Source: Bdellovibrio sp. (GTDB lineage Bacteria > Myxococcota > SpSt-1050). From it: 64,000 nt of DNA. The stretch lies in NCBI GenBank assembly GCA_020725805.1, contig DYEF01000074.1, positions 1 to 64,000 on the forward strand, in the 5' to 3' direction. Each line of letters begins with the position of its first letter. Position 1 is the stretch's first letter. Both the position numbers and the translations under genes were made by a program. Under the pieces are notes generated by a model, which had not been told where the DNA came from, made no database searches, and saw nothing but the letters and a program-made list of their open reading frames with translations. Positions 1-64,000 of this stretch are shown one piece after another.

Positions 1-198
1 ATCCTCCTCCCAGAGCAAATCGGAACTGTCCCCATCTATGCTCTTATAAATACCGATTGAAAAGCTGAGATTACCGGTTACTCCGTTGCCGTCCTTATCC
101 GTAATATACCCCTGATGCGTTATCACCATAGGAATACCGGCGGCAGAAAGAACCACACCATATGTCAATAATAAAACCAGATAAAATACCTTCTTCAT
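1..198 (-). CDS. N-terminal part of a secreted protein (runs off the window start)
   Basis: Reverse strand reads MKKVFYLVLLLTYGVVLSAAGIPMVITHQGYITDKDGNGVTGNLSFSIGIYKSIDGDSSDLLWEED with no stop; signal peptide followed by a HQGYITDKDGNGV-type module. Absent from the ORF track because it is open at the edge. Confidence 0.7.
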   Translation of the reverse strand, partial: MKKVFYLVLLLTYGVVLSAAGIPMVITHQGYITDKDGNGVTGNLSFSIGIYKSIDGDSSDLLWEED

Positions 199-218
199 TA
201 TAAAGCCCTCCTGTCTGA

Positions 219-716
219 TTATTTGAATTTTGCACCTGAATTTACACTGAAATCCCCGTTACTCATTATGCTCATACCGGAGTATCCGCTCACACTTTTC
301 AGAAAGTATTCTTCATTTGAACACTCTCCGGCTGCACCTTCATATACAGAGATTATCCCCGCCCTAAACTCCTGCTGAATATCGGAAGTGTCTGTAATAT
401 CCGCAATATCCGCCCCGCCGTCCGTTATATCACCGGATTCCCCGTCGCCTCCGGTATCGGTTATTATATCAGGGGAAATATCTGCAGTATCAATATCGGA
501 GATTACGTCTGCTTCAGCATCTTTGGGATTCTTCTTTACACATATAGCATTCACGCACTCCTCATCCGCTCTGCACTGTGCCGAATTCCTGCAGGTCCTT
601 ATGCCTGTGTCGGCACCCGCATCATCTCCCTTCTCACCCTCCGTATCCGAGGAACAGTGGATAAAAAAACATACAAGAGAGCAAAAGATTAGATATATAA
701 ATAAACACCTGCTCAT
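219..716 (-). CDS. Asp-rich putative lipoprotein
   Basis: Start MSRCLF preceded by GGAAGGA; hydrophobic N-terminus with lipobox-like FIHCSS; Cys motif CRNSAQCRADEECVNAIC; Asp-rich linker. Confidence 0.7.
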   Translation of the reverse strand: MSRCLFIYLIFCSLVCFFIHCSSDTEGEKGDDAGADTGIRTCRNSAQCRADEECVNAICVKKNPKDAEADVISDIDTADISPDIITDTGGDGESGDITDGGADIADITDTSDIQQEFRAGIISVYEGAAGECSNEEYFLKSVSGYSGMSIMSNGDFSVNSGAKFK

Positions 717-865
717 AAGATTTTCCTTCCTTTCATTCTGCCTATTATACAAAATATTTAATAATTTGTAAACATAGCTCTGCCGGACTCATAACTTTAA
801 TAGCCGGTTGCCAGTCAGAAACCCGGGACAAAAATCACAAGATTTAACAAATCAGTTAATTACAA

Positions 866-2863
866 TTACATAACAGCCGAAGGAGGTGGCGGTTCATCAG
901 GAGAACCTGCATTTTTAACAGGGAAATAAACAAGTATGAACGCAATTATTCCGAAAATAATAAGGCTTATTATATAAGTCGGATTTTCGAAGAGTGAAGG
1001 AATCTTTACATCAAAGAAAGCCAGAGCAGCAAATATAAGTCCCATAAGCGCCTCACCCGCAATAAGACCTGAGGCAAGGAGAACACCTACATTCGAACTT
1101 CTGATCTTCTGTGCATCGTTGAATTTTCTCTTTTCCGAGACCATATCATATATACCTCTGATGATTCCTCCTACAAAGATTGCCGCAGTGGTTTCAAAAG
1201 GCAGGTACATACCGACACATACAAGCATCGGACTTCTCACCTGAACAAGGATGAGTCCTATCGCCATCAGCATACCGACCACAATCAGAGGCCATGTCAT
1301 CGAACCTCCCACAATACCCTGTGCAAGAAGCGCCATAAGTCCGGCCTGCGGAGCCGGCAGCGCCTTACCGCCAAAACCTGTTCCTCCCATCTTGATATCC
1401 CCCACGTGCAGGATAAGGAGAGGGATAAACATCACGGCTGATGCAACAATTACTCCGATAATATCACCAATCTGCATCTTATATGGGGTACCGCCAAGTA
1501 TGTGTCCGACCTTCAGGTCCTGAAGCATTTCACCCGCCACAGCTGCTGACACACAAATAACTGCCGCAACACCGAGGACTGCAGCAACACCCTGTGTCCC
1601 TTCCATCCCGAGCACAACCATCAGAAGCGCTGCCACAATCAGTGTCGAGATCGTCAGACCTGATATCGGATTGTTCGAGGAGCCTATCATACCTACCAGA
1701 TAACCTGATACTGCTGCAAAGAAGAAACCCGCGATCACCATAACAATCGCCGCAACAAGTGCCGCCCCGAAACTCTGTGAGAAGTAATAATAAAGGGCAA
1801 ATGTCAGAACAGTTGCACCAAGCAGCGCCGGAAGAACATATTTCAGACTGATATCCTTTTCGGTCCTCTTGACCTCTGTCTGCGCCTGTGCAGACTTCTT
1901 GAGGTCGGATATCGAACGTTTGATTCCGTTTATCAGTGAGGTCCTCATTCTGTAGAGTGTAAATGCCGCGCTGACGAGCATCCCTCCTATCGCAATAGGT
2001 CTTACTATCGATTTCCACACGGCATATGAGATTGCTATCCAGTCGGCACTCTGCCCCTGAGCAATCAGATTCGCCTCAACCTTATCTCCCACAAAGTAAA
2101 GCATAAGAGGGACGAAGAGTCCCCACGCCAGAAGTCCGCCAGAAAAATTCAGGGCAGCCAGTTTCGGCCCTATAATATAACCTACTCCTATATACGCCGG
2201 CGATACACCGGGGGTGGTAAATAATGCTCCGCCACCGCCGTCGACATTTGTACCCGAGACCTTTACAGCCGATTTCGAAAATGTAATGAATTTCTCATAG
2301 ATTGCCGGAAAGACATTGAGTTTTCCCAGAAGCTGTATGAATGCGCCCGCTCCGAGTGCACCAAACAGAAACTTGGCCCCTGTTCCTCCGCCCCTTCCTG
2401 CCTTGTGAATCTCTGCTGCTGCAACTGATTCCGGAAACGGGAGGTCCTTGTCTTCTACCATCACCCTTCTGAGCATCGTCACAAAGAGAATACCGATAAT
2501 ACCGCCTATCGCCATAATTGCAGAAGATTCCCAGAAATGAGACATATCGAATTCGGGCCATATCTTCGCAATATAAAATGCAGGGATTGTAAATATAGCT
2601 CCGGCCGCAACCGACTCGCCGATTGAACCGACCGTACGAGCCATATTTTCCTCAAGGAGCGAACCCCTGAATAGTCTCAGAACAGCCATACCTATAACAG
2701 CCGCCGGATATGTAGCAGCAATTGTCATACCTGCCTTGAGTCCAAGATATGCATTGGCGGCACCAAGAACCACACACAATACAAGACCGATTAAGAGTGC
2801 CTTGAGGGTAAACTCCTTTACGTTATTAAGATTGTCATTGTTTGGAGAATTGTTCTCTGACAT
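866..2863 (-). CDS. OPT family oligopeptide transporter
   Basis: Many TM segments, N-terminal ANAYLGLKAGMTIAATYPAAVIGMAVLR; start MSENNSP preceded by AAGGAGG. Confidence 0.88.
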   Translation of the reverse strand: MSENNSPNNDNLNNVKEFTLKALLIGLVLCVVLGAANAYLGLKAGMTIAATYPAAVIGMAVLRLFRGSLLEENMARTVGSIGESVAAGAIFTIPAFYIAKIWPEFDMSHFWESSAIMAIGGIIGILFVTMLRRVMVEDKDLPFPESVAAAEIHKAGRGGGTGAKFLFGALGAGAFIQLLGKLNVFPAIYEKFITFSKSAVKVSGTNVDGGGGALFTTPGVSPAYIGVGYIIGPKLAALNFSGGLLAWGLFVPLMLYFVGDKVEANLIAQGQSADWIAISYAVWKSIVRPIAIGGMLVSAAFTLYRMRTSLINGIKRSISDLKKSAQAQTEVKRTEKDISLKYVLPALLGATVLTFALYYYFSQSFGAALVAAIVMVIAGFFFAAVSGYLVGMIGSSNNPISGLTISTLIVAALLMVVLGMEGTQGVAAVLGVAAVICVSAAVAGEMLQDLKVGHILGGTPYKMQIGDIIGVIVASAVMFIPLLILHVGDIKMGGTGFGGKALPAPQAGLMALLAQGIVGGSMTWPLIVVGMLMAIGLILVQVRSPMLVCVGMYLPFETTAAIFVGGIIRGIYDMVSEKRKFNDAQKIRSSNVGVLLASGLIAGEALMGLIFAALAFFDVKIPSLFENPTYIISLIIFGIIAFILVYFPVKNAGSPDEPPPPSAVM

Positions 2864-2940
2864 TAAAATACCTCCTTGCCCTTGTCCACCCCTTATATTA
2901 GTTAACTGACCAAATTTCAAGTAAAAGAAGGCGAAGAGAT

Positions 2941-3909
2941 TTATTTCTTCTTTTCCTTAAACAGCTTCTCGAGTTCGGCGGCCCTCTTCTCTACATCAGA
3001 CCTTTTCAGCGAAAGCTCCTCATAGACCCTTTTTAAGAGCTCGATCTTCTCCTTTAATTCATCAGAGCCGGTATTGTTCAGGTCGATATCTATCAGCAGA
3101 GGTTTCTCCTTCCCTATATTCATCTGACTGACAAGACCGCTCTTTTCATAGGTTACCTCTATCCTTATCTTGATATCCTGAGAGGACGAGCCAGAGGAAG
3201 GGACAGTAGTAGATGTACCCACACTGCTGTCAAAACCCGTCTCAGTTACCGATTTTTCATCTTTGCCGCCTGACTGAACCTGTGATGCACTCTCCGAGAC
3301 ACCTTTGACATTCTTTTTGACGACGGCCATAACCGAATCTTCGTCAAAGAGTGACTGCTCCCTGATAAATGCCTGAGATTCCTCCTTAAGTCTCATCTTC
3401 TTTTCGGCGGCCTCAAGCCTTTCTATCTCCCTGAGAAGTTTATTCTCCTTGTCCTTAAGAATCAGAACCTTCTCCCTCAGTTCGGACGGTCCTTCAAAGT
3501 GATTTGCCCCCGAAATTCTGAGAGTCAGAACCTCCGGCTTTTCCTTTGGAATCTCCAGCCCGGCATTCTTCAGCTCCTCTATAACCTTCTCGAGTTCACC
3601 GTACTTTCTCTCGAGCTGAACAGAAATACTCTGCGCCTGTGCCATCAGACTCAGAAGCTCTGCCTCTTCCAGAATACTGAGGCTTTTCTTTGACTTCAGC
3701 TTGTTTATTTTTCCGGTAATCTCCTGATACTGCCTGTTCATAGATATCGCCGAGCTCTCGATCTCGCTCTTCGCCTTCAGAAGTTTCTCGGTCTTACTTT
3801 CGGAGGCCGAAAGGTATAAAGGTATAAAAGCGAAAAGTAGAATAAGAAGGACCGTCAGCCTTCCGGCCCTGATACCGCAAAAAAATCTTTTAAAAGACCC
3901 GAGATTCAT
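2941..3909 (-). CDS. Exported coiled-coil protein of unknown function
   Basis: Signal/TM N-terminus and long heptad-rich Glu/Lys segments. Confidence 0.6.
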   Translation of the reverse strand: MNLGSFKRFFCGIRAGRLTVLLILLFAFIPLYLSASESKTEKLLKAKSEIESSAISMNRQYQEITGKINKLKSKKSLSILEEAELLSLMAQAQSISVQLERKYGELEKVIEELKNAGLEIPKEKPEVLTLRISGANHFEGPSELREKVLILKDKENKLLREIERLEAAEKKMRLKEESQAFIREQSLFDEDSVMAVVKKNVKGVSESASQVQSGGKDEKSVTETGFDSSVGTSTTVPSSGSSSQDIKIRIEVTYEKSGLVSQMNIGKEKPLLIDIDLNNTGSDELKEKIELLKRVYEELSLKRSDVEKRAAELEKLFKEKKK

Positions 3910-4057
3910 AGCAAATTAGTATTATATATCAAGTTACGTTCCAGTAAGGAATGGAAAGTAGTCAATAATATCAACGAGATAACTGTTTATACCACCGGCA
4001 ACCATATATAATTATTCATTTTTTTGCGAAATAAACATATATTAGCCTTATTACCGA

Positions 4058-4564
4058 CTATTTGAGCCTCCCCCTTGTGCTCCCCTGATGCGTCAGGAAT
4101 TTATCGACTATAAAAATTCCTTCAATCTGATATTTTTCCTTATCGAGCGATTTTACAGTCAAAAGAGTACTTTTACCTTTTCTCAGATCCTCTGAAATAT
4201 TACTGCTGCCAAAAACGCAGGATACATTTACGGCCGCCTGTCTTATATCCTTCTGCAGAACGGATTCAAAATAATCGTCCGGTATTCCCTGGTCGGGGAC
4301 GATAAGCAGGACCGCTGTATTGTTTTCAGACGGAATTATCTTGATTTTGTACGTCTTGTTCCGGGGTTCGCAGAGAAAATAATCCACCTTCTCTCCCGAG
4401 AGCACGGCTGTACACCTGTTATCACTCTCTGCACTGACTTTCAGATGCTCAAAGACATCACCTGTCAGATAAGGTTTTTTCACACATCCGGCCGGAAAAA
4501 AACAGATAACAGGCAGGCATAGTGAAAAGAACAGAAAAACTGAATTTCCCGCAATCCTTCTCAT
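4058..4564 (-). CDS. Putative lipoprotein
   Basis: Signal peptide with lipobox CFFPAGC; 1-nt gap to glpK. Confidence 0.6.
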   Translation of the reverse strand: MRRIAGNSVFLFFSLCLPVICFFPAGCVKKPYLTGDVFEHLKVSAESDNRCTAVLSGEKVDYFLCEPRNKTYKIKIIPSENNTAVLLIVPDQGIPDDYFESVLQKDIRQAAVNVSCVFGSSNISEDLRKGKSTLLTVKSLDKEKYQIEGIFIVDKFLTHQGSTRGRLK

Positions 4565-4565
4565 C

Positions 4566-6047
4566 TCATACCCTCTTCAAGGCCTCTTTCCATCTTGATT
4601 TGATTTTCTTTACCTCTGAGGATTTCAGGGAAGGGAGAAACTCCTTCTTTATCCTGAAACTCTCCTTTAATGAGTTCAGGTCCTTGATATATCCCGAGCC
4701 GAGTGCTGCGAGCATTGCAGCACCCATTGCGGTTGTCTCGATTATCTCCGGACGATGAACCTTTCTGTTCGAGACCGAGGCCTGAAACGAGAGCAGATAA
4801 TCGTTGGCAGAGGCACCGCCGTCAACTCTTAAGACCCTGATTCTGCTCCCGAGGTCTCTCTCCATAGCCTCGATAATATCGTTCGACTGGAGGGCAATGG
4901 ATTCAACCGCGGCTTTTGCTATATGTGCTTCAGTCGTACCTCTCGTGATTCCCCATATAAGTCCCTTTGCCTCCTTCTTCCAGTGTGGAGCACCCAGACC
5001 TACAAATGCCGGGACTATTACAACACCTCCGGAATCCGGAACAGATGCCGAAAGACTCTCCACCTCCGAAGATTTTTCTATGAGTTTCAATCCGTCTCTC
5101 AGCCACTGTACAACCGCGCCCGCAATAAAGACCGAACCTTCGAGGGCATAGACAACCTTATTCCCGATCTGCCAGGCAATCGTCGTGAGCAGTCCATACC
5201 TCGAAGTTCTTATCTTCTCTCCTGTATTCGTAAGCAGAAACGCACCTGTGCCGTATGTAATCTTTGTTTCACCTGCGTTAAAACAGCACTGACCGAAGAG
5301 CGCCGACTGCTGGTCCCCTGCAATACCTGATATAGGGATACCATCGGGCAGAAAATCAAGTCCCTTTGTATATCCGAATATACCGGATGAAGGCATGACC
5401 TTCGGAAGTACAGACGACGGTATTCTGAATATCTTCAGCAATTCCTCATCCCAGCGCAAAGTACGGATATTGAAGAGCATCGTCCTCGATGCATTGGAGA
5501 CATCCGTAGCGTGTACTTCTCCTGAAGTGAGCCTTGAAAGGACGAATGAATCCGATGTCCCGAATGCAAGATTCCCGCTTTCGGCCATCTTCCTTATATC
5601 GGGTCTGTTTTCGAAGAGCCATATTATTTTGGTAGAGCTGAAATACGGGTCCAGTACGAGTCCGGTCTTCCCCTTGACTCTCTTCAGAAGGCCCTTCTTC
5701 TGGAGTCTGTTACAGATATCCGAACTCCGTCTGCACTGCCAGACAATTGCATTGTAAACCGGTTTCAGACTCACCTTATCCCAGAAGAAAGAGGTCTCTC
5801 TCTGGTTTGTTATTCCGATTGCGGCCACCTCTTCGCCCCTGATGCCGCCCTTTTGGAGTGCCTCATTAACGGAGTATCTGATGCTCTCCCATATATCTTC
5901 AGGATTGTGCTCGACCCAGCCCGGATTCGGATATATCTGTAAAAATTCCTTCTGACCCACACTTACAATTCTGAAATCCCGGTCAAACAGAATAGCGCGG
6001 GAACTTGTGGTCCCCTGGTCAATTGCAAGAAAATATCTCTTCTCCAT
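4566..6047 (-). CDS. glpK: Glycerol kinase
   Basis: FGGY kinase with AIDQGTTSSRAILFD, GITNQRET, GDQQSALFGQ, VDGGASANDYLLSFQA. Confidence 0.95.
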   Translation of the reverse strand: MEKRYFLAIDQGTTSSRAILFDRDFRIVSVGQKEFLQIYPNPGWVEHNPEDIWESIRYSVNEALQKGGIRGEEVAAIGITNQRETSFFWDKVSLKPVYNAIVWQCRRSSDICNRLQKKGLLKRVKGKTGLVLDPYFSSTKIIWLFENRPDIRKMAESGNLAFGTSDSFVLSRLTSGEVHATDVSNASRTMLFNIRTLRWDEELLKIFRIPSSVLPKVMPSSGIFGYTKGLDFLPDGIPISGIAGDQQSALFGQCCFNAGETKITYGTGAFLLTNTGEKIRTSRYGLLTTIAWQIGNKVVYALEGSVFIAGAVVQWLRDGLKLIEKSSEVESLSASVPDSGGVVIVPAFVGLGAPHWKKEAKGLIWGITRGTTEAHIAKAAVESIALQSNDIIEAMERDLGSRIRVLRVDGGASANDYLLSFQASVSNRKVHRPEIIETTAMGAAMLAALGSGYIKDLNSLKESFRIKKEFLPSLKSSEVKKIKSRWKEALKRV

Positions 6048-6058
6048 AAAACCTCCGT

Positions 6059-6820
6059 CTATCTTTTAATAAATTCATAAATCTTTTCAAATACCACGCT
6101 GTTGCCATCCTCGAGGGTAATCAGATGTCCCATATTTTCGGGGATATAAACATATATATCCCTGCTCGAGACACCTGATACCATTTCAGAGAGATTCCCG
6201 AAACTCACGTCCCTGTCGGACTTTGAATAGACAAACATTATACTCTGACTGACGCTCTTAAGACTCTTTCTGGTGCTCTGCATCAGTTTATAAAATTCGT
6301 ATGAGGCTTTAGTCGGAACGCTCCGGTATGAGGGATTCTCAGTCCATATCTTCCGGTAACGTTCATCTGCGGGTTCAGGCTTCTTTACTGACCTTACGAG
6401 CATTCTGAAGAGCGGAATCCTGCAGGCACTGACAAAAAGACCGTTCTCGCCTGTCAGATAGAGCGGGGATGCGATTACAATAACCTTCTCTATATCCCTG
6501 TGCACAGAGGCGAGTTTGAGTGCAAGCAGCCCGCCCATAGAGAGGCCGAGCACGTATACCTTCTGAACCTTCTGAGCAAGGTAATTCAGCGCGGATTCCG
6601 CCGAACTGATCCAGTCATAAAAACTGCACCTGTCGAGCTCCTCTTCGCTCGTCCCGTGACCCGCAAGTCTCGGGCAGAGCACCGTAAATCCTTTTTTATG
6701 AAAATATTCACCGGCAGGTCTCATCTCGTAAGGAGTACCCGTAAATCCGTGCAGAAGGAGTATCCCGCCCTCCTTGCCGGACTCTAATTCGAAGCCGTCT
6801 CGTTTATCCATGTTATTCAT
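6059..6820 (-). CDS. Alpha/beta hydrolase (monoglyceride lipase/carboxylesterase-like)
   Basis: LLLHGFTGTPYEMRPAG, GLSMGG nucleophile elbow, C-terminal MGHLI. Start set at MNNMDKRD; the track's upstream start overlaps the kinase gene. Confidence 0.85.
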   Translation of the reverse strand: MNNMDKRDGFELESGKEGGILLLHGFTGTPYEMRPAGEYFHKKGFTVLCPRLAGHGTSEEELDRCSFYDWISSAESALNYLAQKVQKVYVLGLSMGGLLALKLASVHRDIEKVIVIASPLYLTGENGLFVSACRIPLFRMLVRSVKKPEPADERYRKIWTENPSYRSVPTKASYEFYKLMQSTRKSLKSVSQSIMFVYSKSDRDVSFGNLSEMVSGVSSRDIYVYIPENMGHLITLEDGNSVVFEKIYEFIKR

Positions 6821-8366
6821 ACTTAAGATAAATCCTGAATGTCGTCCCCTTATCCACCTCGCTCTCAACCTCAATCCTTCCGTTGTGCGCGGCAATGGCA
6901 TTTTTTACAATCGTAAGACCGAGTCCCACTCCCCCTTCGGATTTTCTGGTCGAGAAAAACGGGTCGAAAATCTTCTTTCTGACCTCCTCGGGCATACCCT
7001 TGCCGGTATCACTTATCGAAATAACGACTGTATCATTTTCGGCCTTTGCCTCGATATTCAGCCGGCCTCCCTCTGTCATTGCCTGAACCGCATTGGATAT
7101 CAGATTGACTATTACCTGCGAGAGCTGGTTCGGATAACAGGTCAGGAATATACTCTGGTCCACGGACATAACAGTCTCGATCTCCTTTTTCTCGATGAGA
7201 TACTGGCAGAAATACAGGGCCTGATTGAAGAGATTTGCAAGCCTGACCCGCTCCTTCTCTTCGGAAAATGGTCTCGCATATGTAACTATGGACTTTACGA
7301 AATACTGAATGCGGTCGATTGTCGTCTCTATCCTTTCGATCTTCTCAGATATATCCTGTACCGAAAAATTCCCTGAGGAGAGTCTCTTCTTGACATACTC
7401 AGCATAGACCTTGATGGATGTAATGGGATTATTCAGTTCGTGCGATATCTGTGATACAAACTCACCGATTGTTGCCAGTTTTCTTGCATCCTCATACTGG
7501 GTTTTGAGGTCCAGAAACTCCGTTACATCCATACCGATAGCAACGATATACTGAAGTTCTCCGACAGAATCTCTTAACGGGGTAAGAGTCATATTCATAT
7601 TGAATTCCCTATCGCCCTGCCTGAAAAAGAGTGAAAGATTTACACGGTCGAGCTTTTCGCTCTTGAGTCGCAAAAATGCCCTGTGGAGTTTCAGACGCTC
7701 GGATGCGGGGAAGAAACCTGCTACCGGCTGCCCTATTATCTCCCTGAATTCCTTACCGACTTTCTCCTTGAAGAATCTGTTAATGAGAACCACCTTTCCG
7801 TCGGCATCCACCACGGAGATAAGGACACCTGCATTATCAATTATACCGTAGAGAAACTTGCGGTATGTCTCCGTCCTGCCCAGAAGTCTGATATTGTTTA
7901 CGGAGACCGCGAGCTGATTTGCAAAGAGTATCATCAGCAGTTTATCCTCAGGCTTCAGCGCTCCCGAAGGACTCTCCAGATTTATTATGCCGACAAGTTC
8001 ACCCTTATATACAACCGGCGTACCTGTCCCGTCTGATGTATCCCTGAATATGTGATGATACTTTTCGGTATATTCCACCACTTGGGAATAAAGTCCGCCT
8101 GTTTTGTAAACTCCCATCTTTTTGGCCGTGTTCTCCTTGATTCTGATTATCTGCAGTTCAGAATGATTAACCGGCCCTTCTGCGATAGTGGAGGTTATCC
8201 TCCTCTCGTTCTCCGAAAAGAGTCTGATACTGTAATAATAGCCTCCGAATATTGCTTTGAGTGTATTGGCGGTAATTCTGAGCAGCTGCTCCTCATTGTA
8301 TACTGATATTATGCCTTTTGAAAATTCCTCAAAACTCGAGAGTTCCGAAGAGGTGAGAAACTCCAT
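6813..8366 (-). CDS. GAF-PAS sensor histidine kinase
   Basis: GAF-like N-terminus, PAS (FLYGIIDNAGVLISVVDADGKVVLIN), HisKA SQISHELNNPITSIK, HATPase GVGLGLTIVKNAIAAHNG. Confidence 0.88.
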   Translation of the reverse strand: MEFLTSSELSSFEEFSKGIISVYNEEQLLRITANTLKAIFGGYYYSIRLFSENERRITSTIAEGPVNHSELQIIRIKENTAKKMGVYKTGGLYSQVVEYTEKYHHIFRDTSDGTGTPVVYKGELVGIINLESPSGALKPEDKLLMILFANQLAVSVNNIRLLGRTETYRKFLYGIIDNAGVLISVVDADGKVVLINRFFKEKVGKEFREIIGQPVAGFFPASERLKLHRAFLRLKSEKLDRVNLSLFFRQGDREFNMNMTLTPLRDSVGELQYIVAIGMDVTEFLDLKTQYEDARKLATIGEFVSQISHELNNPITSIKVYAEYVKKRLSSGNFSVQDISEKIERIETTIDRIQYFVKSIVTYARPFSEEKERVRLANLFNQALYFCQYLIEKKEIETVMSVDQSIFLTCYPNQLSQVIVNLISNAVQAMTEGGRLNIEAKAENDTVVISISDTGKGMPEEVRKKIFDPFFSTRKSEGGVGLGLTIVKNAIAAHNGRIEVESEVDKGTTFRIYLKYE

Positions 8367-8371
8367 CCCTG

Positions 8372-9997
8372 TTACTCCTTATCTCCCTCGTCATTATTTA
8401 TATCGATAATCTTTGCGGAACCGACATATTCCTTCGTCTTGTACCGCGTAATGTTTGCAATGTTTTTTATGATCTGTGCCATCCTCTCGCACTCCTGATT
8501 TATCGTCAGGAGATATTTATGCTCCAGTGTGCCTTCCTTGGCACGCTTTGTCAGAAGTTCAACATAGCCCATAATCGACTGCAAAGGCTGATTCATCTCG
8601 TGTGCCGCTGTACCCGCAAGGGCTGCCGTAAAAGCCTTCTTACGGGCGATTTCGAGATTCTCCGAAAGTTCAACGAGTTTTTCCTGAGCGTTTATCAGCT
8701 CCCTCATATCAATAAACTGCCAGATAATCCCTGTAAAATCATTGCTCCTGCCGATGAGTTTTGCATTCAGCATAACCGGAACCGCTTCTTTCTTCTTGCT
8801 TATGAAGAGTTTCTTTCCCATCGACACCATATTGCGGGAACCGAATCTCCTGTTGTGAAACTCATCTATGATATCTTCCGAATAGTCCTGAGGAAGAAGC
8901 TCCTGTATCCTCATCTTCTCAACCACCTCCGAACTCTGATATCCGAGCACCTTCTCCGTGGTCTTGTTGAAGACGAGAATCTGTCCGTCGACATTGGTAA
9001 TGATAATTCCTTCGATTGCCTCCTGAATCAGGTCGTTTAGGAAATCCCTGTCCTCCCTGAGTCTCGAAAGGGTAAATTCCATAGACTCAATCTCTGATGC
9101 CATACTCTTCGAAGCAGATTTCATCTCGCTCAGAAACTTTGAATTGTTGAAAAATATTCCGATTATCTCACCTACGAGAGTCATAAAATCAAGTTCGACC
9201 GAAGAGAGGTGCTGCTCCCTGTTGTCCCTGATGAAGATCACCCCCAGAAACTCGTTGATGTCGTTTATGGGGATAAGGCAGATGTACCTGATTCCGGCCT
9301 CCTTTAGATTTCGGTTGAAATCCCTTAGGATGGCAGATTTTTCGGTATTGCTTATCTCAAACGGCCTCCTCGTTCTGATAATCTCCTTTATCTCGGGATA
9401 CTTGTCGAGTTTTAAGGGCATTCTGAAGAGCTTGTCATTGTCAGAGGTAGAGACCATTATAAATTCGTGTTTGTTGTCGGGCACTACAATAATAGAACAC
9501 CTCATTACACCGAGATATTCGGCAATCCTCTTTGCAACGATATGAATGGTGTCGTAGAAATCCTCCGCCCTCGCAAGACTGTTTGCAATTTCCGAGAGCA
9601 GTCCGAAGTGCTCCACATTGCTGATACCACTCTTAAGAAGCCTCAGAAGTCTAATATTAAGCTTTATCTTGTACAGAAGGTGTTCTGGTTTGAACGGTTT
9701 ATTCAGATAATCGTCATAATAACCGAATTCCTTTTCGAGTACCAGCAGCTGGTCCACCTGAATAAGAATCAGAATCCTTACTGACTGGGAGATTTCTCTT
9801 GCGGCCCTTATCAGTCTGGCTGCCGCCTGTTTACCTCCTGAAAAGTCCACTACCAGAAGGTCGCATCCTGCTATATCGCCCGTCTTCTCGGGTGCATCAT
9901 CCCCGAAGACGAGTATCTCCGTATCCTCCTTCTGAAGTTCCTTCGATATCTTCTGCACTATCCCGTCGGGGACGAGTGCAAATGCAATCCTCATCAT
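8372..9997 (-). CDS. Receiver-like/GAF/PAS protein with HisKA segment but no HATPase domain
   Basis: N-terminal receiver-like fold (DLLVVDFSGG, YLNKPFKPEHLL), GAF, PAS (FLNDLIQEAIEGIIITNVDGQILVFN), HisKA AGTAAHEMNQPLQSIMGYVELL, then stop. Start overlaps larC stop as ATGA. Confidence 0.8.
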   Translation of the reverse strand: MMRIAFALVPDGIVQKISKELQKEDTEILVFGDDAPEKTGDIAGCDLLVVDFSGGKQAAARLIRAAREISQSVRILILIQVDQLLVLEKEFGYYDDYLNKPFKPEHLLYKIKLNIRLLRLLKSGISNVEHFGLLSEIANSLARAEDFYDTIHIVAKRIAEYLGVMRCSIIVVPDNKHEFIMVSTSDNDKLFRMPLKLDKYPEIKEIIRTRRPFEISNTEKSAILRDFNRNLKEAGIRYICLIPINDINEFLGVIFIRDNREQHLSSVELDFMTLVGEIIGIFFNNSKFLSEMKSASKSMASEIESMEFTLSRLREDRDFLNDLIQEAIEGIIITNVDGQILVFNKTTEKVLGYQSSEVVEKMRIQELLPQDYSEDIIDEFHNRRFGSRNMVSMGKKLFISKKKEAVPVMLNAKLIGRSNDFTGIIWQFIDMRELINAQEKLVELSENLEIARKKAFTAALAGTAAHEMNQPLQSIMGYVELLTKRAKEGTLEHKYLLTINQECERMAQIIKNIANITRYKTKEYVGSAKIIDINNDEGDKE

Positions 9998-11187
9998 CTC
10001 TCCCAAGATTTTCCCTCCGAAGTCCAGTAAGCCATAACCGCCCTTCTGAAAACCTCCTTAAGAGGCACGCCGTTCTCCCTCGCAACCCTCACCACATCTT
10101 CGTATTCAGGATGCACATTGAGTATTTCAGAACCGGCCTTTGCAATCTTTACACGAATCATACCGAATTCGGTCTTCACATTCATTTCCTCACGGCTGAG
10201 TTTTACACGGTTTACGGTACTGTATCTCACACCAATTGTCGTAGTCTCCAGAAAGAGCAGCCCGAGGATATCATTCATTCTCCCGGGCTCTGCAATTACG
10301 GTGATATTCTGTGCAGGTCTCCCCTTCTTCATAATCACCGGTGTAATAAACACATCGCTTGCCCCCGTCTCAAAGAGCCTTTCCGTCAGATAAGTATAAA
10401 TCTGCGGATTCATATCATCGATTGTAGCCTCAATCTTGATATCGGTAAAACTCCTGACTTCCGAGAAATATTCGGTGTCATATACAACGAGGGCAGGAAA
10501 ACTCCCCTTCTTCCTGACACTCCCGAATCCGTATCCCCTCGCCTTTATCATAAGCGGCGGGATATCGCTCACGAATCTTGCAACAGATGCAAGAATCGCC
10601 GCGCCGGTCGGTGTAACCGTCTCGTACCCCCTGTTTTCGAACTTTACGGTGGTACCCCTGAGCAGTTCAATCACTGCAGGCGCCGGCAGAGGAATTACAC
10701 CGTGACGGCTCTTTACCGAACCGGTAGAGAGGACCGGCACAGTAGCGATTATCTCTTCACAGTTGAGATAATTTATGCAGACAGATGCAGCAACGATATC
10801 CACGATAGAGTCAACTGCACCTATTTCGTGAAAGACAACCTCTTCGGGTCTGACAAGATGTACGGCTGCCTCAGCGGCGGCAAGACGGCTGAAGATATCT
10901 ACCGCTATTCTCTTTGCCCCGTCACTTATCTGGGAATCAAGAATCAGCTTCTTTATGTCCGAAAATTTTCTGTGGACCTTCTCGCTCTTCTTTACCTCGA
11001 CATGGACAGAACAGCCCCCGACCCCGCTGACATTCTCCTCCTTTATGACAAACTTGTATCCGCGCAGTTTCAGAAGAGGGAGCTCACACTCAATCACGTC
11101 CTTCGGCACTCCCATATTTATAAGTGCCGCCACAAACATATCTCCGGATATTCCGTTCTGAAGGTCTATCAAAAGCACTCTTCCCAT
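9994..11187 (-). CDS. larC: Nickel pincer cofactor biosynthesis protein LarC
   Basis: LIDLQNGISGDMFVAALINMG, VVFHEIGAVDSIVDIVAA, EATIDDMNPQIYTYLTERLFETGASDVFITPVIMKKGRPAQNITV; next to larB. Confidence 0.92.
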   Translation of the reverse strand: MGRVLLIDLQNGISGDMFVAALINMGVPKDVIECELPLLKLRGYKFVIKEENVSGVGGCSVHVEVKKSEKVHRKFSDIKKLILDSQISDGAKRIAVDIFSRLAAAEAAVHLVRPEEVVFHEIGAVDSIVDIVAASVCINYLNCEEIIATVPVLSTGSVKSRHGVIPLPAPAVIELLRGTTVKFENRGYETVTPTGAAILASVARFVSDIPPLMIKARGYGFGSVRKKGSFPALVVYDTEYFSEVRSFTDIKIEATIDDMNPQIYTYLTERLFETGASDVFITPVIMKKGRPAQNITVIAEPGRMNDILGLLFLETTTIGVRYSTVNRVKLSREEMNVKTEFGMIRVKIAKAGSEILNVHPEYEDVVRVARENGVPLKEVFRRAVMAYWTSEGKSWER

Positions 11188-11873
11188 CAGCCACCTCGCT
11201 TATGGTTTATCAGAGAGGCAACACAGGCCGCACCGAAGCTGTTACCGATATTTACCACACAGACATTCGGCGAACAGGATGACAGCATCCCTAAAAGGGC
11301 GGCAAATCCGCCGGCCGATATCCCGTATCCGACAGGCGAAGGGACTGCAATCACAGGCACATTTACAATCCCTCCTATCAGAGACGGAAGCGCCCCCTCC
11401 ATACCGGCAATCACAATAACAGAGCGGGACTTTCTGAGAATCCTGATATACGGAAGAATCCTGTGTACTCCCGCTACTCCCACATCGCATATCTTGGCAA
11501 AATTATTACCGAGAAAATCAAGTGTAACACACGCCTCCTCGAGATATAACCTGTCCGAGGTCCCGGCACTCACAACGCTGACAAACCCCGTCTTCTTCCT
11601 CTTTCTCAAAGGCTTGTAGAGAATCTGAGCCTCAGGGACATAGAGAAGTCCTTTCAGGTGATTCAGAAGGAATTCTGCCTTTGCAGGATTTACACGGGTA
11701 AAGAAGAGAGGCGCCTTCCGTCTCAAAAGAGCCCTTGCAATATCCAGAAGAACCGGGGCTTCCTTGAATTCCGAATAGACGGCCTCGATTATACCGGTCC
11801 TCTCCCTCCTTCTGATATCCAGAGAGGAATGGGAGATATACTCAACAAGTGATGAAAGGTCCTTTCTCAGCAT
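11187..11873 (-). CDS. larB: Nickel pincer cofactor biosynthesis protein LarB
   Basis: PurE-like domain: VVSAGTSDRLYLEEACVTLDFLGN, DVGVAGVHRI, VIAGMEGALPSLIGGIVNVPVIAVPSPVGYG. Confidence 0.92.
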   Translation of the reverse strand: MLRKDLSSLVEYISHSSLDIRRRERTGIIEAVYSEFKEAPVLLDIARALLRRKAPLFFTRVNPAKAEFLLNHLKGLLYVPEAQILYKPLRKRKKTGFVSVVSAGTSDRLYLEEACVTLDFLGNNFAKICDVGVAGVHRILPYIRILRKSRSVIVIAGMEGALPSLIGGIVNVPVIAVPSPVGYGISAGGFAALLGMLSSCSPNVCVVNIGNSFGAACVASLINHKRGG

Positions 11874-11885
11874 CCGCCTTCCCTG

Positions 11886-13649
11886 TCATATATTTTCGAG
11901 TACAGGCATTCTTATCCTGAACGTTGTGCCCCTCTCGGGCGAACTCTCAAACTCAATCTCGCCCCTGTGCTCATCCACTATCTTCTTGACGATTGCAAGC
12001 CCGAGACCTGTCCCGGACTCCTTGCCGAACGTAACGAATGCCTTCCTGAAGAGTTTGTCCTTTATTGCCTCGGGAATACCTGTCCCTGAATCGGACACCT
12101 TCAGCACAAGGTAGTTGTCGACCCTCTCACTTGTAATCACAAGCCTTCCGCCGTGCGGCATCGCCTCTATTGCATTTCTGCCAAGATTAATCAGCACCCT
12201 CTTCATCTTTATGTCGTCAAATCTTGCAGGTCCGTCATATTTCATATCGATGACGAGCTCGATATTCTTCCCGGAGACCTCGGGGACAAAAATCTCCCTT
12301 ATCTCGTTCAGGAAATTCCCCACAAAAACCTTTCTGATGAGAATCTGTGAATCACCCCTCGCAAATGAGAGCACTTCACGAATCATATTGTTCATAATCT
12401 CGAACTGCTTCATGAGAAGGTCCGAAAATGCCATTCTCTTGGTCTTGTCCTCCTCGTATGCGATCAGTTGTGTATAGCCTGAGATAATCGTCATCGGGGT
12501 CTTGAAATCGTGCAAAAGACTCGAGAGCATCTGTCCTATGAGTGCAAGTCTCGAATTCCGTTCCTTCTCTTCCCTGCTCTGGAACATATCGACCGCGCGG
12601 CTGATCTGACCGGAGAAGAGTGTGAGCATCTTAAGGTCGTTCTCGTTAAAATCAAACATATTTGACTTGTTCAGAAGTTCGAATGCTCCGATAACCCTGT
12701 CTCCGTAGAGGAGCGGAACACAGATGATGTTGCGAGGCAGGTAATTTATGCTCTCTGCAATATATTTGAGATGTCTGTCGTCATTCTGCGGATTATTGGA
12801 AATGACTGGCATCCTGTTTGAGACCACCCACCCGGCTATTCCCTCCGAAGCCCTGAATCTCATCTTCTTGAGTTCCTCTCCCTTCTCACCGACTGCATCC
12901 TTGAAGTACAGATTTACACCATCCTCATCCAGAAGCAGAATCGAACCGGCCTCTGCACCTATTATAGATACTGCCTTTACAATGATTGCATTCAGAAGTT
13001 CGTCGAGCGAGTGTGCCTGTGAAATACTCTTTTCGATGTCATAAAGAAGGTCGAGTTCAAAATATTTTTTCTGAAGTTCATCCGACAATCTTACAAGTTC
13101 GACGTTCTTTTCGAGCAGTTTCTGATAGAGCTTGTTGTTCTCTATTGCAACTACTATCTGCGAACCGAGGGCCTTGAGCAGAGAGAGGTCGGTATCGTCA
13201 AAATCGGCATCTTTCTTGTTGAGCACCTGTAAAACACCCACAAGTTCGCGGGACTTATTAATCAGCGGAATACATATAACGGAACGTGTCCTGAAACCTG
13301 TAATTCTGTCTACACTGTCATTGAAACGTTCGTCTCTGTAGGCATCGTTTACAATAACAGGTTCCCAGGACTTTGCGACATACCCTGCTATACCCTCTCC
13401 GAGTTTCAGTCTGATTTCTCTCAGAGTGATCCCCTGAGCAAGCTTGCTGAACAATTCACCGGATTCATTATCCAGAAGAAAGAGAGTAGACCTCTCGGCC
13501 TGCATAAGTTCAGTGACCTTGCGCATTATAATATCGAGCAGAATGTCCAGATCCACAACAGACGACATTGCTATTCCGATGTCAGCCATCGCCCTGACTT
13601 TCTTCTCCTCACCTTCAAGCCGCTGAATATATGATATTGTGTCTTCCAT
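11886..13649 (-). CDS. Tandem-GAF sensor histidine kinase
   Basis: Two GAF domains, HisKA-like LLHDFKTPMTIISGYTQL, HATPase GTGLGLAIVKKIVDEHRGEIEFES. Confidence 0.88.
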   Translation of the reverse strand: MEDTISYIQRLEGEEKKVRAMADIGIAMSSVVDLDILLDIIMRKVTELMQAERSTLFLLDNESGELFSKLAQGITLREIRLKLGEGIAGYVAKSWEPVIVNDAYRDERFNDSVDRITGFRTRSVICIPLINKSRELVGVLQVLNKKDADFDDTDLSLLKALGSQIVVAIENNKLYQKLLEKNVELVRLSDELQKKYFELDLLYDIEKSISQAHSLDELLNAIIVKAVSIIGAEAGSILLLDEDGVNLYFKDAVGEKGEELKKMRFRASEGIAGWVVSNRMPVISNNPQNDDRHLKYIAESINYLPRNIICVPLLYGDRVIGAFELLNKSNMFDFNENDLKMLTLFSGQISRAVDMFQSREEKERNSRLALIGQMLSSLLHDFKTPMTIISGYTQLIAYEEDKTKRMAFSDLLMKQFEIMNNMIREVLSFARGDSQILIRKVFVGNFLNEIREIFVPEVSGKNIELVIDMKYDGPARFDDIKMKRVLINLGRNAIEAMPHGGRLVITSERVDNYLVLKVSDSGTGIPEAIKDKLFRKAFVTFGKESGTGLGLAIVKKIVDEHRGEIEFESSPERGTTFRIRMPVLENI

Positions 13650-13657
13650 AGACTCTC

Positions 13658-15649
13658 CTATACACTCTTCTTGAGTTCTTCGAGCAGATTCTTCAGCTCT
13701 GACTGAAAGATGGCATCACGGTTCTCGGTTGATTCGGGTATCTTGGAGTCATATGCCTTCTTGAGTTCAACAAATACGGGGTTGTATTTCTTCTGGAAGG
13801 TACCCTCCTTAAGGGATGCTATCATATCGTCCCAGTATTTTAGTTTGAGATTCGAAATTATGGTCTTTGCAAGCATCTGCGGGCTGATAGTCTCGGTGGT
13901 TGTAGACGTCTTCGGCGGTTTCGATGCCCTGAGTTCCTCTATCTCCCTGATTTTGAGACTCAGTGACTCCTCGAGTTCCTTTATGCGGTCGTCTTTCTGG
14001 GCCATCTCAATCTGAAGGTTGACAAGTTCTGAAGACAATCTTCTGACTTCCTCATCGTTCGACGGAGCCGCTCTTCCGGCAAGTTCTGACGAGAGTGCCG
14101 CTATCTCTGCCTTCAGTTTTCCGGTCTCGCTCTCGCCGGCCTTTCTGAGCTCCTCGAGCTCTCTCTCCTTTATACCGAGGTTCGTCTGAAGTTCCTCGGA
14201 CTCGGCACGACAGGCAAGCATCTCTTCCTGAATCCTCGAATTCTCTTCATTTAACCGGTTCTTCTCTTCTTCGAGGGCCTTCAGTTTGGACTCCAGCACA
14301 ATTACCTTGTCGTCGAGGCTCCTCTTCTCAATCAACACCTTCTCCCTTTCGGTCTCCAGATTCTTTATCCTCTCCTTCAGCTCGTCTGTCTCAGTAATCT
14401 TTATCGCAAGAAGAGATTTGTTGTCCTGAATTATTCTGTCCCTCTCCGTAAGATTCCTCTCGGCCTCCGAAAGTTTCGATTTCAATTCCTCCGTCTTTCT
14501 CTTCTCCTCCTCGATAACCTTCTTCAACTCATCATTTGCCGCCTTTAAGGATTCGTTATCACGGCCGGACTCAAGTGCTCCCTCGTATAATGCCCTCATA
14601 TCAGAGAGTTTTCTGGAGAGTTCGCGGTTTTCCTCCCTCAATGCACCGTAAGCCCCCTGAATCTGTTCGAAAATCTGTCCGAGCGAGAGATATTCCCTCT
14701 TCAGATCCGAAATCTTGAGGGTAAAGAACTGAGATGCCTGTTCAACCTCATCTATCATCTTCGACAACTGACTTCCCTTGTCAGAGAGACCGGAAAAATC
14801 GAAGACCGGTGTCTTGACCTTTACAGTGCTCTCCTTCACCGGTTTTTCCTCCACCAGATCACTCAGTTCCTCGATATCATCCTCTTTGAGAGGAATCTCG
14901 GCCTTCCCCTCATCCTCGGCTGCCGGAGGCGGAGGAGGCATCTTTATCTCCTGTGTCTTCTTCTGTTCTTCCGGAGGATTCACTATCACACTGCTCTCGG
15001 CAATCTGTACTCCCGCCGGTCTGAAGACCTCGACAATTTCGAAGGCCTCTTCGATATTCTTCTTTCCTCCGAATTTTTCATAATCAGCCTGATGTTTCCT
15101 GAGACTCTCCTTCACCACATATCTGACTGCGGAGATAAAGGGAAGAATATCGGATAGTTCTCCTGAAAAGAATCTCAGATGAGCTGTATTGACCTTTCTG
15201 TCGAGCTCCTCAATAGCAATGTCGGATTCATACCTATTGTAAAATATTGCAACGGGGACCGAATACTCTCTCGGCCCGAAGTGAGTAAGATACTCCTGCA
15301 TCTTGTGAAGATACTCTGCAATCTGAGGCAGAAATTCGTTTTTCGCCCTGCACAGAAAAACCAGGCCGTCCACATCCTTGAAGATTGACTGCCAGATCAG
15401 CCCGTCTCCGCGTTTATCCCTTGCACCCATCATCTTGACCTGAAGATTGATATTTTCGGAGAATACAGACCTCACAATCGGGACAAAGGAGAAGACATCA
15501 CCGCTCTCGTCCGAAAACAACTGCATATTTCCCTGTGTCGACGTAATCTTACACATACTCTGAAGAAACGAATATTTACCCGATTTCGGTGTCCCGAAGA
15601 TTGCAACCTTTAAGCGGATACCTCTGAGATTCTGATTGACACTACCCAT
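13658..15649 (-). CDS. MglA-like (degenerate) small G-domain fused to long coiled coil
   Basis: N-terminus IRLKVAIFGTPKSGKYSFLQ...FKDVDGLVFLCRA...VPVAIFYNRYESD aligns by eye with MglA-type GTPases; residues ~290-580 are heptad coiled coil. Confidence 0.7.
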   Translation of the reverse strand: MGSVNQNLRGIRLKVAIFGTPKSGKYSFLQSMCKITSTQGNMQLFSDESGDVFSFVPIVRSVFSENINLQVKMMGARDKRGDGLIWQSIFKDVDGLVFLCRAKNEFLPQIAEYLHKMQEYLTHFGPREYSVPVAIFYNRYESDIAIEELDRKVNTAHLRFFSGELSDILPFISAVRYVVKESLRKHQADYEKFGGKKNIEEAFEIVEVFRPAGVQIAESSVIVNPPEEQKKTQEIKMPPPPPAAEDEGKAEIPLKEDDIEELSDLVEEKPVKESTVKVKTPVFDFSGLSDKGSQLSKMIDEVEQASQFFTLKISDLKREYLSLGQIFEQIQGAYGALREENRELSRKLSDMRALYEGALESGRDNESLKAANDELKKVIEEEKRKTEELKSKLSEAERNLTERDRIIQDNKSLLAIKITETDELKERIKNLETEREKVLIEKRSLDDKVIVLESKLKALEEEKNRLNEENSRIQEEMLACRAESEELQTNLGIKERELEELRKAGESETGKLKAEIAALSSELAGRAAPSNDEEVRRLSSELVNLQIEMAQKDDRIKELEESLSLKIREIEELRASKPPKTSTTTETISPQMLAKTIISNLKLKYWDDMIASLKEGTFQKKYNPVFVELKKAYDSKIPESTENRDAIFQSELKNLLEELKKSV

Positions 15650-16148
15650 TAATAGTTCCTCCGTCTAATCCCCCGTTATGCCTTTTTGTAAGCCTAAATC
15701 TCTCTATGTCTGCTGAAATAATTCCGGAAAGAGAAGTAATCGCAGACCTGACTTCATCGGATATATTCTCACTGAATTCCGTACTCTCACTAATCTCTAT
15801 GCCATAAATCTTTATGTCCGTCGGCATTTTCAGACCGAGCCTTCTGCCCAGTTCCACAGACATAAGAAGGTCAAAGTCGTGGAAACTCGCAATCCGTTTA
15901 GAATACTGTATCTCTTCCGGCTCGATTCTTACTATCTCCCCTCTCTTGTATCTGCCGGTACATATTGTATCGACGATAATAGCCATATCATATCCCTCGA
16001 TGCTCTCCATAACCTCAAACCCGGTCGAGAAGCACTTTCTGAAATCCGCAGAACCGTCAGATTCCGTACTGAGCATATCAACAACCTTCAGTCCGGCGGC
16101 ATCATCACCCATCAGTTCGCTTCCGAGTCCTACCACAACAAGTTTCAT
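15642..16148 (-). CDS. Hydrogenase maturation protease (HyaD/HycI family)
   Basis: MKLVVVGLGSELMGDDAAGLKVVDML; DTICTGRYKRGEIVRI; HDFDLLMSVELGRRLG. Start chosen after GAGGA. Confidence 0.82.
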   Translation of the reverse strand: MKLVVVGLGSELMGDDAAGLKVVDMLSTESDGSADFRKCFSTGFEVMESIEGYDMAIIVDTICTGRYKRGEIVRIEPEEIQYSKRIASFHDFDLLMSVELGRRLGLKMPTDIKIYGIEISESTEFSENISDEVRSAITSLSGIISADIERFRLTKRHNGGLDGGTING

Positions 16149-16237
16149 CAGAATCCTCTTTACACCCCCATAATATTTTAACAAATATATCTATACCAAT
16201 ATGAGCAATAATGCAATACAAAAGAGGTCAGTCCGTA

Positions 16238-17860
16238 TTACTCCAGAGGCTGACAGATGCTCAGTTTTTTATCTATTACCGGCGACTCGATGCCTGCACA
16301 GTCAAGGAGGGAATAGAAGAGGTTGTCGTGACTGATATACTTCTCTTTGTTTGCCCGGAAATTTTCGTAGAAATCCCTATGCCGCTTTTTGTATTCATCG
16401 GTAACATAAACGAACCACGCAACAGACCTCTGCTCTGTTCTGTCGGTATTCTCAACCCAGTGTGTATAAATACCGTTTTCTCCCAGCGATTCCCCGTGGT
16501 CAGAAACAAAGAAGACTATTGCATTTCTGTTGCTCACCATCTTCATTATCTCGCTCACAACCCAGTCGGTGTACAAGAGAGAATTATCATAACTGTTGTA
16601 CAACTCCTCCTTACTGCACTTCTGCCCGAATTTGGATTTGCACACCGGGGTAAATTTTCTGAATTTTTCGGTGTAATGGTGTTCGTAGTACCAGTGACTC
16701 CCTATAAGATTGATTACATAGAACTCTTTTTCATTGTTTTTTGAAAGTAGGTTCTTAAATACCGGCAATATATTTTCATCCAGCACATCCTTGTCCTCGA
16801 ATGCACCGCTGATATTGACAAAAATCCTGTTTTTACTCTCGTTTATTACCGGTGTAATCGGTGTCTCGTGTTCACCCATAACCCCCTGATTGGAGATCCA
16901 GTATGTCTCGAACCCCAGTCCCTTAAATATACTGATTACCGATTTTTCTCTCTTCGAGACACTCTGGTTATTAAAAGTAGCTCTCGTCAGCATACAGGGC
17001 ACAGAGACCCTTGTAATCGTCCCGCAGGAATAGGCATTTTTGAAAGAAACAGCCCCAAGTGCCTTGAGATTTGGGTCTGTCTCACGCTCATATCCGTTCG
17101 ATGAATAGTTCAGCCCGCGTTCCGCCTCTCCTATAATCAGCACCACCGTAAGGTCACTGCCTTTATAGTCAAATCTGTACTTTTCAAAGAGGTCGACCCT
17201 TTTCCGGGACATTTTTACAGAATCTCTCTTCTCCTTCAGATAGAGTTTGCCGTATAGATACAGGTCGTTCGGAATTCCCCTGAACCTGAACGAGAAATAT
17301 TTCATAACAGGCAGATTCAGAAATAAAGACTGAAAGATAATCAGATAGATTATCGCCTTTTTCGGTATATTCCTGACATACTTTCTGTAATATAGCATAA
17401 AGAGTAAAGCAATCAGCACAGAGAGAATCACGGCAATTACCATCTCATAGCCTGTCACACCGGATGCCTCGTGGAGATTCGTCTCGAAGACAAGTGCGAC
17501 AGAATTCATATTGAGTTTTACCTTAAAATTCACAACGAGAAATGCCGTAACCGAAGAGAGAAAGAAGAGCGGCAGGAGAGCCAGATAGAACACAACTCTG
17601 AACAGAGAGAGGGCAGAAAATATCACATAATTCAGAAGGATTGTCAGAAAATAGGACTGTATCAGAAAAGACGAAGAGAAAAATCCCTCTTTCTGATAGA
17701 CATAATATATCGGAAGGTTAAAGAGTGTTGTATAGGTTATGCAGAGAACAAGATTGAATAAAAAGATATTGTTACCGGCAACGGACATGAAAAAATCACC
17801 CGGGCTCAGATATATTTTTCTGAAAAGACCGTAAAGATACTCTCTTTTAATAAACCCCAT
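16238..17860 (-). CDS. Lipid A phosphoethanolamine transferase (EptA/sulfatase-like)
   Basis: N-terminal TM helices, LIIGEAERGLNYSSNGYERETDPNL, CGTITRVSVPCMLT, FVSDHGESLGENGIYTHW. Confidence 0.87.
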   Translation of the reverse strand: MGFIKREYLYGLFRKIYLSPGDFFMSVAGNNIFLFNLVLCITYTTLFNLPIYYVYQKEGFFSSSFLIQSYFLTILLNYVIFSALSLFRVVFYLALLPLFFLSSVTAFLVVNFKVKLNMNSVALVFETNLHEASGVTGYEMVIAVILSVLIALLFMLYYRKYVRNIPKKAIIYLIIFQSLFLNLPVMKYFSFRFRGIPNDLYLYGKLYLKEKRDSVKMSRKRVDLFEKYRFDYKGSDLTVVLIIGEAERGLNYSSNGYERETDPNLKALGAVSFKNAYSCGTITRVSVPCMLTRATFNNQSVSKREKSVISIFKGLGFETYWISNQGVMGEHETPITPVINESKNRIFVNISGAFEDKDVLDENILPVFKNLLSKNNEKEFYVINLIGSHWYYEHHYTEKFRKFTPVCKSKFGQKCSKEELYNSYDNSLLYTDWVVSEIMKMVSNRNAIVFFVSDHGESLGENGIYTHWVENTDRTEQRSVAWFVYVTDEYKKRHRDFYENFRANKEKYISHDNLFYSLLDCAGIESPVIDKKLSICQPLE

Positions 17861-17951
17861 AGAATCATCTCTGTTAACACCGATTTATACAAAAATCAAA
17901 TAAGAGTAAATTTTTTATCCGGAAATAATATTTTGCAAATTCTATGATTTT

Positions 17952-18899
17952 ATGACAGATTTGCTTCAATCTTTCAGGGAGTCAGCAGATATGTTTTTAT
18001 CGAGGCCAAAAGACGGTGACAGATTCCTCAGGGAGAAAAACTACAAAAGACCTCTCTTTATTATCGCCCATCAGGACGACGAGCTGAATTATGCCGGGCT
18101 GATTCAGAGACTTGGCAAAAATACCCGTATCGTATGGCTCACAAACGGAGACGGTCTGTATTTCGAGATGGGAGTCACCCCTCAAGAATATGCTGAAATA
18201 AGACAGAAAGAGGCGGTCAACGCGGCTCAAGCGGTCGGAATCGGAGAGCAGAATCTCAAATGTCTCGGATTCTCGGAGGTCGAGATATACAGAAGATTCG
18301 CCGAACTACATCAGACTCCGTCGGACATTAAGAATCATAGAGACTTTTTTGAAAACATAAAAAGCGCGGTCAAAAAGGTTGTCTTTGATTACGAGCCCGA
18401 CGTCCTGATTACAGATGCCTGGCAGGGAGGACATCCTGAGCACGACCTTACGCACTTCTTCACTTATTGTGCCCTCAGGGATTATATAAAGGAGAAGAAC
18501 AGACCGGCGGACTTCATTCACCTGCCCGAATACGAATATACTATCCTGATTGCAATGAGATTTCATCCTCTCTACAAAGGAGAGAGGTACCGTCTGTACC
18601 TTACAGAAAATGAACTTGAGGCAAAGAGGAGACTTATCGAGGCATATCCTTCACAGAAGAGGCTCTTTGCAAAATTCGAAAAGCTTTTTACCTACATTGG
18701 TTATATCGGAAAGATTACCGGTGGCCCAAAATCGGCAATGGAATATCTATCTATAGAAGAGTTCGGGCCGGTGCCGGCAATCGACTATACGAAGAAACCG
18801 CACATCCACGATTTTTTTACCTATATGTTCGACGACTTCGAGAAAAAACCGGTAACATTCAGCGGTTCCCTGCTGCCAATAATCAGAGAGTTCATATAA
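17952..18899 (+). CDS. PIG-L/LmbE family deacetylase
   Basis: AHQDDELNYAG and GHPEHDLTH metal-binding motifs. Confidence 0.88.
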   Translation: MTDLLQSFRESADMFLSRPKDGDRFLREKNYKRPLFIIAHQDDELNYAGLIQRLGKNTRIVWLTNGDGLYFEMGVTPQEYAEIRQKEAVNAAQAVGIGEQNLKCLGFSEVEIYRRFAELHQTPSDIKNHRDFFENIKSAVKKVVFDYEPDVLITDAWQGGHPEHDLTHFFTYCALRDYIKEKNRPADFIHLPEYEYTILIAMRFHPLYKGERYRLYLTENELEAKRRLIEAYPSQKRLFAKFEKLFTYIGYIGKITGGPKSAMEYLSIEEFGPVPAIDYTKKPHIHDFFTYMFDDFEKKPVTFSGSLLPIIREFI

Positions 18900-18904
18900 A
18901 AATA

Positions 18905-21538
18905 TCAGAAATTTACTGCCATAAATCCGTAGAATCTTCTCGGTATCGATGCACCGCCGATCACCTGCCCGAAGAGTTTTAGCCTCGGATATTCAATATG
19001 TCTTCCGCTCTGCAGTTTGGAAACAACATTCGGAGATGAAAATACAAAGCCATCATTTACGATATCGTCGGAGGTACCGAGCAGATTTTCAACACCAGCT
19101 CCGACCTTGACCTTGTTGAAGAAAAGATAACTCATATTCATATTCAGTATAAAATATGCGGGAACGTCGTTGGTACCGTAAGTCGGTTCCTTTGACATCT
19201 CCCTCAGTGATTTCTGAATGGTCAGTCCGGACAGATTCATCGTAATCGGCTCTGCTGCCATATTTGTAATGAAATTCTCCCTGTGGGTCTCGGAAACAAA
19301 ATGCCCATAGACATTATACCCGAACTTCTTTATCAGCAGATTCAGCCCCACATTTGCCTTGTGAACAGGATTTTCCTTATCAACAGTAGGTAGGTCTTCA
19401 TCGCTCGATATTCCGAGTTTGTCCTTAATCCTGTCCTTGTTCATTATATCAATCTTCTGAAAGGAATAGTTGGCAAAAAATCTCAAATAGCTTGTTATCT
19501 GGTAATCAAGCGAAAGTTCGAACCCGTAACTCTGCGCATCCACGAGATTGTAGAAATTAAATATTTTGTTGGCAATTTCAGGGTCATTGTTGTTGACATC
19601 CAGTGCCCTGATGAAATTCTGAACAGAACCGGAAAAGAGAATCAGTCCCTTCAGCTGCTCATAGAATATATCCAGATTGAGTCTCAGCTGTCTGAAGAAT
19701 TTCCCGCCATAACCCAAGTCCACCGTCACAATCTGCTCGGGGTCGAGCTCTCTGTTCCCGTAATAATCGATTCCCGTCTTTGAAACGGGCTGATTGACAG
19801 TTATATTCGAACCCCCAAGCGTTGCCTTCAGGTATTTTTCACCCTCGGGGACAATAACCGTCCGTATATCCGACTCAAAAAATGCAGGATTCCTGAACGC
19901 CGTACCTACCGCAAGCCTCAGATAGTGGTCCTCAACCGGCAGAAAGGTAAAGGAGGCACGCGGGGAAAAGTTGTATCTGTTCTTTTCGTCCTTAATTTCC
20001 TTGTTGTCATCATTTACATCCTGAATATCAAACCTGATACCGGCGTTGAGTATAACCTGCTTTACAGGTTTGTATTCATCCTGAATGAATGCACCGGCGA
20101 GGTGCTGATAAAATGTCTGATAACCGGGCTTAAGCTGTTCTGCATCAAAGGTAATCAGTCTGTAATTCCCGCCAATGAGCAGGTTGTTGTTCTGCGCAAG
20201 CCTGAAATTGTTCTGTGCCTCCAGATTGACTGTGTTCGAAACCCCGTGAACAACCGGCATATCGAATCCGAGACCACTCATATCCACTTCGGTCCCGTTC
20301 GGTATACCGGTCACGTTATTCAGCACAAGTGTTCTGGGGAACGGAAAATCCACATCCAGACCGGCATTCAGAAAATGATACCAGACTGTGGCACTGAAAT
20401 CACTGACAGAATAAGTAGAATGCAGATAGAGCTGATACGCATCGACCCCCACCGGACCTATCAGAGAGAAAATCTCCTCCGAATACGACTTGATAAAACC
20501 CGCACCCAGCCTCAGTGTACCTTTCGTGAGTTTATAATCCACTGTGCCGTCTCCGGAATAATTCTGTCCGTCCGTGTTGAATCTCTCGTCAAAGCTGTAT
20601 ATATTTCTGAAAGATGTCGAGACCCTGTAGGAATAGTTGTCGTTTGTATCTCCTGCCTGAAACGTTGAATAAACCCCGTTCTCCCCGCCTGAGACATAGT
20701 ATCTGCTCCCCTTTATATCCTCTCCGCTCTTCGTAAAGATACTTATCACTCCCGAAAAGGCATTTGCACCATACATAGTCGAGCCCGGACCTCTGATAAC
20801 CTCGATCCTCTTTATATCGTGCACACTTACCGGCAGAAACTCCCAGAATGTCATACCAAAGAGGTCCACATATACAGAACGGCCGTCTACCATAGTGAGA
20901 ATCTTGTTCGACCCCTCCCTGTTGAAACCCCTGATAGAAATCTCTGCATCACAGGGAGAGATACGCATCATATTGAGACCCGGTACAATTCTCAGTATAT
21001 CAGCAATGGACTCAGAACCGTAGTTCTCAATATCTTCCTGTGTTACAACAGATATCGCCGAGGGAGACTCGGAGAGTTTCTGCTCCCTTCTGGAGGCTGA
21101 TACCACGATATCCTCCTTCGAGAATATCTCCAGCGACTCCCATTTCTTCTGAACGACCTTCTCCCCTCCGGCCTTGCTCGCCGCACCTTCAATTACCGGC
21201 ACTGCCTGAGGATTACTCTCCGAACCGAAGATATCCTGACTCTGACCATTAGTATATGTAACCGAAATATAGTATTCGATTGCCGGAAAAGTTACCTGAT
21301 CCGACGGAATAATTGCCTCAAAGAGTTTACCCGTCTTGGTAGCAAATACAGACCTGTACGAGATTCCCCCTCTCTTCCTGTAAAAGACCTTCGAGTACTC
21401 AATATCCTTATATTCGTCGATTGTATAGCTTATCAGAAAATCTCTCTCGGGAGGGACCGAATTGGGAGGACTGTGATTGACGGCACCAAATGCAACCGCA
21501 CCATACAAAAGGATTACAGCAGATATTATTTGTTTCAT
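18905..21538 (-). CDS. TonB-dependent receptor with N-terminal extension
   Basis: Plug domain: DIVVSASRREQKLSESPSAISVVTQEDIENYGSESIADILRIVPGLNMMRI, IEVIRGPGSTMYGANAFSGVISI; C-terminal barrel ending in aromatic NF. Confidence 0.9.
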   Translation of the reverse strand: MKQIISAVILLYGAVAFGAVNHSPPNSVPPERDFLISYTIDEYKDIEYSKVFYRKRGGISYRSVFATKTGKLFEAIIPSDQVTFPAIEYYISVTYTNGQSQDIFGSESNPQAVPVIEGAASKAGGEKVVQKKWESLEIFSKEDIVVSASRREQKLSESPSAISVVTQEDIENYGSESIADILRIVPGLNMMRISPCDAEISIRGFNREGSNKILTMVDGRSVYVDLFGMTFWEFLPVSVHDIKRIEVIRGPGSTMYGANAFSGVISIFTKSGEDIKGSRYYVSGGENGVYSTFQAGDTNDNYSYRVSTSFRNIYSFDERFNTDGQNYSGDGTVDYKLTKGTLRLGAGFIKSYSEEIFSLIGPVGVDAYQLYLHSTYSVSDFSATVWYHFLNAGLDVDFPFPRTLVLNNVTGIPNGTEVDMSGLGFDMPVVHGVSNTVNLEAQNNFRLAQNNNLLIGGNYRLITFDAEQLKPGYQTFYQHLAGAFIQDEYKPVKQVILNAGIRFDIQDVNDDNKEIKDEKNRYNFSPRASFTFLPVEDHYLRLAVGTAFRNPAFFESDIRTVIVPEGEKYLKATLGGSNITVNQPVSKTGIDYYGNRELDPEQIVTVDLGYGGKFFRQLRLNLDIFYEQLKGLILFSGSVQNFIRALDVNNNDPEIANKIFNFYNLVDAQSYGFELSLDYQITSYLRFFANYSFQKIDIMNKDRIKDKLGISSDEDLPTVDKENPVHKANVGLNLLIKKFGYNVYGHFVSETHRENFITNMAAEPITMNLSGLTIQKSLREMSKEPTYGTNDVPAYFILNMNMSYLFFNKVKVGAGVENLLGTSDDIVNDGFVFSSPNVVSKLQSGRHIEYPRLKLFGQVIGGASIPRRFYGFMAVNF

Positions 21539-21774
21539 TGACTACTCTCCTTAAACTTTCCGGTCAAAGGGCAAAATCAGCGCCCTGATAACTTTGTTAA
21601 GGATAATTATAGGATAATAAGGGAATTTTCAAATAAAATCCACAAAGCAGAACCTGTAATTCCAAAAATCCGCTGTATTATACACCTGAGAGGGATTGCC
21701 GGCTCCGGAGCTGTTCTGCCTGTCTCTCATACCTTAATCAGAGTGGAAAAGAGCTCTTCCTGACTATCTGCCGA

Positions 21775-22653
21775 CTACTCTGTGAGTTTCAGGAATTCCT
21801 CAGGTACTTCCGTCCTCACATCGAATTCTCCCGGAAGCACAAGTCTGTATGCGTGCAGCATCATCCTTCCCTTAAAACTCTTGTCCCTGTTGTAAAGTTT
21901 ATCACCTAATATCGGAAAACCAAACCATGAGAGATGCGACCTTATCTGATGCATCTTACCACCGAGCAGCTCAATATCCAGAAGCGTATATTTCTTGTTT
22001 GCCCTGACAGGCTCGAAGAACGTTACATACTCAGGGTCCTCTGATGTCGAATCAATGAATACCTTGTAGGAGCCCTTAAACGGACTTATGATCTTTGCAG
22101 AAATCGCACCGCCCTTTTTGACAACCCCGCTGACTACCGCGTAGTAATGCTTCTTTACCTTCCCCGCCTTAAAGATATTCTTCAGCCTCTTGAACGACTT
22201 CTGGTTCAGGGCACAGAGCAGCAGTCCCGATGTATCATTATCCAGACGGTGGAGAAGACCTCCTTCATATCTCTTGGCATACAGTTCTCCGGCAGACGGA
22301 AATCTGCTGACGATGCCGTTTAACAGTGTGCCTTTCTCGAACGGGACAAGCGGATGAGTCTTGAGCCCTTCGGGCTTCAGTACGACTATATAGTCATTGT
22401 TCTGAAGAAGAATTTCGAAACTCACGGAGTTGTCGGGAAGCACGGAGAGCAGTTCATCCTCACTGAAGTAAAACTCGACTATATCATCGCTCTTTAAGGG
22501 ATAACCCTTCTTCACCATAAACCCGTTAATCTTCACCAGACCGTTCTCTATGAGATATTCCGAGAGCGACCTCGAACGTTCGGAGAGGTGTTCGGCGACA
22601 AAGACATCCAGCCTCGAACCCGAAAACCTTGAATCAACCTTTATCTTTTTCAT
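21775..22653 (-). CDS. RluA family RNA pseudouridine synthase
   Basis: S4-like N-terminus (RLDVFVAEHL), catalytic GLLHRLDNDTSGLLLCA. Confidence 0.92.
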   Translation of the reverse strand: MKKIKVDSRFSGSRLDVFVAEHLSERSRSLSEYLIENGLVKINGFMVKKGYPLKSDDIVEFYFSEDELLSVLPDNSVSFEILLQNNDYIVVLKPEGLKTHPLVPFEKGTLLNGIVSRFPSAGELYAKRYEGGLLHRLDNDTSGLLLCALNQKSFKRLKNIFKAGKVKKHYYAVVSGVVKKGGAISAKIISPFKGSYKVFIDSTSEDPEYVTFFEPVRANKKYTLLDIELLGGKMHQIRSHLSWFGFPILGDKLYNRDKSFKGRMMLHAYRLVLPGEFDVRTEVPEEFLKLTE

Positions 22654-23809
22654 TTCTCACACTCATAAGTAAAAATGACGAAACCACGGCAAGCAAGGCG
22701 CCGAATCCGAGGGCATACAGCGAGCCGAATCTCTCCCACAGAAGTCCGCAGATAACTGAAGAAGGCAGGGCAAGAATCCCGACAATAAAATTGTACATTC
22801 CATAAGCAGTACCTCTTACCTCCTCACTCACAAGATCGGCGACAAACGCCTTTTCTACTCCCTCGGTCAAGGCATAGTAGAAGCCATAAATGCAAAACAG
22901 AGTCCATATATGCCACATTTTTGTGCTATATGCAAATCCAATATACACAGCCGCATAAATTATCCAGCCGGTAATAATTACCTTCTTCCGGCTGATTCTA
23001 TCCGAGACAATTCCGGCAGGAACCGAAAAGAGGGTCCTTACAAGACTCAGAAGCATCCAGAGAAGCGGAACGAATTTGTCAGCAATCCCGCACTCCTTTG
23101 CCTTGAGCAGGAGAAAGGCATCAGAGGAATTGCCGAGGGTAAATAGTCCCACCGTAAAAAGATACTTTCTGAAGTCCTTTTTGAATGGTTTAAGCGAGAG
23201 AGATACCTTTTTGGATTCCGTTTTTATATCGGCAGGTGTACTCTTTACGCCCAGTATCAGAGAAATCAGGGCAAAGATTCCCGGAATGAACACGAGGAGA
23301 AATATAGTCCTTATATCCAGACCCGCAACACTCATAAGCAAGAAGCCTGCAAAAGCCCCCAGCAGTGCACCCAGATTGTCCATCGAGCGGTGAAATCCGA
23401 ATGCCTTTCCCCTGCTCCCCTCATCGGTCACCGAGGCCAGTATCGCATCTCTCGGAGAAGTCCTCACCCCTTTCCCGATTCTGTCCGCAAACCTAAGTAA
23501 CAGAACAACAACGGGAGACGGAGCAAGTCCGATGAGAGGTCTTGCAATATTCGACACAAAATAACCCGAGAATGTCAGAACCTTCTTCTTCCCTGTCTTA
23601 TCCGAAAGATAACCCGAGAAAAGTTTCAGAAGACTCGATGTAGTCTCTGCAATCCCTTCGATAAGACCGACAAATGCAAAAGAGGCACCAAGAGTGCCGG
23701 TCAGAAACAACGGGAGAAGCGGATAGATTATTTCCGATGAAAAGTCGTTAAAGAGAGAGGTAACCCCCAGAAAAATTACTGCCGGATGCAGTCTGAGTAA
23801 TGCTTTCAT
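22634..23809 (-). CDS. MFS transporter
   Basis: 12-TM pattern; FADRIGKGVRTSPRDAILA and GLIEGIAETTSSLLKLFSGYLSDKTGKKK motifs. Confidence 0.88.
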   Translation of the reverse strand: MKALLRLHPAVIFLGVTSLFNDFSSEIIYPLLPLFLTGTLGASFAFVGLIEGIAETTSSLLKLFSGYLSDKTGKKKVLTFSGYFVSNIARPLIGLAPSPVVVLLLRFADRIGKGVRTSPRDAILASVTDEGSRGKAFGFHRSMDNLGALLGAFAGFLLMSVAGLDIRTIFLLVFIPGIFALISLILGVKSTPADIKTESKKVSLSLKPFKKDFRKYLFTVGLFTLGNSSDAFLLLKAKECGIADKFVPLLWMLLSLVRTLFSVPAGIVSDRISRKKVIITGWIIYAAVYIGFAYSTKMWHIWTLFCIYGFYYALTEGVEKAFVADLVSEEVRGTAYGMYNFIVGILALPSSVICGLLWERFGSLYALGFGALLAVVSSFLLMSVRNEKDKG

Positions 23810-24822
23810 TGGGTACTTCTTTCTGTTCTGTTTCTCCCGTTCTGTTTGGCCATATAGAGCGCCCTGTCGGTATCCCTTATAAACTCCTCGGGTGTGAGAC
23901 CGAATCTGTACTGGGATACCCCAAGCGAGATGGTAATCTTAAGGTTCTTCTCCTCGAAAAGGAATTCTGTTTTTTCGATCTCCTGCCTTATCCTCTCGGC
24001 AATGGCAAAAGCATCATCGATTGCAGATTCGGGGGAAAGTATCAGAAACTCCTCGCCCCCGTACCTCACCAGCATATCCACCGACCTGATACTCTGCCTC
24101 ACCACTGTTGCGAGGTTCTTCAGAATATAGTCGCCGGCATTATGCCCGTATGTATCGTTGAACTTCTTGAAGTAATCCACATCGAAGAGAATCAGTGAAA
24201 GCGGCGTCTTGTATCTCGTAAAACGTGATATCTCCTCGGGAAGTTTGTTGTAGAGAAACTGCCTGTTATAGACCTTTGTCAGAGGGTCTGTAATCGAAAG
24301 TCTGTAAAGGCGGGCATTCTCTATATCCAGCACAATGGAATTCCCCAGAAGCGTAAGTATCGTTTCGTCCTGAATATCGAAGGCATCCTTCTGGCTATGA
24401 GTCGCGGTGAGCACCCCGATAATGTTGTTATGAACCTTAAGCGGTACCGCGAGCAGAGATGATATGACATTTACCTGATGCTCGGAAACCTTGAACCTTT
24501 CATCACAAGAGACGTCCGCAATCCTTGCGGAGATTCCGTTTCTCACCACCCAGCCCGCTACTCCCTCTCCCACCCGAAATATAATATTCTTCTCCTCCTC
24601 AGGAGTGAGTCCGAACGAGGCCTTCGAAAGGAGTTCAGTACCACTCTCATCCAGCAGCATAACGGAAGCCGTCTCGGCGTTCATCAGCGAGACAATCTCC
24701 CTCGACACGAACCTGAGAACATATTCAAGGTCTTTACCCGAATTAATGACCCGCGTAATTTCATACAAAGAGGCAACCGTTTTCTGATACTTGTCCTGAT
24801 TATTCTCGTTTCTCATTGTCAT
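23806..24822 (-). CDS. GAF-GGDEF diguanylate cyclase
   Basis: GAF domain then DPLTKVYNRQFL, YGGEEFLIL (GGEEF) signature. Confidence 0.93.
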   Translation of the reverse strand: MTMRNENNQDKYQKTVASLYEITRVINSGKDLEYVLRFVSREIVSLMNAETASVMLLDESGTELLSKASFGLTPEEEKNIIFRVGEGVAGWVVRNGISARIADVSCDERFKVSEHQVNVISSLLAVPLKVHNNIIGVLTATHSQKDAFDIQDETILTLLGNSIVLDIENARLYRLSITDPLTKVYNRQFLYNKLPEEISRFTRYKTPLSLILFDVDYFKKFNDTYGHNAGDYILKNLATVVRQSIRSVDMLVRYGGEEFLILSPESAIDDAFAIAERIRQEIEKTEFLFEEKNLKITISLGVSQYRFGLTPEEFIRDTDRALYMAKQNGRNRTERSTQ

Positions 24823-25874
24823 TTTACCTGTATCTTATCTTTGAATGTCTCTGTACCCTTGTCCCCCGAACTTATAATAATGATAGAAGTAATTATGGCT
24901 GCAGCCACAGTTCCGCCGGCGGCATAGAGCCACCATCCGTTTCCCTTATCCTCCTTCTTCCCTGCCTCCTCTGCCTTTATAATCTCGACCTTGATATTCC
25001 TTCCCAGAGCCTCTTCCTTCGATAATACCTTCCCTTCTCCGGTTATAAGACCGCTTCCGCTCTCCCTGCAAAATACCATCTCTTTGCCTGCATTAAGGTT
25101 CTTTGCTTTGACAAAACCGTCCTCGCTCAGAACCATATACACTCTGTTCTTACTGTAATTTCCCAGAAAGACCGGCGATGTCAGTTCATCCTCGAAATTT
25201 TTTATCAGTACCCTGTAATAATTGCTGTCATTTTCAATAATCAGAATATGCTTTCCCCTGACAATTGTATCAGGCACAGAAGTATATCCGTCAAAGAGGA
25301 TATTTATGCCCGGAGGAAAGGCTTTCTGCAAGAGAGCGGCCACCTCCTTACCCGCGGCGGATGTCCCTTTTACCGCTTCAAGATTAGCCGATAAAAAATT
25401 CCTCAGAGCGGGGTGAACCTTCTTGCTGTCAGACTTAAAAGGGCCGTATAGGTATATGTATTCCTTCAGCAATTCCTTTGCCCTTGATTCTTCTTTTTTT
25501 GAAAGGTGGATGAGCAACTTGTGCGAAATGACCTGTCCGAAAATATTGTAAATATCCTCGGGACTGCCCCCGAAGACAACCGCATCTGACAAATCAGTGA
25601 TAATATTTTCGAGAATCCTGTCTGAATCATGGATTTCGAGTCTGAAGAACTTCTCCTGAGCCTCTGCAAGAGAGGTATACAGCTTTTTGTATTCCAGAAT
25701 TTTTACACCCTCCTTCTTTGATGCCGTCTCGGAAAAGACCTTCAGTTCCTTCGAAAGTCCGATACAGGAATCGATTCTCCCTGTACTGTCCGTAATAATT
25801 ATATTCTGGGCATACAGAAATCCGGCAAAATTAACAAACAGTGAAAAGACCGGAAAAACCAATCTGTATTTCAT
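24819..25874 (-). CDS. Secreted protein with C-terminal TM, unknown function
   Basis: Signal peptide, C-terminal GWWLYAAGGTVAAAIITSIIIISSG; ATGA overlap with the GGDEF gene. Confidence 0.6.
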   Translation of the reverse strand: MKYRLVFPVFSLFVNFAGFLYAQNIIITDSTGRIDSCIGLSKELKVFSETASKKEGVKILEYKKLYTSLAEAQEKFFRLEIHDSDRILENIITDLSDAVVFGGSPEDIYNIFGQVISHKLLIHLSKKEESRAKELLKEYIYLYGPFKSDSKKVHPALRNFLSANLEAVKGTSAAGKEVAALLQKAFPPGINILFDGYTSVPDTIVRGKHILIIENDSNYYRVLIKNFEDELTSPVFLGNYSKNRVYMVLSEDGFVKAKNLNAGKEMVFCRESGSGLITGEGKVLSKEEALGRNIKVEIIKAEEAGKKEDKGNGWWLYAAGGTVAAAIITSIIIISSGDKGTETFKDKIQVK

Positions 25875-25886
25875 ATTATTACCCGC

Positions 25887-26567
25887 TTAACCGGAGCGTA
25901 GATTTACACATAAATAATCAAAAATCAATACAGAAAATCCCTTAACCCCTATATAGTCACCCTTTACTTTGGAAAGAGGTATAACCTTACGGCCCTCGAT
26001 ATTCTCACCGCCGCATATATTGAGAACTATCTGAAAGTGGTCTCTCTTATCCTTTGACGTGTGTCTTCCGAAAATAAAGGAATCACATGTAAGATAGTTG
26101 TATTCATCTGCCTTCAGAACAGAGACCTCTTCATTTAAATAGTCAGAAAAGAATCCTGTCAAAAGAGGCAAGACACCTCCGTCTTTTAAAATATCGGCAA
26201 GAAACGAGATATTACCCTGAGAATTTTTGCAAAAGAAATCTATCTCGCTGTAGGTGTAGTATATGCCTCTCCGGTCAACAGATGGCCGGATACTTCTCAG
26301 GTCGATACAGGACCTGATGTACTCAAACAGGATATTCATATCTTTCAGCCTGTCTTTTATTCTTATGAGTTCATTCTCGTTCTCCCTCATATATCTGTAT
26401 CCGCGGTGAGATACCTCGATGTCAATTCCGTTCTTCCTTGAAATCTCAATATGATACGACACATTCTGAGGTGAGCAGTGTGCAATCCTTCCCAGTTCCT
26501 CTCCGCTTACAAAACCATTTATGCTCATCAGATATTCCAGAATTGAATCACGTTTTCCTGATTTCAT
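25887..26567 (-). CDS. HTH transcriptional regulator (BirA/HTH_11-like N-terminus) with unknown effector domain
   Basis: RDSILEYLMSINGFVSGEELGRIAHCSPQNVSYHIEISRKNGIDIEVSHRGYRY is winged-HTH-like. Start inferred; ORF is open to 26651. Confidence 0.6.
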   Translation of the reverse strand: MKSGKRDSILEYLMSINGFVSGEELGRIAHCSPQNVSYHIEISRKNGIDIEVSHRGYRYMRENENELIRIKDRLKDMNILFEYIRSCIDLRSIRPSVDRRGIYYTYSEIDFFCKNSQGNISFLADILKDGGVLPLLTGFFSDYLNEEVSVLKADEYNYLTCDSFIFGRHTSKDKRDHFQIVLNICGGENIEGRKVIPLSKVKGDYIGVKGFSVLIFDYLCVNLRSG

Positions 26568-26806
26568 AGGACAAATATAGTTTCTTTTAGTCTTAAATGC
26601 AAGTTTATATGTAAAACTCTGTTCAAACCGTCCGAACCGTTCAGACACCACCTCAATTGTTGCATTTTCGGGAGCCCGGAAAATTTTATTTTAACAGCAT
26701 AAACGGATAGCAAGAGTATCTTTCAGAGACCTGTTTTGAAACAGCCATATCAAATATTTTACCTTGCTTTTTTATAAGCGTTGGGATATCATCCTTTGAG
26801 CAAATT

Positions 26807-28096
26807 TTGAGGAGAGAGGTCTGTATGCGTCTTTCAGGGATTTTAATAGGTTTTCTAATCTTAACTATATTTACTGCAGTCTCATCCGGAGAAGAGATTC
26901 CTCTTAAGCTGAACCAGAAAGAGGTCGACATCTCTGGAAAGACCGAAAAGTTTTATTCGCTCTTCCCCGACCCACCTGCAGAAGTCAAGGTACAGGGACC
27001 CGCAAAACTAAAAATCACGGTGCGCAAGATCATCGACAAAAAGAACCCTCTGACAAAGTTGCCGGTTACATTTTCGGTCAACCTTGGTGAAAAAAAGATA
27101 AAAGAGCTACTTCTCAACGACAGAGAAGGAACTGCAGTAATAAAGGATGCCACTATGTTCAATGCCGGCTCAGACAACAGCTTTGAGCTGGATATTCCTC
27201 AGGGCGAACAGATAATCAGGTTGTCAGTGACAAAATCCGCCATCAAAGGTCTTCTCATAAGGGTAGAAAAAGCAGGGGAAGAAAAACCAACGGTTGCAAC
27301 AACACCAGTACCCGAAAAGCAGACAAAGAAAGAAGCAGAATTTGTCCCGCCGATAATACCACCACTTGCACCGCTTGTTCCGGCAGCCGAAAAAAAACCG
27401 GTTGAAGAGCCCAAATCGCCTCCCCCGCAACCGGCCGAAAAGAAGCCGGAAGAGAAAAAAACGGAAGTCTCAGCAAAAGAAGCACCCCCGCCGGCGCCTC
27501 CGCAGACTACTACCAGACACGAAGAAACACCTAAGGTTACGGAAGGAGCCTCACATAAAAAGAAGGGATTCGGAGATATTGTTCTCCTCTCCGTCAAGGG
27601 AGGGACGATTCTGCCACTTGAATACGGCAATCCCGGAGGATTCGGTGAATTCAGTACATCTTTCGGAATTTACAGAGGGGTTATGGCAGGTATTTCGGTT
27701 GCGTCCTACAATATAAACAGGGACTATATAATCAACGACCCCAATACAGGGAACGCCATTCTCAAATATCACCTGCACGCGGTGCCACTCTCCGTCTTTT
27801 TTGGATACAAATATCAGATGCAGAACATACTGACAAAATTCGAACTCGGCTCGGGTGTAAATATGGTCGATATCGATATCAGACGCAAAAATACTGCAGA
27901 AAAGACAGACACAATCAATTCATTTCAGTTCAATACGGCCGCAGAACTCGGCTATATTACAAAATACGGCTCCTTCGGAATGGGTATCAGATACCTTTAC
28001 TCGATATCCGATAATGCAGATAAAGATAACGGATTTGCGAGTAATATTAACAGCGGCGGTCTTATTATCACCACCTGCTATAATTACGGATTTTAA
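26807..28096 (+). CDS. Outer-membrane beta-barrel protein with Pro/Lys/Glu-rich linker
   Basis: Signal peptide, periplasmic domain, [38 protein letters not shown] linker, C-terminal barrel strands ending YNYGF. ATG at 26824 is the likelier start. Confidence 0.7.
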
Positions 28097-28107
28097 CGGA
28101 GGAAAAA

Positions 28108-28542
28108 ATGGGTAGTGTAAACAAAGTTATACTTGTCGGAAACCTCGGAAGAGATCCCGAGCTTCGCTACACACAGGACAGAAAACCTGTAGTCAATTTC
28201 TCACTGGCGACACAGGAGGTCTGGACAGGCAAAGACGGTCAGAGATCCGAAAAGACCGAATGGCATTCTATCGTGGTCTGGGGGAAACTTGCTGAAATCT
28301 GCAAGGACTACCTGACTACCGGTAGACAGATTTACGTAGAGGGGAGACTTACAACCCGCTCATATACAGACAAGAGCGGTCAGAAGAGATACAAGACAGA
28401 GATTGTGGCATCTCAGGTAGTATTTTTAGGCTCATCCCAGCAGGGAGGAGAACTCCCCAAAAACATTCCTCAGCCGGAAGACAAAGAACCTGCAGAAGAA
28501 GATATCAATGTACCGGTAGAGGAAGAGGACATCCCTTTCTGA
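28108..28542 (+). CDS. ssb: Single-stranded DNA-binding protein
   Basis: [37 protein letters not shown]; acidic tail ending EEDIPF. Confidence 0.96.
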
Positions 28543-28613
28543 TGATTGAAAACATACTGTACAGAACCATAAATTCCTTATATACCGATTATCCTTATTA
28601 AAGGAAGTCTCTG

Positions 28614-30665
28614 ATGTCCGAATTTGATTATAAATCACTATTTGAAAATACAGGAGTTGCCATCTGTATCTCAAGCAAGGAAGGAAAGATATTTCTGTAT
28701 AATCACCTGTTCGACAATCTGTTCGGGAAATTCAACATCACTAACATATGTGATATCCCGGAAGAAGGATACAGGGAGGCACTGCATAAGGTCATCGACA
28801 TTGCCAATGAGGGGTATGCAGGTGTTCCGTATCCTTTTACTTTCTGGACATCGCTTGGAGACAGCCGGAGAAAATATGAGGTGAATATTTCACGGCAACC
28901 CGGTACGGAACTGTTTATTATAACGATCTCTGACATTACACGACGGGCCGAGGCATACGAGGAACTCAACAGACGGAACAGGGAGCTTTCCTGTCTTATC
29001 AAGATTCACCAGCTTACGAGCAGTTCGTTCAGGCTCGATGACATTACCAGAACGACCATTACGGAGAGTTGCAAAATTTTCGATTTCCCTGTTGGCTTTA
29101 TTCTTATGCCCGACAACACAAAATCGCTCAGGATTGTATCACATTATTCCGAAAAACCTATAGATAAAGACTTTTTGAGCGAAGTTGAAAATATACTGAA
29201 CAACGGAAGAATCCTTATCTGGGCAAGAGATAAATTCAAGACCATTCTCGTCAGCGAAAGGGCAATAAGTGAGATTACTGAAAAAGAGGCAGAGCTTCTC
29301 GGCATTTTCAAGGTTTCTTCCATAGTTGCTGTCCCAATTGTGGTAAAAGGAGAGATATTCGGATTCGTTGTATTCGGTAGAAAAGAATCATACAGCCTCT
29401 TCTTCGATCAGGTCTCGATTCTCGAAACACTCGCACACCAGATAGGTATATCCATTCAGAACGCAATGCTCTTCAACTCATCCGAAAAGATCAAGGCAAG
29501 GGTCATTAAGCAGAACGAGAGTCTTAACCTGATTTACAAAATAGGTCTGATGTATTTTCAGAACCTGATATTCGGCGAACTTATGGAAGAGGCTGGCAAA
29601 GACATATTCCGGGTGACAGGCTTTGACGGAATGACTATTATCTATCAGAGAAAGGATAAACCCACGATTTACCATTTTGTCAGGGAACCCGGTCTTATGA
29701 AGGATTCTCACGGAGAGATAAACGAGACTCAGATTCTCGAATTTATGAAGACGCTCCTTTCGGATAGGAACTACATATTTATTGAAGACATAGATGAATC
29801 CGAACTTTTTCCACCTCAGATAAGAGAGAATATGAAACGTTGTAACATCAGGTCAATATTTATTACAGCAATCAGGGAGAAGGATGCCAGAATCGGTTTC
29901 ATTGCGGGGTTCTCGATAGATAAAAAGATTACCTGCTCAAATGAGGACATTTCACTCTGGACCTCGCTCACAGTCTTTATAGAATCTCTCTTAAACAATT
30001 ACGATTTCAGAAACGAACTCACTATCAGAGAGAAGGAACTGTCGAAACTCTCCAAAAAACTTATCAGCGCACAGGAAGACGAGAAGAAGAGGATTGCAAA
30101 GGAGATACACGACTCAATGGGACAGCTGATTTATACCCTCAATCTGAATATCGGAATTCTTTCACAGGACAACAGACTCTCAAATAATCCCGTTCTGGTC
30201 AAGACTCAGGAGATAATAAACCAGATACAGGAGGATATCAGAAAAATCTCGTACGAACTGAGACCACCGACGCTCGAGGAGATGGGACTTTTGTCTGCCC
30301 TCAGATGGCTCATCGACCAGATGAAGAATCCCTCAATAAAGATAAATCTGGGCACAAACCTCAAATCAGCCGTAAAATTCCCTTATCCCGTTCAGGTTCA
30401 GATATTCAGAATCGCACAGGAGGCACTTACAAATATCCTGAAACACTCACATGCAACGGAAGCAAATATATTTCTTTACGAAAACGAACAGACATTTTTT
30501 ATGGAGATATCCGATAACGGAGTGGGACTTCCCTCCGATGAAGAAGGCCGGAAGGGAATCGGCATTATCGGGATGAAGGAAAGAGCAATCTCTATCGGGG
30601 GGATACTGAAAATCAGTTCTACCGGAGAGACAGGAACCACAATTCTTCTGGAGATGCCAAAATGA
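28614..30665 (+). CDS. PAS-GAF sensor histidine kinase, NarX/HisKA_3 type
   Basis: AQEDEKKRIAKEIHDSMGQLIYTL dimerisation box, RIAQEALTNILKHSHAT, DNGVGLP. Confidence 0.9.
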   Translation: MSEFDYKSLFENTGVAICISSKEGKIFLYNHLFDNLFGKFNITNICDIPEEGYREALHKVIDIANEGYAGVPYPFTFWTSLGDSRRKYEVNISRQPGTELFIITISDITRRAEAYEELNRRNRELSCLIKIHQLTSSSFRLDDITRTTITESCKIFDFPVGFILMPDNTKSLRIVSHYSEKPIDKDFLSEVENILNNGRILIWARDKFKTILVSERAISEITEKEAELLGIFKVSSIVAVPIVVKGEIFGFVVFGRKESYSLFFDQVSILETLAHQIGISIQNAMLFNSSEKIKARVIKQNESLNLIYKIGLMYFQNLIFGELMEEAGKDIFRVTGFDGMTIIYQRKDKPTIYHFVREPGLMKDSHGEINETQILEFMKTLLSDRNYIFIEDIDESELFPPQIRENMKRCNIRSIFITAIREKDARIGFIAGFSIDKKITCSNEDISLWTSLTVFIESLLNNYDFRNELTIREKELSKLSKKLISAQEDEKKRIAKEIHDSMGQLIYTLNLNIGILSQDNRLSNNPVLVKTQEIINQIQEDIRKISYELRPPTLEEMGLLSALRWLIDQMKNPSIKINLGTNLKSAVKFPYPVQVQIFRIAQEALTNILKHSHATEANIFLYENEQTFFMEISDNGVGLPSDEEGRKGIGIIGMKERAISIGGILKISSTGETGTTILLEMPK

Positions 30666-31318
30666 ACAAGAAGAGAATACTCCTTTGTGACGACCACGCC
30701 ATACTCAGGGAAGGTCTTAAGATACTGCTCTCAAAACAGCCGGACATAGAGATACTTGGAGAGGCTGCGGTAGGAGAAGAAATCATTGAGCTTGCAAGAA
30801 AACTCAGTCCCGATATCATCATTATGGATATATCTCTTCCGGGGATGAGCGGTATTTCGCTTACAAAGACCATAGTACAGGCAGACCCGAGAATAGCAGT
30901 ACTCATTCTTACAATGTATAATGACAAAGAATATCTTGTATCTGCCCTGAAGGCCGGAGCGAAGGGATATCTGATAAAGGAGGGAACGATAGATGAAATG
31001 ATAAATGCGATCAATATTGTATATAAGCATCAGATTTACATAGATAAGAGATTCGGGGAGGATACAATAAAGGAGGTCCTGCAGAAGCTAAAAGAGAAAA
31101 ACCTCGAAGAGAGTAATGATATTCTGACGCCGAGGGAGAAGGACGTTCTTGCACTTATTGCAGAAGGTAAGAGCAATAAGGAAATTGCAGCGGTATTAAA
31201 CATATCAGCCAAAACCGTAGATGTCCATCGCTCTAATATTATGCGCAAACTCGATGTCCACGACGCAATTTCACTGGTCAAAAAGGCTGCCCAGAAAGGG
31301 TGGATAAAAATAAAGTAA
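30662..31318 (+). CDS. NarL/LuxR-type response regulator
   Basis: Receiver ILLCDDHAILREGLKILL, IIMDISLPGMSG; HTH LTPREKDVLALIAEGKSNKEIAAVLNISAKTVDVHRSNIMRKL; ATGA-coupled to upstream kinase. Confidence 0.94.
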   Translation: MNKKRILLCDDHAILREGLKILLSKQPDIEILGEAAVGEEIIELARKLSPDIIIMDISLPGMSGISLTKTIVQADPRIAVLILTMYNDKEYLVSALKAGAKGYLIKEGTIDEMINAINIVYKHQIYIDKRFGEDTIKEVLQKLKEKNLEESNDILTPREKDVLALIAEGKSNKEIAAVLNISAKTVDVHRSNIMRKLDVHDAISLVKKAAQKGWIKIK

Positions 31319-31337
31319 CAAATCAGAGGGGAAAAAT

Positions 31338-34300
31338 ATGGATTATGAAAAGCTGATGAAAAAATATGGGAACGAGAATAATTTTATTGTCTATTCTGCC
31401 TCCGCCGGCACGGGGAAGACACACGCAATTACAAAGGAGGAACTGAGACACTTATTTGAGATAGGACATCCTGATTTTATCTCTATCACATTTACAAATG
31501 CCGCCTCAAAGGAGATGAAGGAGAGAATAATTGAGTATCTTACAGAGATTGCGGCATCAAGAGACACAAGGAAACCGAAAGACAATGCTTCATACAGGGA
31601 TATATTAGACGAATTAGAAAATTCCATTAAAAATTTTAACCGCAGGATGGCAGAAGAGATTCTGCTTGGTATACTCAACAACTATTCTTCACTTACAATC
31701 AGCACAATAGACTCACTTGCAGTAAAACTCCTGAAGGCATATCAGGACAAGACCGAACTCCCACTCGATATGAAAATACTACTTAACGAAGATGAGTTTT
31801 ATGATGAGTTGATTTTAAATTCACTAATTTATGATAACTACTTTGCATCACTAAAAGAGGCAGAGCAGATTGAATATATCAAACAGATTATAGAGAATAC
31901 TTGTAAATCAAAAAATGGTATAAATACTAACTTACTAAAGCAGATTAAAAGTAGTATAAAAGTCATAAAAAAACTACTAATTAACAATTCAGAAGAATCT
32001 TTCTATCCAGAACTAAACTTCGATCTGTCATTGATTTACAAAGAGGCGGAAAAACTCAAGAAAAAGCTGAAACAGATTCAGGAATATTATGACAATATAA
32101 AAGACGCCCCTAGAGATGCTCTTAATAATCTGGAAAATATTCTATCCGGAGAAAAGATAAACTTTGCTGAGATAGAACTACTGTATGATTATAAAGAGCG
32201 CTCTATGTTTAATAATTGTAAAGATGAAGCAATCCAAAGGAAAATAAGAGAACAATATACAAAGATCCGTCAGAGCGTAGCAGCTATTCACATTTTGTTT
32301 TCTGCCCATGTCAACACAACATTTTCAAAACTTTATAACAATTATCTTTCTCATCTTAGCAAGAATAAAAGCTACTTGTCCGAAATCCCCCTGAGTGATA
32401 TTTACCCTGAATTAATAAAAACAATAAGAGATAAAAACGAAATTCCACTAAGGTTTGGCAAGGATTTCTCGATGATTCTTATTGATGAGTTTCAGGATAC
32501 ATCTCTGATACAGTTTAAGGTGCTCTCGCATCTCTTAGATTATGTAATAGGCAGAAAAGGCAAAGCAGTTATTGTCGGAGACACAAAGCAGGCTATTTAC
32601 GGATTCAGAGATGGCGATTATAAAATGCTCTCAGAACTAATAGAAAAGAAGGAAGAAAAGATAATAACACTCGAAACGAACTTTAGAAGTAGAGAAGAGA
32701 TTGTAAGGTTTGTGGGCAATCTTTTTCCAAAAAAGAAGAATGTCGAGGAAATTTGTAATACTCTTGATTTTAAATTTGATGATAAGGATAAAGAAAAAAG
32801 AGATGCTTATAGTAAAGCATTTAATAAAATAGGTGCATTCGACCTTAACAAAATAAAGGTGGACAAAAAAGAAGGATATGTAGAAGTAAATGTATATGGT
32901 ATTGACTTTAAAAAGAAAGGTTCAAAGCATAAATTAGATGATGATGCATTTTCATCTTTCGAATTAGACTACATTCTTGATGAAATCAGAGAGAGAATCA
33001 CAGATCTTAAAAAAAGAGAATACTTATATAAAGATATCTGCATAATCACAAGAAAAAACGAGGACGTCATAGAGATCGCCTCATATCTTACGAGAAATAA
33101 AATACCCGTCAAATCATATAGTAGTTTAGATGCCAGAGAACGGAGTATTTCAAAGGAGATTATTGCCCTAATGAAATATTCACTGGACCCTGAAAACAAG
33201 AGTAGTCTCTATCAATTCTTTTCCGGCACCTTGCTTAGAAACAAAGTCAATTCACTTAGCTTAAAGAAAGGATATAGACAATTGCTTACTGATTTTGAAA
33301 AAGACACTAGCAAATTCAGGTTTGATAAAGACTCAAAACTCTATAAAGAGTGTTTTGAAGAGATACTCAGTAAAGCTAATACCCTCTCAGCCTATGATAT
33401 GCTAACGCTTATATATAAAACATTTGATATCACTTCTGACAGATATAAGGACGAACAGGCTGCCTATATGACACTACTTGATGCAGCAATAAAGCTTGAG
33501 AGGGAAGAAGATAATACTATAAAGACGTTTATGGAGAAGTTTGATGACAAGGGCAATCAGGAGGATTTTGATACACCTGATATCTGGAAAATGAATGTCT
33601 CTGAATCAATAGATGCAGTTACTGTGTCAACAATTCATAAGATGAAGGGATTAGGGTTTCCCGTTGTATTGTATATAGTCAAAAGGGGGGCAAAAGGTGA
33701 TAACAACCGCGAATTGGGTAAAATTAAGATAGAAGATAAAACATATCTGATAAAGAAAAACTCAGAAAATCTGGATGCACTGAAGACCATAGGAAGTTTT
33801 GATAAAAATATTGAGTATAATGAAGAGGATTTTATATCAGACACAGAAGAAGCGGCTGAAGCTATCAATAAGCACTATGTTGCACTGACCAGAGCCAAAG
33901 ATGAATTGTATGTGTTTTTGTATAATGAGATGAAAGACCGTAGTGGCAAGATAGGGACAAAGTGTATATTAACCTCGATGATATATAATCTATTTACTAA
34001 TGATGAGAATAAATGGAAACAAAAAGAAAATAATATATTAAGATACAGTGCGGGAAAGCAAAAACCAAAGGATGTTAGTGACAAAAAAGAGGAGACTGTT
34101 TACAATATTACCAACTTCCCGATTCCTGAGCAAAAACAGATATATTTAAAGAGTTTTTTAAACAGAGATGAGCAGGCGAGAATAGGAACGGTTGTCCATA
34201 ATGTGCTTTCAAAGATAATATTTGTCAAAGCTGATTCGGTTGATGAGGTAATTAACAGGGCGATTTCTGAGACAGAAAAGGAAGGAGTTGTCGTTTCGGA

Positions 34301-34625
34301 AAGAGATGAGATTACCAGTCAGCTCAAACAATTATTTTCAAACAATAATATGAAATGGATATTTGAGAAGAAAGACGGCAGGGAGATAAGAAATGAAATG
34401 GAGTTCGTTGATTCAACCGGAAATATGCTGAGAGCAGACAGAGTAATAATTGATAAGGATAAAGTATACGTAATAGATTACAAGACCGGTAATCCAAACA
34501 ACGAAGAAAGAAGGGAGTATAGGGCTCAGGTTAAGAGATACTGTGAGGTTTTGGGTGATTTGCTCAGGAAACCAGCTGATGGTTTTATACTTTATATCGA
34601 CAAAGGGGAGGTTGAGAAAATATGA
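31338..34625 (+). CDS. AddA-like UvrD/RecB helicase-nuclease
   Basis: Walker A SASAGTGKTHAI, LIDEFQDTS, GDTKQAIYGFRDGD, TVSTIHKMKGLGFPVV, nuclease motif VYVIDYKTGNP. Confidence 0.9.
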   Translation: MDYEKLMKKYGNENNFIVYSASAGTGKTHAITKEELRHLFEIGHPDFISITFTNAASKEMKERIIEYLTEIAASRDTRKPKDNASYRDILDELENSIKNFNRRMAEEILLGILNNYSSLTISTIDSLAVKLLKAYQDKTELPLDMKILLNEDEFYDELILNSLIYDNYFASLKEAEQIEYIKQIIENTCKSKNGINTNLLKQIKSSIKVIKKLLINNSEESFYPELNFDLSLIYKEAEKLKKKLKQIQEYYDNIKDAPRDALNNLENILSGEKINFAEIELLYDYKERSMFNNCKDEAIQRKIREQYTKIRQSVAAIHILFSAHVNTTFSKLYNNYLSHLSKNKSYLSEIPLSDIYPELIKTIRDKNEIPLRFGKDFSMILIDEFQDTSLIQFKVLSHLLDYVIGRKGKAVIVGDTKQAIYGFRDGDYKMLSELIEKKEEKIITLETNFRSREEIVRFVGNLFPKKKNVEEICNTLDFKFDDKDKEKRDAYSKAFNKIGAFDLNKIKVDKKEGYVEVNVYGIDFKKKGSKHKLDDDAFSSFELDYILDEIRERITDLKKREYLYKDICIITRKNEDVIEIASYLTRNKIPVKSYSSLDARERSISKEIIALMKYSLDPENKSSLYQFFSGTLLRNKVNSLSLKKGYRQLLTDFEKDTSKFRFDKDSKLYKECFEEILSKANTLSAYDMLTLIYKTFDITSDRYKDEQAAYMTLLDAAIKLEREEDNTIKTFMEKFDDKGNQEDFDTPDIWKMNVSESIDAVTVSTIHKMKGLGFPVVLYIVKRGAKGDNNRELGKIKIEDKTYLIKKNSENLDALKTIGSFDKNIEYNEEDFISDTEEAAEAINKHYVALTRAKDELYVFLYNEMKDRSGKIGTKCILTSMIYNLFTNDENKWKQKENNILRYSAGKQKPKDVSDKKEETVYNITNFPIPEQKQIYLKSFLNRDEQARIGTVVHNVLSKIIFVKADSVDEVINRAISETEKEGVVVSERDEITSQLKQLFSNNNMKWIFEKKDGREIRNEMEFVDSTGNMLRADRVIIDKDKVYVIDYKTGNPNNEERREYRAQVKRYCEVLGDLLRKPADGFILYIDKGEVEKI

Positions 34626-37465
34626 ATAAATACTTCCTTGACCATAATCATGATGTCATTGAATATCTTATTTCTAATGTCGACCTATCAAGTCTCAATA
34701 AGTATCTGATTGTATTCCCCGGCAACCGTCCGAGACTCTTTCTTCTAAAGAAAATCGCAGAGAAATTAAACAGACCATTCGAACCGCCAGCTGTCTTATC
34801 GTTTGAAAATTTCATAAGATTTATTGCGGATAATGCCGGAAAGAATTACAAGATCGCATCTGAGACCGAACTATTAAATTTATTATACAATCTGAACCTG
34901 AAAAATAATAATCTTTACGCAAAACAGAAAAGCCACCTCTCGAGATTCCTGCCATTTGCACAGAAAGTAATTCAGGACTACTCGGTTATAATCAAGGCCG
35001 ATTGCATCGAGCTCTTAAAAAATGACAGAGATAAAATACTTGGTGGATTCGAAAAGACAGACCTTTACAATACGGTTACCGATTATATCGATATATTATG
35101 CCAGCTCAATGAGAATCTGGAGAAAAAAAATAAAATTGCTGATGCATCATTATTTAAAATTGCCTCTAACCTTAATGAATCGCAATTGAGAGAGATAACC
35201 AACAAGTATGAAAAAGTATTCCTGATTGATATTATCCCACTATTTATAACCGAATATAGACTCTTAAATAGTTTGAAAAATGAAAACAAGGTTGAATTCG
35301 TCTACCAAAAGAGCCAATATCTTGAGCACTTCAAGTATATTGGAAAACTTTTTGATACGAAAGAGATTAGGTCTGCTTTTGTTACAAAAGATATAAATGT
35401 CTTCGAATCACCTGATACTCACGGACAGATTCTGGCTCTCAAAGATATACTTTTTAAGCAGAACAAAGATAAGAAGTTCGACTCACCTGATACACTGGTT
35501 ATGCTCCCTGAGAGTGAGACACTGAGAATACTGACAAATCTGGTTTTAAATGAACTTGAGAGTGATAATTTCAATGTATCTATCGGGATTCCGCTCTCTT
35601 CTATGCAGATGACAAAGTTCTTCAATATCATCTTCGAGCTTTTATCTGAGAGTAATTCCAACTTAGAAGATATCAGGGCACCTCTGCTTTATACGCTATT
35701 AAGTCACGAGTACACCCAATCCTTAAGAGACAAGGATAAAAATAATCTTTATGCAATTAAAGAGAGTCTCTATGAGTTATTGAATAAAAAGGTATATGAA
35801 TATATTAGTATCGACGAACTCAGTAAACAAAAAGGGGCAAATCCGCTATTGTCAGAGTTTATTAACGAAACAATAAATAAGTCATTTAAAATCAAGACGA
35901 TTGGTGATCTCTCAGAATATATTTGTAATGTAATTACTTATATAGATAAAAATCAGGGTGGAAACCTAAATTACGGCTATTTCAATATAGAAGCGGCAAA
36001 GATATATCAGAGATTTAAAGAGATTTCCCAATCCGAAATCAAAGATATCAGTGTTACACCCAAAGAGTATGCATCGGTTTTTAATAATTTTGTTTATTCA
36101 ATTGAAATCAGACCCGAGGGTTCACCCCTCTCAGGTCTTCAGGTGCTCGGTGTATACGAATCGAGGGCACTAAGGTTTAAGAATGTATATATTCTGGACT
36201 TTAATGATGAGTCATTCTTTGATTACAATTTTGAAGACTCGTTTTTGCCATATAAGGTCAGAAACTTCCTCGGTCTCCCATCAAAATCCGACTACGATAA
36301 TTACATACTCTACTTTCTGGATATTCTCTTTGAACAGGGTGAAAAGATCAATCTCTTTTACAAGAGTACCGACAGATATTCAAAAAACAGGTATCTTTTG
36401 AGATATACATTTGAAAAGAAAAAGAAAGGAGAGGAATTAAAACCTGTTCCGGTATTCTACAACCTAAACCTCTCCACTCCTGATATAATATTGATTGCAA
36501 AGAATAAAGAGATGATTGATAAAATCATAAAAGATGGAATATCAGCAACCAAACTTAATACTTACTTAAATTGCCCCAAGAAGTTTTACTACTCAGCAGT
36601 ATTAGACCTTTCGGAGAGAGAAGAGATAGATGATACGGCAGAGGGAAGTATCTTTGGCGAGATTTTGCATGAGACATTTGAAGAATACTTTAAGAAATTG
36701 AAGGGTAATAAATGCAAAACAATTGATAAGAATAAAATATTCGAAATTCTTAAAGAAAAGTTCAAAAACAAAGTAAAGTTCAAAAGCAAAAAATACCTCT
36801 TTGACTATGCGATGCTCGAGGTGATACTTGAGAATTTTATTAAGAAGTGTGAAGAAAATGAATTGCTGAATAACGGGAAGATAGATTGCACAGAGAGTGA
36901 TCTTGAATTCTATTTTTCTATTGGCAATCAGAAAATAAAACTAAAAGGAAGGGTCGACAGGATTGATATTCTCGAGGATGGCACAATGCATATAATAGAC
37001 TACAAGTTTGCAGACGGCAAGTATTACAAAACGGTGAATAAGGAGATCACAACTACAAAGTCGAAAATTAAGGACGAAAAAGAATTAGTTGAGTTAATTC
37101 AAATGCGTGAGGAATATGTAAAAAAGAACAATAATATCCAGCTTCCGTTTTATATCTATCTTGCACAAAACAACAAAGACCTGAGTAAGAAGGCTAAGGA
37201 TTTCAAGGCAACATTTCTGTTTCTTAGAAATACCGATAAAGATTTTATTGATACTATACCTATCAAGCCAAAAACAGAGGGCAAAGGTAAATATAATAAA
37301 GAAGAAGAGGTTCTGAAATTAGACGATTATATAACCATAGTTGAATCTCTTATTAGTGAAATCCTAAATCCTGATATTCCGTTCTTCCCGGTTGAGACAA
37401 AAGGCTGTGAATACTGCGATTTCTACTCCCTCTGCCACAGAAATATAACTGAAGATAATCAATGA
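34622..37465 (+). CDS. AddB-like PD-(D/E)XK nuclease
   Basis: CPKKFYY and C-terminal GCEYCDFYSLCHR (likely 4Fe-4S cysteines), nuclease motif MHIIDYKFADGKYY; ATGA-coupled to AddA-like gene. Confidence 0.85.
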   Translation: MNKYFLDHNHDVIEYLISNVDLSSLNKYLIVFPGNRPRLFLLKKIAEKLNRPFEPPAVLSFENFIRFIADNAGKNYKIASETELLNLLYNLNLKNNNLYAKQKSHLSRFLPFAQKVIQDYSVIIKADCIELLKNDRDKILGGFEKTDLYNTVTDYIDILCQLNENLEKKNKIADASLFKIASNLNESQLREITNKYEKVFLIDIIPLFITEYRLLNSLKNENKVEFVYQKSQYLEHFKYIGKLFDTKEIRSAFVTKDINVFESPDTHGQILALKDILFKQNKDKKFDSPDTLVMLPESETLRILTNLVLNELESDNFNVSIGIPLSSMQMTKFFNIIFELLSESNSNLEDIRAPLLYTLLSHEYTQSLRDKDKNNLYAIKESLYELLNKKVYEYISIDELSKQKGANPLLSEFINETINKSFKIKTIGDLSEYICNVITYIDKNQGGNLNYGYFNIEAAKIYQRFKEISQSEIKDISVTPKEYASVFNNFVYSIEIRPEGSPLSGLQVLGVYESRALRFKNVYILDFNDESFFDYNFEDSFLPYKVRNFLGLPSKSDYDNYILYFLDILFEQGEKINLFYKSTDRYSKNRYLLRYTFEKKKKGEELKPVPVFYNLNLSTPDIILIAKNKEMIDKIIKDGISATKLNTYLNCPKKFYYSAVLDLSEREEIDDTAEGSIFGEILHETFEEYFKKLKGNKCKTIDKNKIFEILKEKFKNKVKFKSKKYLFDYAMLEVILENFIKKCEENELLNNGKIDCTESDLEFYFSIGNQKIKLKGRVDRIDILEDGTMHIIDYKFADGKYYKTVNKEITTTKSKIKDEKELVELIQMREEYVKKNNNIQLPFYIYLAQNNKDLSKKAKDFKATFLFLRNTDKDFIDTIPIKPKTEGKGKYNKEEEVLKLDDYITIVESLISEILNPDIPFFPVETKGCEYCDFYSLCHRNITEDNQ

Positions 37466-37509
37466 TTTTTCTTGCCAAAAATTAATTTTGGCTCAAAATC
37501 GGATGCCCT

Positions 37510-38742
37510 ATGCCGTTTAGCATAATAGTATTATTTATTGTTTTTATTTTAATAGCCGTCCGCAGAATAGGAAATGTCCGTCTTGAACTCTATCAGATTA
37601 TGCTGCTCGGGGGTATCCTTGTCCTTATCACGGGCTCGATATCGCCCAAAAATGCACTTCTGTCGATAGATATAGATGTTATACTCTTTCTGCTTGGTAT
37701 GTTTATCATCGGAAGTGCAATGGAAGAGAGCGGACTTATCGAGCTTCTTGCAGCAAGGGCAGTCAACAGGGTCAAGACATCGGATAGTCTGGTATTAATA
37801 ATCCTTTTACTATCCGGTATCTCTTCCGCACTCTTACTCAATGATACGATTGCGGTAATCGGAGTCCCCCTGATTCTATCCATTTCCAAAACCAACAAAA
37901 TATCCCTGAAACTCCTTACAATGACACTCGCTATAGGAGTTACAACCGGTTCCGTATTAAGTCCTATAGGCAATCCACAGAATCTGCTGATAGCAGTAAA
38001 GTCAGAGATGAATAATCCCTTTGTTACATTTCTGAGATATCTCTTCTTCCCGACAACGATATCGCTACTCGTTGCTTTCATTATGCTGAGATTTTTTTAC
38101 AAAAGCGAATTTAATAAACCAATCAGAGAAATCAGGACACCGGAGATAAAAGATAAACCGCTTGCAAAGCTATGTAATTTTTCTCTTGGAATCGTAATAT
38201 TTATGATAGCCATAAAAAGCCTTTTATTTTTAACCCCGGTCCACATAAATCTGAGGCTGACATTTATCTCGGTTGGCGCCGCAATACCGATTCTATTGTT
38301 CAGTCCTAAACGAACTGAAATACTTAAAAAGACCGACTACAAAACCCTTATATTCTTTGCGGCAATGTTTATCCTTATGCAATCAGTCTGGGATTCGGGT
38401 TTTATCCAGAGAATAATAGAGAGTTCAGGCAGAGATATCGCTGACGTAAAGACAATCGTAATAATCAGCGTCCTTCTTAGTCAGGTCCTCTCAAATGTCC
38501 CTCTTGTGGCACTGATTCTCCCGATGTTGCTCTTAAGAGAACCATCAATGGAACTTTTATGTGCCCTTGCTGCCGGCTCGACCATTGCAGGAAATATGTT
38601 ACTTCTCGGTGCCGCAAGCAATATTATTATTGTTCAGAATCTCGAACAGAGGGGCGAAGAGGCCGTTACCTTTCTCGAATTTGCAAAAATCGGCATTCCC
38701 CTTACCTTTGTTCAGGTTGTGATTTATATGCTCTTTATCTAA
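37510..38742 (+). CDS. SLC13/ArsB/NhaD-type permease
   Basis: Multi-TM ion-transporter fold with LLNDTIAVIGVPLILSI, SPIGNPQNLLIA, LSNVPLVALILPML. Confidence 0.82.
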   Translation: MPFSIIVLFIVFILIAVRRIGNVRLELYQIMLLGGILVLITGSISPKNALLSIDIDVILFLLGMFIIGSAMEESGLIELLAARAVNRVKTSDSLVLIILLLSGISSALLLNDTIAVIGVPLILSISKTNKISLKLLTMTLAIGVTTGSVLSPIGNPQNLLIAVKSEMNNPFVTFLRYLFFPTTISLLVAFIMLRFFYKSEFNKPIREIRTPEIKDKPLAKLCNFSLGIVIFMIAIKSLLFLTPVHINLRLTFISVGAAIPILLFSPKRTEILKKTDYKTLIFFAAMFILMQSVWDSGFIQRIIESSGRDIADVKTIVIISVLLSQVLSNVPLVALILPMLLLREPSMELLCALAAGSTIAGNMLLLGAASNIIIVQNLEQRGEEAVTFLEFAKIGIPLTFVQVVIYMLFI

Positions 38743-38746
38743 CCCG

Positions 38747-39856
38747 CTAACCCTCAAAAGGGAACTTATACTTTCTGAGCCCGGTCTCGTCACGCATTAC
38801 GATCATCTCTTTCTGCGTCTCGAGATTGACCGGAGCCCCCTTCTTTGCCCTTTCAAGAGAGGTGAGATATTCCTTCTCGCCCGCTGTATAGATTCTTTCG
38901 GCTCCCGGCATTTTTTTTGAACCTCTGAGTTCCCTCAGAATATTCCCTGTAATTTTGGCAAACTTTTTATAACTTATAAAAGATTCAACATTTATCGCAA
39001 TGAAGAAGTGTCCAAGATGATAAAAGGTCTTCTTCCCGTCTTTCACACCGGTCAGCATCTTCATATAAGCCCCGTCCTGAAGGGCAGCGGAGAGAATCTC
39101 CACAACTGTTGAATATCCATACCCTTTATATCCGGCTAGTTCTTCGCCGATTCCGCCGAGCGGGACGAGTGCTGCCGTCCCCTTGGTCAGGTCCTTTAAT
39201 ACCTCGTGCGGGTCTGTCTTGGAATTCCCGTTCTCATCTATTACCCATCCCTTTGGGAGAGGTTTATTCAGTTTTGCATAGACCTCGATTTTACCTCTTT
39301 GTGTAATTGAAGTGGCACAATCGAGCAGAAACGGAAACTTCTCGTCCGTAGGAATACCGAATGTCAGCGGATTGGTACCCAAAAGATTCTCTATGCCAAA
39401 AGTCGGAGCAACTGACGGCCTTGCATTTGTGCCGGTGATTCCTATCATCTTATTCTTTACGGCCATAAGCGGATAATACCCTGCAATCCCGTAATGGGTG
39501 GAATTCCTGACCACGGTCATACCAAGCCCGAACTTCTTTGCCTTCTTTATAGCCATATCCATCGCCCTGTATGCGATATAATGTCCCATTCCGTGATTTC
39601 CGTCTATTACGGCAGTAGTCTTTGTCTCCTTTACTATCTCAAACTTTGTAACAGGCCGCTGAATCCCCGCCCTGATTCTGTCATAATATATTGTCTTCAT
39701 TCTCGAGATTCCGTGCGAATCAAAACCCATTCTGTCAGCAGCAACAAGCACATTGGCGCATATCTTCGCCTCCTTAAGCGGCACCCCCACCTTAACGAAG
39801 ACATCTCTCATAAAATTTTCAAGCAGACTCAGTTTTACCCAGCATACTTCTTCCAT
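38747..39856 (-). CDS. Malate/L-lactate/sulfolactate dehydrogenase family (Ldh2/MDH2)
   Basis: DRMGFDSHGISRM, DGNHGMGHYIAYRAMD, NSTHYGIAGYYPLMA, LGTNPLTFGIPT; start after AAGGAG. Confidence 0.88.
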   Translation of the reverse strand: MEEVCWVKLSLLENFMRDVFVKVGVPLKEAKICANVLVAADRMGFDSHGISRMKTIYYDRIRAGIQRPVTKFEIVKETKTTAVIDGNHGMGHYIAYRAMDMAIKKAKKFGLGMTVVRNSTHYGIAGYYPLMAVKNKMIGITGTNARPSVAPTFGIENLLGTNPLTFGIPTDEKFPFLLDCATSITQRGKIEVYAKLNKPLPKGWVIDENGNSKTDPHEVLKDLTKGTAALVPLGGIGEELAGYKGYGYSTVVEILSAALQDGAYMKMLTGVKDGKKTFYHLGHFFIAINVESFISYKKFAKITGNILRELRGSKKMPGAERIYTAGEKEYLTSLERAKKGAPVNLETQKEMIVMRDETGLRKYKFPFEG

Positions 39857-40058
39857 AAAAAACTCCTTCTTATCCCCCATAAACTTTTGATTTTATACCA
39901 ACTAATTTTTGAAATATCAAAGGAAAATATAGAATTTAAGTTTTGTTTGTTTACTCTGTTTTCTGCCCATGCCAACCAAAAAACTCATCGTTTATAATGA
40001 GAAGTAATTACTTATTGTATTGCCAAAAAACACCATTCTACTTTATTTTGTCTCTCTT

Positions 40059-40108
40059 ATTTTACTTTGCAAGCCTAAAGTAAAATATGGAAATTTATAT
40101 TTTACTTT
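40059..40108. repeat. Three-arm alternating inverted repeat
   Basis: ATTTTACTTT (40059-40068), its exact reverse complement AAAGTAAAAT (40077-40086), and ATTTTACTTT again (40099-40108). Confidence 0.7.
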
Positions 40109-40198
40109 TATGTGACATTGAAGAAGTTTTTGTTATTTACCCATAGCTCAATCATCACACAGATGATTTAATACTTTATCTGTAATAAATAGAATTAG

Positions 40199-40271
40199 GC
40201 CTTAAGGTGGAAGTCAACCTTATATGGAGACGCTAACGCACCCGGGTTGCCGGGCAGGATGACCTTAAGGT
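40199..40271. repeat. Inverted-repeat-bounded structured intergenic element with internal GC hairpin
   Basis: GCCTTAAGGT (40199-40208) pairs with ACCTTAAGGT (40262-40271); internal CCCGG-GTTG-CCGGG hairpin (40241-40254); locally GC-rich inside an AT-rich 590-bp intergenic region. Confidence 0.55.
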
Positions 40272-40473
40272 GCTTAAATATAATCATAAATACCCAAAAT
40301 TTTACTGTTTTTATAGCTTGTAAAATATAACCATCTTTACATAAAAATTCTTACTTAATAGGACAATATGAAGTAATATTATAATCAGTTTATTATGTTT
40401 TTCCGGTGTGTCTTGAATTGCAGGATAATTTTTATTTATTTTTTCGGTAATGTAATGTAAACAACCTCAAGTT

Positions 40474-40947
40474 ATGTTTAGACAGCTGAAAAATCTTACT
40501 GACATATTAAAATCAAAGAGACTGACAATCTCCACTGCCGAGTCCTGCACCGGCGGGCTTCTGGCAAAGTGTCTGACCGATATTCCGGGTTCATCTTCAT
40601 ATTTCAAAATAGGCGTTATTACCTATTCAAATGAATCGAAGATGAAGCTGCTCAAAGTAAGGGCGTCAACTCTTAAAAAACACGGTGCGGTATCGGAGCA
40701 GACTGCTATAGAGATGGTTAAAGGTTTGAAAAGATTAGCGAATACCGATATAGGGGTTTCGATTACAGGAATTGCAGGACCTGATGGCGGAAGCAGAGAG
40801 AAGCCGGTGGGAACTGTCTTCTTCGGAATTAGAATAAAAGAGAGGGTTCTTGTATATAAAAAGGTATTTAAGGGTAACAGAGCAAAAATCCGGGACCTAA
40901 GCGTCAGATTTGTCATCAACGAACTTATAAATAAGATTGGAGGATAG
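40474..40947 (+). CDS. pncC: Nicotinamide-nucleotide amidohydrolase (CinA C-terminal domain)
   Basis: TISTAESCTGGLLAKCLTDIPGSSSYF, GISITGIAGPDGG-like GVSITGIAGPDGGSREKPVGTVFFG. Confidence 0.93.
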   Translation: MFRQLKNLTDILKSKRLTISTAESCTGGLLAKCLTDIPGSSSYFKIGVITYSNESKMKLLKVRASTLKKHGAVSEQTAIEMVKGLKRLANTDIGVSITGIAGPDGGSREKPVGTVFFGIRIKERVLVYKKVFKGNRAKIRDLSVRFVINELINKIGG

Positions 40948-40952
40948 AATTT

Positions 40953-42722
40953 ATGGTAAAATCCAGAACACACAACTGCGGAGAACTGAGAACCAGTGAT
41001 GCCGGAAAAGATGTAGTCCTAAACGGATGGATAGACTCAATCCGCGATATCGGTAAAATTATATTCATCAATCTCAGGGACAGATACGGAATTACACAGA
41101 TTGTCATAGACAAAGATGAATTAATCAAGAAAGCAGGTCAGCTCAGAAATGAATCGGTGATAGCAGTTACCGGCAAGGTCAGAAAGAGAGAGGGAAATCC
41201 TAACCCAAAGATTTCTACAGGTGAGATCGAAGTGATTGCAGAGGATTTATCTGTATACTCGATTGCAGAGCCTACTCCGTTTGTAATTGAAAGTGATGTA
41301 AAGGCTACAGAGGAGCTCAGACTAAGGTATAGGTATCTGGATATCAGAAGAGAACCCATAAAAGAGAAGTTATTACTCAGACACAGAGCGGCGTTTGAGA
41401 CGAGGAGATTTTTGAGTGAGAATAATTTTGTTGAAACAGAGACACCTTTTCTGACAAAGAGTACACCTGAGGGGGCACGCGATTTTCTGGTCCCCTCCAG
41501 ACTGAACAAGGGGAAGGTCTATGCACTCCCTCAGTCTCCGCAGCTTTTCAAGCAGCTTCTGATGGTCTCGGGGATGGACAGGTATTTTCAGATTGTCAGA
41601 TGTTTTCGCGACGAGGACCTCAGACTCGACAGACAGCCCGAATTTACCCAGATAGATATCGAGATGAGTTTTGTCAACCAGAGCGATATTATGAGCCTTA
41701 CAGAAAATCTCCTGAGGCATGTATTCAGAAGTTGTCTTGATTATGAGATTAAGGAATTTATGCGTATGCCGTACTCCGAGGCAATGGAAAAATACGGCAG
41801 CGACAAGCCCGACCTCAGGTTTGATCTCAGGCTTTATGATATAACAGAGATTGTAAGGAAGATGAGTGGCAAGGTTAAGATGTTCGATGAGGCAATACAG
41901 AGTGGCGGGATTGTGAAGATATTGCCCTTGGATCCGAAATTCGCTCTGAGCAGGGCAGATATCGACAAGCTTGAGAGTGAGGTCAAATCAACCGGTGCAA
42001 AGGGACTGGCAAGATTCAAGATAAATTCCGAGACCGACTGGTCAATGGCCGGATGGGCAAAGGAGATACCGGAGGATATCAAAAAGGAGATACTAAATTA
42101 TGCAAATATCACAAAAGATTCGGTTGTCTTTGTTCAGTTTGGGGAGAAGAGGCTTGTAAATAATGTCCTCTCTTTTGTAAGAAATACCCTTGCAGATAAA
42201 TTTGAGCTTAAGAAGAAAGGAGAATTCAAGTTTGTCTGGATTTATGACTTCCCGATGTTTGAATTTTCTGAAGAGGATAATAAACTTGTAGCCTGTCATC
42301 ATCCGTTTACCTCGCCAAAGGAAGAGGATATCGGAATCATTGAGAAAGAACCATTAAACGTCAGGGCAAATGCCTACGATATAACTCTCAACGGATTTGA
42401 ACTTGGCGGAGGCAGCATCAGGATTCATTCGCCCGATTTACAGAGACGGGTCTTTAAGGCTCTGGGACTCGGTGAAGAAGAGATAAACTCCAAGTTCGGC
42501 TTTCTAATTGAGGCATTTAAGTATGGTGTACCACCGCACGGAGGTATTGCACTCGGATTCGACAGAATGATTATGCTTATGAGCGGGGCTGAATCCATCA
42601 GGGATGTAATTGCATTCCCGAAGACCACATCAGGGACCTGCCTTATGACCGACGCCCCGTCTGTACCAGACGAAAAGCAATTATTTGAAGCAGGGATAAG
42701 ATTTCTGGAGGAGAAAAAATGA
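40953..42722 (+). CDS. aspS: Aspartyl-tRNA synthetase
   Basis: Class II aaRS, anticodon-binding N-terminus, RYLDIRREP, FRDEDLRLDRQPEFTQIDIEMSF, GIALGFDRMIMLM. Confidence 0.97.
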   Translation: MVKSRTHNCGELRTSDAGKDVVLNGWIDSIRDIGKIIFINLRDRYGITQIVIDKDELIKKAGQLRNESVIAVTGKVRKREGNPNPKISTGEIEVIAEDLSVYSIAEPTPFVIESDVKATEELRLRYRYLDIRREPIKEKLLLRHRAAFETRRFLSENNFVETETPFLTKSTPEGARDFLVPSRLNKGKVYALPQSPQLFKQLLMVSGMDRYFQIVRCFRDEDLRLDRQPEFTQIDIEMSFVNQSDIMSLTENLLRHVFRSCLDYEIKEFMRMPYSEAMEKYGSDKPDLRFDLRLYDITEIVRKMSGKVKMFDEAIQSGGIVKILPLDPKFALSRADIDKLESEVKSTGAKGLARFKINSETDWSMAGWAKEIPEDIKKEILNYANITKDSVVFVQFGEKRLVNNVLSFVRNTLADKFELKKKGEFKFVWIYDFPMFEFSEEDNKLVACHHPFTSPKEEDIGIIEKEPLNVRANAYDITLNGFELGGGSIRIHSPDLQRRVFKALGLGEEEINSKFGFLIEAFKYGVPPHGGIALGFDRMIMLMSGAESIRDVIAFPKTTSGTCLMTDAPSVPDEKQLFEAGIRFLEEKK

Positions 42723-43726
42723 ACGAGTTTATTAGAAAATCAATCTTGAACGCACTTAGAATCAATATGGGTTATCAGGATGGTGAGAAGGTGGGGATTG
42801 TATATCAGAGGATAAACGAGGGATTCGATGAAAAGACAAAGGAGAAGATGAAGCCATCAATAGAACTTGCTGAAAAGATGTTTGAAATCTACCAATCCGA
42901 GGGAGTAGATGTTGAATTATTATCGTATGAACCACCAGAGCCGAGAAATGGAGTAGATGCAACTGATGAATTGTATGAAAAGACTGGCTATAAAGATATC
43001 CTCTTTCTCACAACCGCATTCTCACTCACCCATACGAAGTACAGAAAGATTCAGACTGAAAAAGGGACGCGCATCGCAAGTATGCCCGGCTTTACATTCA
43101 AGATGTTTGACCGCGGTGGCCCTATGGATGTAGATTACAATGAGATTCACCGGATTACCTGTGAGATTGCAGATAAACTTAAAAACTCAAGGTATATAAG
43201 AGTCACAGCAAAGGATACAGATATCAAGGTCGAAGTTGACCCGGCCCTTGTGCATATCTCGAGCGGAATGCTGAATACAAAGGGAAAATTTGGTAATCTG
43301 CCGGGTGCTGAGACTTACGTCGTCCCTGTATTTGAAGGAGACTCAGAGGGATACCTGACAGTTCCTAAAGGCTGGGGCGGGAGCGAACCATTGCCCTATA
43401 ATCTGAGATTCGAGATAAAAAAAGGAAGATTTGTCAAGGTCAGTTCCGACAGTATAGATGCGCAAGAATATATCAGGAAGAATATAAATCCGATTCTGTT
43501 TGAGCAGAAAGACTTCAATGTCCTTGCCGAACTCGGTATCGGGACCAATAAGAACATTACCGAAAAATACATAAAGGAACACGGCTGGAGTGCATTGATT
43601 GCAGAGAAGATATGGAACACAGCCCACTTTGCAAACGGGAACTCAAAGGGAATGGGCGGCACAAACGATGTCCCCGTTCATATCGACTGGGTTGTCCCGG
43701 ATGTAAAGATTGAGTATGTAAAATAA
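42719..43726 (+). CDS. M29-like aminopeptidase
   Basis: Overall resemblance to thermophilic metalloaminopeptidase family (NLPGAETYVVPVFEGDSEGYLTV, AELGIGTN); ATGA overlap with aspS. Confidence 0.65.
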   Translation: MNEFIRKSILNALRINMGYQDGEKVGIVYQRINEGFDEKTKEKMKPSIELAEKMFEIYQSEGVDVELLSYEPPEPRNGVDATDELYEKTGYKDILFLTTAFSLTHTKYRKIQTEKGTRIASMPGFTFKMFDRGGPMDVDYNEIHRITCEIADKLKNSRYIRVTAKDTDIKVEVDPALVHISSGMLNTKGKFGNLPGAETYVVPVFEGDSEGYLTVPKGWGGSEPLPYNLRFEIKKGRFVKVSSDSIDAQEYIRKNINPILFEQKDFNVLAELGIGTNKNITEKYIKEHGWSALIAEKIWNTAHFANGNSKGMGGTNDVPVHIDWVVPDVKIEYVK

Positions 43727-43752
43727 AGCCTTAAAGAAACAACAACAAAACC

Positions 43753-45423
43753 TTAAAATATCAGTATCACCTGTGCCAGAATAATTTTCAGAATAGTTGC
43801 GAGAGGATAGACTGTTGCATAACCAATATTCGGTGCATCGAGTCTGCTCTGCTCGTTGGCAAATGCAAGGGCCGATGGCTGTGTATGAATTCCACTGACT
43901 ATTCCCGTCATAATACTGAACGGAATCTTCATAAACTTATATCCTATTATGAGTGCTGCACATACAGCTGTAATGGTAATAACAGCCCCGAGGAGAAATA
44001 TCAGCGGACCGTTCCCTTCCTTCAGTGTATTATAAAAAGCAAAACCCGAACGGGTCCCGACACCGGCCATAAAAAGAATTATCCCAATCTGCCTCAGAGT
44101 CAGATTTGCGTTATACGGTATCTGCCAGACTATATTGCCGGTCTTGCCGATTCTTCCGAGCACAAGTCCGGCAATCAGCGGACCTCCTGCAACCCCGAGC
44201 GTGAATCTTATTTCATCCGTCAGAGGTATCGGAATGCTCCCCACAAGAATTCCAAGCGCGATTCCAAGTGCAAACGGGACTATATCTATCTCCGAAACAG
44301 CCTTATAGGAATCTCCGAAGTATTTAGATATCTCATCCATTCTGTCTCTTGGCCCGAGCACCCTGATTCTGTCTCCGAGTTCCAAAACGGTATTTCCGTC
44401 AGGAATGAATTCAATATCGCCTCTTCTTACCCTTGTAATAAGTGCCCTGAATCTCTTGGGTATTTTCAGTTCCCGTATCGGCCTCTCCACTACCTCCTTA
44501 TTCGAGACAAGTATCCTTCTGAAATCCAGAAGTGTCCTGTCCATATCAATTGCGATATTGCTAACCTCTCCCATCAGCTGAACGGCCTTCATCACATCTC
44601 CTTCTTCACCCACTACCGTTATAAGGTCTCCCTTATTGAGGACGGTTTCACTATCTACAAGTTCAAGTATATCTCCTCTCTTATATCTCCCAAATATTAT
44701 CCTGAGATGCTTCGAATGGATAAAATCGGCGATTTTGATATTGCTCAGGTCTTCTTTCGTTATCCTTATCGTAAGATTGATTATCTTCTTCTGTCCGCCT
44801 ACCTGCTCGGGATACTTTCTCGCCTCCTCGGCAAAATCAATCTTAAACATTCTCTGAAACATATAAAAAGAGAGCAGAATTCCTATTACACCCATCGGAT
44901 AGGCAACGGAGTACCCAAAGACAGGTTCAGAGCTTGCAACAGAGACATCGCCATCACCCGCCGCACGTTTTATAGCCTCAATTACCGCTGCAAGTGCCGG
45001 GGTATTCGTAAAGGAGCCGCAAAAGAGCCCTGCTGCCACTCCGGACGAGAGGAGAAATATCTTCTTGACCAGTATGACAACAAACGAACCCAAAACGAGC
45101 ACACCACCCGCCAGTAAATTTTCGGAAAATCCCCTTCCTTTCAGTGAGGCAAAGAATCCCGGCCCGCTCGAAATGCCAATAGCATAGACGAATATTACAA
45201 GTCCCAGCATATGGACAATCTCAGGAAGTTTTATATCCTTATCGAGGGCACCGAAGAAGAGACCAACAAACAAGACAGCCGAAATCCCGAGGGAAAATCC
45301 TTTTATCTTTATATGACCGACCGCATACCCGAGTCCGGCAACAATAAATATAAGAAGGAGATGGTTGTGCTTCAGTGTTTCTATGATAAACGGCATAATG
45401 ATACTCCCGAAAGAGCCTGACAC
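43753..45423 (-). CDS. YidE/YbjL/AspT-type putative antiporter with two TrkA-C domains
   Basis: Two TM blocks flanking RCK_C-like domains (SKHLRIIFGRYKRGDILELVDSETVLNKGDLITVVG; RGDIEFIPDGNTVLELGDRIRVLGP). Confidence 0.87.
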   Translation of the reverse strand: MSGSFGSIIMPFIIETLKHNHLLLIFIVAGLGYAVGHIKIKGFSLGISAVLFVGLFFGALDKDIKLPEIVHMLGLVIFVYAIGISSGPGFFASLKGRGFSENLLAGGVLVLGSFVVILVKKIFLLSSGVAAGLFCGSFTNTPALAAVIEAIKRAAGDGDVSVASSEPVFGYSVAYPMGVIGILLSFYMFQRMFKIDFAEEARKYPEQVGGQKKIINLTIRITKEDLSNIKIADFIHSKHLRIIFGRYKRGDILELVDSETVLNKGDLITVVGEEGDVMKAVQLMGEVSNIAIDMDRTLLDFRRILVSNKEVVERPIRELKIPKRFRALITRVRRGDIEFIPDGNTVLELGDRIRVLGPRDRMDEISKYFGDSYKAVSEIDIVPFALGIALGILVGSIPIPLTDEIRFTLGVAGGPLIAGLVLGRIGKTGNIVWQIPYNANLTLRQIGIILFMAGVGTRSGFAFYNTLKEGNGPLIFLLGAVITITAVCAALIIGYKFMKIPFSIMTGIVSGIHTQPSALAFANEQSRLDAPNIGYATVYPLATILKIILAQVILIF

Positions 45424-45583
45424 AATATAGTGGCGAAAAGGGATAATTCAACAAAAATATGCAATCCTTTTATTAACAGGCCGCTTCATAGGTCTGACTG
45501 CCGATATTATCATGTGTATATTGTTTAAGATTAGAATTGATAAAATCCCAACAAGTGTTATATAGACACAACTGTTCTGAACT

Positions 45584-47077
45584 ATGATTGAGAAGTATTC
45601 CGAAAATCTGTTTAAGTCTGACGACACAAAAGAGCGGAATCTCGGACTTATCCTCTTTGCAGAGATGCTGCTTTTCATTCTTGTTTTCTCGTATCTGTCA
45701 ATACTCAGACACAACCGGCTCAACAGTGCAATATACGACTTGGGACTCTTCGACCAGATAATCTGGAATATAGCCCACGGCAGATTCTTTGAAAGTTCAA
45801 TCAAGGGGTTTAATTATCTGGGAGACCACTTCTCACCGATACTCGTTATCTTTGCACCCTTATACTGGATATGGGAAGATGTCAGGATACTTCTGATTGC
45901 ACAGACCGTTATTGTCTCCCTTGCAGGATATTATGCCGGACTACTGAGCTATCACCTGACCAGAGATATAAAGGTTTCTGCAGCATTCGGACTTGCGATA
46001 CTCGGAAATTCGAATGTCCTTCTTGTCGTTCTCTTTGATTTTCACCCTGAGGTTATTACAATTCCGCTATTTGCATATATCGTTTATCAGTTTGCCCTGA
46101 AAAAACATATTAAGGTATTTTTAGCCTCTCTGATTGCTCTCATTATTAAGGAGGATGTGGCAATTACCGTTACTCTGACCGGTATTGCATTTGCAATCAT
46201 CAGCAGGGAGAAGAAATATCTTATTCTATCCCTCGCCGGTTTCGTGTATTTCATAGTCGTCATGAAGGTATTAATCCCCCTTTTCAGACCAAAGACATTT
46301 ACAGGAGATTATCTCTACATCGAGAGATATTCGTATCTCGGGAAGAATATGAAGGAAGTGATTCTGAGCATTATCACAAATCCGTTCTACCCGATAGTAA
46401 AGATGTACAAATGGACAAAACTAAAGGTGCTGCTCAGACTCTTCTATCCGACGATCTTTCTCTCTTTCCTCTCGCCCGCATTCCTGATCGTAATACTGCC
46501 GGTCCTCTATATAAACTGGATTCCCAATTACCCGCCTCAGTTTGCACTCAAGTATCAGTACCTGAATATAGTAATTCCGTTCATAATTACCTCATCAATC
46601 TACGGATATCAGAAACTGAAAAGCATACTGAAGGATTCGGGCTTTTTATCCAGACACCTAAGCCTTTTTGCATCCTCGCTGATGCTGCTTTTTGTAATAG
46701 GAAATTCGATAATATTATATCACACCGTTGTCAGATTCAAATACTTCGAGAAAAACTACTACGAATCCTCCTTCTACAAGGCAAAATCCCTCATACCTGA
46801 GAACGCCTCACTTGCCACCGCAAACACATTCGGGCCACATTTTACCCACAGGGAGAAAATCGAATTTCCCGTCCCGTTCAACCTGCACATGTACCATTAT
46901 CAGAAGCTGGGACTGAAGATGTTCTCCGATGCAGAATATCAGTTACTTCTCACCAGAGGAGATACAACATCGGACCCCGAAATACTTAAAAACAGGATTA
47001 AGGATTTGATTGAAAAATACAATTATTCTGTTATATTTGATCAGGATGATATTCTGCTATTGAGGAAAAACCAATGA
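45584..47077 (+). CDS. DUF2079 family membrane protein
   Basis: YDLGLFDQIIWNIAHGRFFESSIKGFNYLGDHFSPILVIFAPLYWIW and FDFHPEVITIPLFA. Confidence 0.85.
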   Translation: MIEKYSENLFKSDDTKERNLGLILFAEMLLFILVFSYLSILRHNRLNSAIYDLGLFDQIIWNIAHGRFFESSIKGFNYLGDHFSPILVIFAPLYWIWEDVRILLIAQTVIVSLAGYYAGLLSYHLTRDIKVSAAFGLAILGNSNVLLVVLFDFHPEVITIPLFAYIVYQFALKKHIKVFLASLIALIIKEDVAITVTLTGIAFAIISREKKYLILSLAGFVYFIVVMKVLIPLFRPKTFTGDYLYIERYSYLGKNMKEVILSIITNPFYPIVKMYKWTKLKVLLRLFYPTIFLSFLSPAFLIVILPVLYINWIPNYPPQFALKYQYLNIVIPFIITSSIYGYQKLKSILKDSGFLSRHLSLFASSLMLLFVIGNSIILYHTVVRFKYFEKNYYESSFYKAKSLIPENASLATANTFGPHFTHREKIEFPVPFNLHMYHYQKLGLKMFSDAEYQLLLTRGDTTSDPEILKNRIKDLIEKYNYSVIFDQDDILLLRKNQ

Positions 47078-48144
47078 AAAGAGCCATTATTATAGTCATA
47101 ATCGCCTTCTCGTTAAACCTGTTTGCGCAGGAGAAAGGCCGGCTCGGTCTATTGAATGTCAGAAGCACCAATATAGACAAGGCCATTCTCAACGCAATAG
47201 ATAAAAACGTCAGACAGGAACTCAACCAGTCGAACAGGTATATACTTATTACACAGGAAGATATGCAGAAAGCCCTTGGATTCTCTCCCGTCGAGGCACT
47301 CGAAAACTGCAAGTCCGATATTATGTGCATCTCCCAGATGGGAGATATAGTCAAGGTTTACTGGCTCCTCTCATTATCCATAATGAAGGAGAAAGGAAAC
47401 GTGATTCTCAGGGGAATTCTATACAATATCCCGAATGCCAGAATAGACCTCAGACTCCTGAAGAGTTTCAAGATGAATGAAAATCTCGTAAAGGATACCG
47501 CAAAATATATAGAAGAGGCTCTCAAGAAGATCGGAACAGGTTCGGTCAATGTAAATGCACCGGAGGACTTTCAGGTATTCATCGACGGGACATTCTATTC
47601 CAATGCACCGGTAATCGTTGACGGACTTGCGAGCGGTATACACAAAGTCAGAATCAAGAAGGGAGATACTGACTGTAAAGTTGTGGATGTCAATGTAACT
47701 GCCTCCGAAATCAGCGAACTGAATTTAGACAGATGCGAAGATTCAGAGACATCGGGGCAGAACCTTGCGGCATCAGTTAAGAGTCAGAAGAAGAACAAGT
47801 TCTACGAAGAACCGCCATTTATAATATCCTCTTCCGCAGCGCTTATGCTTTTTTCAACAGGGATTGTGCTGGGTATTCTCTCCAATTCAGACGAAGCAAA
47901 GGTAAAGAACGCAAAATGTGACAATATAACCAGCCGGGATTCGCTCTGTGAACAGATAAACGCAAAGGAACTTCTGGACTCGGCAGATACAAAGGCCAAG
48001 GCGGCCAATATATCATTCGGACTCGCAGGTGTGGCAACGTTTACGGCAGCGGGTCTGGGTATTCATTATTATCTGAAAAGCAAAAAGGTGCCCGCAGCCG
48101 TATCTGTCAGTGGCTCATTTGTTAACTTCTATCTTTCCTACTGA
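47074..48144 (+). CDS. PEGA-domain exported protein
   Basis: TGSVNVNAPEDFQVFIDGTFYSNAPVIVDGLASGIHKVRIKKG is PEGA-like; C-terminal hydrophobic segments. Confidence 0.7.
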   Translation: MKRAIIIVIIAFSLNLFAQEKGRLGLLNVRSTNIDKAILNAIDKNVRQELNQSNRYILITQEDMQKALGFSPVEALENCKSDIMCISQMGDIVKVYWLLSLSIMKEKGNVILRGILYNIPNARIDLRLLKSFKMNENLVKDTAKYIEEALKKIGTGSVNVNAPEDFQVFIDGTFYSNAPVIVDGLASGIHKVRIKKGDTDCKVVDVNVTASEISELNLDRCEDSETSGQNLAASVKSQKKNKFYEEPPFIISSSAALMLFSTGIVLGILSNSDEAKVKNAKCDNITSRDSLCEQINAKELLDSADTKAKAANISFGLAGVATFTAAGLGIHYYLKSKKVPAAVSVSGSFVNFYLSY

Positions 48145-48145
48145 G

Positions 48146-49330
48146 ATGAGATTTTATCTTCCGATATTTTTCGTTCTTTTTTTATTTACTGCCTGTTCTG
48201 TGGAGATAGAATTTGCCCCCTGTGAATCGAGCTTAAACTGCCCCAAAGACCAGTACTGCAGCAGAACCGACAAGAAGTGTCATAAAACCGATTTCAGAAT
48301 TTACTCCTGTGAGGAATCGGAGTGTAAGGAGAACGAGTTCTGCTATAATCCCGACAAGACCTGTCATCTGATTGACGAGAGCGGACTTGAGTGCAGTAAC
48401 TACTTCGACTGCCCGCCGGGTCAGATGTGCAAAGAGAACAACAAATGCGATATACCCTCCGAACCACAGTGTGAGAAACCGGATGACTGCATAAAGGAGA
48501 ATGTCTCATCTGCCCTCTGTCTCGGAGGAGTATGCAGAGTCGAAAAATGCAACATAGGTTACACCGATAAAGACCTCGACCCTACAAACGGCTGCGAAGG
48601 AATCTTACCCTGTTCTGAAGACGGGTTCAGTCCCTATGAGCAGTGCACAGGGAACAATGTCTGCAAATGCAATTCCGACTGTATAATACTTAGCGGATAT
48701 TACGGAGTCGAATATGACAAGGGACTCTGCATGCAGAGGTGTGCACCATCCGACATAAACAAGAGTTTCGGCAATATGCTCTGCACCTGCACATTGAGCG
48801 AGGTAGGAACCTGTAAGAAGGCCAACCTCTTCGAGACAGCAATGCTCTCCGGTCAGATAAAGGCGAAATTTCTCGGCAGTTGCGACGAATTTATGAAGGA
48901 CAGTGCATCTTTTGAGGAGATCTCCCTCACCCTTGGCGGTATCAGGTCAGGTTACAACAGAGGGACAGCCTGTAAGAAGATCGAAGACGGCAAACCTGTC
49001 ATCAACATTTCACTCTTCAAGATATGCACTATTCTCCCCTGTAAAGACATAATCAACATTACACTACCGCAGGATATCAAATCAAATCAGACACTGAAGA
49101 CCGATGAGGCCGGGGCACTCAAGGCCACTGTAAAGTACTCAATGGTAGACAACCAGATAATCATTCAGGAGATATGGTTCAATGCAATATCGGGGGCAGG
49201 CTCTATAATCGTAGAAGACAATGGCTCGGATGCGAATAAAACAATTATACTGAACCTGAATCTTAAGATGGTAAGATATGATGTGCCTTTCTGCGGAGAT
49301 ATCGTAAAAAAATCCTGTAAGGATATATGA
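48146..49330 (+). CDS. Cys-rich putative lipoprotein
   Basis: MRFYLPIFFVLFLFTACSV lipobox; multiple CxxxxxCPxxxxC repeats. Confidence 0.75.
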   Translation: MRFYLPIFFVLFLFTACSVEIEFAPCESSLNCPKDQYCSRTDKKCHKTDFRIYSCEESECKENEFCYNPDKTCHLIDESGLECSNYFDCPPGQMCKENNKCDIPSEPQCEKPDDCIKENVSSALCLGGVCRVEKCNIGYTDKDLDPTNGCEGILPCSEDGFSPYEQCTGNNVCKCNSDCIILSGYYGVEYDKGLCMQRCAPSDINKSFGNMLCTCTLSEVGTCKKANLFETAMLSGQIKAKFLGSCDEFMKDSASFEEISLTLGGIRSGYNRGTACKKIEDGKPVINISLFKICTILPCKDIINITLPQDIKSNQTLKTDEAGALKATVKYSMVDNQIIIQEIWFNAISGAGSIIVEDNGSDANKTIILNLNLKMVRYDVPFCGDIVKKSCKDI

Positions 49331-49851
49331 AAAGCATCAAAGACAGAATTGAGATTATAATCGGAGATATCACACAAATCGATACGGAGGCTATTGTCAA
49401 TGCGGCCAATAAATCACTGATGGGAGGCGGAGGTGTCGACGGCGCAATTCACAGGGCAGCAGGACAGATGCTCAAGGAAGAGTGCAGACGGCTTGGCGGC
49501 TGCGAGACAGGCGAGGCAAAGATTACCAACGGATACAACCTGAAGGCAAAATATGTGATTCATACAGTAGGTCCTGTTTATAGAGATGGCAGGCATAATG
49601 AACCGGAACTCTTGAGAAACTGTTATGAAAATTCACTTAAGCTCGCTATTGAGAATAATATTAAAACAATCGCATTCCCTTCTATATCAAAAGGGGCTTA
49701 TGGATATCCGATAAAAGAGGCGGCCCCGATTGCAATAAAGACTGTTGTTGATTTTTTGAATCGCCACAGTGAAATTGAGAAAGTAATTTTTGTCCTCTTT
49801 TCTCAGACAGATTTTGATACTTATAAAAGAGTATTGTCAGAATATATCTGA
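49327..49851 (+). CDS. Macrodomain protein (O-acetyl-ADP-ribose deacetylase-like)
   Basis: GDITQIDTEAIVNAANKSLMGGGGVDGAIHRAAG, FPSISKGAYGYP. Confidence 0.94.
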   Translation: MKSIKDRIEIIIGDITQIDTEAIVNAANKSLMGGGGVDGAIHRAAGQMLKEECRRLGGCETGEAKITNGYNLKAKYVIHTVGPVYRDGRHNEPELLRNCYENSLKLAIENNIKTIAFPSISKGAYGYPIKEAAPIAIKTVVDFLNRHSEIEKVIFVLFSQTDFDTYKRVLSEYI

Positions 49852-49852
49852 T

Positions 49853-50065
49853 ATGCAGGAGCTCGGAAGAATACTCATACTGATTGCAGCAATCACCGGT
49901 ATTATAGGGTTGCTTTTATTCTTTTCAAACAAAATACCATTTATAGGCAGACTACCGGGTGATATAATTGTTCAGAAAAAGAACTTTACATTCTACTTCC
50001 CGCTTGCAACATCGGTAATTTTGAGCATAATTTTATCTATGTTCTTTAATTTATTCAGAAAATAG
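49853..50065 (+). CDS. DUF2905 family small membrane protein
   Basis: MQELGRILILIAAITGIIGLLLFFSNKIPFIGRLPGDIIVQKKNFTFYFPLATSVILSIILSMFFNLFRK; two TM helices with GRLPGDI motif. ORF-track start (49790) overlaps the macrodomain gene. Confidence 0.9.
   Translation: MQELGRILILIAAITGIIGLLLFFSNKIPFIGRLPGDIIVQKKNFTFYFPLATSVILSIILSMFFNLFRK
49948..50013 (+). repeat. 66-bp direct repeat, copy 1 (inside the intact DUF2905 gene)
   Basis: cagactaccgggtgatataattgttcagaaaaagaactttacattctacttcccgcttgcaacatc; identical to 55881-55946. Confidence 0.97.
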
Positions 50066-50373
50066 ATAAGTATGTAATAATTCAAACAGAATAAATCGAA
50101 AATTCTCAAAAATTTTACGGTTATTGGAATGTATGAGAGCCTGAATTATTTATTTTCAACTATTTGAAAGCAATATTGCTCTCAAATCCCCTGATTTCAT
50201 TATGTTTGATTAATCTCTATAAATAAACTAATTGTATTTGTATAGTTTTAATCAAAGTTATATCCCAATGTTTTTCTGAGATTTTGAATCAGCTAAGTAA
50301 ATATATGGTTTTTGGATTAGGGGTAGTAGTAATGCTTTTTCGTATATAAGAATCTAAGGAAGAGGTATCAAGG

Positions 50374-50514
50374 GTGAGGGATATTTTGATAAATAAGTTA
50401 CATAGGACATATAAGATAACCCAAAGAGCCCAAGATTTGTTCTGTATTTATTATGGATTATCAGAAGTGCTTAAAATCATTATAAAAAGATTAAAGTTGA
50501 TAGAAACCAGTTAA
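50374..50514 (+). CDS. Possible 46-aa ORF (GTG start) of unknown function
   Basis: VRDILINKLHRTYKITQRAQDLFCIYYGLSEVLKIIIKRLKLIETS with AGGAAGAGG upstream; below the ORF-track length cutoff. Confidence 0.25.
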   Translation: MRDILINKLHRTYKITQRAQDLFCIYYGLSEVLKIIIKRLKLIETS

Positions 50515-50684
50515 TACTTGGTTTTGTGGAGGATTTATGAAAAATTTTGGGGTATTTCCAGAGAGATAAAGAAATTACCTTGACATCAAGAATTCATTAG
50601 AGTATTAATATTATGTGAGAATATTAGTGATGACCTGTATATGTTAACTGAAATCTCTTTTTCACTATTATTTTTTTAAAGATT

Positions 50685-51923
50685 ATGCTTGATATTAATA
50701 ACAGAGAAACTGTTATAAAAAAGGCTTTTGGGGGTAGAGTGGAACTTTTTCCAAGTGTTAATGAATTATTTGAATTAGAATTAGCTTATCTTGAGTTTAA
50801 AAGTTTATCAGACGAACAACTTTTAGAAAGAACAGCTTATATAAAGTCAGTTGACAATAAATTCTCAAAGCATTACTTATTATATTCAAATAATTCGAAA
50901 AAAATTCATGCTGACAGGTCATCAACGACACAGGCATATTTTGAAGAAGGACAATTTTCTACAGGATACGCCACTCATGGATTATTCCCTTATCGTGGAA
51001 AATTTCATCCACAATTAATAAAAGGTTTAATAAATATTTTAAACATTCAAAAAGGTGAAACTATTTTAGATCCAATGGCTGGCAGCGGTACAACAAACAT
51101 TGAAGCAGCTTTAATGGGAATTAATTCCAAGGCGATAGATGTTAATCCTTTTTGTCAATTCATGATTAAAACAAAATATGAAGCACTAACTATTGACCTG
51201 AAATTATTAGAACAAACAAAAATTGAAAACAAAAAATTGTTTGATTTTTTCAAGCAAGGTGATGTATTGAAGAGAATAAATAAGATTGGTGATGATAATA
51301 AAATCAAAATATACAATCTTGCATTTTTAGCATTTTTAGACGCTTTGGGTTATTCAAAAAGAGTTGTAAAATCAAATCACGAACAATTATTTGGCAAGGT
51401 TTTACCAAGATATATTGATACTGTAAAATCATTTTTATCTAATCAATATTTTGACCAGAAAAAAATTGGCAATTTGGAAGTTTTATCAGATTCCAATGCT
51501 TTAAACATCAAACTCGAAAGTAATTCCGTTGACTGCGTAATAACCTCTCCGCCATATTCGTTTGCAATTGATTATGTTGAAAATGATAAAGAGCAATTAG
51601 AATTTTTAGGTTATGATACCTATGAATTAAAGAAAAAAATGATCGGTTTAAAAGGGGAAACAAAATTTGAAAAACTTGAAAAATATTTTGCTGACATGGA
51701 TACTTTTTGCTCGCAAGTCTCAAAAGTTATAAAAAGGAAAAAATTTTTTGTTTTGATAATTGGTTCAAATACAAATCAAACCGGAGGAATAAGATTGGAA
51801 GAAAAAGTGATAGATTCAGCCAAAAAACATGATATGACTTTAGTAAAAAGCATATTGAAACCCATTAAGGGAATGAGAAATACAATGAAAGAAGAATATA
51901 TTTTAATTTTTCAAAAGCAATAA
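50685..51923 (+). CDS. DNA methyltransferase (N4/N6 amino-MTase)
   Basis: LFPYRGKFHPQLIKGLINIL, motif I LDPMAGSGTTNIEAALMG, motif IV TSPPYSFAIDYVEND. Confidence 0.9.
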   Translation: MLDINNRETVIKKAFGGRVELFPSVNELFELELAYLEFKSLSDEQLLERTAYIKSVDNKFSKHYLLYSNNSKKIHADRSSTTQAYFEEGQFSTGYATHGLFPYRGKFHPQLIKGLINILNIQKGETILDPMAGSGTTNIEAALMGINSKAIDVNPFCQFMIKTKYEALTIDLKLLEQTKIENKKLFDFFKQGDVLKRINKIGDDNKIKIYNLAFLAFLDALGYSKRVVKSNHEQLFGKVLPRYIDTVKSFLSNQYFDQKKIGNLEVLSDSNALNIKLESNSVDCVITSPPYSFAIDYVENDKEQLEFLGYDTYELKKKMIGLKGETKFEKLEKYFADMDTFCSQVSKVIKRKKFFVLIIGSNTNQTGGIRLEEKVIDSAKKHDMTLVKSILKPIKGMRNTMKEEYILIFQKQ

Positions 51924-51934
51924 TTTTAAATTAC

Positions 51935-52909
51935 ATGACAAGAAGCATTGAAGATAAATTTCAAACAGTAATTCAAAAGAACACATTTTATTTTTTCAAC
52001 TCTAAGTTTGAAGATAATTATGAAGGTTATATCAATTCACTAAAAGAAACCCTTTTAATAGTAAAAAACAAGGTTGAAACAGAAGGTCTAAAAAAAGAAA
52101 TTTTTGAATGGCTTTTGTCAGAGAAAGAAAACGGTTTAAAAGCACTATTAGCATTAACTGGGTTTTCCAATGAATATTTAAAACGACTTACAACAATAAT
52201 TCGCATAGTTGATAATCCTGAACTCAATAAACTTGTTTATAAAGAAAAATGGTATAATGAGAAAAATCCTAATAATATTCAGGAATGGTCTGATGAAATA
52301 ATTTTAAAACACATCAGAAAAAATGAATATTTTAGAAAAGGTATAATTAATATTTTCTTTGAAGGTGCATCCATACCTTTTTTAGCTAATACGATCCCAC
52401 TTTTTGAATTAAAAAAACTTAGCATTTCAAAACTAAAATTTGAAATTCCTGAGTTAATTGATACTCTTATTCGTTATAAGGAAAAAGGTAGTTATTCTGG
52501 AAAGAAAGAGAATAATCCAGAAACTGTTATTACCGAAATATTGGAAAAATTAAGTATTTCGTTTGAAACTGGAGATTTAAGTGAACTTATTGCTAATGCC
52601 CCAGACAGCAAGCGGACAATGGACTTTATTATTCCTAATAAGAAAAATCCATTAATAATAATTGAAAGTTCTTTTTTGGTTACCACATCTTCAGGACAGG
52701 GGGATAAATCTAAAACTGAGATTTCTGTTGATAATTTAATTAAAGAACACTATCCCAAAGCAAGTTTTATTGGCTTTGTAGATGGTATAGGTTGGTATGT
52801 TAGAAAAGGTGATCTAAAAAGAATGGTAACGGCTTATGAAGATGTGTTTACTTATCACAAAGATGAATTAAAAAGATTTGAAAAATTCTTAAAAGATAAA
52901 CTATTATGA
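51935..52909 (+). CDS. Type II restriction endonuclease, DpnII/MboI-like
   Basis: LLALTGFSNEYLKRLTTIIRI; PD-(D/E)XK-like PDSKRTMDFIIPNKKNPLIIIESSF; FIGFVDGIGWYVRKGDLKRMVTAYEDVFTYHKDEL resembles the DpnII C-terminal WITDGxGW region. Confidence 0.75.
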   Translation: MTRSIEDKFQTVIQKNTFYFFNSKFEDNYEGYINSLKETLLIVKNKVETEGLKKEIFEWLLSEKENGLKALLALTGFSNEYLKRLTTIIRIVDNPELNKLVYKEKWYNEKNPNNIQEWSDEIILKHIRKNEYFRKGIINIFFEGASIPFLANTIPLFELKKLSISKLKFEIPELIDTLIRYKEKGSYSGKKENNPETVITEILEKLSISFETGDLSELIANAPDSKRTMDFIIPNKKNPLIIIESSFLVTTSSGQGDKSKTEISVDNLIKEHYPKASFIGFVDGIGWYVRKGDLKRMVTAYEDVFTYHKDELKRFEKFLKDKLL

Positions 52910-54564
52910 GTGAAATTAAATATGAATTTATTGGCATTGGGACACTTATTAAAAACAAAAATCTTAAAGTGCCGACACATCAAAGACCATATTCCTGGCA
53001 AACTGAGCATATTGAAGATTTATTGTATGACATAAAGAATAATTTTAATGAGGATGAGTATTTTCTAGGAACAATAGTATTGACTGCTGGAGATAACAAT
53101 AAAAATGAAATTGTTGATGGACAACAAAGAATAACTTCTGTTTCGTTAATATACGCTTCAATTCGTGATCTATTGCAAAATAAAACAGATTCTGATGAAA
53201 TACACACTAAATATCTAAGCACCTATGATATTCGAACTAAAGAATATTTCCCCAAGTTAGAATTAAGCCAACAGGATAATGAGTTTTATAGAAATTTAAT
53301 AATTAATAAACAGAACAATGCTGAGGCAAGAAGGTTATCTAATACTTATTTAAAAGATGCTTATCATACAATTTTTAATTTTATTACGAGAGTATTAAAA
53401 AATCATAATAATGATGAAAATGTATTAATTGACTGGAAAGATTTTTTAGATGAAAAATTAAAAGTTGTGGTTATAACTGTACCTACAGATGTGAATGCTT
53501 TTACAATTTTTGAAACATTGAACGATAGAGGATTGGCACTAGCACAAACCGATTTAATAAAAAATTATTTATACGGAAAAGCGGATAATAGAATAGATGA
53601 AGTTCAAAGAGCTTGGATAGAACTTGTTTCAAAGATAGAAACAGAAGATGAATCATTATTATTAACTTATATTAAACATTATTGGTTTGTTAATTATTCA
53701 TTTGTTCGTGAAAGCAAAAATGAACTATACAAAGAAATTAAAAATAAAATAAATAACTCTACTCAAGTAACCACTTTTGTAAATAACTTAAAGAATGACA
53801 TTGATATATATTTAGCAATTCTCAATCCTAACTCTTCTTTCTGGAACAACTTTGATAATCTGTGTAAAAACTATATTGAAACTCTTAATTATTTCAGCTT
53901 AGAGCAATACAGACCTCTAGTATTTTCAATTCTTAAAAAATTTCAACCTATTGAGGTAAAGAAATCGTTAAAACTTATCGTTTCTTGGCTTGTTAGAAAC
54001 TTAATTGTTGGAGGTTTAGGAGGAGGTACATTAGAAAAAGCATACGCTGAAAAAGCACATGCAATTATTTCTGAAAATATTAAAAATGCATCTGAGCTAA
54101 GAAATTCCTTAAGCTCCATAATTCCACAAGATGAAACATTTAAAGAACAATTTAGCATAGCAAGTGTTAGTAAAGCAAAATACGCAAGATATTACCTTGC
54201 TGCCATTGAAAATTATAAAAGAGGCAAAGAACATCCAGAACTCATAGTAAACTTAAATCCTGACTCTGTAAATCTTGAACACATTCTACCTGAAAACCCT
54301 GAAAATAATTACCCCAACTTTACAGAGGAACAACATACTGTCTATTATAAGAGGATAGGGAATCTTACTTTGATGAAAACAAAAGAAAACAATGACTTCA
54401 AAAGTTCTAAGTTTTCAGATAAAAAGAAAAAATATACAGAATCTGAATTATGGATAACTAATTCTTTAAGAGAATATGATGATTGGACAATTGAAACAAT
54501 AAATGAAAGACAATCAATTTTAGCTGAATTAGCTTTAAATACATGGTCATTAAGATTTGAATGA
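52906..54564 (+). CDS. DUF262-DUF1524 (GmrSD-like) nuclease
   Basis: N-terminal VPTHQRPYSWQTEHIEDLLYDI, VDGQQRITSVSLI; C-terminal HNH-type NLEHILPENPENN...RIGNLTLMKTKENN. ATGA overlap with REase. Confidence 0.9.
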   Translation: MSEIKYEFIGIGTLIKNKNLKVPTHQRPYSWQTEHIEDLLYDIKNNFNEDEYFLGTIVLTAGDNNKNEIVDGQQRITSVSLIYASIRDLLQNKTDSDEIHTKYLSTYDIRTKEYFPKLELSQQDNEFYRNLIINKQNNAEARRLSNTYLKDAYHTIFNFITRVLKNHNNDENVLIDWKDFLDEKLKVVVITVPTDVNAFTIFETLNDRGLALAQTDLIKNYLYGKADNRIDEVQRAWIELVSKIETEDESLLLTYIKHYWFVNYSFVRESKNELYKEIKNKINNSTQVTTFVNNLKNDIDIYLAILNPNSSFWNNFDNLCKNYIETLNYFSLEQYRPLVFSILKKFQPIEVKKSLKLIVSWLVRNLIVGGLGGGTLEKAYAEKAHAIISENIKNASELRNSLSSIIPQDETFKEQFSIASVSKAKYARYYLAAIENYKRGKEHPELIVNLNPDSVNLEHILPENPENNYPNFTEEQHTVYYKRIGNLTLMKTKENNDFKSSKFSDKKKKYTESELWITNSLREYDDWTIETINERQSILAELALNTWSLRFE

Positions 54565-55663
54565 TATGATTGAAAAATATATTAACCAAATTCATCATGG
54601 AGATTGTCTAGAATTATTCAAGAATATTCCAGACAATTCGGTAGATGTTACTTTTGCTGATCCACCCTTTAATTTAAAAAAGAATTACTCAAGTTATTCG
54701 GATAGTTTAGAATTTCAAGAATACCTGGATTGGTGTGAAAAATGGATCAGTGAAATGGTAAGGGTTACCAAACCAACAGGATCTATATTCGTTCATAACA
54801 TTCCTAAATGGCTAACATATTATGCTGCATTTTTGAATAAACACGCTTATTTTAAACATTGGATCGCTTGGGATGCGCCCACCGCACCGATGGGAAAATC
54901 TTTGCAACCGGCACATTATGGCATCCTATTTTACACTAAAAAAGAAAAAGGAGCAAAAATTTATGAGTTAAGGCATCCGCATAAGCGCGATAGGAAATTA
55001 GGTTATTTACTAAAAGATTATGGCGGTAAAAAAGATGGATTACATCCTTTTGGACCTTTAGTTTCAGATGTTTGGACGGATATTCACAGGATAAAACACA
55101 ATACAAAAAGAGATCCACATCCATGTCAATTGCCTATTCATTTATTAGATAGAATTATATTAATGACTACTGATGAAGGTGATATTGTTTTAGACCCTTT
55201 TGCTGGAACCGGAACAACAGCAATCTCTGCAAAACGCCTTGGAAGAAAATTTATTGGATTTGAATTAGATAAAAAATATGTAGAAATATCTCGACAAAAA
55301 CTTGAAAGAACGCTACCTAACTTTAAATTAGGTGAAAGCTGGGTAAGCTTTTATTTGAATGATATTGTTACGATTAGAAATAATGACTGGCATAATCTTG
55401 CAAAATACTTTTCTATACCGAATCCATTACGGAATATTGATTTTGAACGAGTAAAATTAATTGACAAGAAATTAATTCCCAAAGAACCCGATATTGAAAA
55501 AGATGACTTTGAAAAAGAAAGCAAAATAGCAGAAAAGCCATCGAAAATAAATGAGAAAAAAATTATCGAGATTGAAAGCCCAATGCTAAGTCAGCCACAT
55601 TTGCAGGTCGCTCAGAATAGCCTAAAACCAAATCCTACTAAAAACCTGCCTTTTAAAATTTAA
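54557..55663 (+). CDS. Site-specific DNA methyltransferase (N6-adenine type) with C-terminal extension
   Basis: Motif IV FADPPFNLKKNYSSYSD precedes motif I LDPFAGTGTTAISAKRLGRKFIGFELDKKY; overlaps the DUF262 gene end by 8 nt. Confidence 0.92.
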   Translation: MNDMIEKYINQIHHGDCLELFKNIPDNSVDVTFADPPFNLKKNYSSYSDSLEFQEYLDWCEKWISEMVRVTKPTGSIFVHNIPKWLTYYAAFLNKHAYFKHWIAWDAPTAPMGKSLQPAHYGILFYTKKEKGAKIYELRHPHKRDRKLGYLLKDYGGKKDGLHPFGPLVSDVWTDIHRIKHNTKRDPHPCQLPIHLLDRIILMTTDEGDIVLDPFAGTGTTAISAKRLGRKFIGFELDKKYVEISRQKLERTLPNFKLGESWVSFYLNDIVTIRNNDWHNLAKYFSIPNPLRNIDFERVKLIDKKLIPKEPDIEKDDFEKESKIAEKPSKINEKKIIEIESPMLSQPHLQVAQNSLKPNPTKNLPFKI

Positions 55664-55845
55664 AGACAGAACTATATTCAGCGAAAAAGTGAAGACAAAA
55701 GGGCCCATTTGTAACAACGTGTATATATAAGGAGTTAAAGTCTGAAAGAGATAAAATCAAATAATTAAGTTGGCAAAAAACTGTCAGACGATAAATAATA
55801 AATATTAGACAAACCCTTTTTTCTCTTTTATAGTATGATTGGCAT

Positions 55846-55998
55846 ATGCATTTCTTCTTTATCGACAAGTTCTTTTGCATCAGACTACCGGGTGATATAA
55901 TTGTTCAGAAAAAGAACTTTACATTCTACTTCCCGCTTGCAACATCAATAATTATAAGCATTATTTTATCTCTTCTTTTTAGTATTTTCAAAAGATAA
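55846..55998 (+). pseudogene. Truncated DUF2905 3' fragment (50 codons)
   Basis: MHFFFIDKFFCIRLPGDIIVQKKNFTFYFPLATSIIISIILSLLFSIFKR; shares RLPGDIIVQKKNFTFYFPLATS with 49853-50065 then a diverged in-frame C-terminus. Confidence 0.85.
55881..55946 (+). repeat. 66-bp direct repeat, copy 2 (distal end of defence cassette)
   Basis: Identical over 66 bp to 49948-50013. Confidence 0.97.
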
Positions 55999-56013
55999 AC
56001 AAGATGCTGATTT

Positions 56014-57540
56014 TTATTCTATAAAATTGCAGCTGCAGGAGGAAGAAGAATCAGAAAGATGTGTATCTGCAATAGTGTCCAGTTTTGATATGTCTTCAAA
56101 AAACAGATTGTCCTCAATAACTGGTATGTCATTTGCTGACAGCCCATCTTCGGCAGAGGTATCGGATTTTGCCGGGATGTCTGAGAAAATAGTTGTATCA
56201 ACGTTTTCTGATGATTCATCTTCGGATAAAATATCTTCCTCTCTCATATCTTTTTCAACTCCGGCATCAATGCTCTCGTATTTTGCTATTATTTCCAGAT
56301 ACGGTCTTTTACTAATATCGGAGTATTCTTTTGAGTAAAATGCAGAACCATCGTCCGAAAGGGATATGATATTAAATGAATTTATTTCACCCTGCGAGAT
56401 AATAGACGTAACATCCCAGAAAACCATATCATTTACAGAAAAATATCCTTGATTTGATATAATATTTGTGTTTGGCACAGGCATATTATTGTATGTAAGA
56501 CTCTCCTCTTCCCAGTCATTATCAATCTGCCGGGATATGCCTCCCACATAACCCGAATTTGTCACATATGCCGACACTTTTGCTGAAATTATTTTATATC
56601 CCTTAAAATTATTTAGGTCAAACTTAAGAAAAATCACCCTTCCGTATGAACCACTTCCATCGCCGCCCACCTGAAAATTATCAAGACTGCCCTTTATAGA
56701 ATCAGGTTCTCCTTTTGATGTGAATGTGTCATCAATCGGGAGAATTCTCATTGTTATTATATGTCCAGTATCTTCTAATTGAGCGATATCATTACCAATA
56801 CCAGCATCTGTTGGATTACAAGGATTATTGATAAGTTTGGAATCTTCATTTACATATATCTTTATATTTTTATAGATAGTCCCGGGTTGTTCGCCGTAAT
56901 TTGGCTTTGTAGTCCTGTCTCTTCCAATAAGGATATAGCGGTAATAGGGTGGATAGATGTGAGTATATTCGTAGATTATATTGTTGTCCTTTATGACTTT
57001 AATATTTCCATTCAATTTCCATTCAACAATATACCTGTAGGTTGTGGTATAATCCCATTGATAGTTTGTCTCCACCCTTGCCTCATAATCTATCTCTGCA
57101 CCAGGCTCGCAGATAGGTCTTGTGAGGACCTTGTATTCACAGGGATCAAAATATCCGGTCCCGGTTCTTATAATAAAATAGGATTCTCCGGCAAGATGCA
57201 CCGAATCTCTCTCCTGTTTTTCTGTCTGATACATAGTTATTATATGACATTTCTCAGCATTTGGCTGCTGGCAGGGAAGGAAATTTTTTAGTTCTATCTC
57301 TAATCTTCCCTCACCATAAGCGACTCCAAGGTCATAGCTTATTCTTGAATCAGGACCAGAGGTTGCTACCCAGCCGTCCATTGTAAGCTCTCCGCCCTCC
57401 ATAATACCTTTTGTAGTACCTGAAAGCGGGTCATCGACCTTCAATACCTCTTCTGCAAAAATTAAAAGAGGTATAAAATTAAAAATAAAAATGTATTTTT
57501 TCATAGTCAAAAGTATATCATCTGGCAAATGCTGTGTCAA
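56014..57540 (-). CDS. Secreted protein: N-terminal beta-sandwich-like module, DNRLRE/CBM96-like domain, Asp-rich tail ending CSC
   Basis: Signal peptide (likely MKKYIFIFNFIPLLIFA); GRVIFLKFDLNNFKGYKIISAKVSAYV...DWEEESLTYNNMPVP...RPYLEI; C-terminus DTHLSDSSSSCSCNFIE. Signal peptide implies start near 57504. Confidence 0.75.
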   Translation of the reverse strand: MTQHLPDDILLTMKKYIFIFNFIPLLIFAEEVLKVDDPLSGTTKGIMEGGELTMDGWVATSGPDSRISYDLGVAYGEGRLEIELKNFLPCQQPNAEKCHIITMYQTEKQERDSVHLAGESYFIIRTGTGYFDPCEYKVLTRPICEPGAEIDYEARVETNYQWDYTTTYRYIVEWKLNGNIKVIKDNNIIYEYTHIYPPYYRYILIGRDRTTKPNYGEQPGTIYKNIKIYVNEDSKLINNPCNPTDAGIGNDIAQLEDTGHIITMRILPIDDTFTSKGEPDSIKGSLDNFQVGGDGSGSYGRVIFLKFDLNNFKGYKIISAKVSAYVTNSGYVGGISRQIDNDWEEESLTYNNMPVPNTNIISNQGYFSVNDMVFWDVTSIISQGEINSFNIISLSDDGSAFYSKEYSDISKRPYLEIIAKYESIDAGVEKDMREEDILSEDESSENVDTTIFSDIPAKSDTSAEDGLSANDIPVIEDNLFFEDISKLDTIADTHLSDSSSSCSCNFIE

Positions 57541-57611
57541 AACCTAGTTCAAACTTGACGAAAAGATATTAAAGCTGTAGTATAAGCTTAGTCCCGGACG
57601 AGGTTTGTAAA

Positions 57612-58880
57612 ATGACAAACAGAAGATTTTTTTTATTCGTTAGTTTTTTAATGCTGATATCTTTAAGCTTGTATTCCTATGACCTATCTTTGTCTCTGAG
57701 TGACAGGAATGAACTTGATAGTTTGAACGCAATAATAAAAGGGGGAGAAATTACATCCGAGGGTTTCAGGGTAACTTCCCAGAATACAGGGTTGATTATT
57801 CCATTGCCTCAGGGAATCAATCCATCTCAGGGATATTTAAAAATAAAAATGACAAAATTTCCACAGAGCTGGCCGCATGAACCGGATATATGTCCAGATC
57901 CGGGAGTAGGGAGCCCTTGGGCAAAGACTGTATTCGGGATGGGGATATCTCCGGATAATTTATGGGAAGGTGAAGGAGGTCCTGGTTTTATTGAATCTCA
58001 TTATTTGAGGTGTGAGAATCCTTGTGACAGTGGATATCAGGGGGCATTCAGGCATAAGTTTAAAGGTGCTGGTGCTCAGGATACCTGCTGGGCTACAACT
58101 GTAATGTCTTATTACTTCTGTAATGACTCTGGACATATACTTGAAATAGAACACAGATGGGATATAAGCGGTCACTACTGGGTTCTTGAAGATGGTATTG
58201 AGAAGACGGCAAGAGGGGAATCGTGTGGAGTACTTGACAAGAATTTCAGATGGTATATTCATATTGCACATGGAAATGATAACGAATTCGCTACCAATGG
58301 AGATATAACAGGTGCGGTCTTTTTTGACCTTGTAGTTCATTTTGACGACGTGAATTCATTCTGCGGAGATGGGATTTGTAATGCAAATGAGAATTGTTCA
58401 GATTGTCCTCAGGACTGCGGCTGTAAATCGCCCTGTTATATTTGTAAACAAAACAAGTGTGAATGTAATTCCCCTAATTATGAATGTCCATCCTGTATAC
58501 CTTCCTGCAGTCAGAATGCTATTTTGAATCAGACAAGTACTTTATGCTGCGGTAAAAATAGCATTTGTGCCACAGGGAAGAGAGAGTTTGAGTCATATGA
58601 TTGTAATTTATGCTGTGAAGGGTTTGACTGCATAGTAGAGAATCTGAATGATGCAGGTGAAGGAGATACACCTGCAGAAGATATGGTAGAGAAAAATGAT
58701 CTGGATGAAAACAGTGATATAAATGGATTTGAAGATATATATAATGGGACGGAAGAAAGCATAGACCATGGTTCAGCAGTAGAGCTTACGTCAACTGATG
58801 TAGATGTTTTAAGATTTGATATATCATCTGGTTCTGAGAGCAGGGAGAATTCTGGCTGTAGTTGTGAATATTTGAAATGA
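57612..58880 (+). CDS. Secreted Cys-rich paralog with Asp-rich tail ending CSC
   Basis: Signal peptide; IIKGGEITSEGFRVTSQNTGLIIPL parallels IMEGGELTMDGWVATSGPDSRISYDL in 56014-57540; C-terminus ISSGSESRENSGCSCEYLK. Confidence 0.75.
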   Translation: MTNRRFFLFVSFLMLISLSLYSYDLSLSLSDRNELDSLNAIIKGGEITSEGFRVTSQNTGLIIPLPQGINPSQGYLKIKMTKFPQSWPHEPDICPDPGVGSPWAKTVFGMGISPDNLWEGEGGPGFIESHYLRCENPCDSGYQGAFRHKFKGAGAQDTCWATTVMSYYFCNDSGHILEIEHRWDISGHYWVLEDGIEKTARGESCGVLDKNFRWYIHIAHGNDNEFATNGDITGAVFFDLVVHFDDVNSFCGDGICNANENCSDCPQDCGCKSPCYICKQNKCECNSPNYECPSCIPSCSQNAILNQTSTLCCGKNSICATGKREFESYDCNLCCEGFDCIVENLNDAGEGDTPAEDMVEKNDLDENSDINGFEDIYNGTEESIDHGSAVELTSTDVDVLRFDISSGSESRENSGCSCEYLK

Positions 58881-59020
58881 ATCTCTTAATCTGATTTTTC
58901 CTGTCAGTAGATTTATTGCGTAATAGTTTGAAAAAAGATAAAAAGCTCATTGAGCTCTTGCAGGAAAAGTAACTTTGAATAAAAATTTATTAGTGTCATT
59001 TTTCAGTTTCATTCTTTTTA

Positions 59021-59048
59021 TTGACTTAAACTCATTTGGTTGTAAATA
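59021..59048 (+). promoter_or_regulatory. Sigma-70-like promoter upstream of the SHMT-GcvT fusion
   Basis: TTGACT (59021-59026), 16-nt spacer, TAAATA (59043-59048); RBS AGGAGG at 59062-59067. Confidence 0.45.
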
Positions 59049-59072
59049 TTAACCCCGATTCAGGAGGTATGT

Positions 59073-62000
59073 ATGAATAAAGAATACAGCAACATATTCC
59101 GCAGCGAACTGAAAGATTTCGACAGAGATATCTTTCTTCTCTCTAAGGTTGAAGAGGAGAGACAGCTTCAGAAGATAGTCCTCATACCCTCCGAATCGAT
59201 TACGCCTTATCCGGTAAGGGAGGCACTCTCCACCGCCTTTGTAAGTATATATACGGAAGGTTATCCGCCGATAAGAATGACAAGGGAGGAAGAGAAGAAG
59301 GTCACCGATTATTACTATCAGATGGCAAGATACAGAAGGTATGCAGACAGGAGATTCTACAAAGGCTGTGATATTGCAAATCTCGTCGAGGTAATCGCCC
59401 AGAGGAGGGCAGCCAGATTATTTGCCACACCGAATCTTCCGGAAGATAAAATATACGTAAATGTCCAGCCGTTATCCGGTGCAGCGGGGAATAATGCAAT
59501 ATATGAGGCATTCGTTCAGCCCGGTGATGTGGTTATGGGTATGGCACTCTCTGAAGGCGGACACCTGACTCACGGCTCACCGTTCAACAGGTCGGGCAAG
59601 AGATATACGATAGTTTCGTATTCCGCCGACCCGAAGACCGAACTTCTGGACTACGACAGGATTATGCAGCAGGCAAAGGAGTCGAAGCCGAAGATGATAA
59701 TTGCAGGCTGGACCTCATACCCGTGGGCACCCGACTGGAAGAGATTCAGGGAGATAGCCGATGAGGTCGGGGCAAAACTTGTTGCAGATGTCTCACACCC
59801 TGCAGGACTCATTGTGGGAGGTGTCTATCCGAACCCGATTGAATACTGCGACGCTGTTATGTGCACGACACACAAGACACTCTGCGGGCCAAGAGGCGCG
59901 ATAATTCTTACAAAGGACGAGACGATTGCTGCAAGGATAGACAATTCCGTCTTTCCGGGTGAACAGGGCGGTCCTCACGTAAACAAGATGGCTGCAATGG
60001 CAATTGCATTTAAGATTGCCGATTCAGACCTCTTCAGGGAGATGATGAAACAGGTCGTGAAAAATGCATCAGCAATGGCAGACCAGTTTATAAAACGCGG
60101 GCTCAAACTCGCAAATAACGGGACAAACACACATATGCTCCTCATCGACCTGAACAAACTTCCGAATTCAAAGCCTCTTCCCGTCAAAGGCGAGATCGCC
60201 GCGAGGATTCTGGAACTCTGCGGGATTGTCCTGAATAAGAATACAATTGCCGGAGATCCAACAGCGGCACATGCCAGTGCCCTCAGAATAGGGACACCGT
60301 GGATTACGCAGCGTGGATACAGGGAAAAGGAGGTCAGAGAGCTTGCAGATATAATTACAGATATAATTCTGGACATAAAGCCGTTCTTCTATCAGGGTCT
60401 GACAGGACAGCTGCCGAGAGGGAAAGTCGAACACTCAACTATTATAAAAGGGAAAGAGCGGGTGCTCGGTCTAAATCAGTCAGTTGTGCTCAAATCCGAT
60501 GAGAAAATCGGTTATCCGTTTATGCCGTTTACACCTGTCAGAACCGAAAAGTCTGAGTATAAATACTCAGCAGAGACGGAAGTATTTCTGGAAATGAACA
60601 GATACGGCCTGTTCGAGATATCCGGTGAACGTCCGGGACACTTTTTGCATCAGGTTCTGACCGCCGATGTAATCAATATGAAGGCCGGAGAATCACTCGC
60701 ATCTCCGCTCTTTAATGCCGATGGAAAGCTTCTGGACTTTGTAAATATCTTCTGCGTATCCGATAAAAACGAAGATAAATTCATTATGGTCTGCAATCCC
60801 CACAGAAAAGATATGCTGCTCGAATACCTCCGGAATATATCAGACGGATATGTCGTATTCGACAGGGAAGATGTAACAAAGAAGATAGAGGGACCGGCAA
60901 ATATAATAGACCTTCAGGACGACCTCCTTCTCGAAAAGAAATTCAAGGGCCTTCTGTTTTCTCCAAAGGGACTGAAAAATGCCGAAAAGGTTCTGTCGAT
61001 GAATATCGGGGAAAAGGGCGGGTCATTCAAAGAGAATATTTATCTTTTTAACGTCACCGCTCTCAACGGAAACAGATATATAGCAGCGGTTATGACGGAA
61101 GATGTTTTCAAAAACACAAACTCCATGATAAAGGAAAGTGGCCTTGCTGAGACTGATCCAAACTCAATCTTACTTGTTGGCAAAGATGATGAACTGCTTA
61201 CCATAAAGGATTTTTATAAAAAATATCCCCAGTATTTCAAATCAGAAAAGGTATATTTTGCAGGCGAGCCGGTCATAAGGGAGGTTTTTGCCGCCAATTC
61301 AAAAAGTGTATCAAGGGAGAAATTCGTATTTGAGGAAAAGGAAGGCGAACTCAAGCGGACAGTCCTCTTTGACTGGCATAAGAAGAATGCACAAAAGGTA
61401 ATTCCGTTCGCAGGATGGGAGATGCCGGTATGGTACACAAGTATCCTCGATGAACACAATGTTGTAAGAAATGCAGCAGGGCTCTTCGATGTATCTCATA
61501 TGGGAGTTCTGGAGGTCAGAGGGAAGAACGTAGAGTCTTTTCTGAACATTCTGACTGCAAATTATGCCTCGTGGATACTGCCGGGACAATCCCAGTACAG
61601 CTATCTCTTCGACACAGAGGGAAATGTAATAGATGACATTATGCTTTACAGAAAATCCCGTGACTCATATATGATAGTTGTCAATGCAAGCAATGCGGAT
61701 AAAGACCTTGCGTGGATGAATTATGTAAATTCCGGAAAGGCGATTCTGTGCAGTAAGAGATCATATATCAACATCGACACACCGGTTGAAATCAGGAATC
61801 TAAAGGACAAAAGCAGTGGTAGTGAGATGAGAGTAGATATCTCCCTGCAGGGAAGAATGGCACTTCCGACCTTGCTCGATATTGCCGGCGCCCCCGACAG
61901 GAAGCAGAGAATCAGATCACTCAGGCGAACCGACTTTCTGGAGATAGAGATAGAGAAGGAGTCAGTAATCCTGTCGAGGACCGGATATACAGGCGAAGAG

Positions 62001-62582
62001 ATTGCATTTGAGCTTTATATACACCCTGATAAGGTTCTGAAAATCTGGGAACTTCTTCTTGATGCCGGCAAAAAATACGGGGTCAAACCCTGCGGACTCG
62101 GTGCAAGAGATTCACTCAGGACAGAGGCAGGACTGCCGCTCTATGGACACGAACTCGCAGGTCCGTACAATATCTCTCCTGCCGGCGCCGGATTCTCTCC
62201 GTATGTGAAACTCCACAAGCCGTTCTTCATCGGAAGGGATGCTTTCATCGAGTCAGAGAAGAAGAGGACAATGGAGATAATCAGGTTCATTATGACCAAC
62301 AAGATATCCCGGCCGGCAAAACAGAAGGATGTAGTAGTCAATGCACAGGGAGTTGCAATCGGTTATGTTACGTCCTCGGCGTTCAACGGAGAGGGGTATC
62401 AGGTCGGTCTTGCTTATGTTGACAGAAGACATATAAAGGAAGGTGCTAGAATCGGAATATATTGCTCACCATCTTCAAAGGCAAATGTAAATGTCGGAGA
62501 AGAGGTAAAAGTCGGGGACAGACTCGTTCTGCCTGAGCCCGCGACAATTCTCCCCAGATTCGAGAGGAAGAAGAAGAAGTAA
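59073..62582 (+). CDS. Fusion protein: serine hydroxymethyltransferase, degenerate GcvT-like module, aminomethyltransferase (GcvT)
   Basis: SHMT: VNVQPLSGAAGNNAIYEAF, EGGHLTHGSPFN, TTHKTLCGPRGAI, FPGEQGGPHVNKMAA; middle YGLFEISGERPGHFLHQVLTADVINMKAGESLASPLFNADGKLLDF; C-terminal PFAGWEMPVWYTSILDEHNVVRNAAGLFDVSHMG, LSRTGYTGEEIAFELY. One uninterrupted ORF. Confidence 0.93.
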   Translation: MNKEYSNIFRSELKDFDRDIFLLSKVEEERQLQKIVLIPSESITPYPVREALSTAFVSIYTEGYPPIRMTREEEKKVTDYYYQMARYRRYADRRFYKGCDIANLVEVIAQRRAARLFATPNLPEDKIYVNVQPLSGAAGNNAIYEAFVQPGDVVMGMALSEGGHLTHGSPFNRSGKRYTIVSYSADPKTELLDYDRIMQQAKESKPKMIIAGWTSYPWAPDWKRFREIADEVGAKLVADVSHPAGLIVGGVYPNPIEYCDAVMCTTHKTLCGPRGAIILTKDETIAARIDNSVFPGEQGGPHVNKMAAMAIAFKIADSDLFREMMKQVVKNASAMADQFIKRGLKLANNGTNTHMLLIDLNKLPNSKPLPVKGEIAARILELCGIVLNKNTIAGDPTAAHASALRIGTPWITQRGYREKEVRELADIITDIILDIKPFFYQGLTGQLPRGKVEHSTIIKGKERVLGLNQSVVLKSDEKIGYPFMPFTPVRTEKSEYKYSAETEVFLEMNRYGLFEISGERPGHFLHQVLTADVINMKAGESLASPLFNADGKLLDFVNIFCVSDKNEDKFIMVCNPHRKDMLLEYLRNISDGYVVFDREDVTKKIEGPANIIDLQDDLLLEKKFKGLLFSPKGLKNAEKVLSMNIGEKGGSFKENIYLFNVTALNGNRYIAAVMTEDVFKNTNSMIKESGLAETDPNSILLVGKDDELLTIKDFYKKYPQYFKSEKVYFAGEPVIREVFAANSKSVSREKFVFEEKEGELKRTVLFDWHKKNAQKVIPFAGWEMPVWYTSILDEHNVVRNAAGLFDVSHMGVLEVRGKNVESFLNILTANYASWILPGQSQYSYLFDTEGNVIDDIMLYRKSRDSYMIVVNASNADKDLAWMNYVNSGKAILCSKRSYINIDTPVEIRNLKDKSSGSEMRVDISLQGRMALPTLLDIAGAPDRKQRIRSLRRTDFLEIEIEKESVILSRTGYTGEEIAFELYIHPDKVLKIWELLLDAGKKYGVKPCGLGARDSLRTEAGLPLYGHELAGPYNISPAGAGFSPYVKLHKPFFIGRDAFIESEKKRTMEIIRFIMTNKISRPAKQKDVVVNAQGVAIGYVTSSAFNGEGYQVGLAYVDRRHIKEGARIGIYCSPSSKANVNVGEEVKVGDRLVLPEPATILPRFERKKKK

Positions 62583-62583
62583 G

Positions 62584-62634
62584 TATATTAAAGGTGGCTG
62601 AGTAGTAAAATGTACCAAAGCCACCTAAAATATA
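62584..62634. terminator. Candidate bidirectional terminator/hairpin between convergent genes
   Basis: TATATT-aa-AGGTGGCT (62584-62599) pairs with AGCCACCT-aa-AATATA (62619-62634); 19-nt loop; lies between convergent genes. Confidence 0.5.
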
Positions 62635-62709
62635 TTCTTTATTAATACTATTGTAAGCCTGAGTAAAAATGTGTCTTGTCTGAGGTTATAATTTAATTTG
62701 TAACATTCT

Positions 62710-63711
62710 TTATCTTGATTTTTTGAAAAGAACTAATTCTTCCGAATATTTCTTACTTCTCTTTATATCCTCTCTCTTCTGATAACTCAGTGTATTTCTC
62801 TCCCAGAATACGCCGTCTGAATATCCCTGTATTCTTTTATCGTTTTCAGCAAGTTCAAGCCTTTTCTCCGCAAGACAGCAATAATCAGTGTTTATCTCGA
62901 TCCCGCAGTAATTACGACCCAGCTTCTTTGCTACAACCGAAGTTGTCCCTGAGCCCAGAAACGGGTCAAAGACAAGTCCCCCCGCAGGAGAGCTTGCAAG
63001 AATGAGCTTTGCTATAAGTTTTTCGGGTTTTTGTGTCGGGTGGTCTGTGTTTTCGGGCATCGACCAGTAAGGGACTGTTATATCATCCCAGAAGTTCGAA
63101 GGATATGTAAGACGAAAATTCCCCTCTCCGGTCTCTATCCAGTCCTTTGGTTTGCCGTCTTCCCTGTAAGGTGCGATTACCCTTCTCTTCATCTTAACTG
63201 ACTCAACATCAAAGTAGTAATCATCAGATACTGTTGCAAACCAGATATCCTCGGTGCAGTTCTTCCAGTTCTTCTTTGCCCCTCTCCCCTTCTCTCTCTG
63301 CCAGTTAATTCTGTTTCTGACTATGAGATATTCTGAAACAACCTGATAAATGGCGGCAGTACACCTCCAGTCGCCGCAGATATAAAGACTGCCATTTGAT
63401 TTTAATAATCTCACTACCTTTGGAAACCAGCTCCTCAGATAACTGATATATGTATCGTTGTCGGATTTGCTGAATCTGTAACCTCCGAAATTCTTGTCCA
63501 GATTGTATGGCGGGTCGATTATCATCAGGTCAACTGATTTTTCAGGGAAGAGGTCTATTACTTCAAAGAGGTCGTTATTGAAGGTTTTGTTAATAATCTC
63601 TTTTAAACTCATCTTTCCGGTCGCAAATGCAAGGCGACTCTTGTAGAGTTCCTTCTCACTATCACTAAGAGTTATTGTCCTGTTTCTCGGAGCTCTCTCT
63701 TTTTCCGGCAT
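62710..63711 (-). CDS. Orphan adenine-specific DNA methyltransferase
   Basis: Motif IV IIDPPYNLDKNFGGYRF, DHPTQKPEKLIAKLI, motif I VFDPFLGSGTTSVVAKKLGRNYCGIEIN. Confidence 0.92.
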   Translation of the reverse strand: MPEKERAPRNRTITLSDSEKELYKSRLAFATGKMSLKEIINKTFNNDLFEVIDLFPEKSVDLMIIDPPYNLDKNFGGYRFSKSDNDTYISYLRSWFPKVVRLLKSNGSLYICGDWRCTAAIYQVVSEYLIVRNRINWQREKGRGAKKNWKNCTEDIWFATVSDDYYFDVESVKMKRRVIAPYREDGKPKDWIETGEGNFRLTYPSNFWDDITVPYWSMPENTDHPTQKPEKLIAKLILASSPAGGLVFDPFLGSGTTSVVAKKLGRNYCGIEINTDYCCLAEKRLELAENDKRIQGYSDGVFWERNTLSYQKREDIKRSKKYSEELVLFKKSR

Positions 63712-64000
63712 AATATTATCCCCTCTTATCCTGATAATGAAAAATCAACTCAGATGTATACTTTGCAACCTGTATTCTAATCAAGGCTATCCTCTACTTC
63801 TTCTTTAAGTGATTATAACACTATTATAAATACTCCAAAAGAATCGGCTAGTGAAATTATATAAGGCTATTTTCTAAAATTCAATACTTGATTAATTACC
63901 AATGTTTTTACCTAACCTCGGATTTATGAATAATATGTCATTTAGGATAGCTATGGGAAAACCCTAAGGTGACACTTAACTTTGCTTAATAATTTATGAA

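Follow-up and report, generated by a model that had tools for sequence, protein, structure and literature searches.

Glycine cleavage and SHMT are two main sources of methylene-THF, and the reductive glycine route is built around them. In the stretch of DNA analysed here (64,000 nucleotides, termed the window below), a single open frame carries both an SHMT and a GcvT, the T-protein. What does such a protein do, and do its parts work together? The sequence makes it quite probable that the fusion is a bifunctional SHMT/T-protein. Coupling of both reactions on one chain is a separate proposition, for which the balance stands at about even.

Architecture of the fusion protein

Pfam and NCBIfam matches place three parts in the 1169-aa frame, in the order SHMT, degenerate GcvT (termed T′) and complete GcvT:

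59073..62582, + strand: SHMT-T′-GcvT fusion, 1169 aa (ATG-started open frame, Pfam/NCBIfam, full-length relatives)
59100..60374, + strand: SHMT domain, residues ~10–434, with the family insertion inside (PF00464, NF000586, Foldseek)
60381..60425, + strand: family-conserved linker PFFYQGLTGQLPRGK, with R449 and K451 invariant (family alignments)
60570..61307, + strand: T′, degenerate GcvT-like module, residues ~500–745 (PF01571, T-domain profile, fold match)
61347..62462, + strand: complete GcvT domain, residues ~759–1130 (PF01571, NF001567, TIGR00528)

An earlier note on this DNA had claimed a complete SHMT, a degenerate GcvT-like middle and a complete GcvT in one open frame, and the Pfam and NCBIfam matches and the fold agree with that claim. 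The NCBIfam models, for SHMT and GcvT alike, score above their curated cut-offs on the fusion protein. The predicted model of the full-length chain has a pLDDT of 87.5 and a pTM of 0.86.

The SHMT domain and its insertion

PF00464 matches the fusion over residues 90–428 plus an N-terminal piece (E 3e-113; 378.8 bits against a cut-off of 27), and NF000586 scores 410.9 bits against a cut-off of 335. Foldseek aligns the full fusion model with SHMT structures at E 2e-40. Two features within the domain are central to its function and its distinctness:

59874..59876, + strand: SHMT PLP lysine K268 (E. coli K229), in TTHKT, invariant in 73/73 members
59268..59351, + strand: SHMT insertion, 28 residues between EGYP and RFYKG (78/78 measurable members, conservation)

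All 73 full-length members keep K229, E57, Y55, Y65, H126, D200, H203 and R363, in E. coli numbers that follow a GlyA sequence in agreement with the close Salmonella chain. The folate contacts of SHMT comprise Leu, Leu, Tyr and Phe sites and a hydrogen bond of Asn347/Asn341 (PMC4257618). Each of the corresponding THF-contact residues, L121, L127, F257 and N347 in E. coli numbering, is unchanged across 73/73 full-length fusions, and an aromatic residue is present at the position of E. coli Y64.

The insertion after EGYP, to which the earlier note had drawn attention, is real and constant. The spacing from EGYP to R[FY]YKG is 28 residues in the fusion compared to 2 in E. coli GlyA, or 26 extra, and it is identical in all 78 measurable members, with 3 others falling outside the search pattern. 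The insertion adjoins the catalytic Glu and the folate-contacting Tyr, and its R88, R89 and Y90 are invariant. It is accompanied by further family-specific changes beside the folate site, namely N37S, G61D, G66K and R371Q. At this location the insertion could take part in an interface or help to hold the folate tail; a role as spacer may be possible too.

The C-terminal GcvT domain

PF01571 (GCV_T) matches the C-terminal part over residues 765–1033 (E 2e-78) and passes its cut-off. NF001567 scores 316.5 bits (cut-off 300) and TIGR00528 276.5 bits (cut-off 235.9), while the C-terminal barrel domain PF08669 reaches 19.9 bits against a cut-off of 25.9. The catalytic residue is located here:

61635..61637, + strand: GcvT catalytic Asp D855 (E. 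coli Asp97), the second D of IDD, invariant in 73/73 members

The position of this residue was set by the D97N chain 3a8k, which reads IDN there; the E. coli GcvT sequence used for numbering agrees with the PDB alignment. The DD motif, H51, GYTGE..E and R..D..R are invariant or nearly so across the 73 full-length members.

The T′ module as a probable decayed duplicate

When the middle of the protein is searched alone, PF01571 gives a weak GCV_T match at residues ~506–593 (E 6e-8). A profile built from the T domains of the fusions matches T′ in 74/74 members tested, at 12 to 227 bits. The structure prediction suggested for this module in the earlier note places it in the same fold: T′ alone is modelled at a pLDDT of 83.7, and Foldseek matches it to GcvT/YgfZ structures (best E 3.7e-12, query TM 0.5). 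The catalytic Asp itself has been replaced:

60738..60740, + strand: T′ position of the catalytic Asp, here Phe (LLDF vs IDD; alignment)

Most other catalytic and folate key positions are also gone from T′ in the window. T′ is the fastest-changing part of the protein, at 20–30% identity and with lengths of 195–365 aa, and it contains the invariant positions Y593, D597, D600, G607 and P608. No family member examined lacks T′ or the SHMT insertion. As judged from these sequences, T′ is a decayed GcvT duplicate that would no longer be catalytic. Decay is uneven across the family, with several members retaining the DD motif (L066, L021, L037). These may represent earlier stages of decay.

T′ scores higher against the T domain of the fusion than against canonical GcvT (171 vs 97 bits in L037). 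An unrooted tree places T, T′ and canonical GcvT in a clade each (97/95, 100/100 and 100/99). These clades and the closeness of T′ to the fusion T suggest that T was duplicated once in tandem and that the inner copy then decayed. Since the three clades are separate, they also point to a single origin of the fusion family and an old duplication of T.

Spread of the family

The earlier note had supposed that similar fusions might already exist in databases, and full-length relatives do occur in dozens of independent assemblies. Of 287 related stretches in a contig scan, the best 80 were retained as the family set. Most of these best 80 align with the query over nearly its whole length, and a few are truncated where the contig stops. 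Their hosts are Chloroflexota (mainly Anaerolineae), Bipolaricaulota/Acetothermia, Myxococcota/Deltaproteobacteria, Planctomycetota, Spirochaetes, Neomarinimicrobiota and others, and they include a cultured isolate, Bellilinea caldifistulae GOMI-1 (L079). The nearest relative among the best 80 (L003, 79%) comes from a metagenome-assembled genome (MAG) titled Deltaproteobacteria that is labelled Myxococcota in the tree, where the window groups with L003 and L035 at 99–100. This relative aside, the SHMT and T parts show roughly 45–65% identity to the window. Phyla are partly mixed in the fusion tree, to which MAG binning errors or paralogues may contribute. Eight Anaerolineae genomes (G090, G112, G126, G129, G130, G158, G182 and G191) have two fusion-sized GCV_T frames each, which are possible paralogous fusions.

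Replacement of gcvT and possible replacement of glyA

The fusion usually stands in for a separate gcvT, often as the sole serine-glycine enzyme; these traits, like its membership of a family that spans phyla, had escaped the earlier note. The 112 Anaerolineae genomes with listed matches (down to about 215 bits) were sorted by score thresholds and the length of the frame. A fusion-sized frame occurs in 56 of them, a canonical-scoring gcvT in 55 and both in 4; “fusion” here means a fusion-sized GCV_T frame, with SHMT checked for part of the long frames. This distribution has a Fisher p of 7e-21, uncorrected for kinship. A second SHMT is absent above the cut-off from 36 of 52 fusion genomes, strong in 11 and weak and divergent in 5. 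Many of the genomes are drafts, with completeness not given for most Anaerolineae, and some absences may be assembly gaps.

Clustering of the fusion with gcv genes is common, not general. In 15 loci the fusion has one or more of gcvH, gcvPA and gcvPB close by, and several of these show the order fusion-gcvH-gcvPA-gcvPB on one strand, with the fusion at the position of gcvT in a single operon. A gcv neighbour is present in 9 of the 45 loci whose flanks extend for 2 kb or more in each direction.

The 64-kb window itself has no gcv genes beside the fusion. Directly upstream, at 56014–58880, are two divergent secreted-looking proteins, one with CBM96, which have no visible link to the fusion. Farther upstream (50685–55663), DNA methylases, a DpnII/BanI-like nuclease and a GmrSD-type protein resemble a restriction-modification or defence island, and an N6/N4 methylase lies just downstream of the fusion at 62710–63711 on the − strand.

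One-carbon genes in this genome

The genome is 3.29 Mb in size and 97.9% complete. The fusion is its sole carrier of GCV_T domains, and a GCV_T domain search found no separate gcvT. The genome check proposed in the earlier note turned out well for gcvH, gcvPA and formate-THF ligase, all of which are present, and failed for gcvPB. The gcvH and gcvPA genes are adjacent on another contig (G000:C94:41745-43456; L087:5746-7457), and gcvPB was found neither beside them nor elsewhere in this assembly. It is present in 21/21 other genomes checked (16 fusion-bearing and 5 with standalone gcvT), including the same-genus genome G001. In the same-genus genome, gcvPB is located next to panB, on a contig apart from gcvPA. 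A search of this assembly, run without a positive control, did not find panB. Because this same-genus neighbour is missing too, the missing gcvPB is likely an assembly gap. The idea that the SHMT domain substitutes for GcvPB was dropped on the same grounds, given that 21/21 other genomes have the gene and that panB is gone here as well.

A standalone GlyA-like protein is encoded between rpiB- and secA-like genes (G000:C83:20693-21898; L088:5694-6899). It scores above the SHMT family cut-off and carries L121P, L127S, Y64H, F257Y, K346A and N347L, all in common with its same-genus orthologue. It probably works as a PLP enzyme in some other role. Since it has lost these folate-pocket residues, the fusion is probably the sole folate-dependent SHMT in this genome. 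The earlier note had held that separate functional glyA and gcvT, alongside a fusion devoid of catalytic residues, would speak against its reading; instead, gcvT is absent, the folate residues of glyA are lost and the catalytic residues of the fusion are kept.

Proposed function and alternative explanations

Both activities are ascribed to the fusion because of residue conservation, the replacement of gcvT and the gene context. In the proposed scheme, lipoyl-GcvH would be loaded by GcvPA/GcvPB, and the aminomethyl group would then be passed to the C-terminal GcvT, which would make methylene-THF and ammonia. The N-terminal SHMT would use or regenerate methylene-THF during glycine-serine interconversion, and T′, placed between the two active domains, may provide a scaffold or an interface for them. 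With GcvH, GcvP and GcvL as partners, the fusion could convert two glycine into serine, CO2 and NH3, or the reverse, on one chain. Channelling of methylene-THF within the fusion is plausible. A stronger version, in which folate is passed across an interface made of T′ and the SHMT insertion, with direct hand-over of methylene-THF in a single-chain glycine-to-serine converter that replaces gcvT and often glyA across phyla, is rather unlikely.

The chance that the protein is an assembly chimera or an annotation artefact is vanishingly small. Family members do come mostly from metagenome-assembled genomes, but the part order and the insertion length are constant across dozens of independent assemblies and one isolate genome, and a chimera or frameshift was rejected on account of this end-to-end recurrence. 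It is also quite improbable that GcvT alone is physiologically active while the SHMT domain carries out another aldol reaction, such as threonine/allo-threonine cleavage, with the true SHMT elsewhere. The family-specific SHMT changes and the 26-residue insertion beside the folate site would fit such a shift in chemistry, as would the standalone SHMT-family protein in this genome and in 16/52 fusion genomes. However, the fusion retains every THF-contact residue, whereas the genome's own standalone protein has lost them, and 36/52 fusion genomes are without any other SHMT. S99A, once regarded as a sign of altered SHMT chemistry, was dropped as ordinary because the chain of B. stearothermophilus SHMT also has SGA there.

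The remaining explanation accepts the bifunctional reading and departs from coupling. The fusion may be one of convenience, in which two independent active enzymes are co-expressed without kinetic coupling and T′ is a mere spacer. This has a serious claim, if one a little short of even, and the decayed state and rapid change of T′ are what would be expected of a spacer. Against it, T′ and the insertion persist in all members examined, T′ has invariant positions, and the three-part chain is modelled with high pTM. The bifunctional SHMT/T-protein is compatible with either outcome.

Significance and comparison with known systems

A natural fusion that is often the sole copy of both enzymes ties the two reactions together in stoichiometry. 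It offers a ready-made part for synthetic C1 assimilation and a clean test case for folate channelling. It also means that single-domain naming can hide the fusion, as both NCBIfam models pass and a pipeline would pick one. No paper describing an SHMT-GcvT fusion was found in the open-licence literature, though one may exist elsewhere, and the earlier note's concern that the architecture might already be well characterised found nothing there to bear it out. Both parts are textbook enzymes. The apparent novelty lies in the fact that they are joined, in the decayed copy between them, in how widely the fusion occurs and in its taking the place of separate genes.

The N-terminal part resembles GlyA/SHMT (PF00464, NF000586) in its fold, PLP lysine and THF-contact residues, and differs in the addition of two GcvT-type modules and of 26 residues between EGYP and RFYKG. 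The C-terminal part shares with GcvT/T-protein (PF01571, TIGR00528) the catalytic Asp, the GYTGE and ARD motifs and, in relatives, the gcvH/gcvP neighbours, while unlike canonical GcvT it belongs to a larger protein and forms its own clade. T′ resembles YgfZ/IBA57 in structure, as a GcvT fold without the T-protein residues, but its sequence is nearer to the T domain of the fusion itself than to canonical GcvT, and it lies inside an enzyme fusion. Dimethylglycine oxidase/dehydrogenase and the sarcosine oxidase alpha subunit are enzymes in which a one-carbon-producing enzyme is fused to a GcvT-like folate domain, so that methylene-THF is formed on-chain. They have the GcvT domain in common with the fusion described here, but their partner is a flavin oxidase and they have no T′, whereas the partner in the fusion is a PLP-dependent SHMT.
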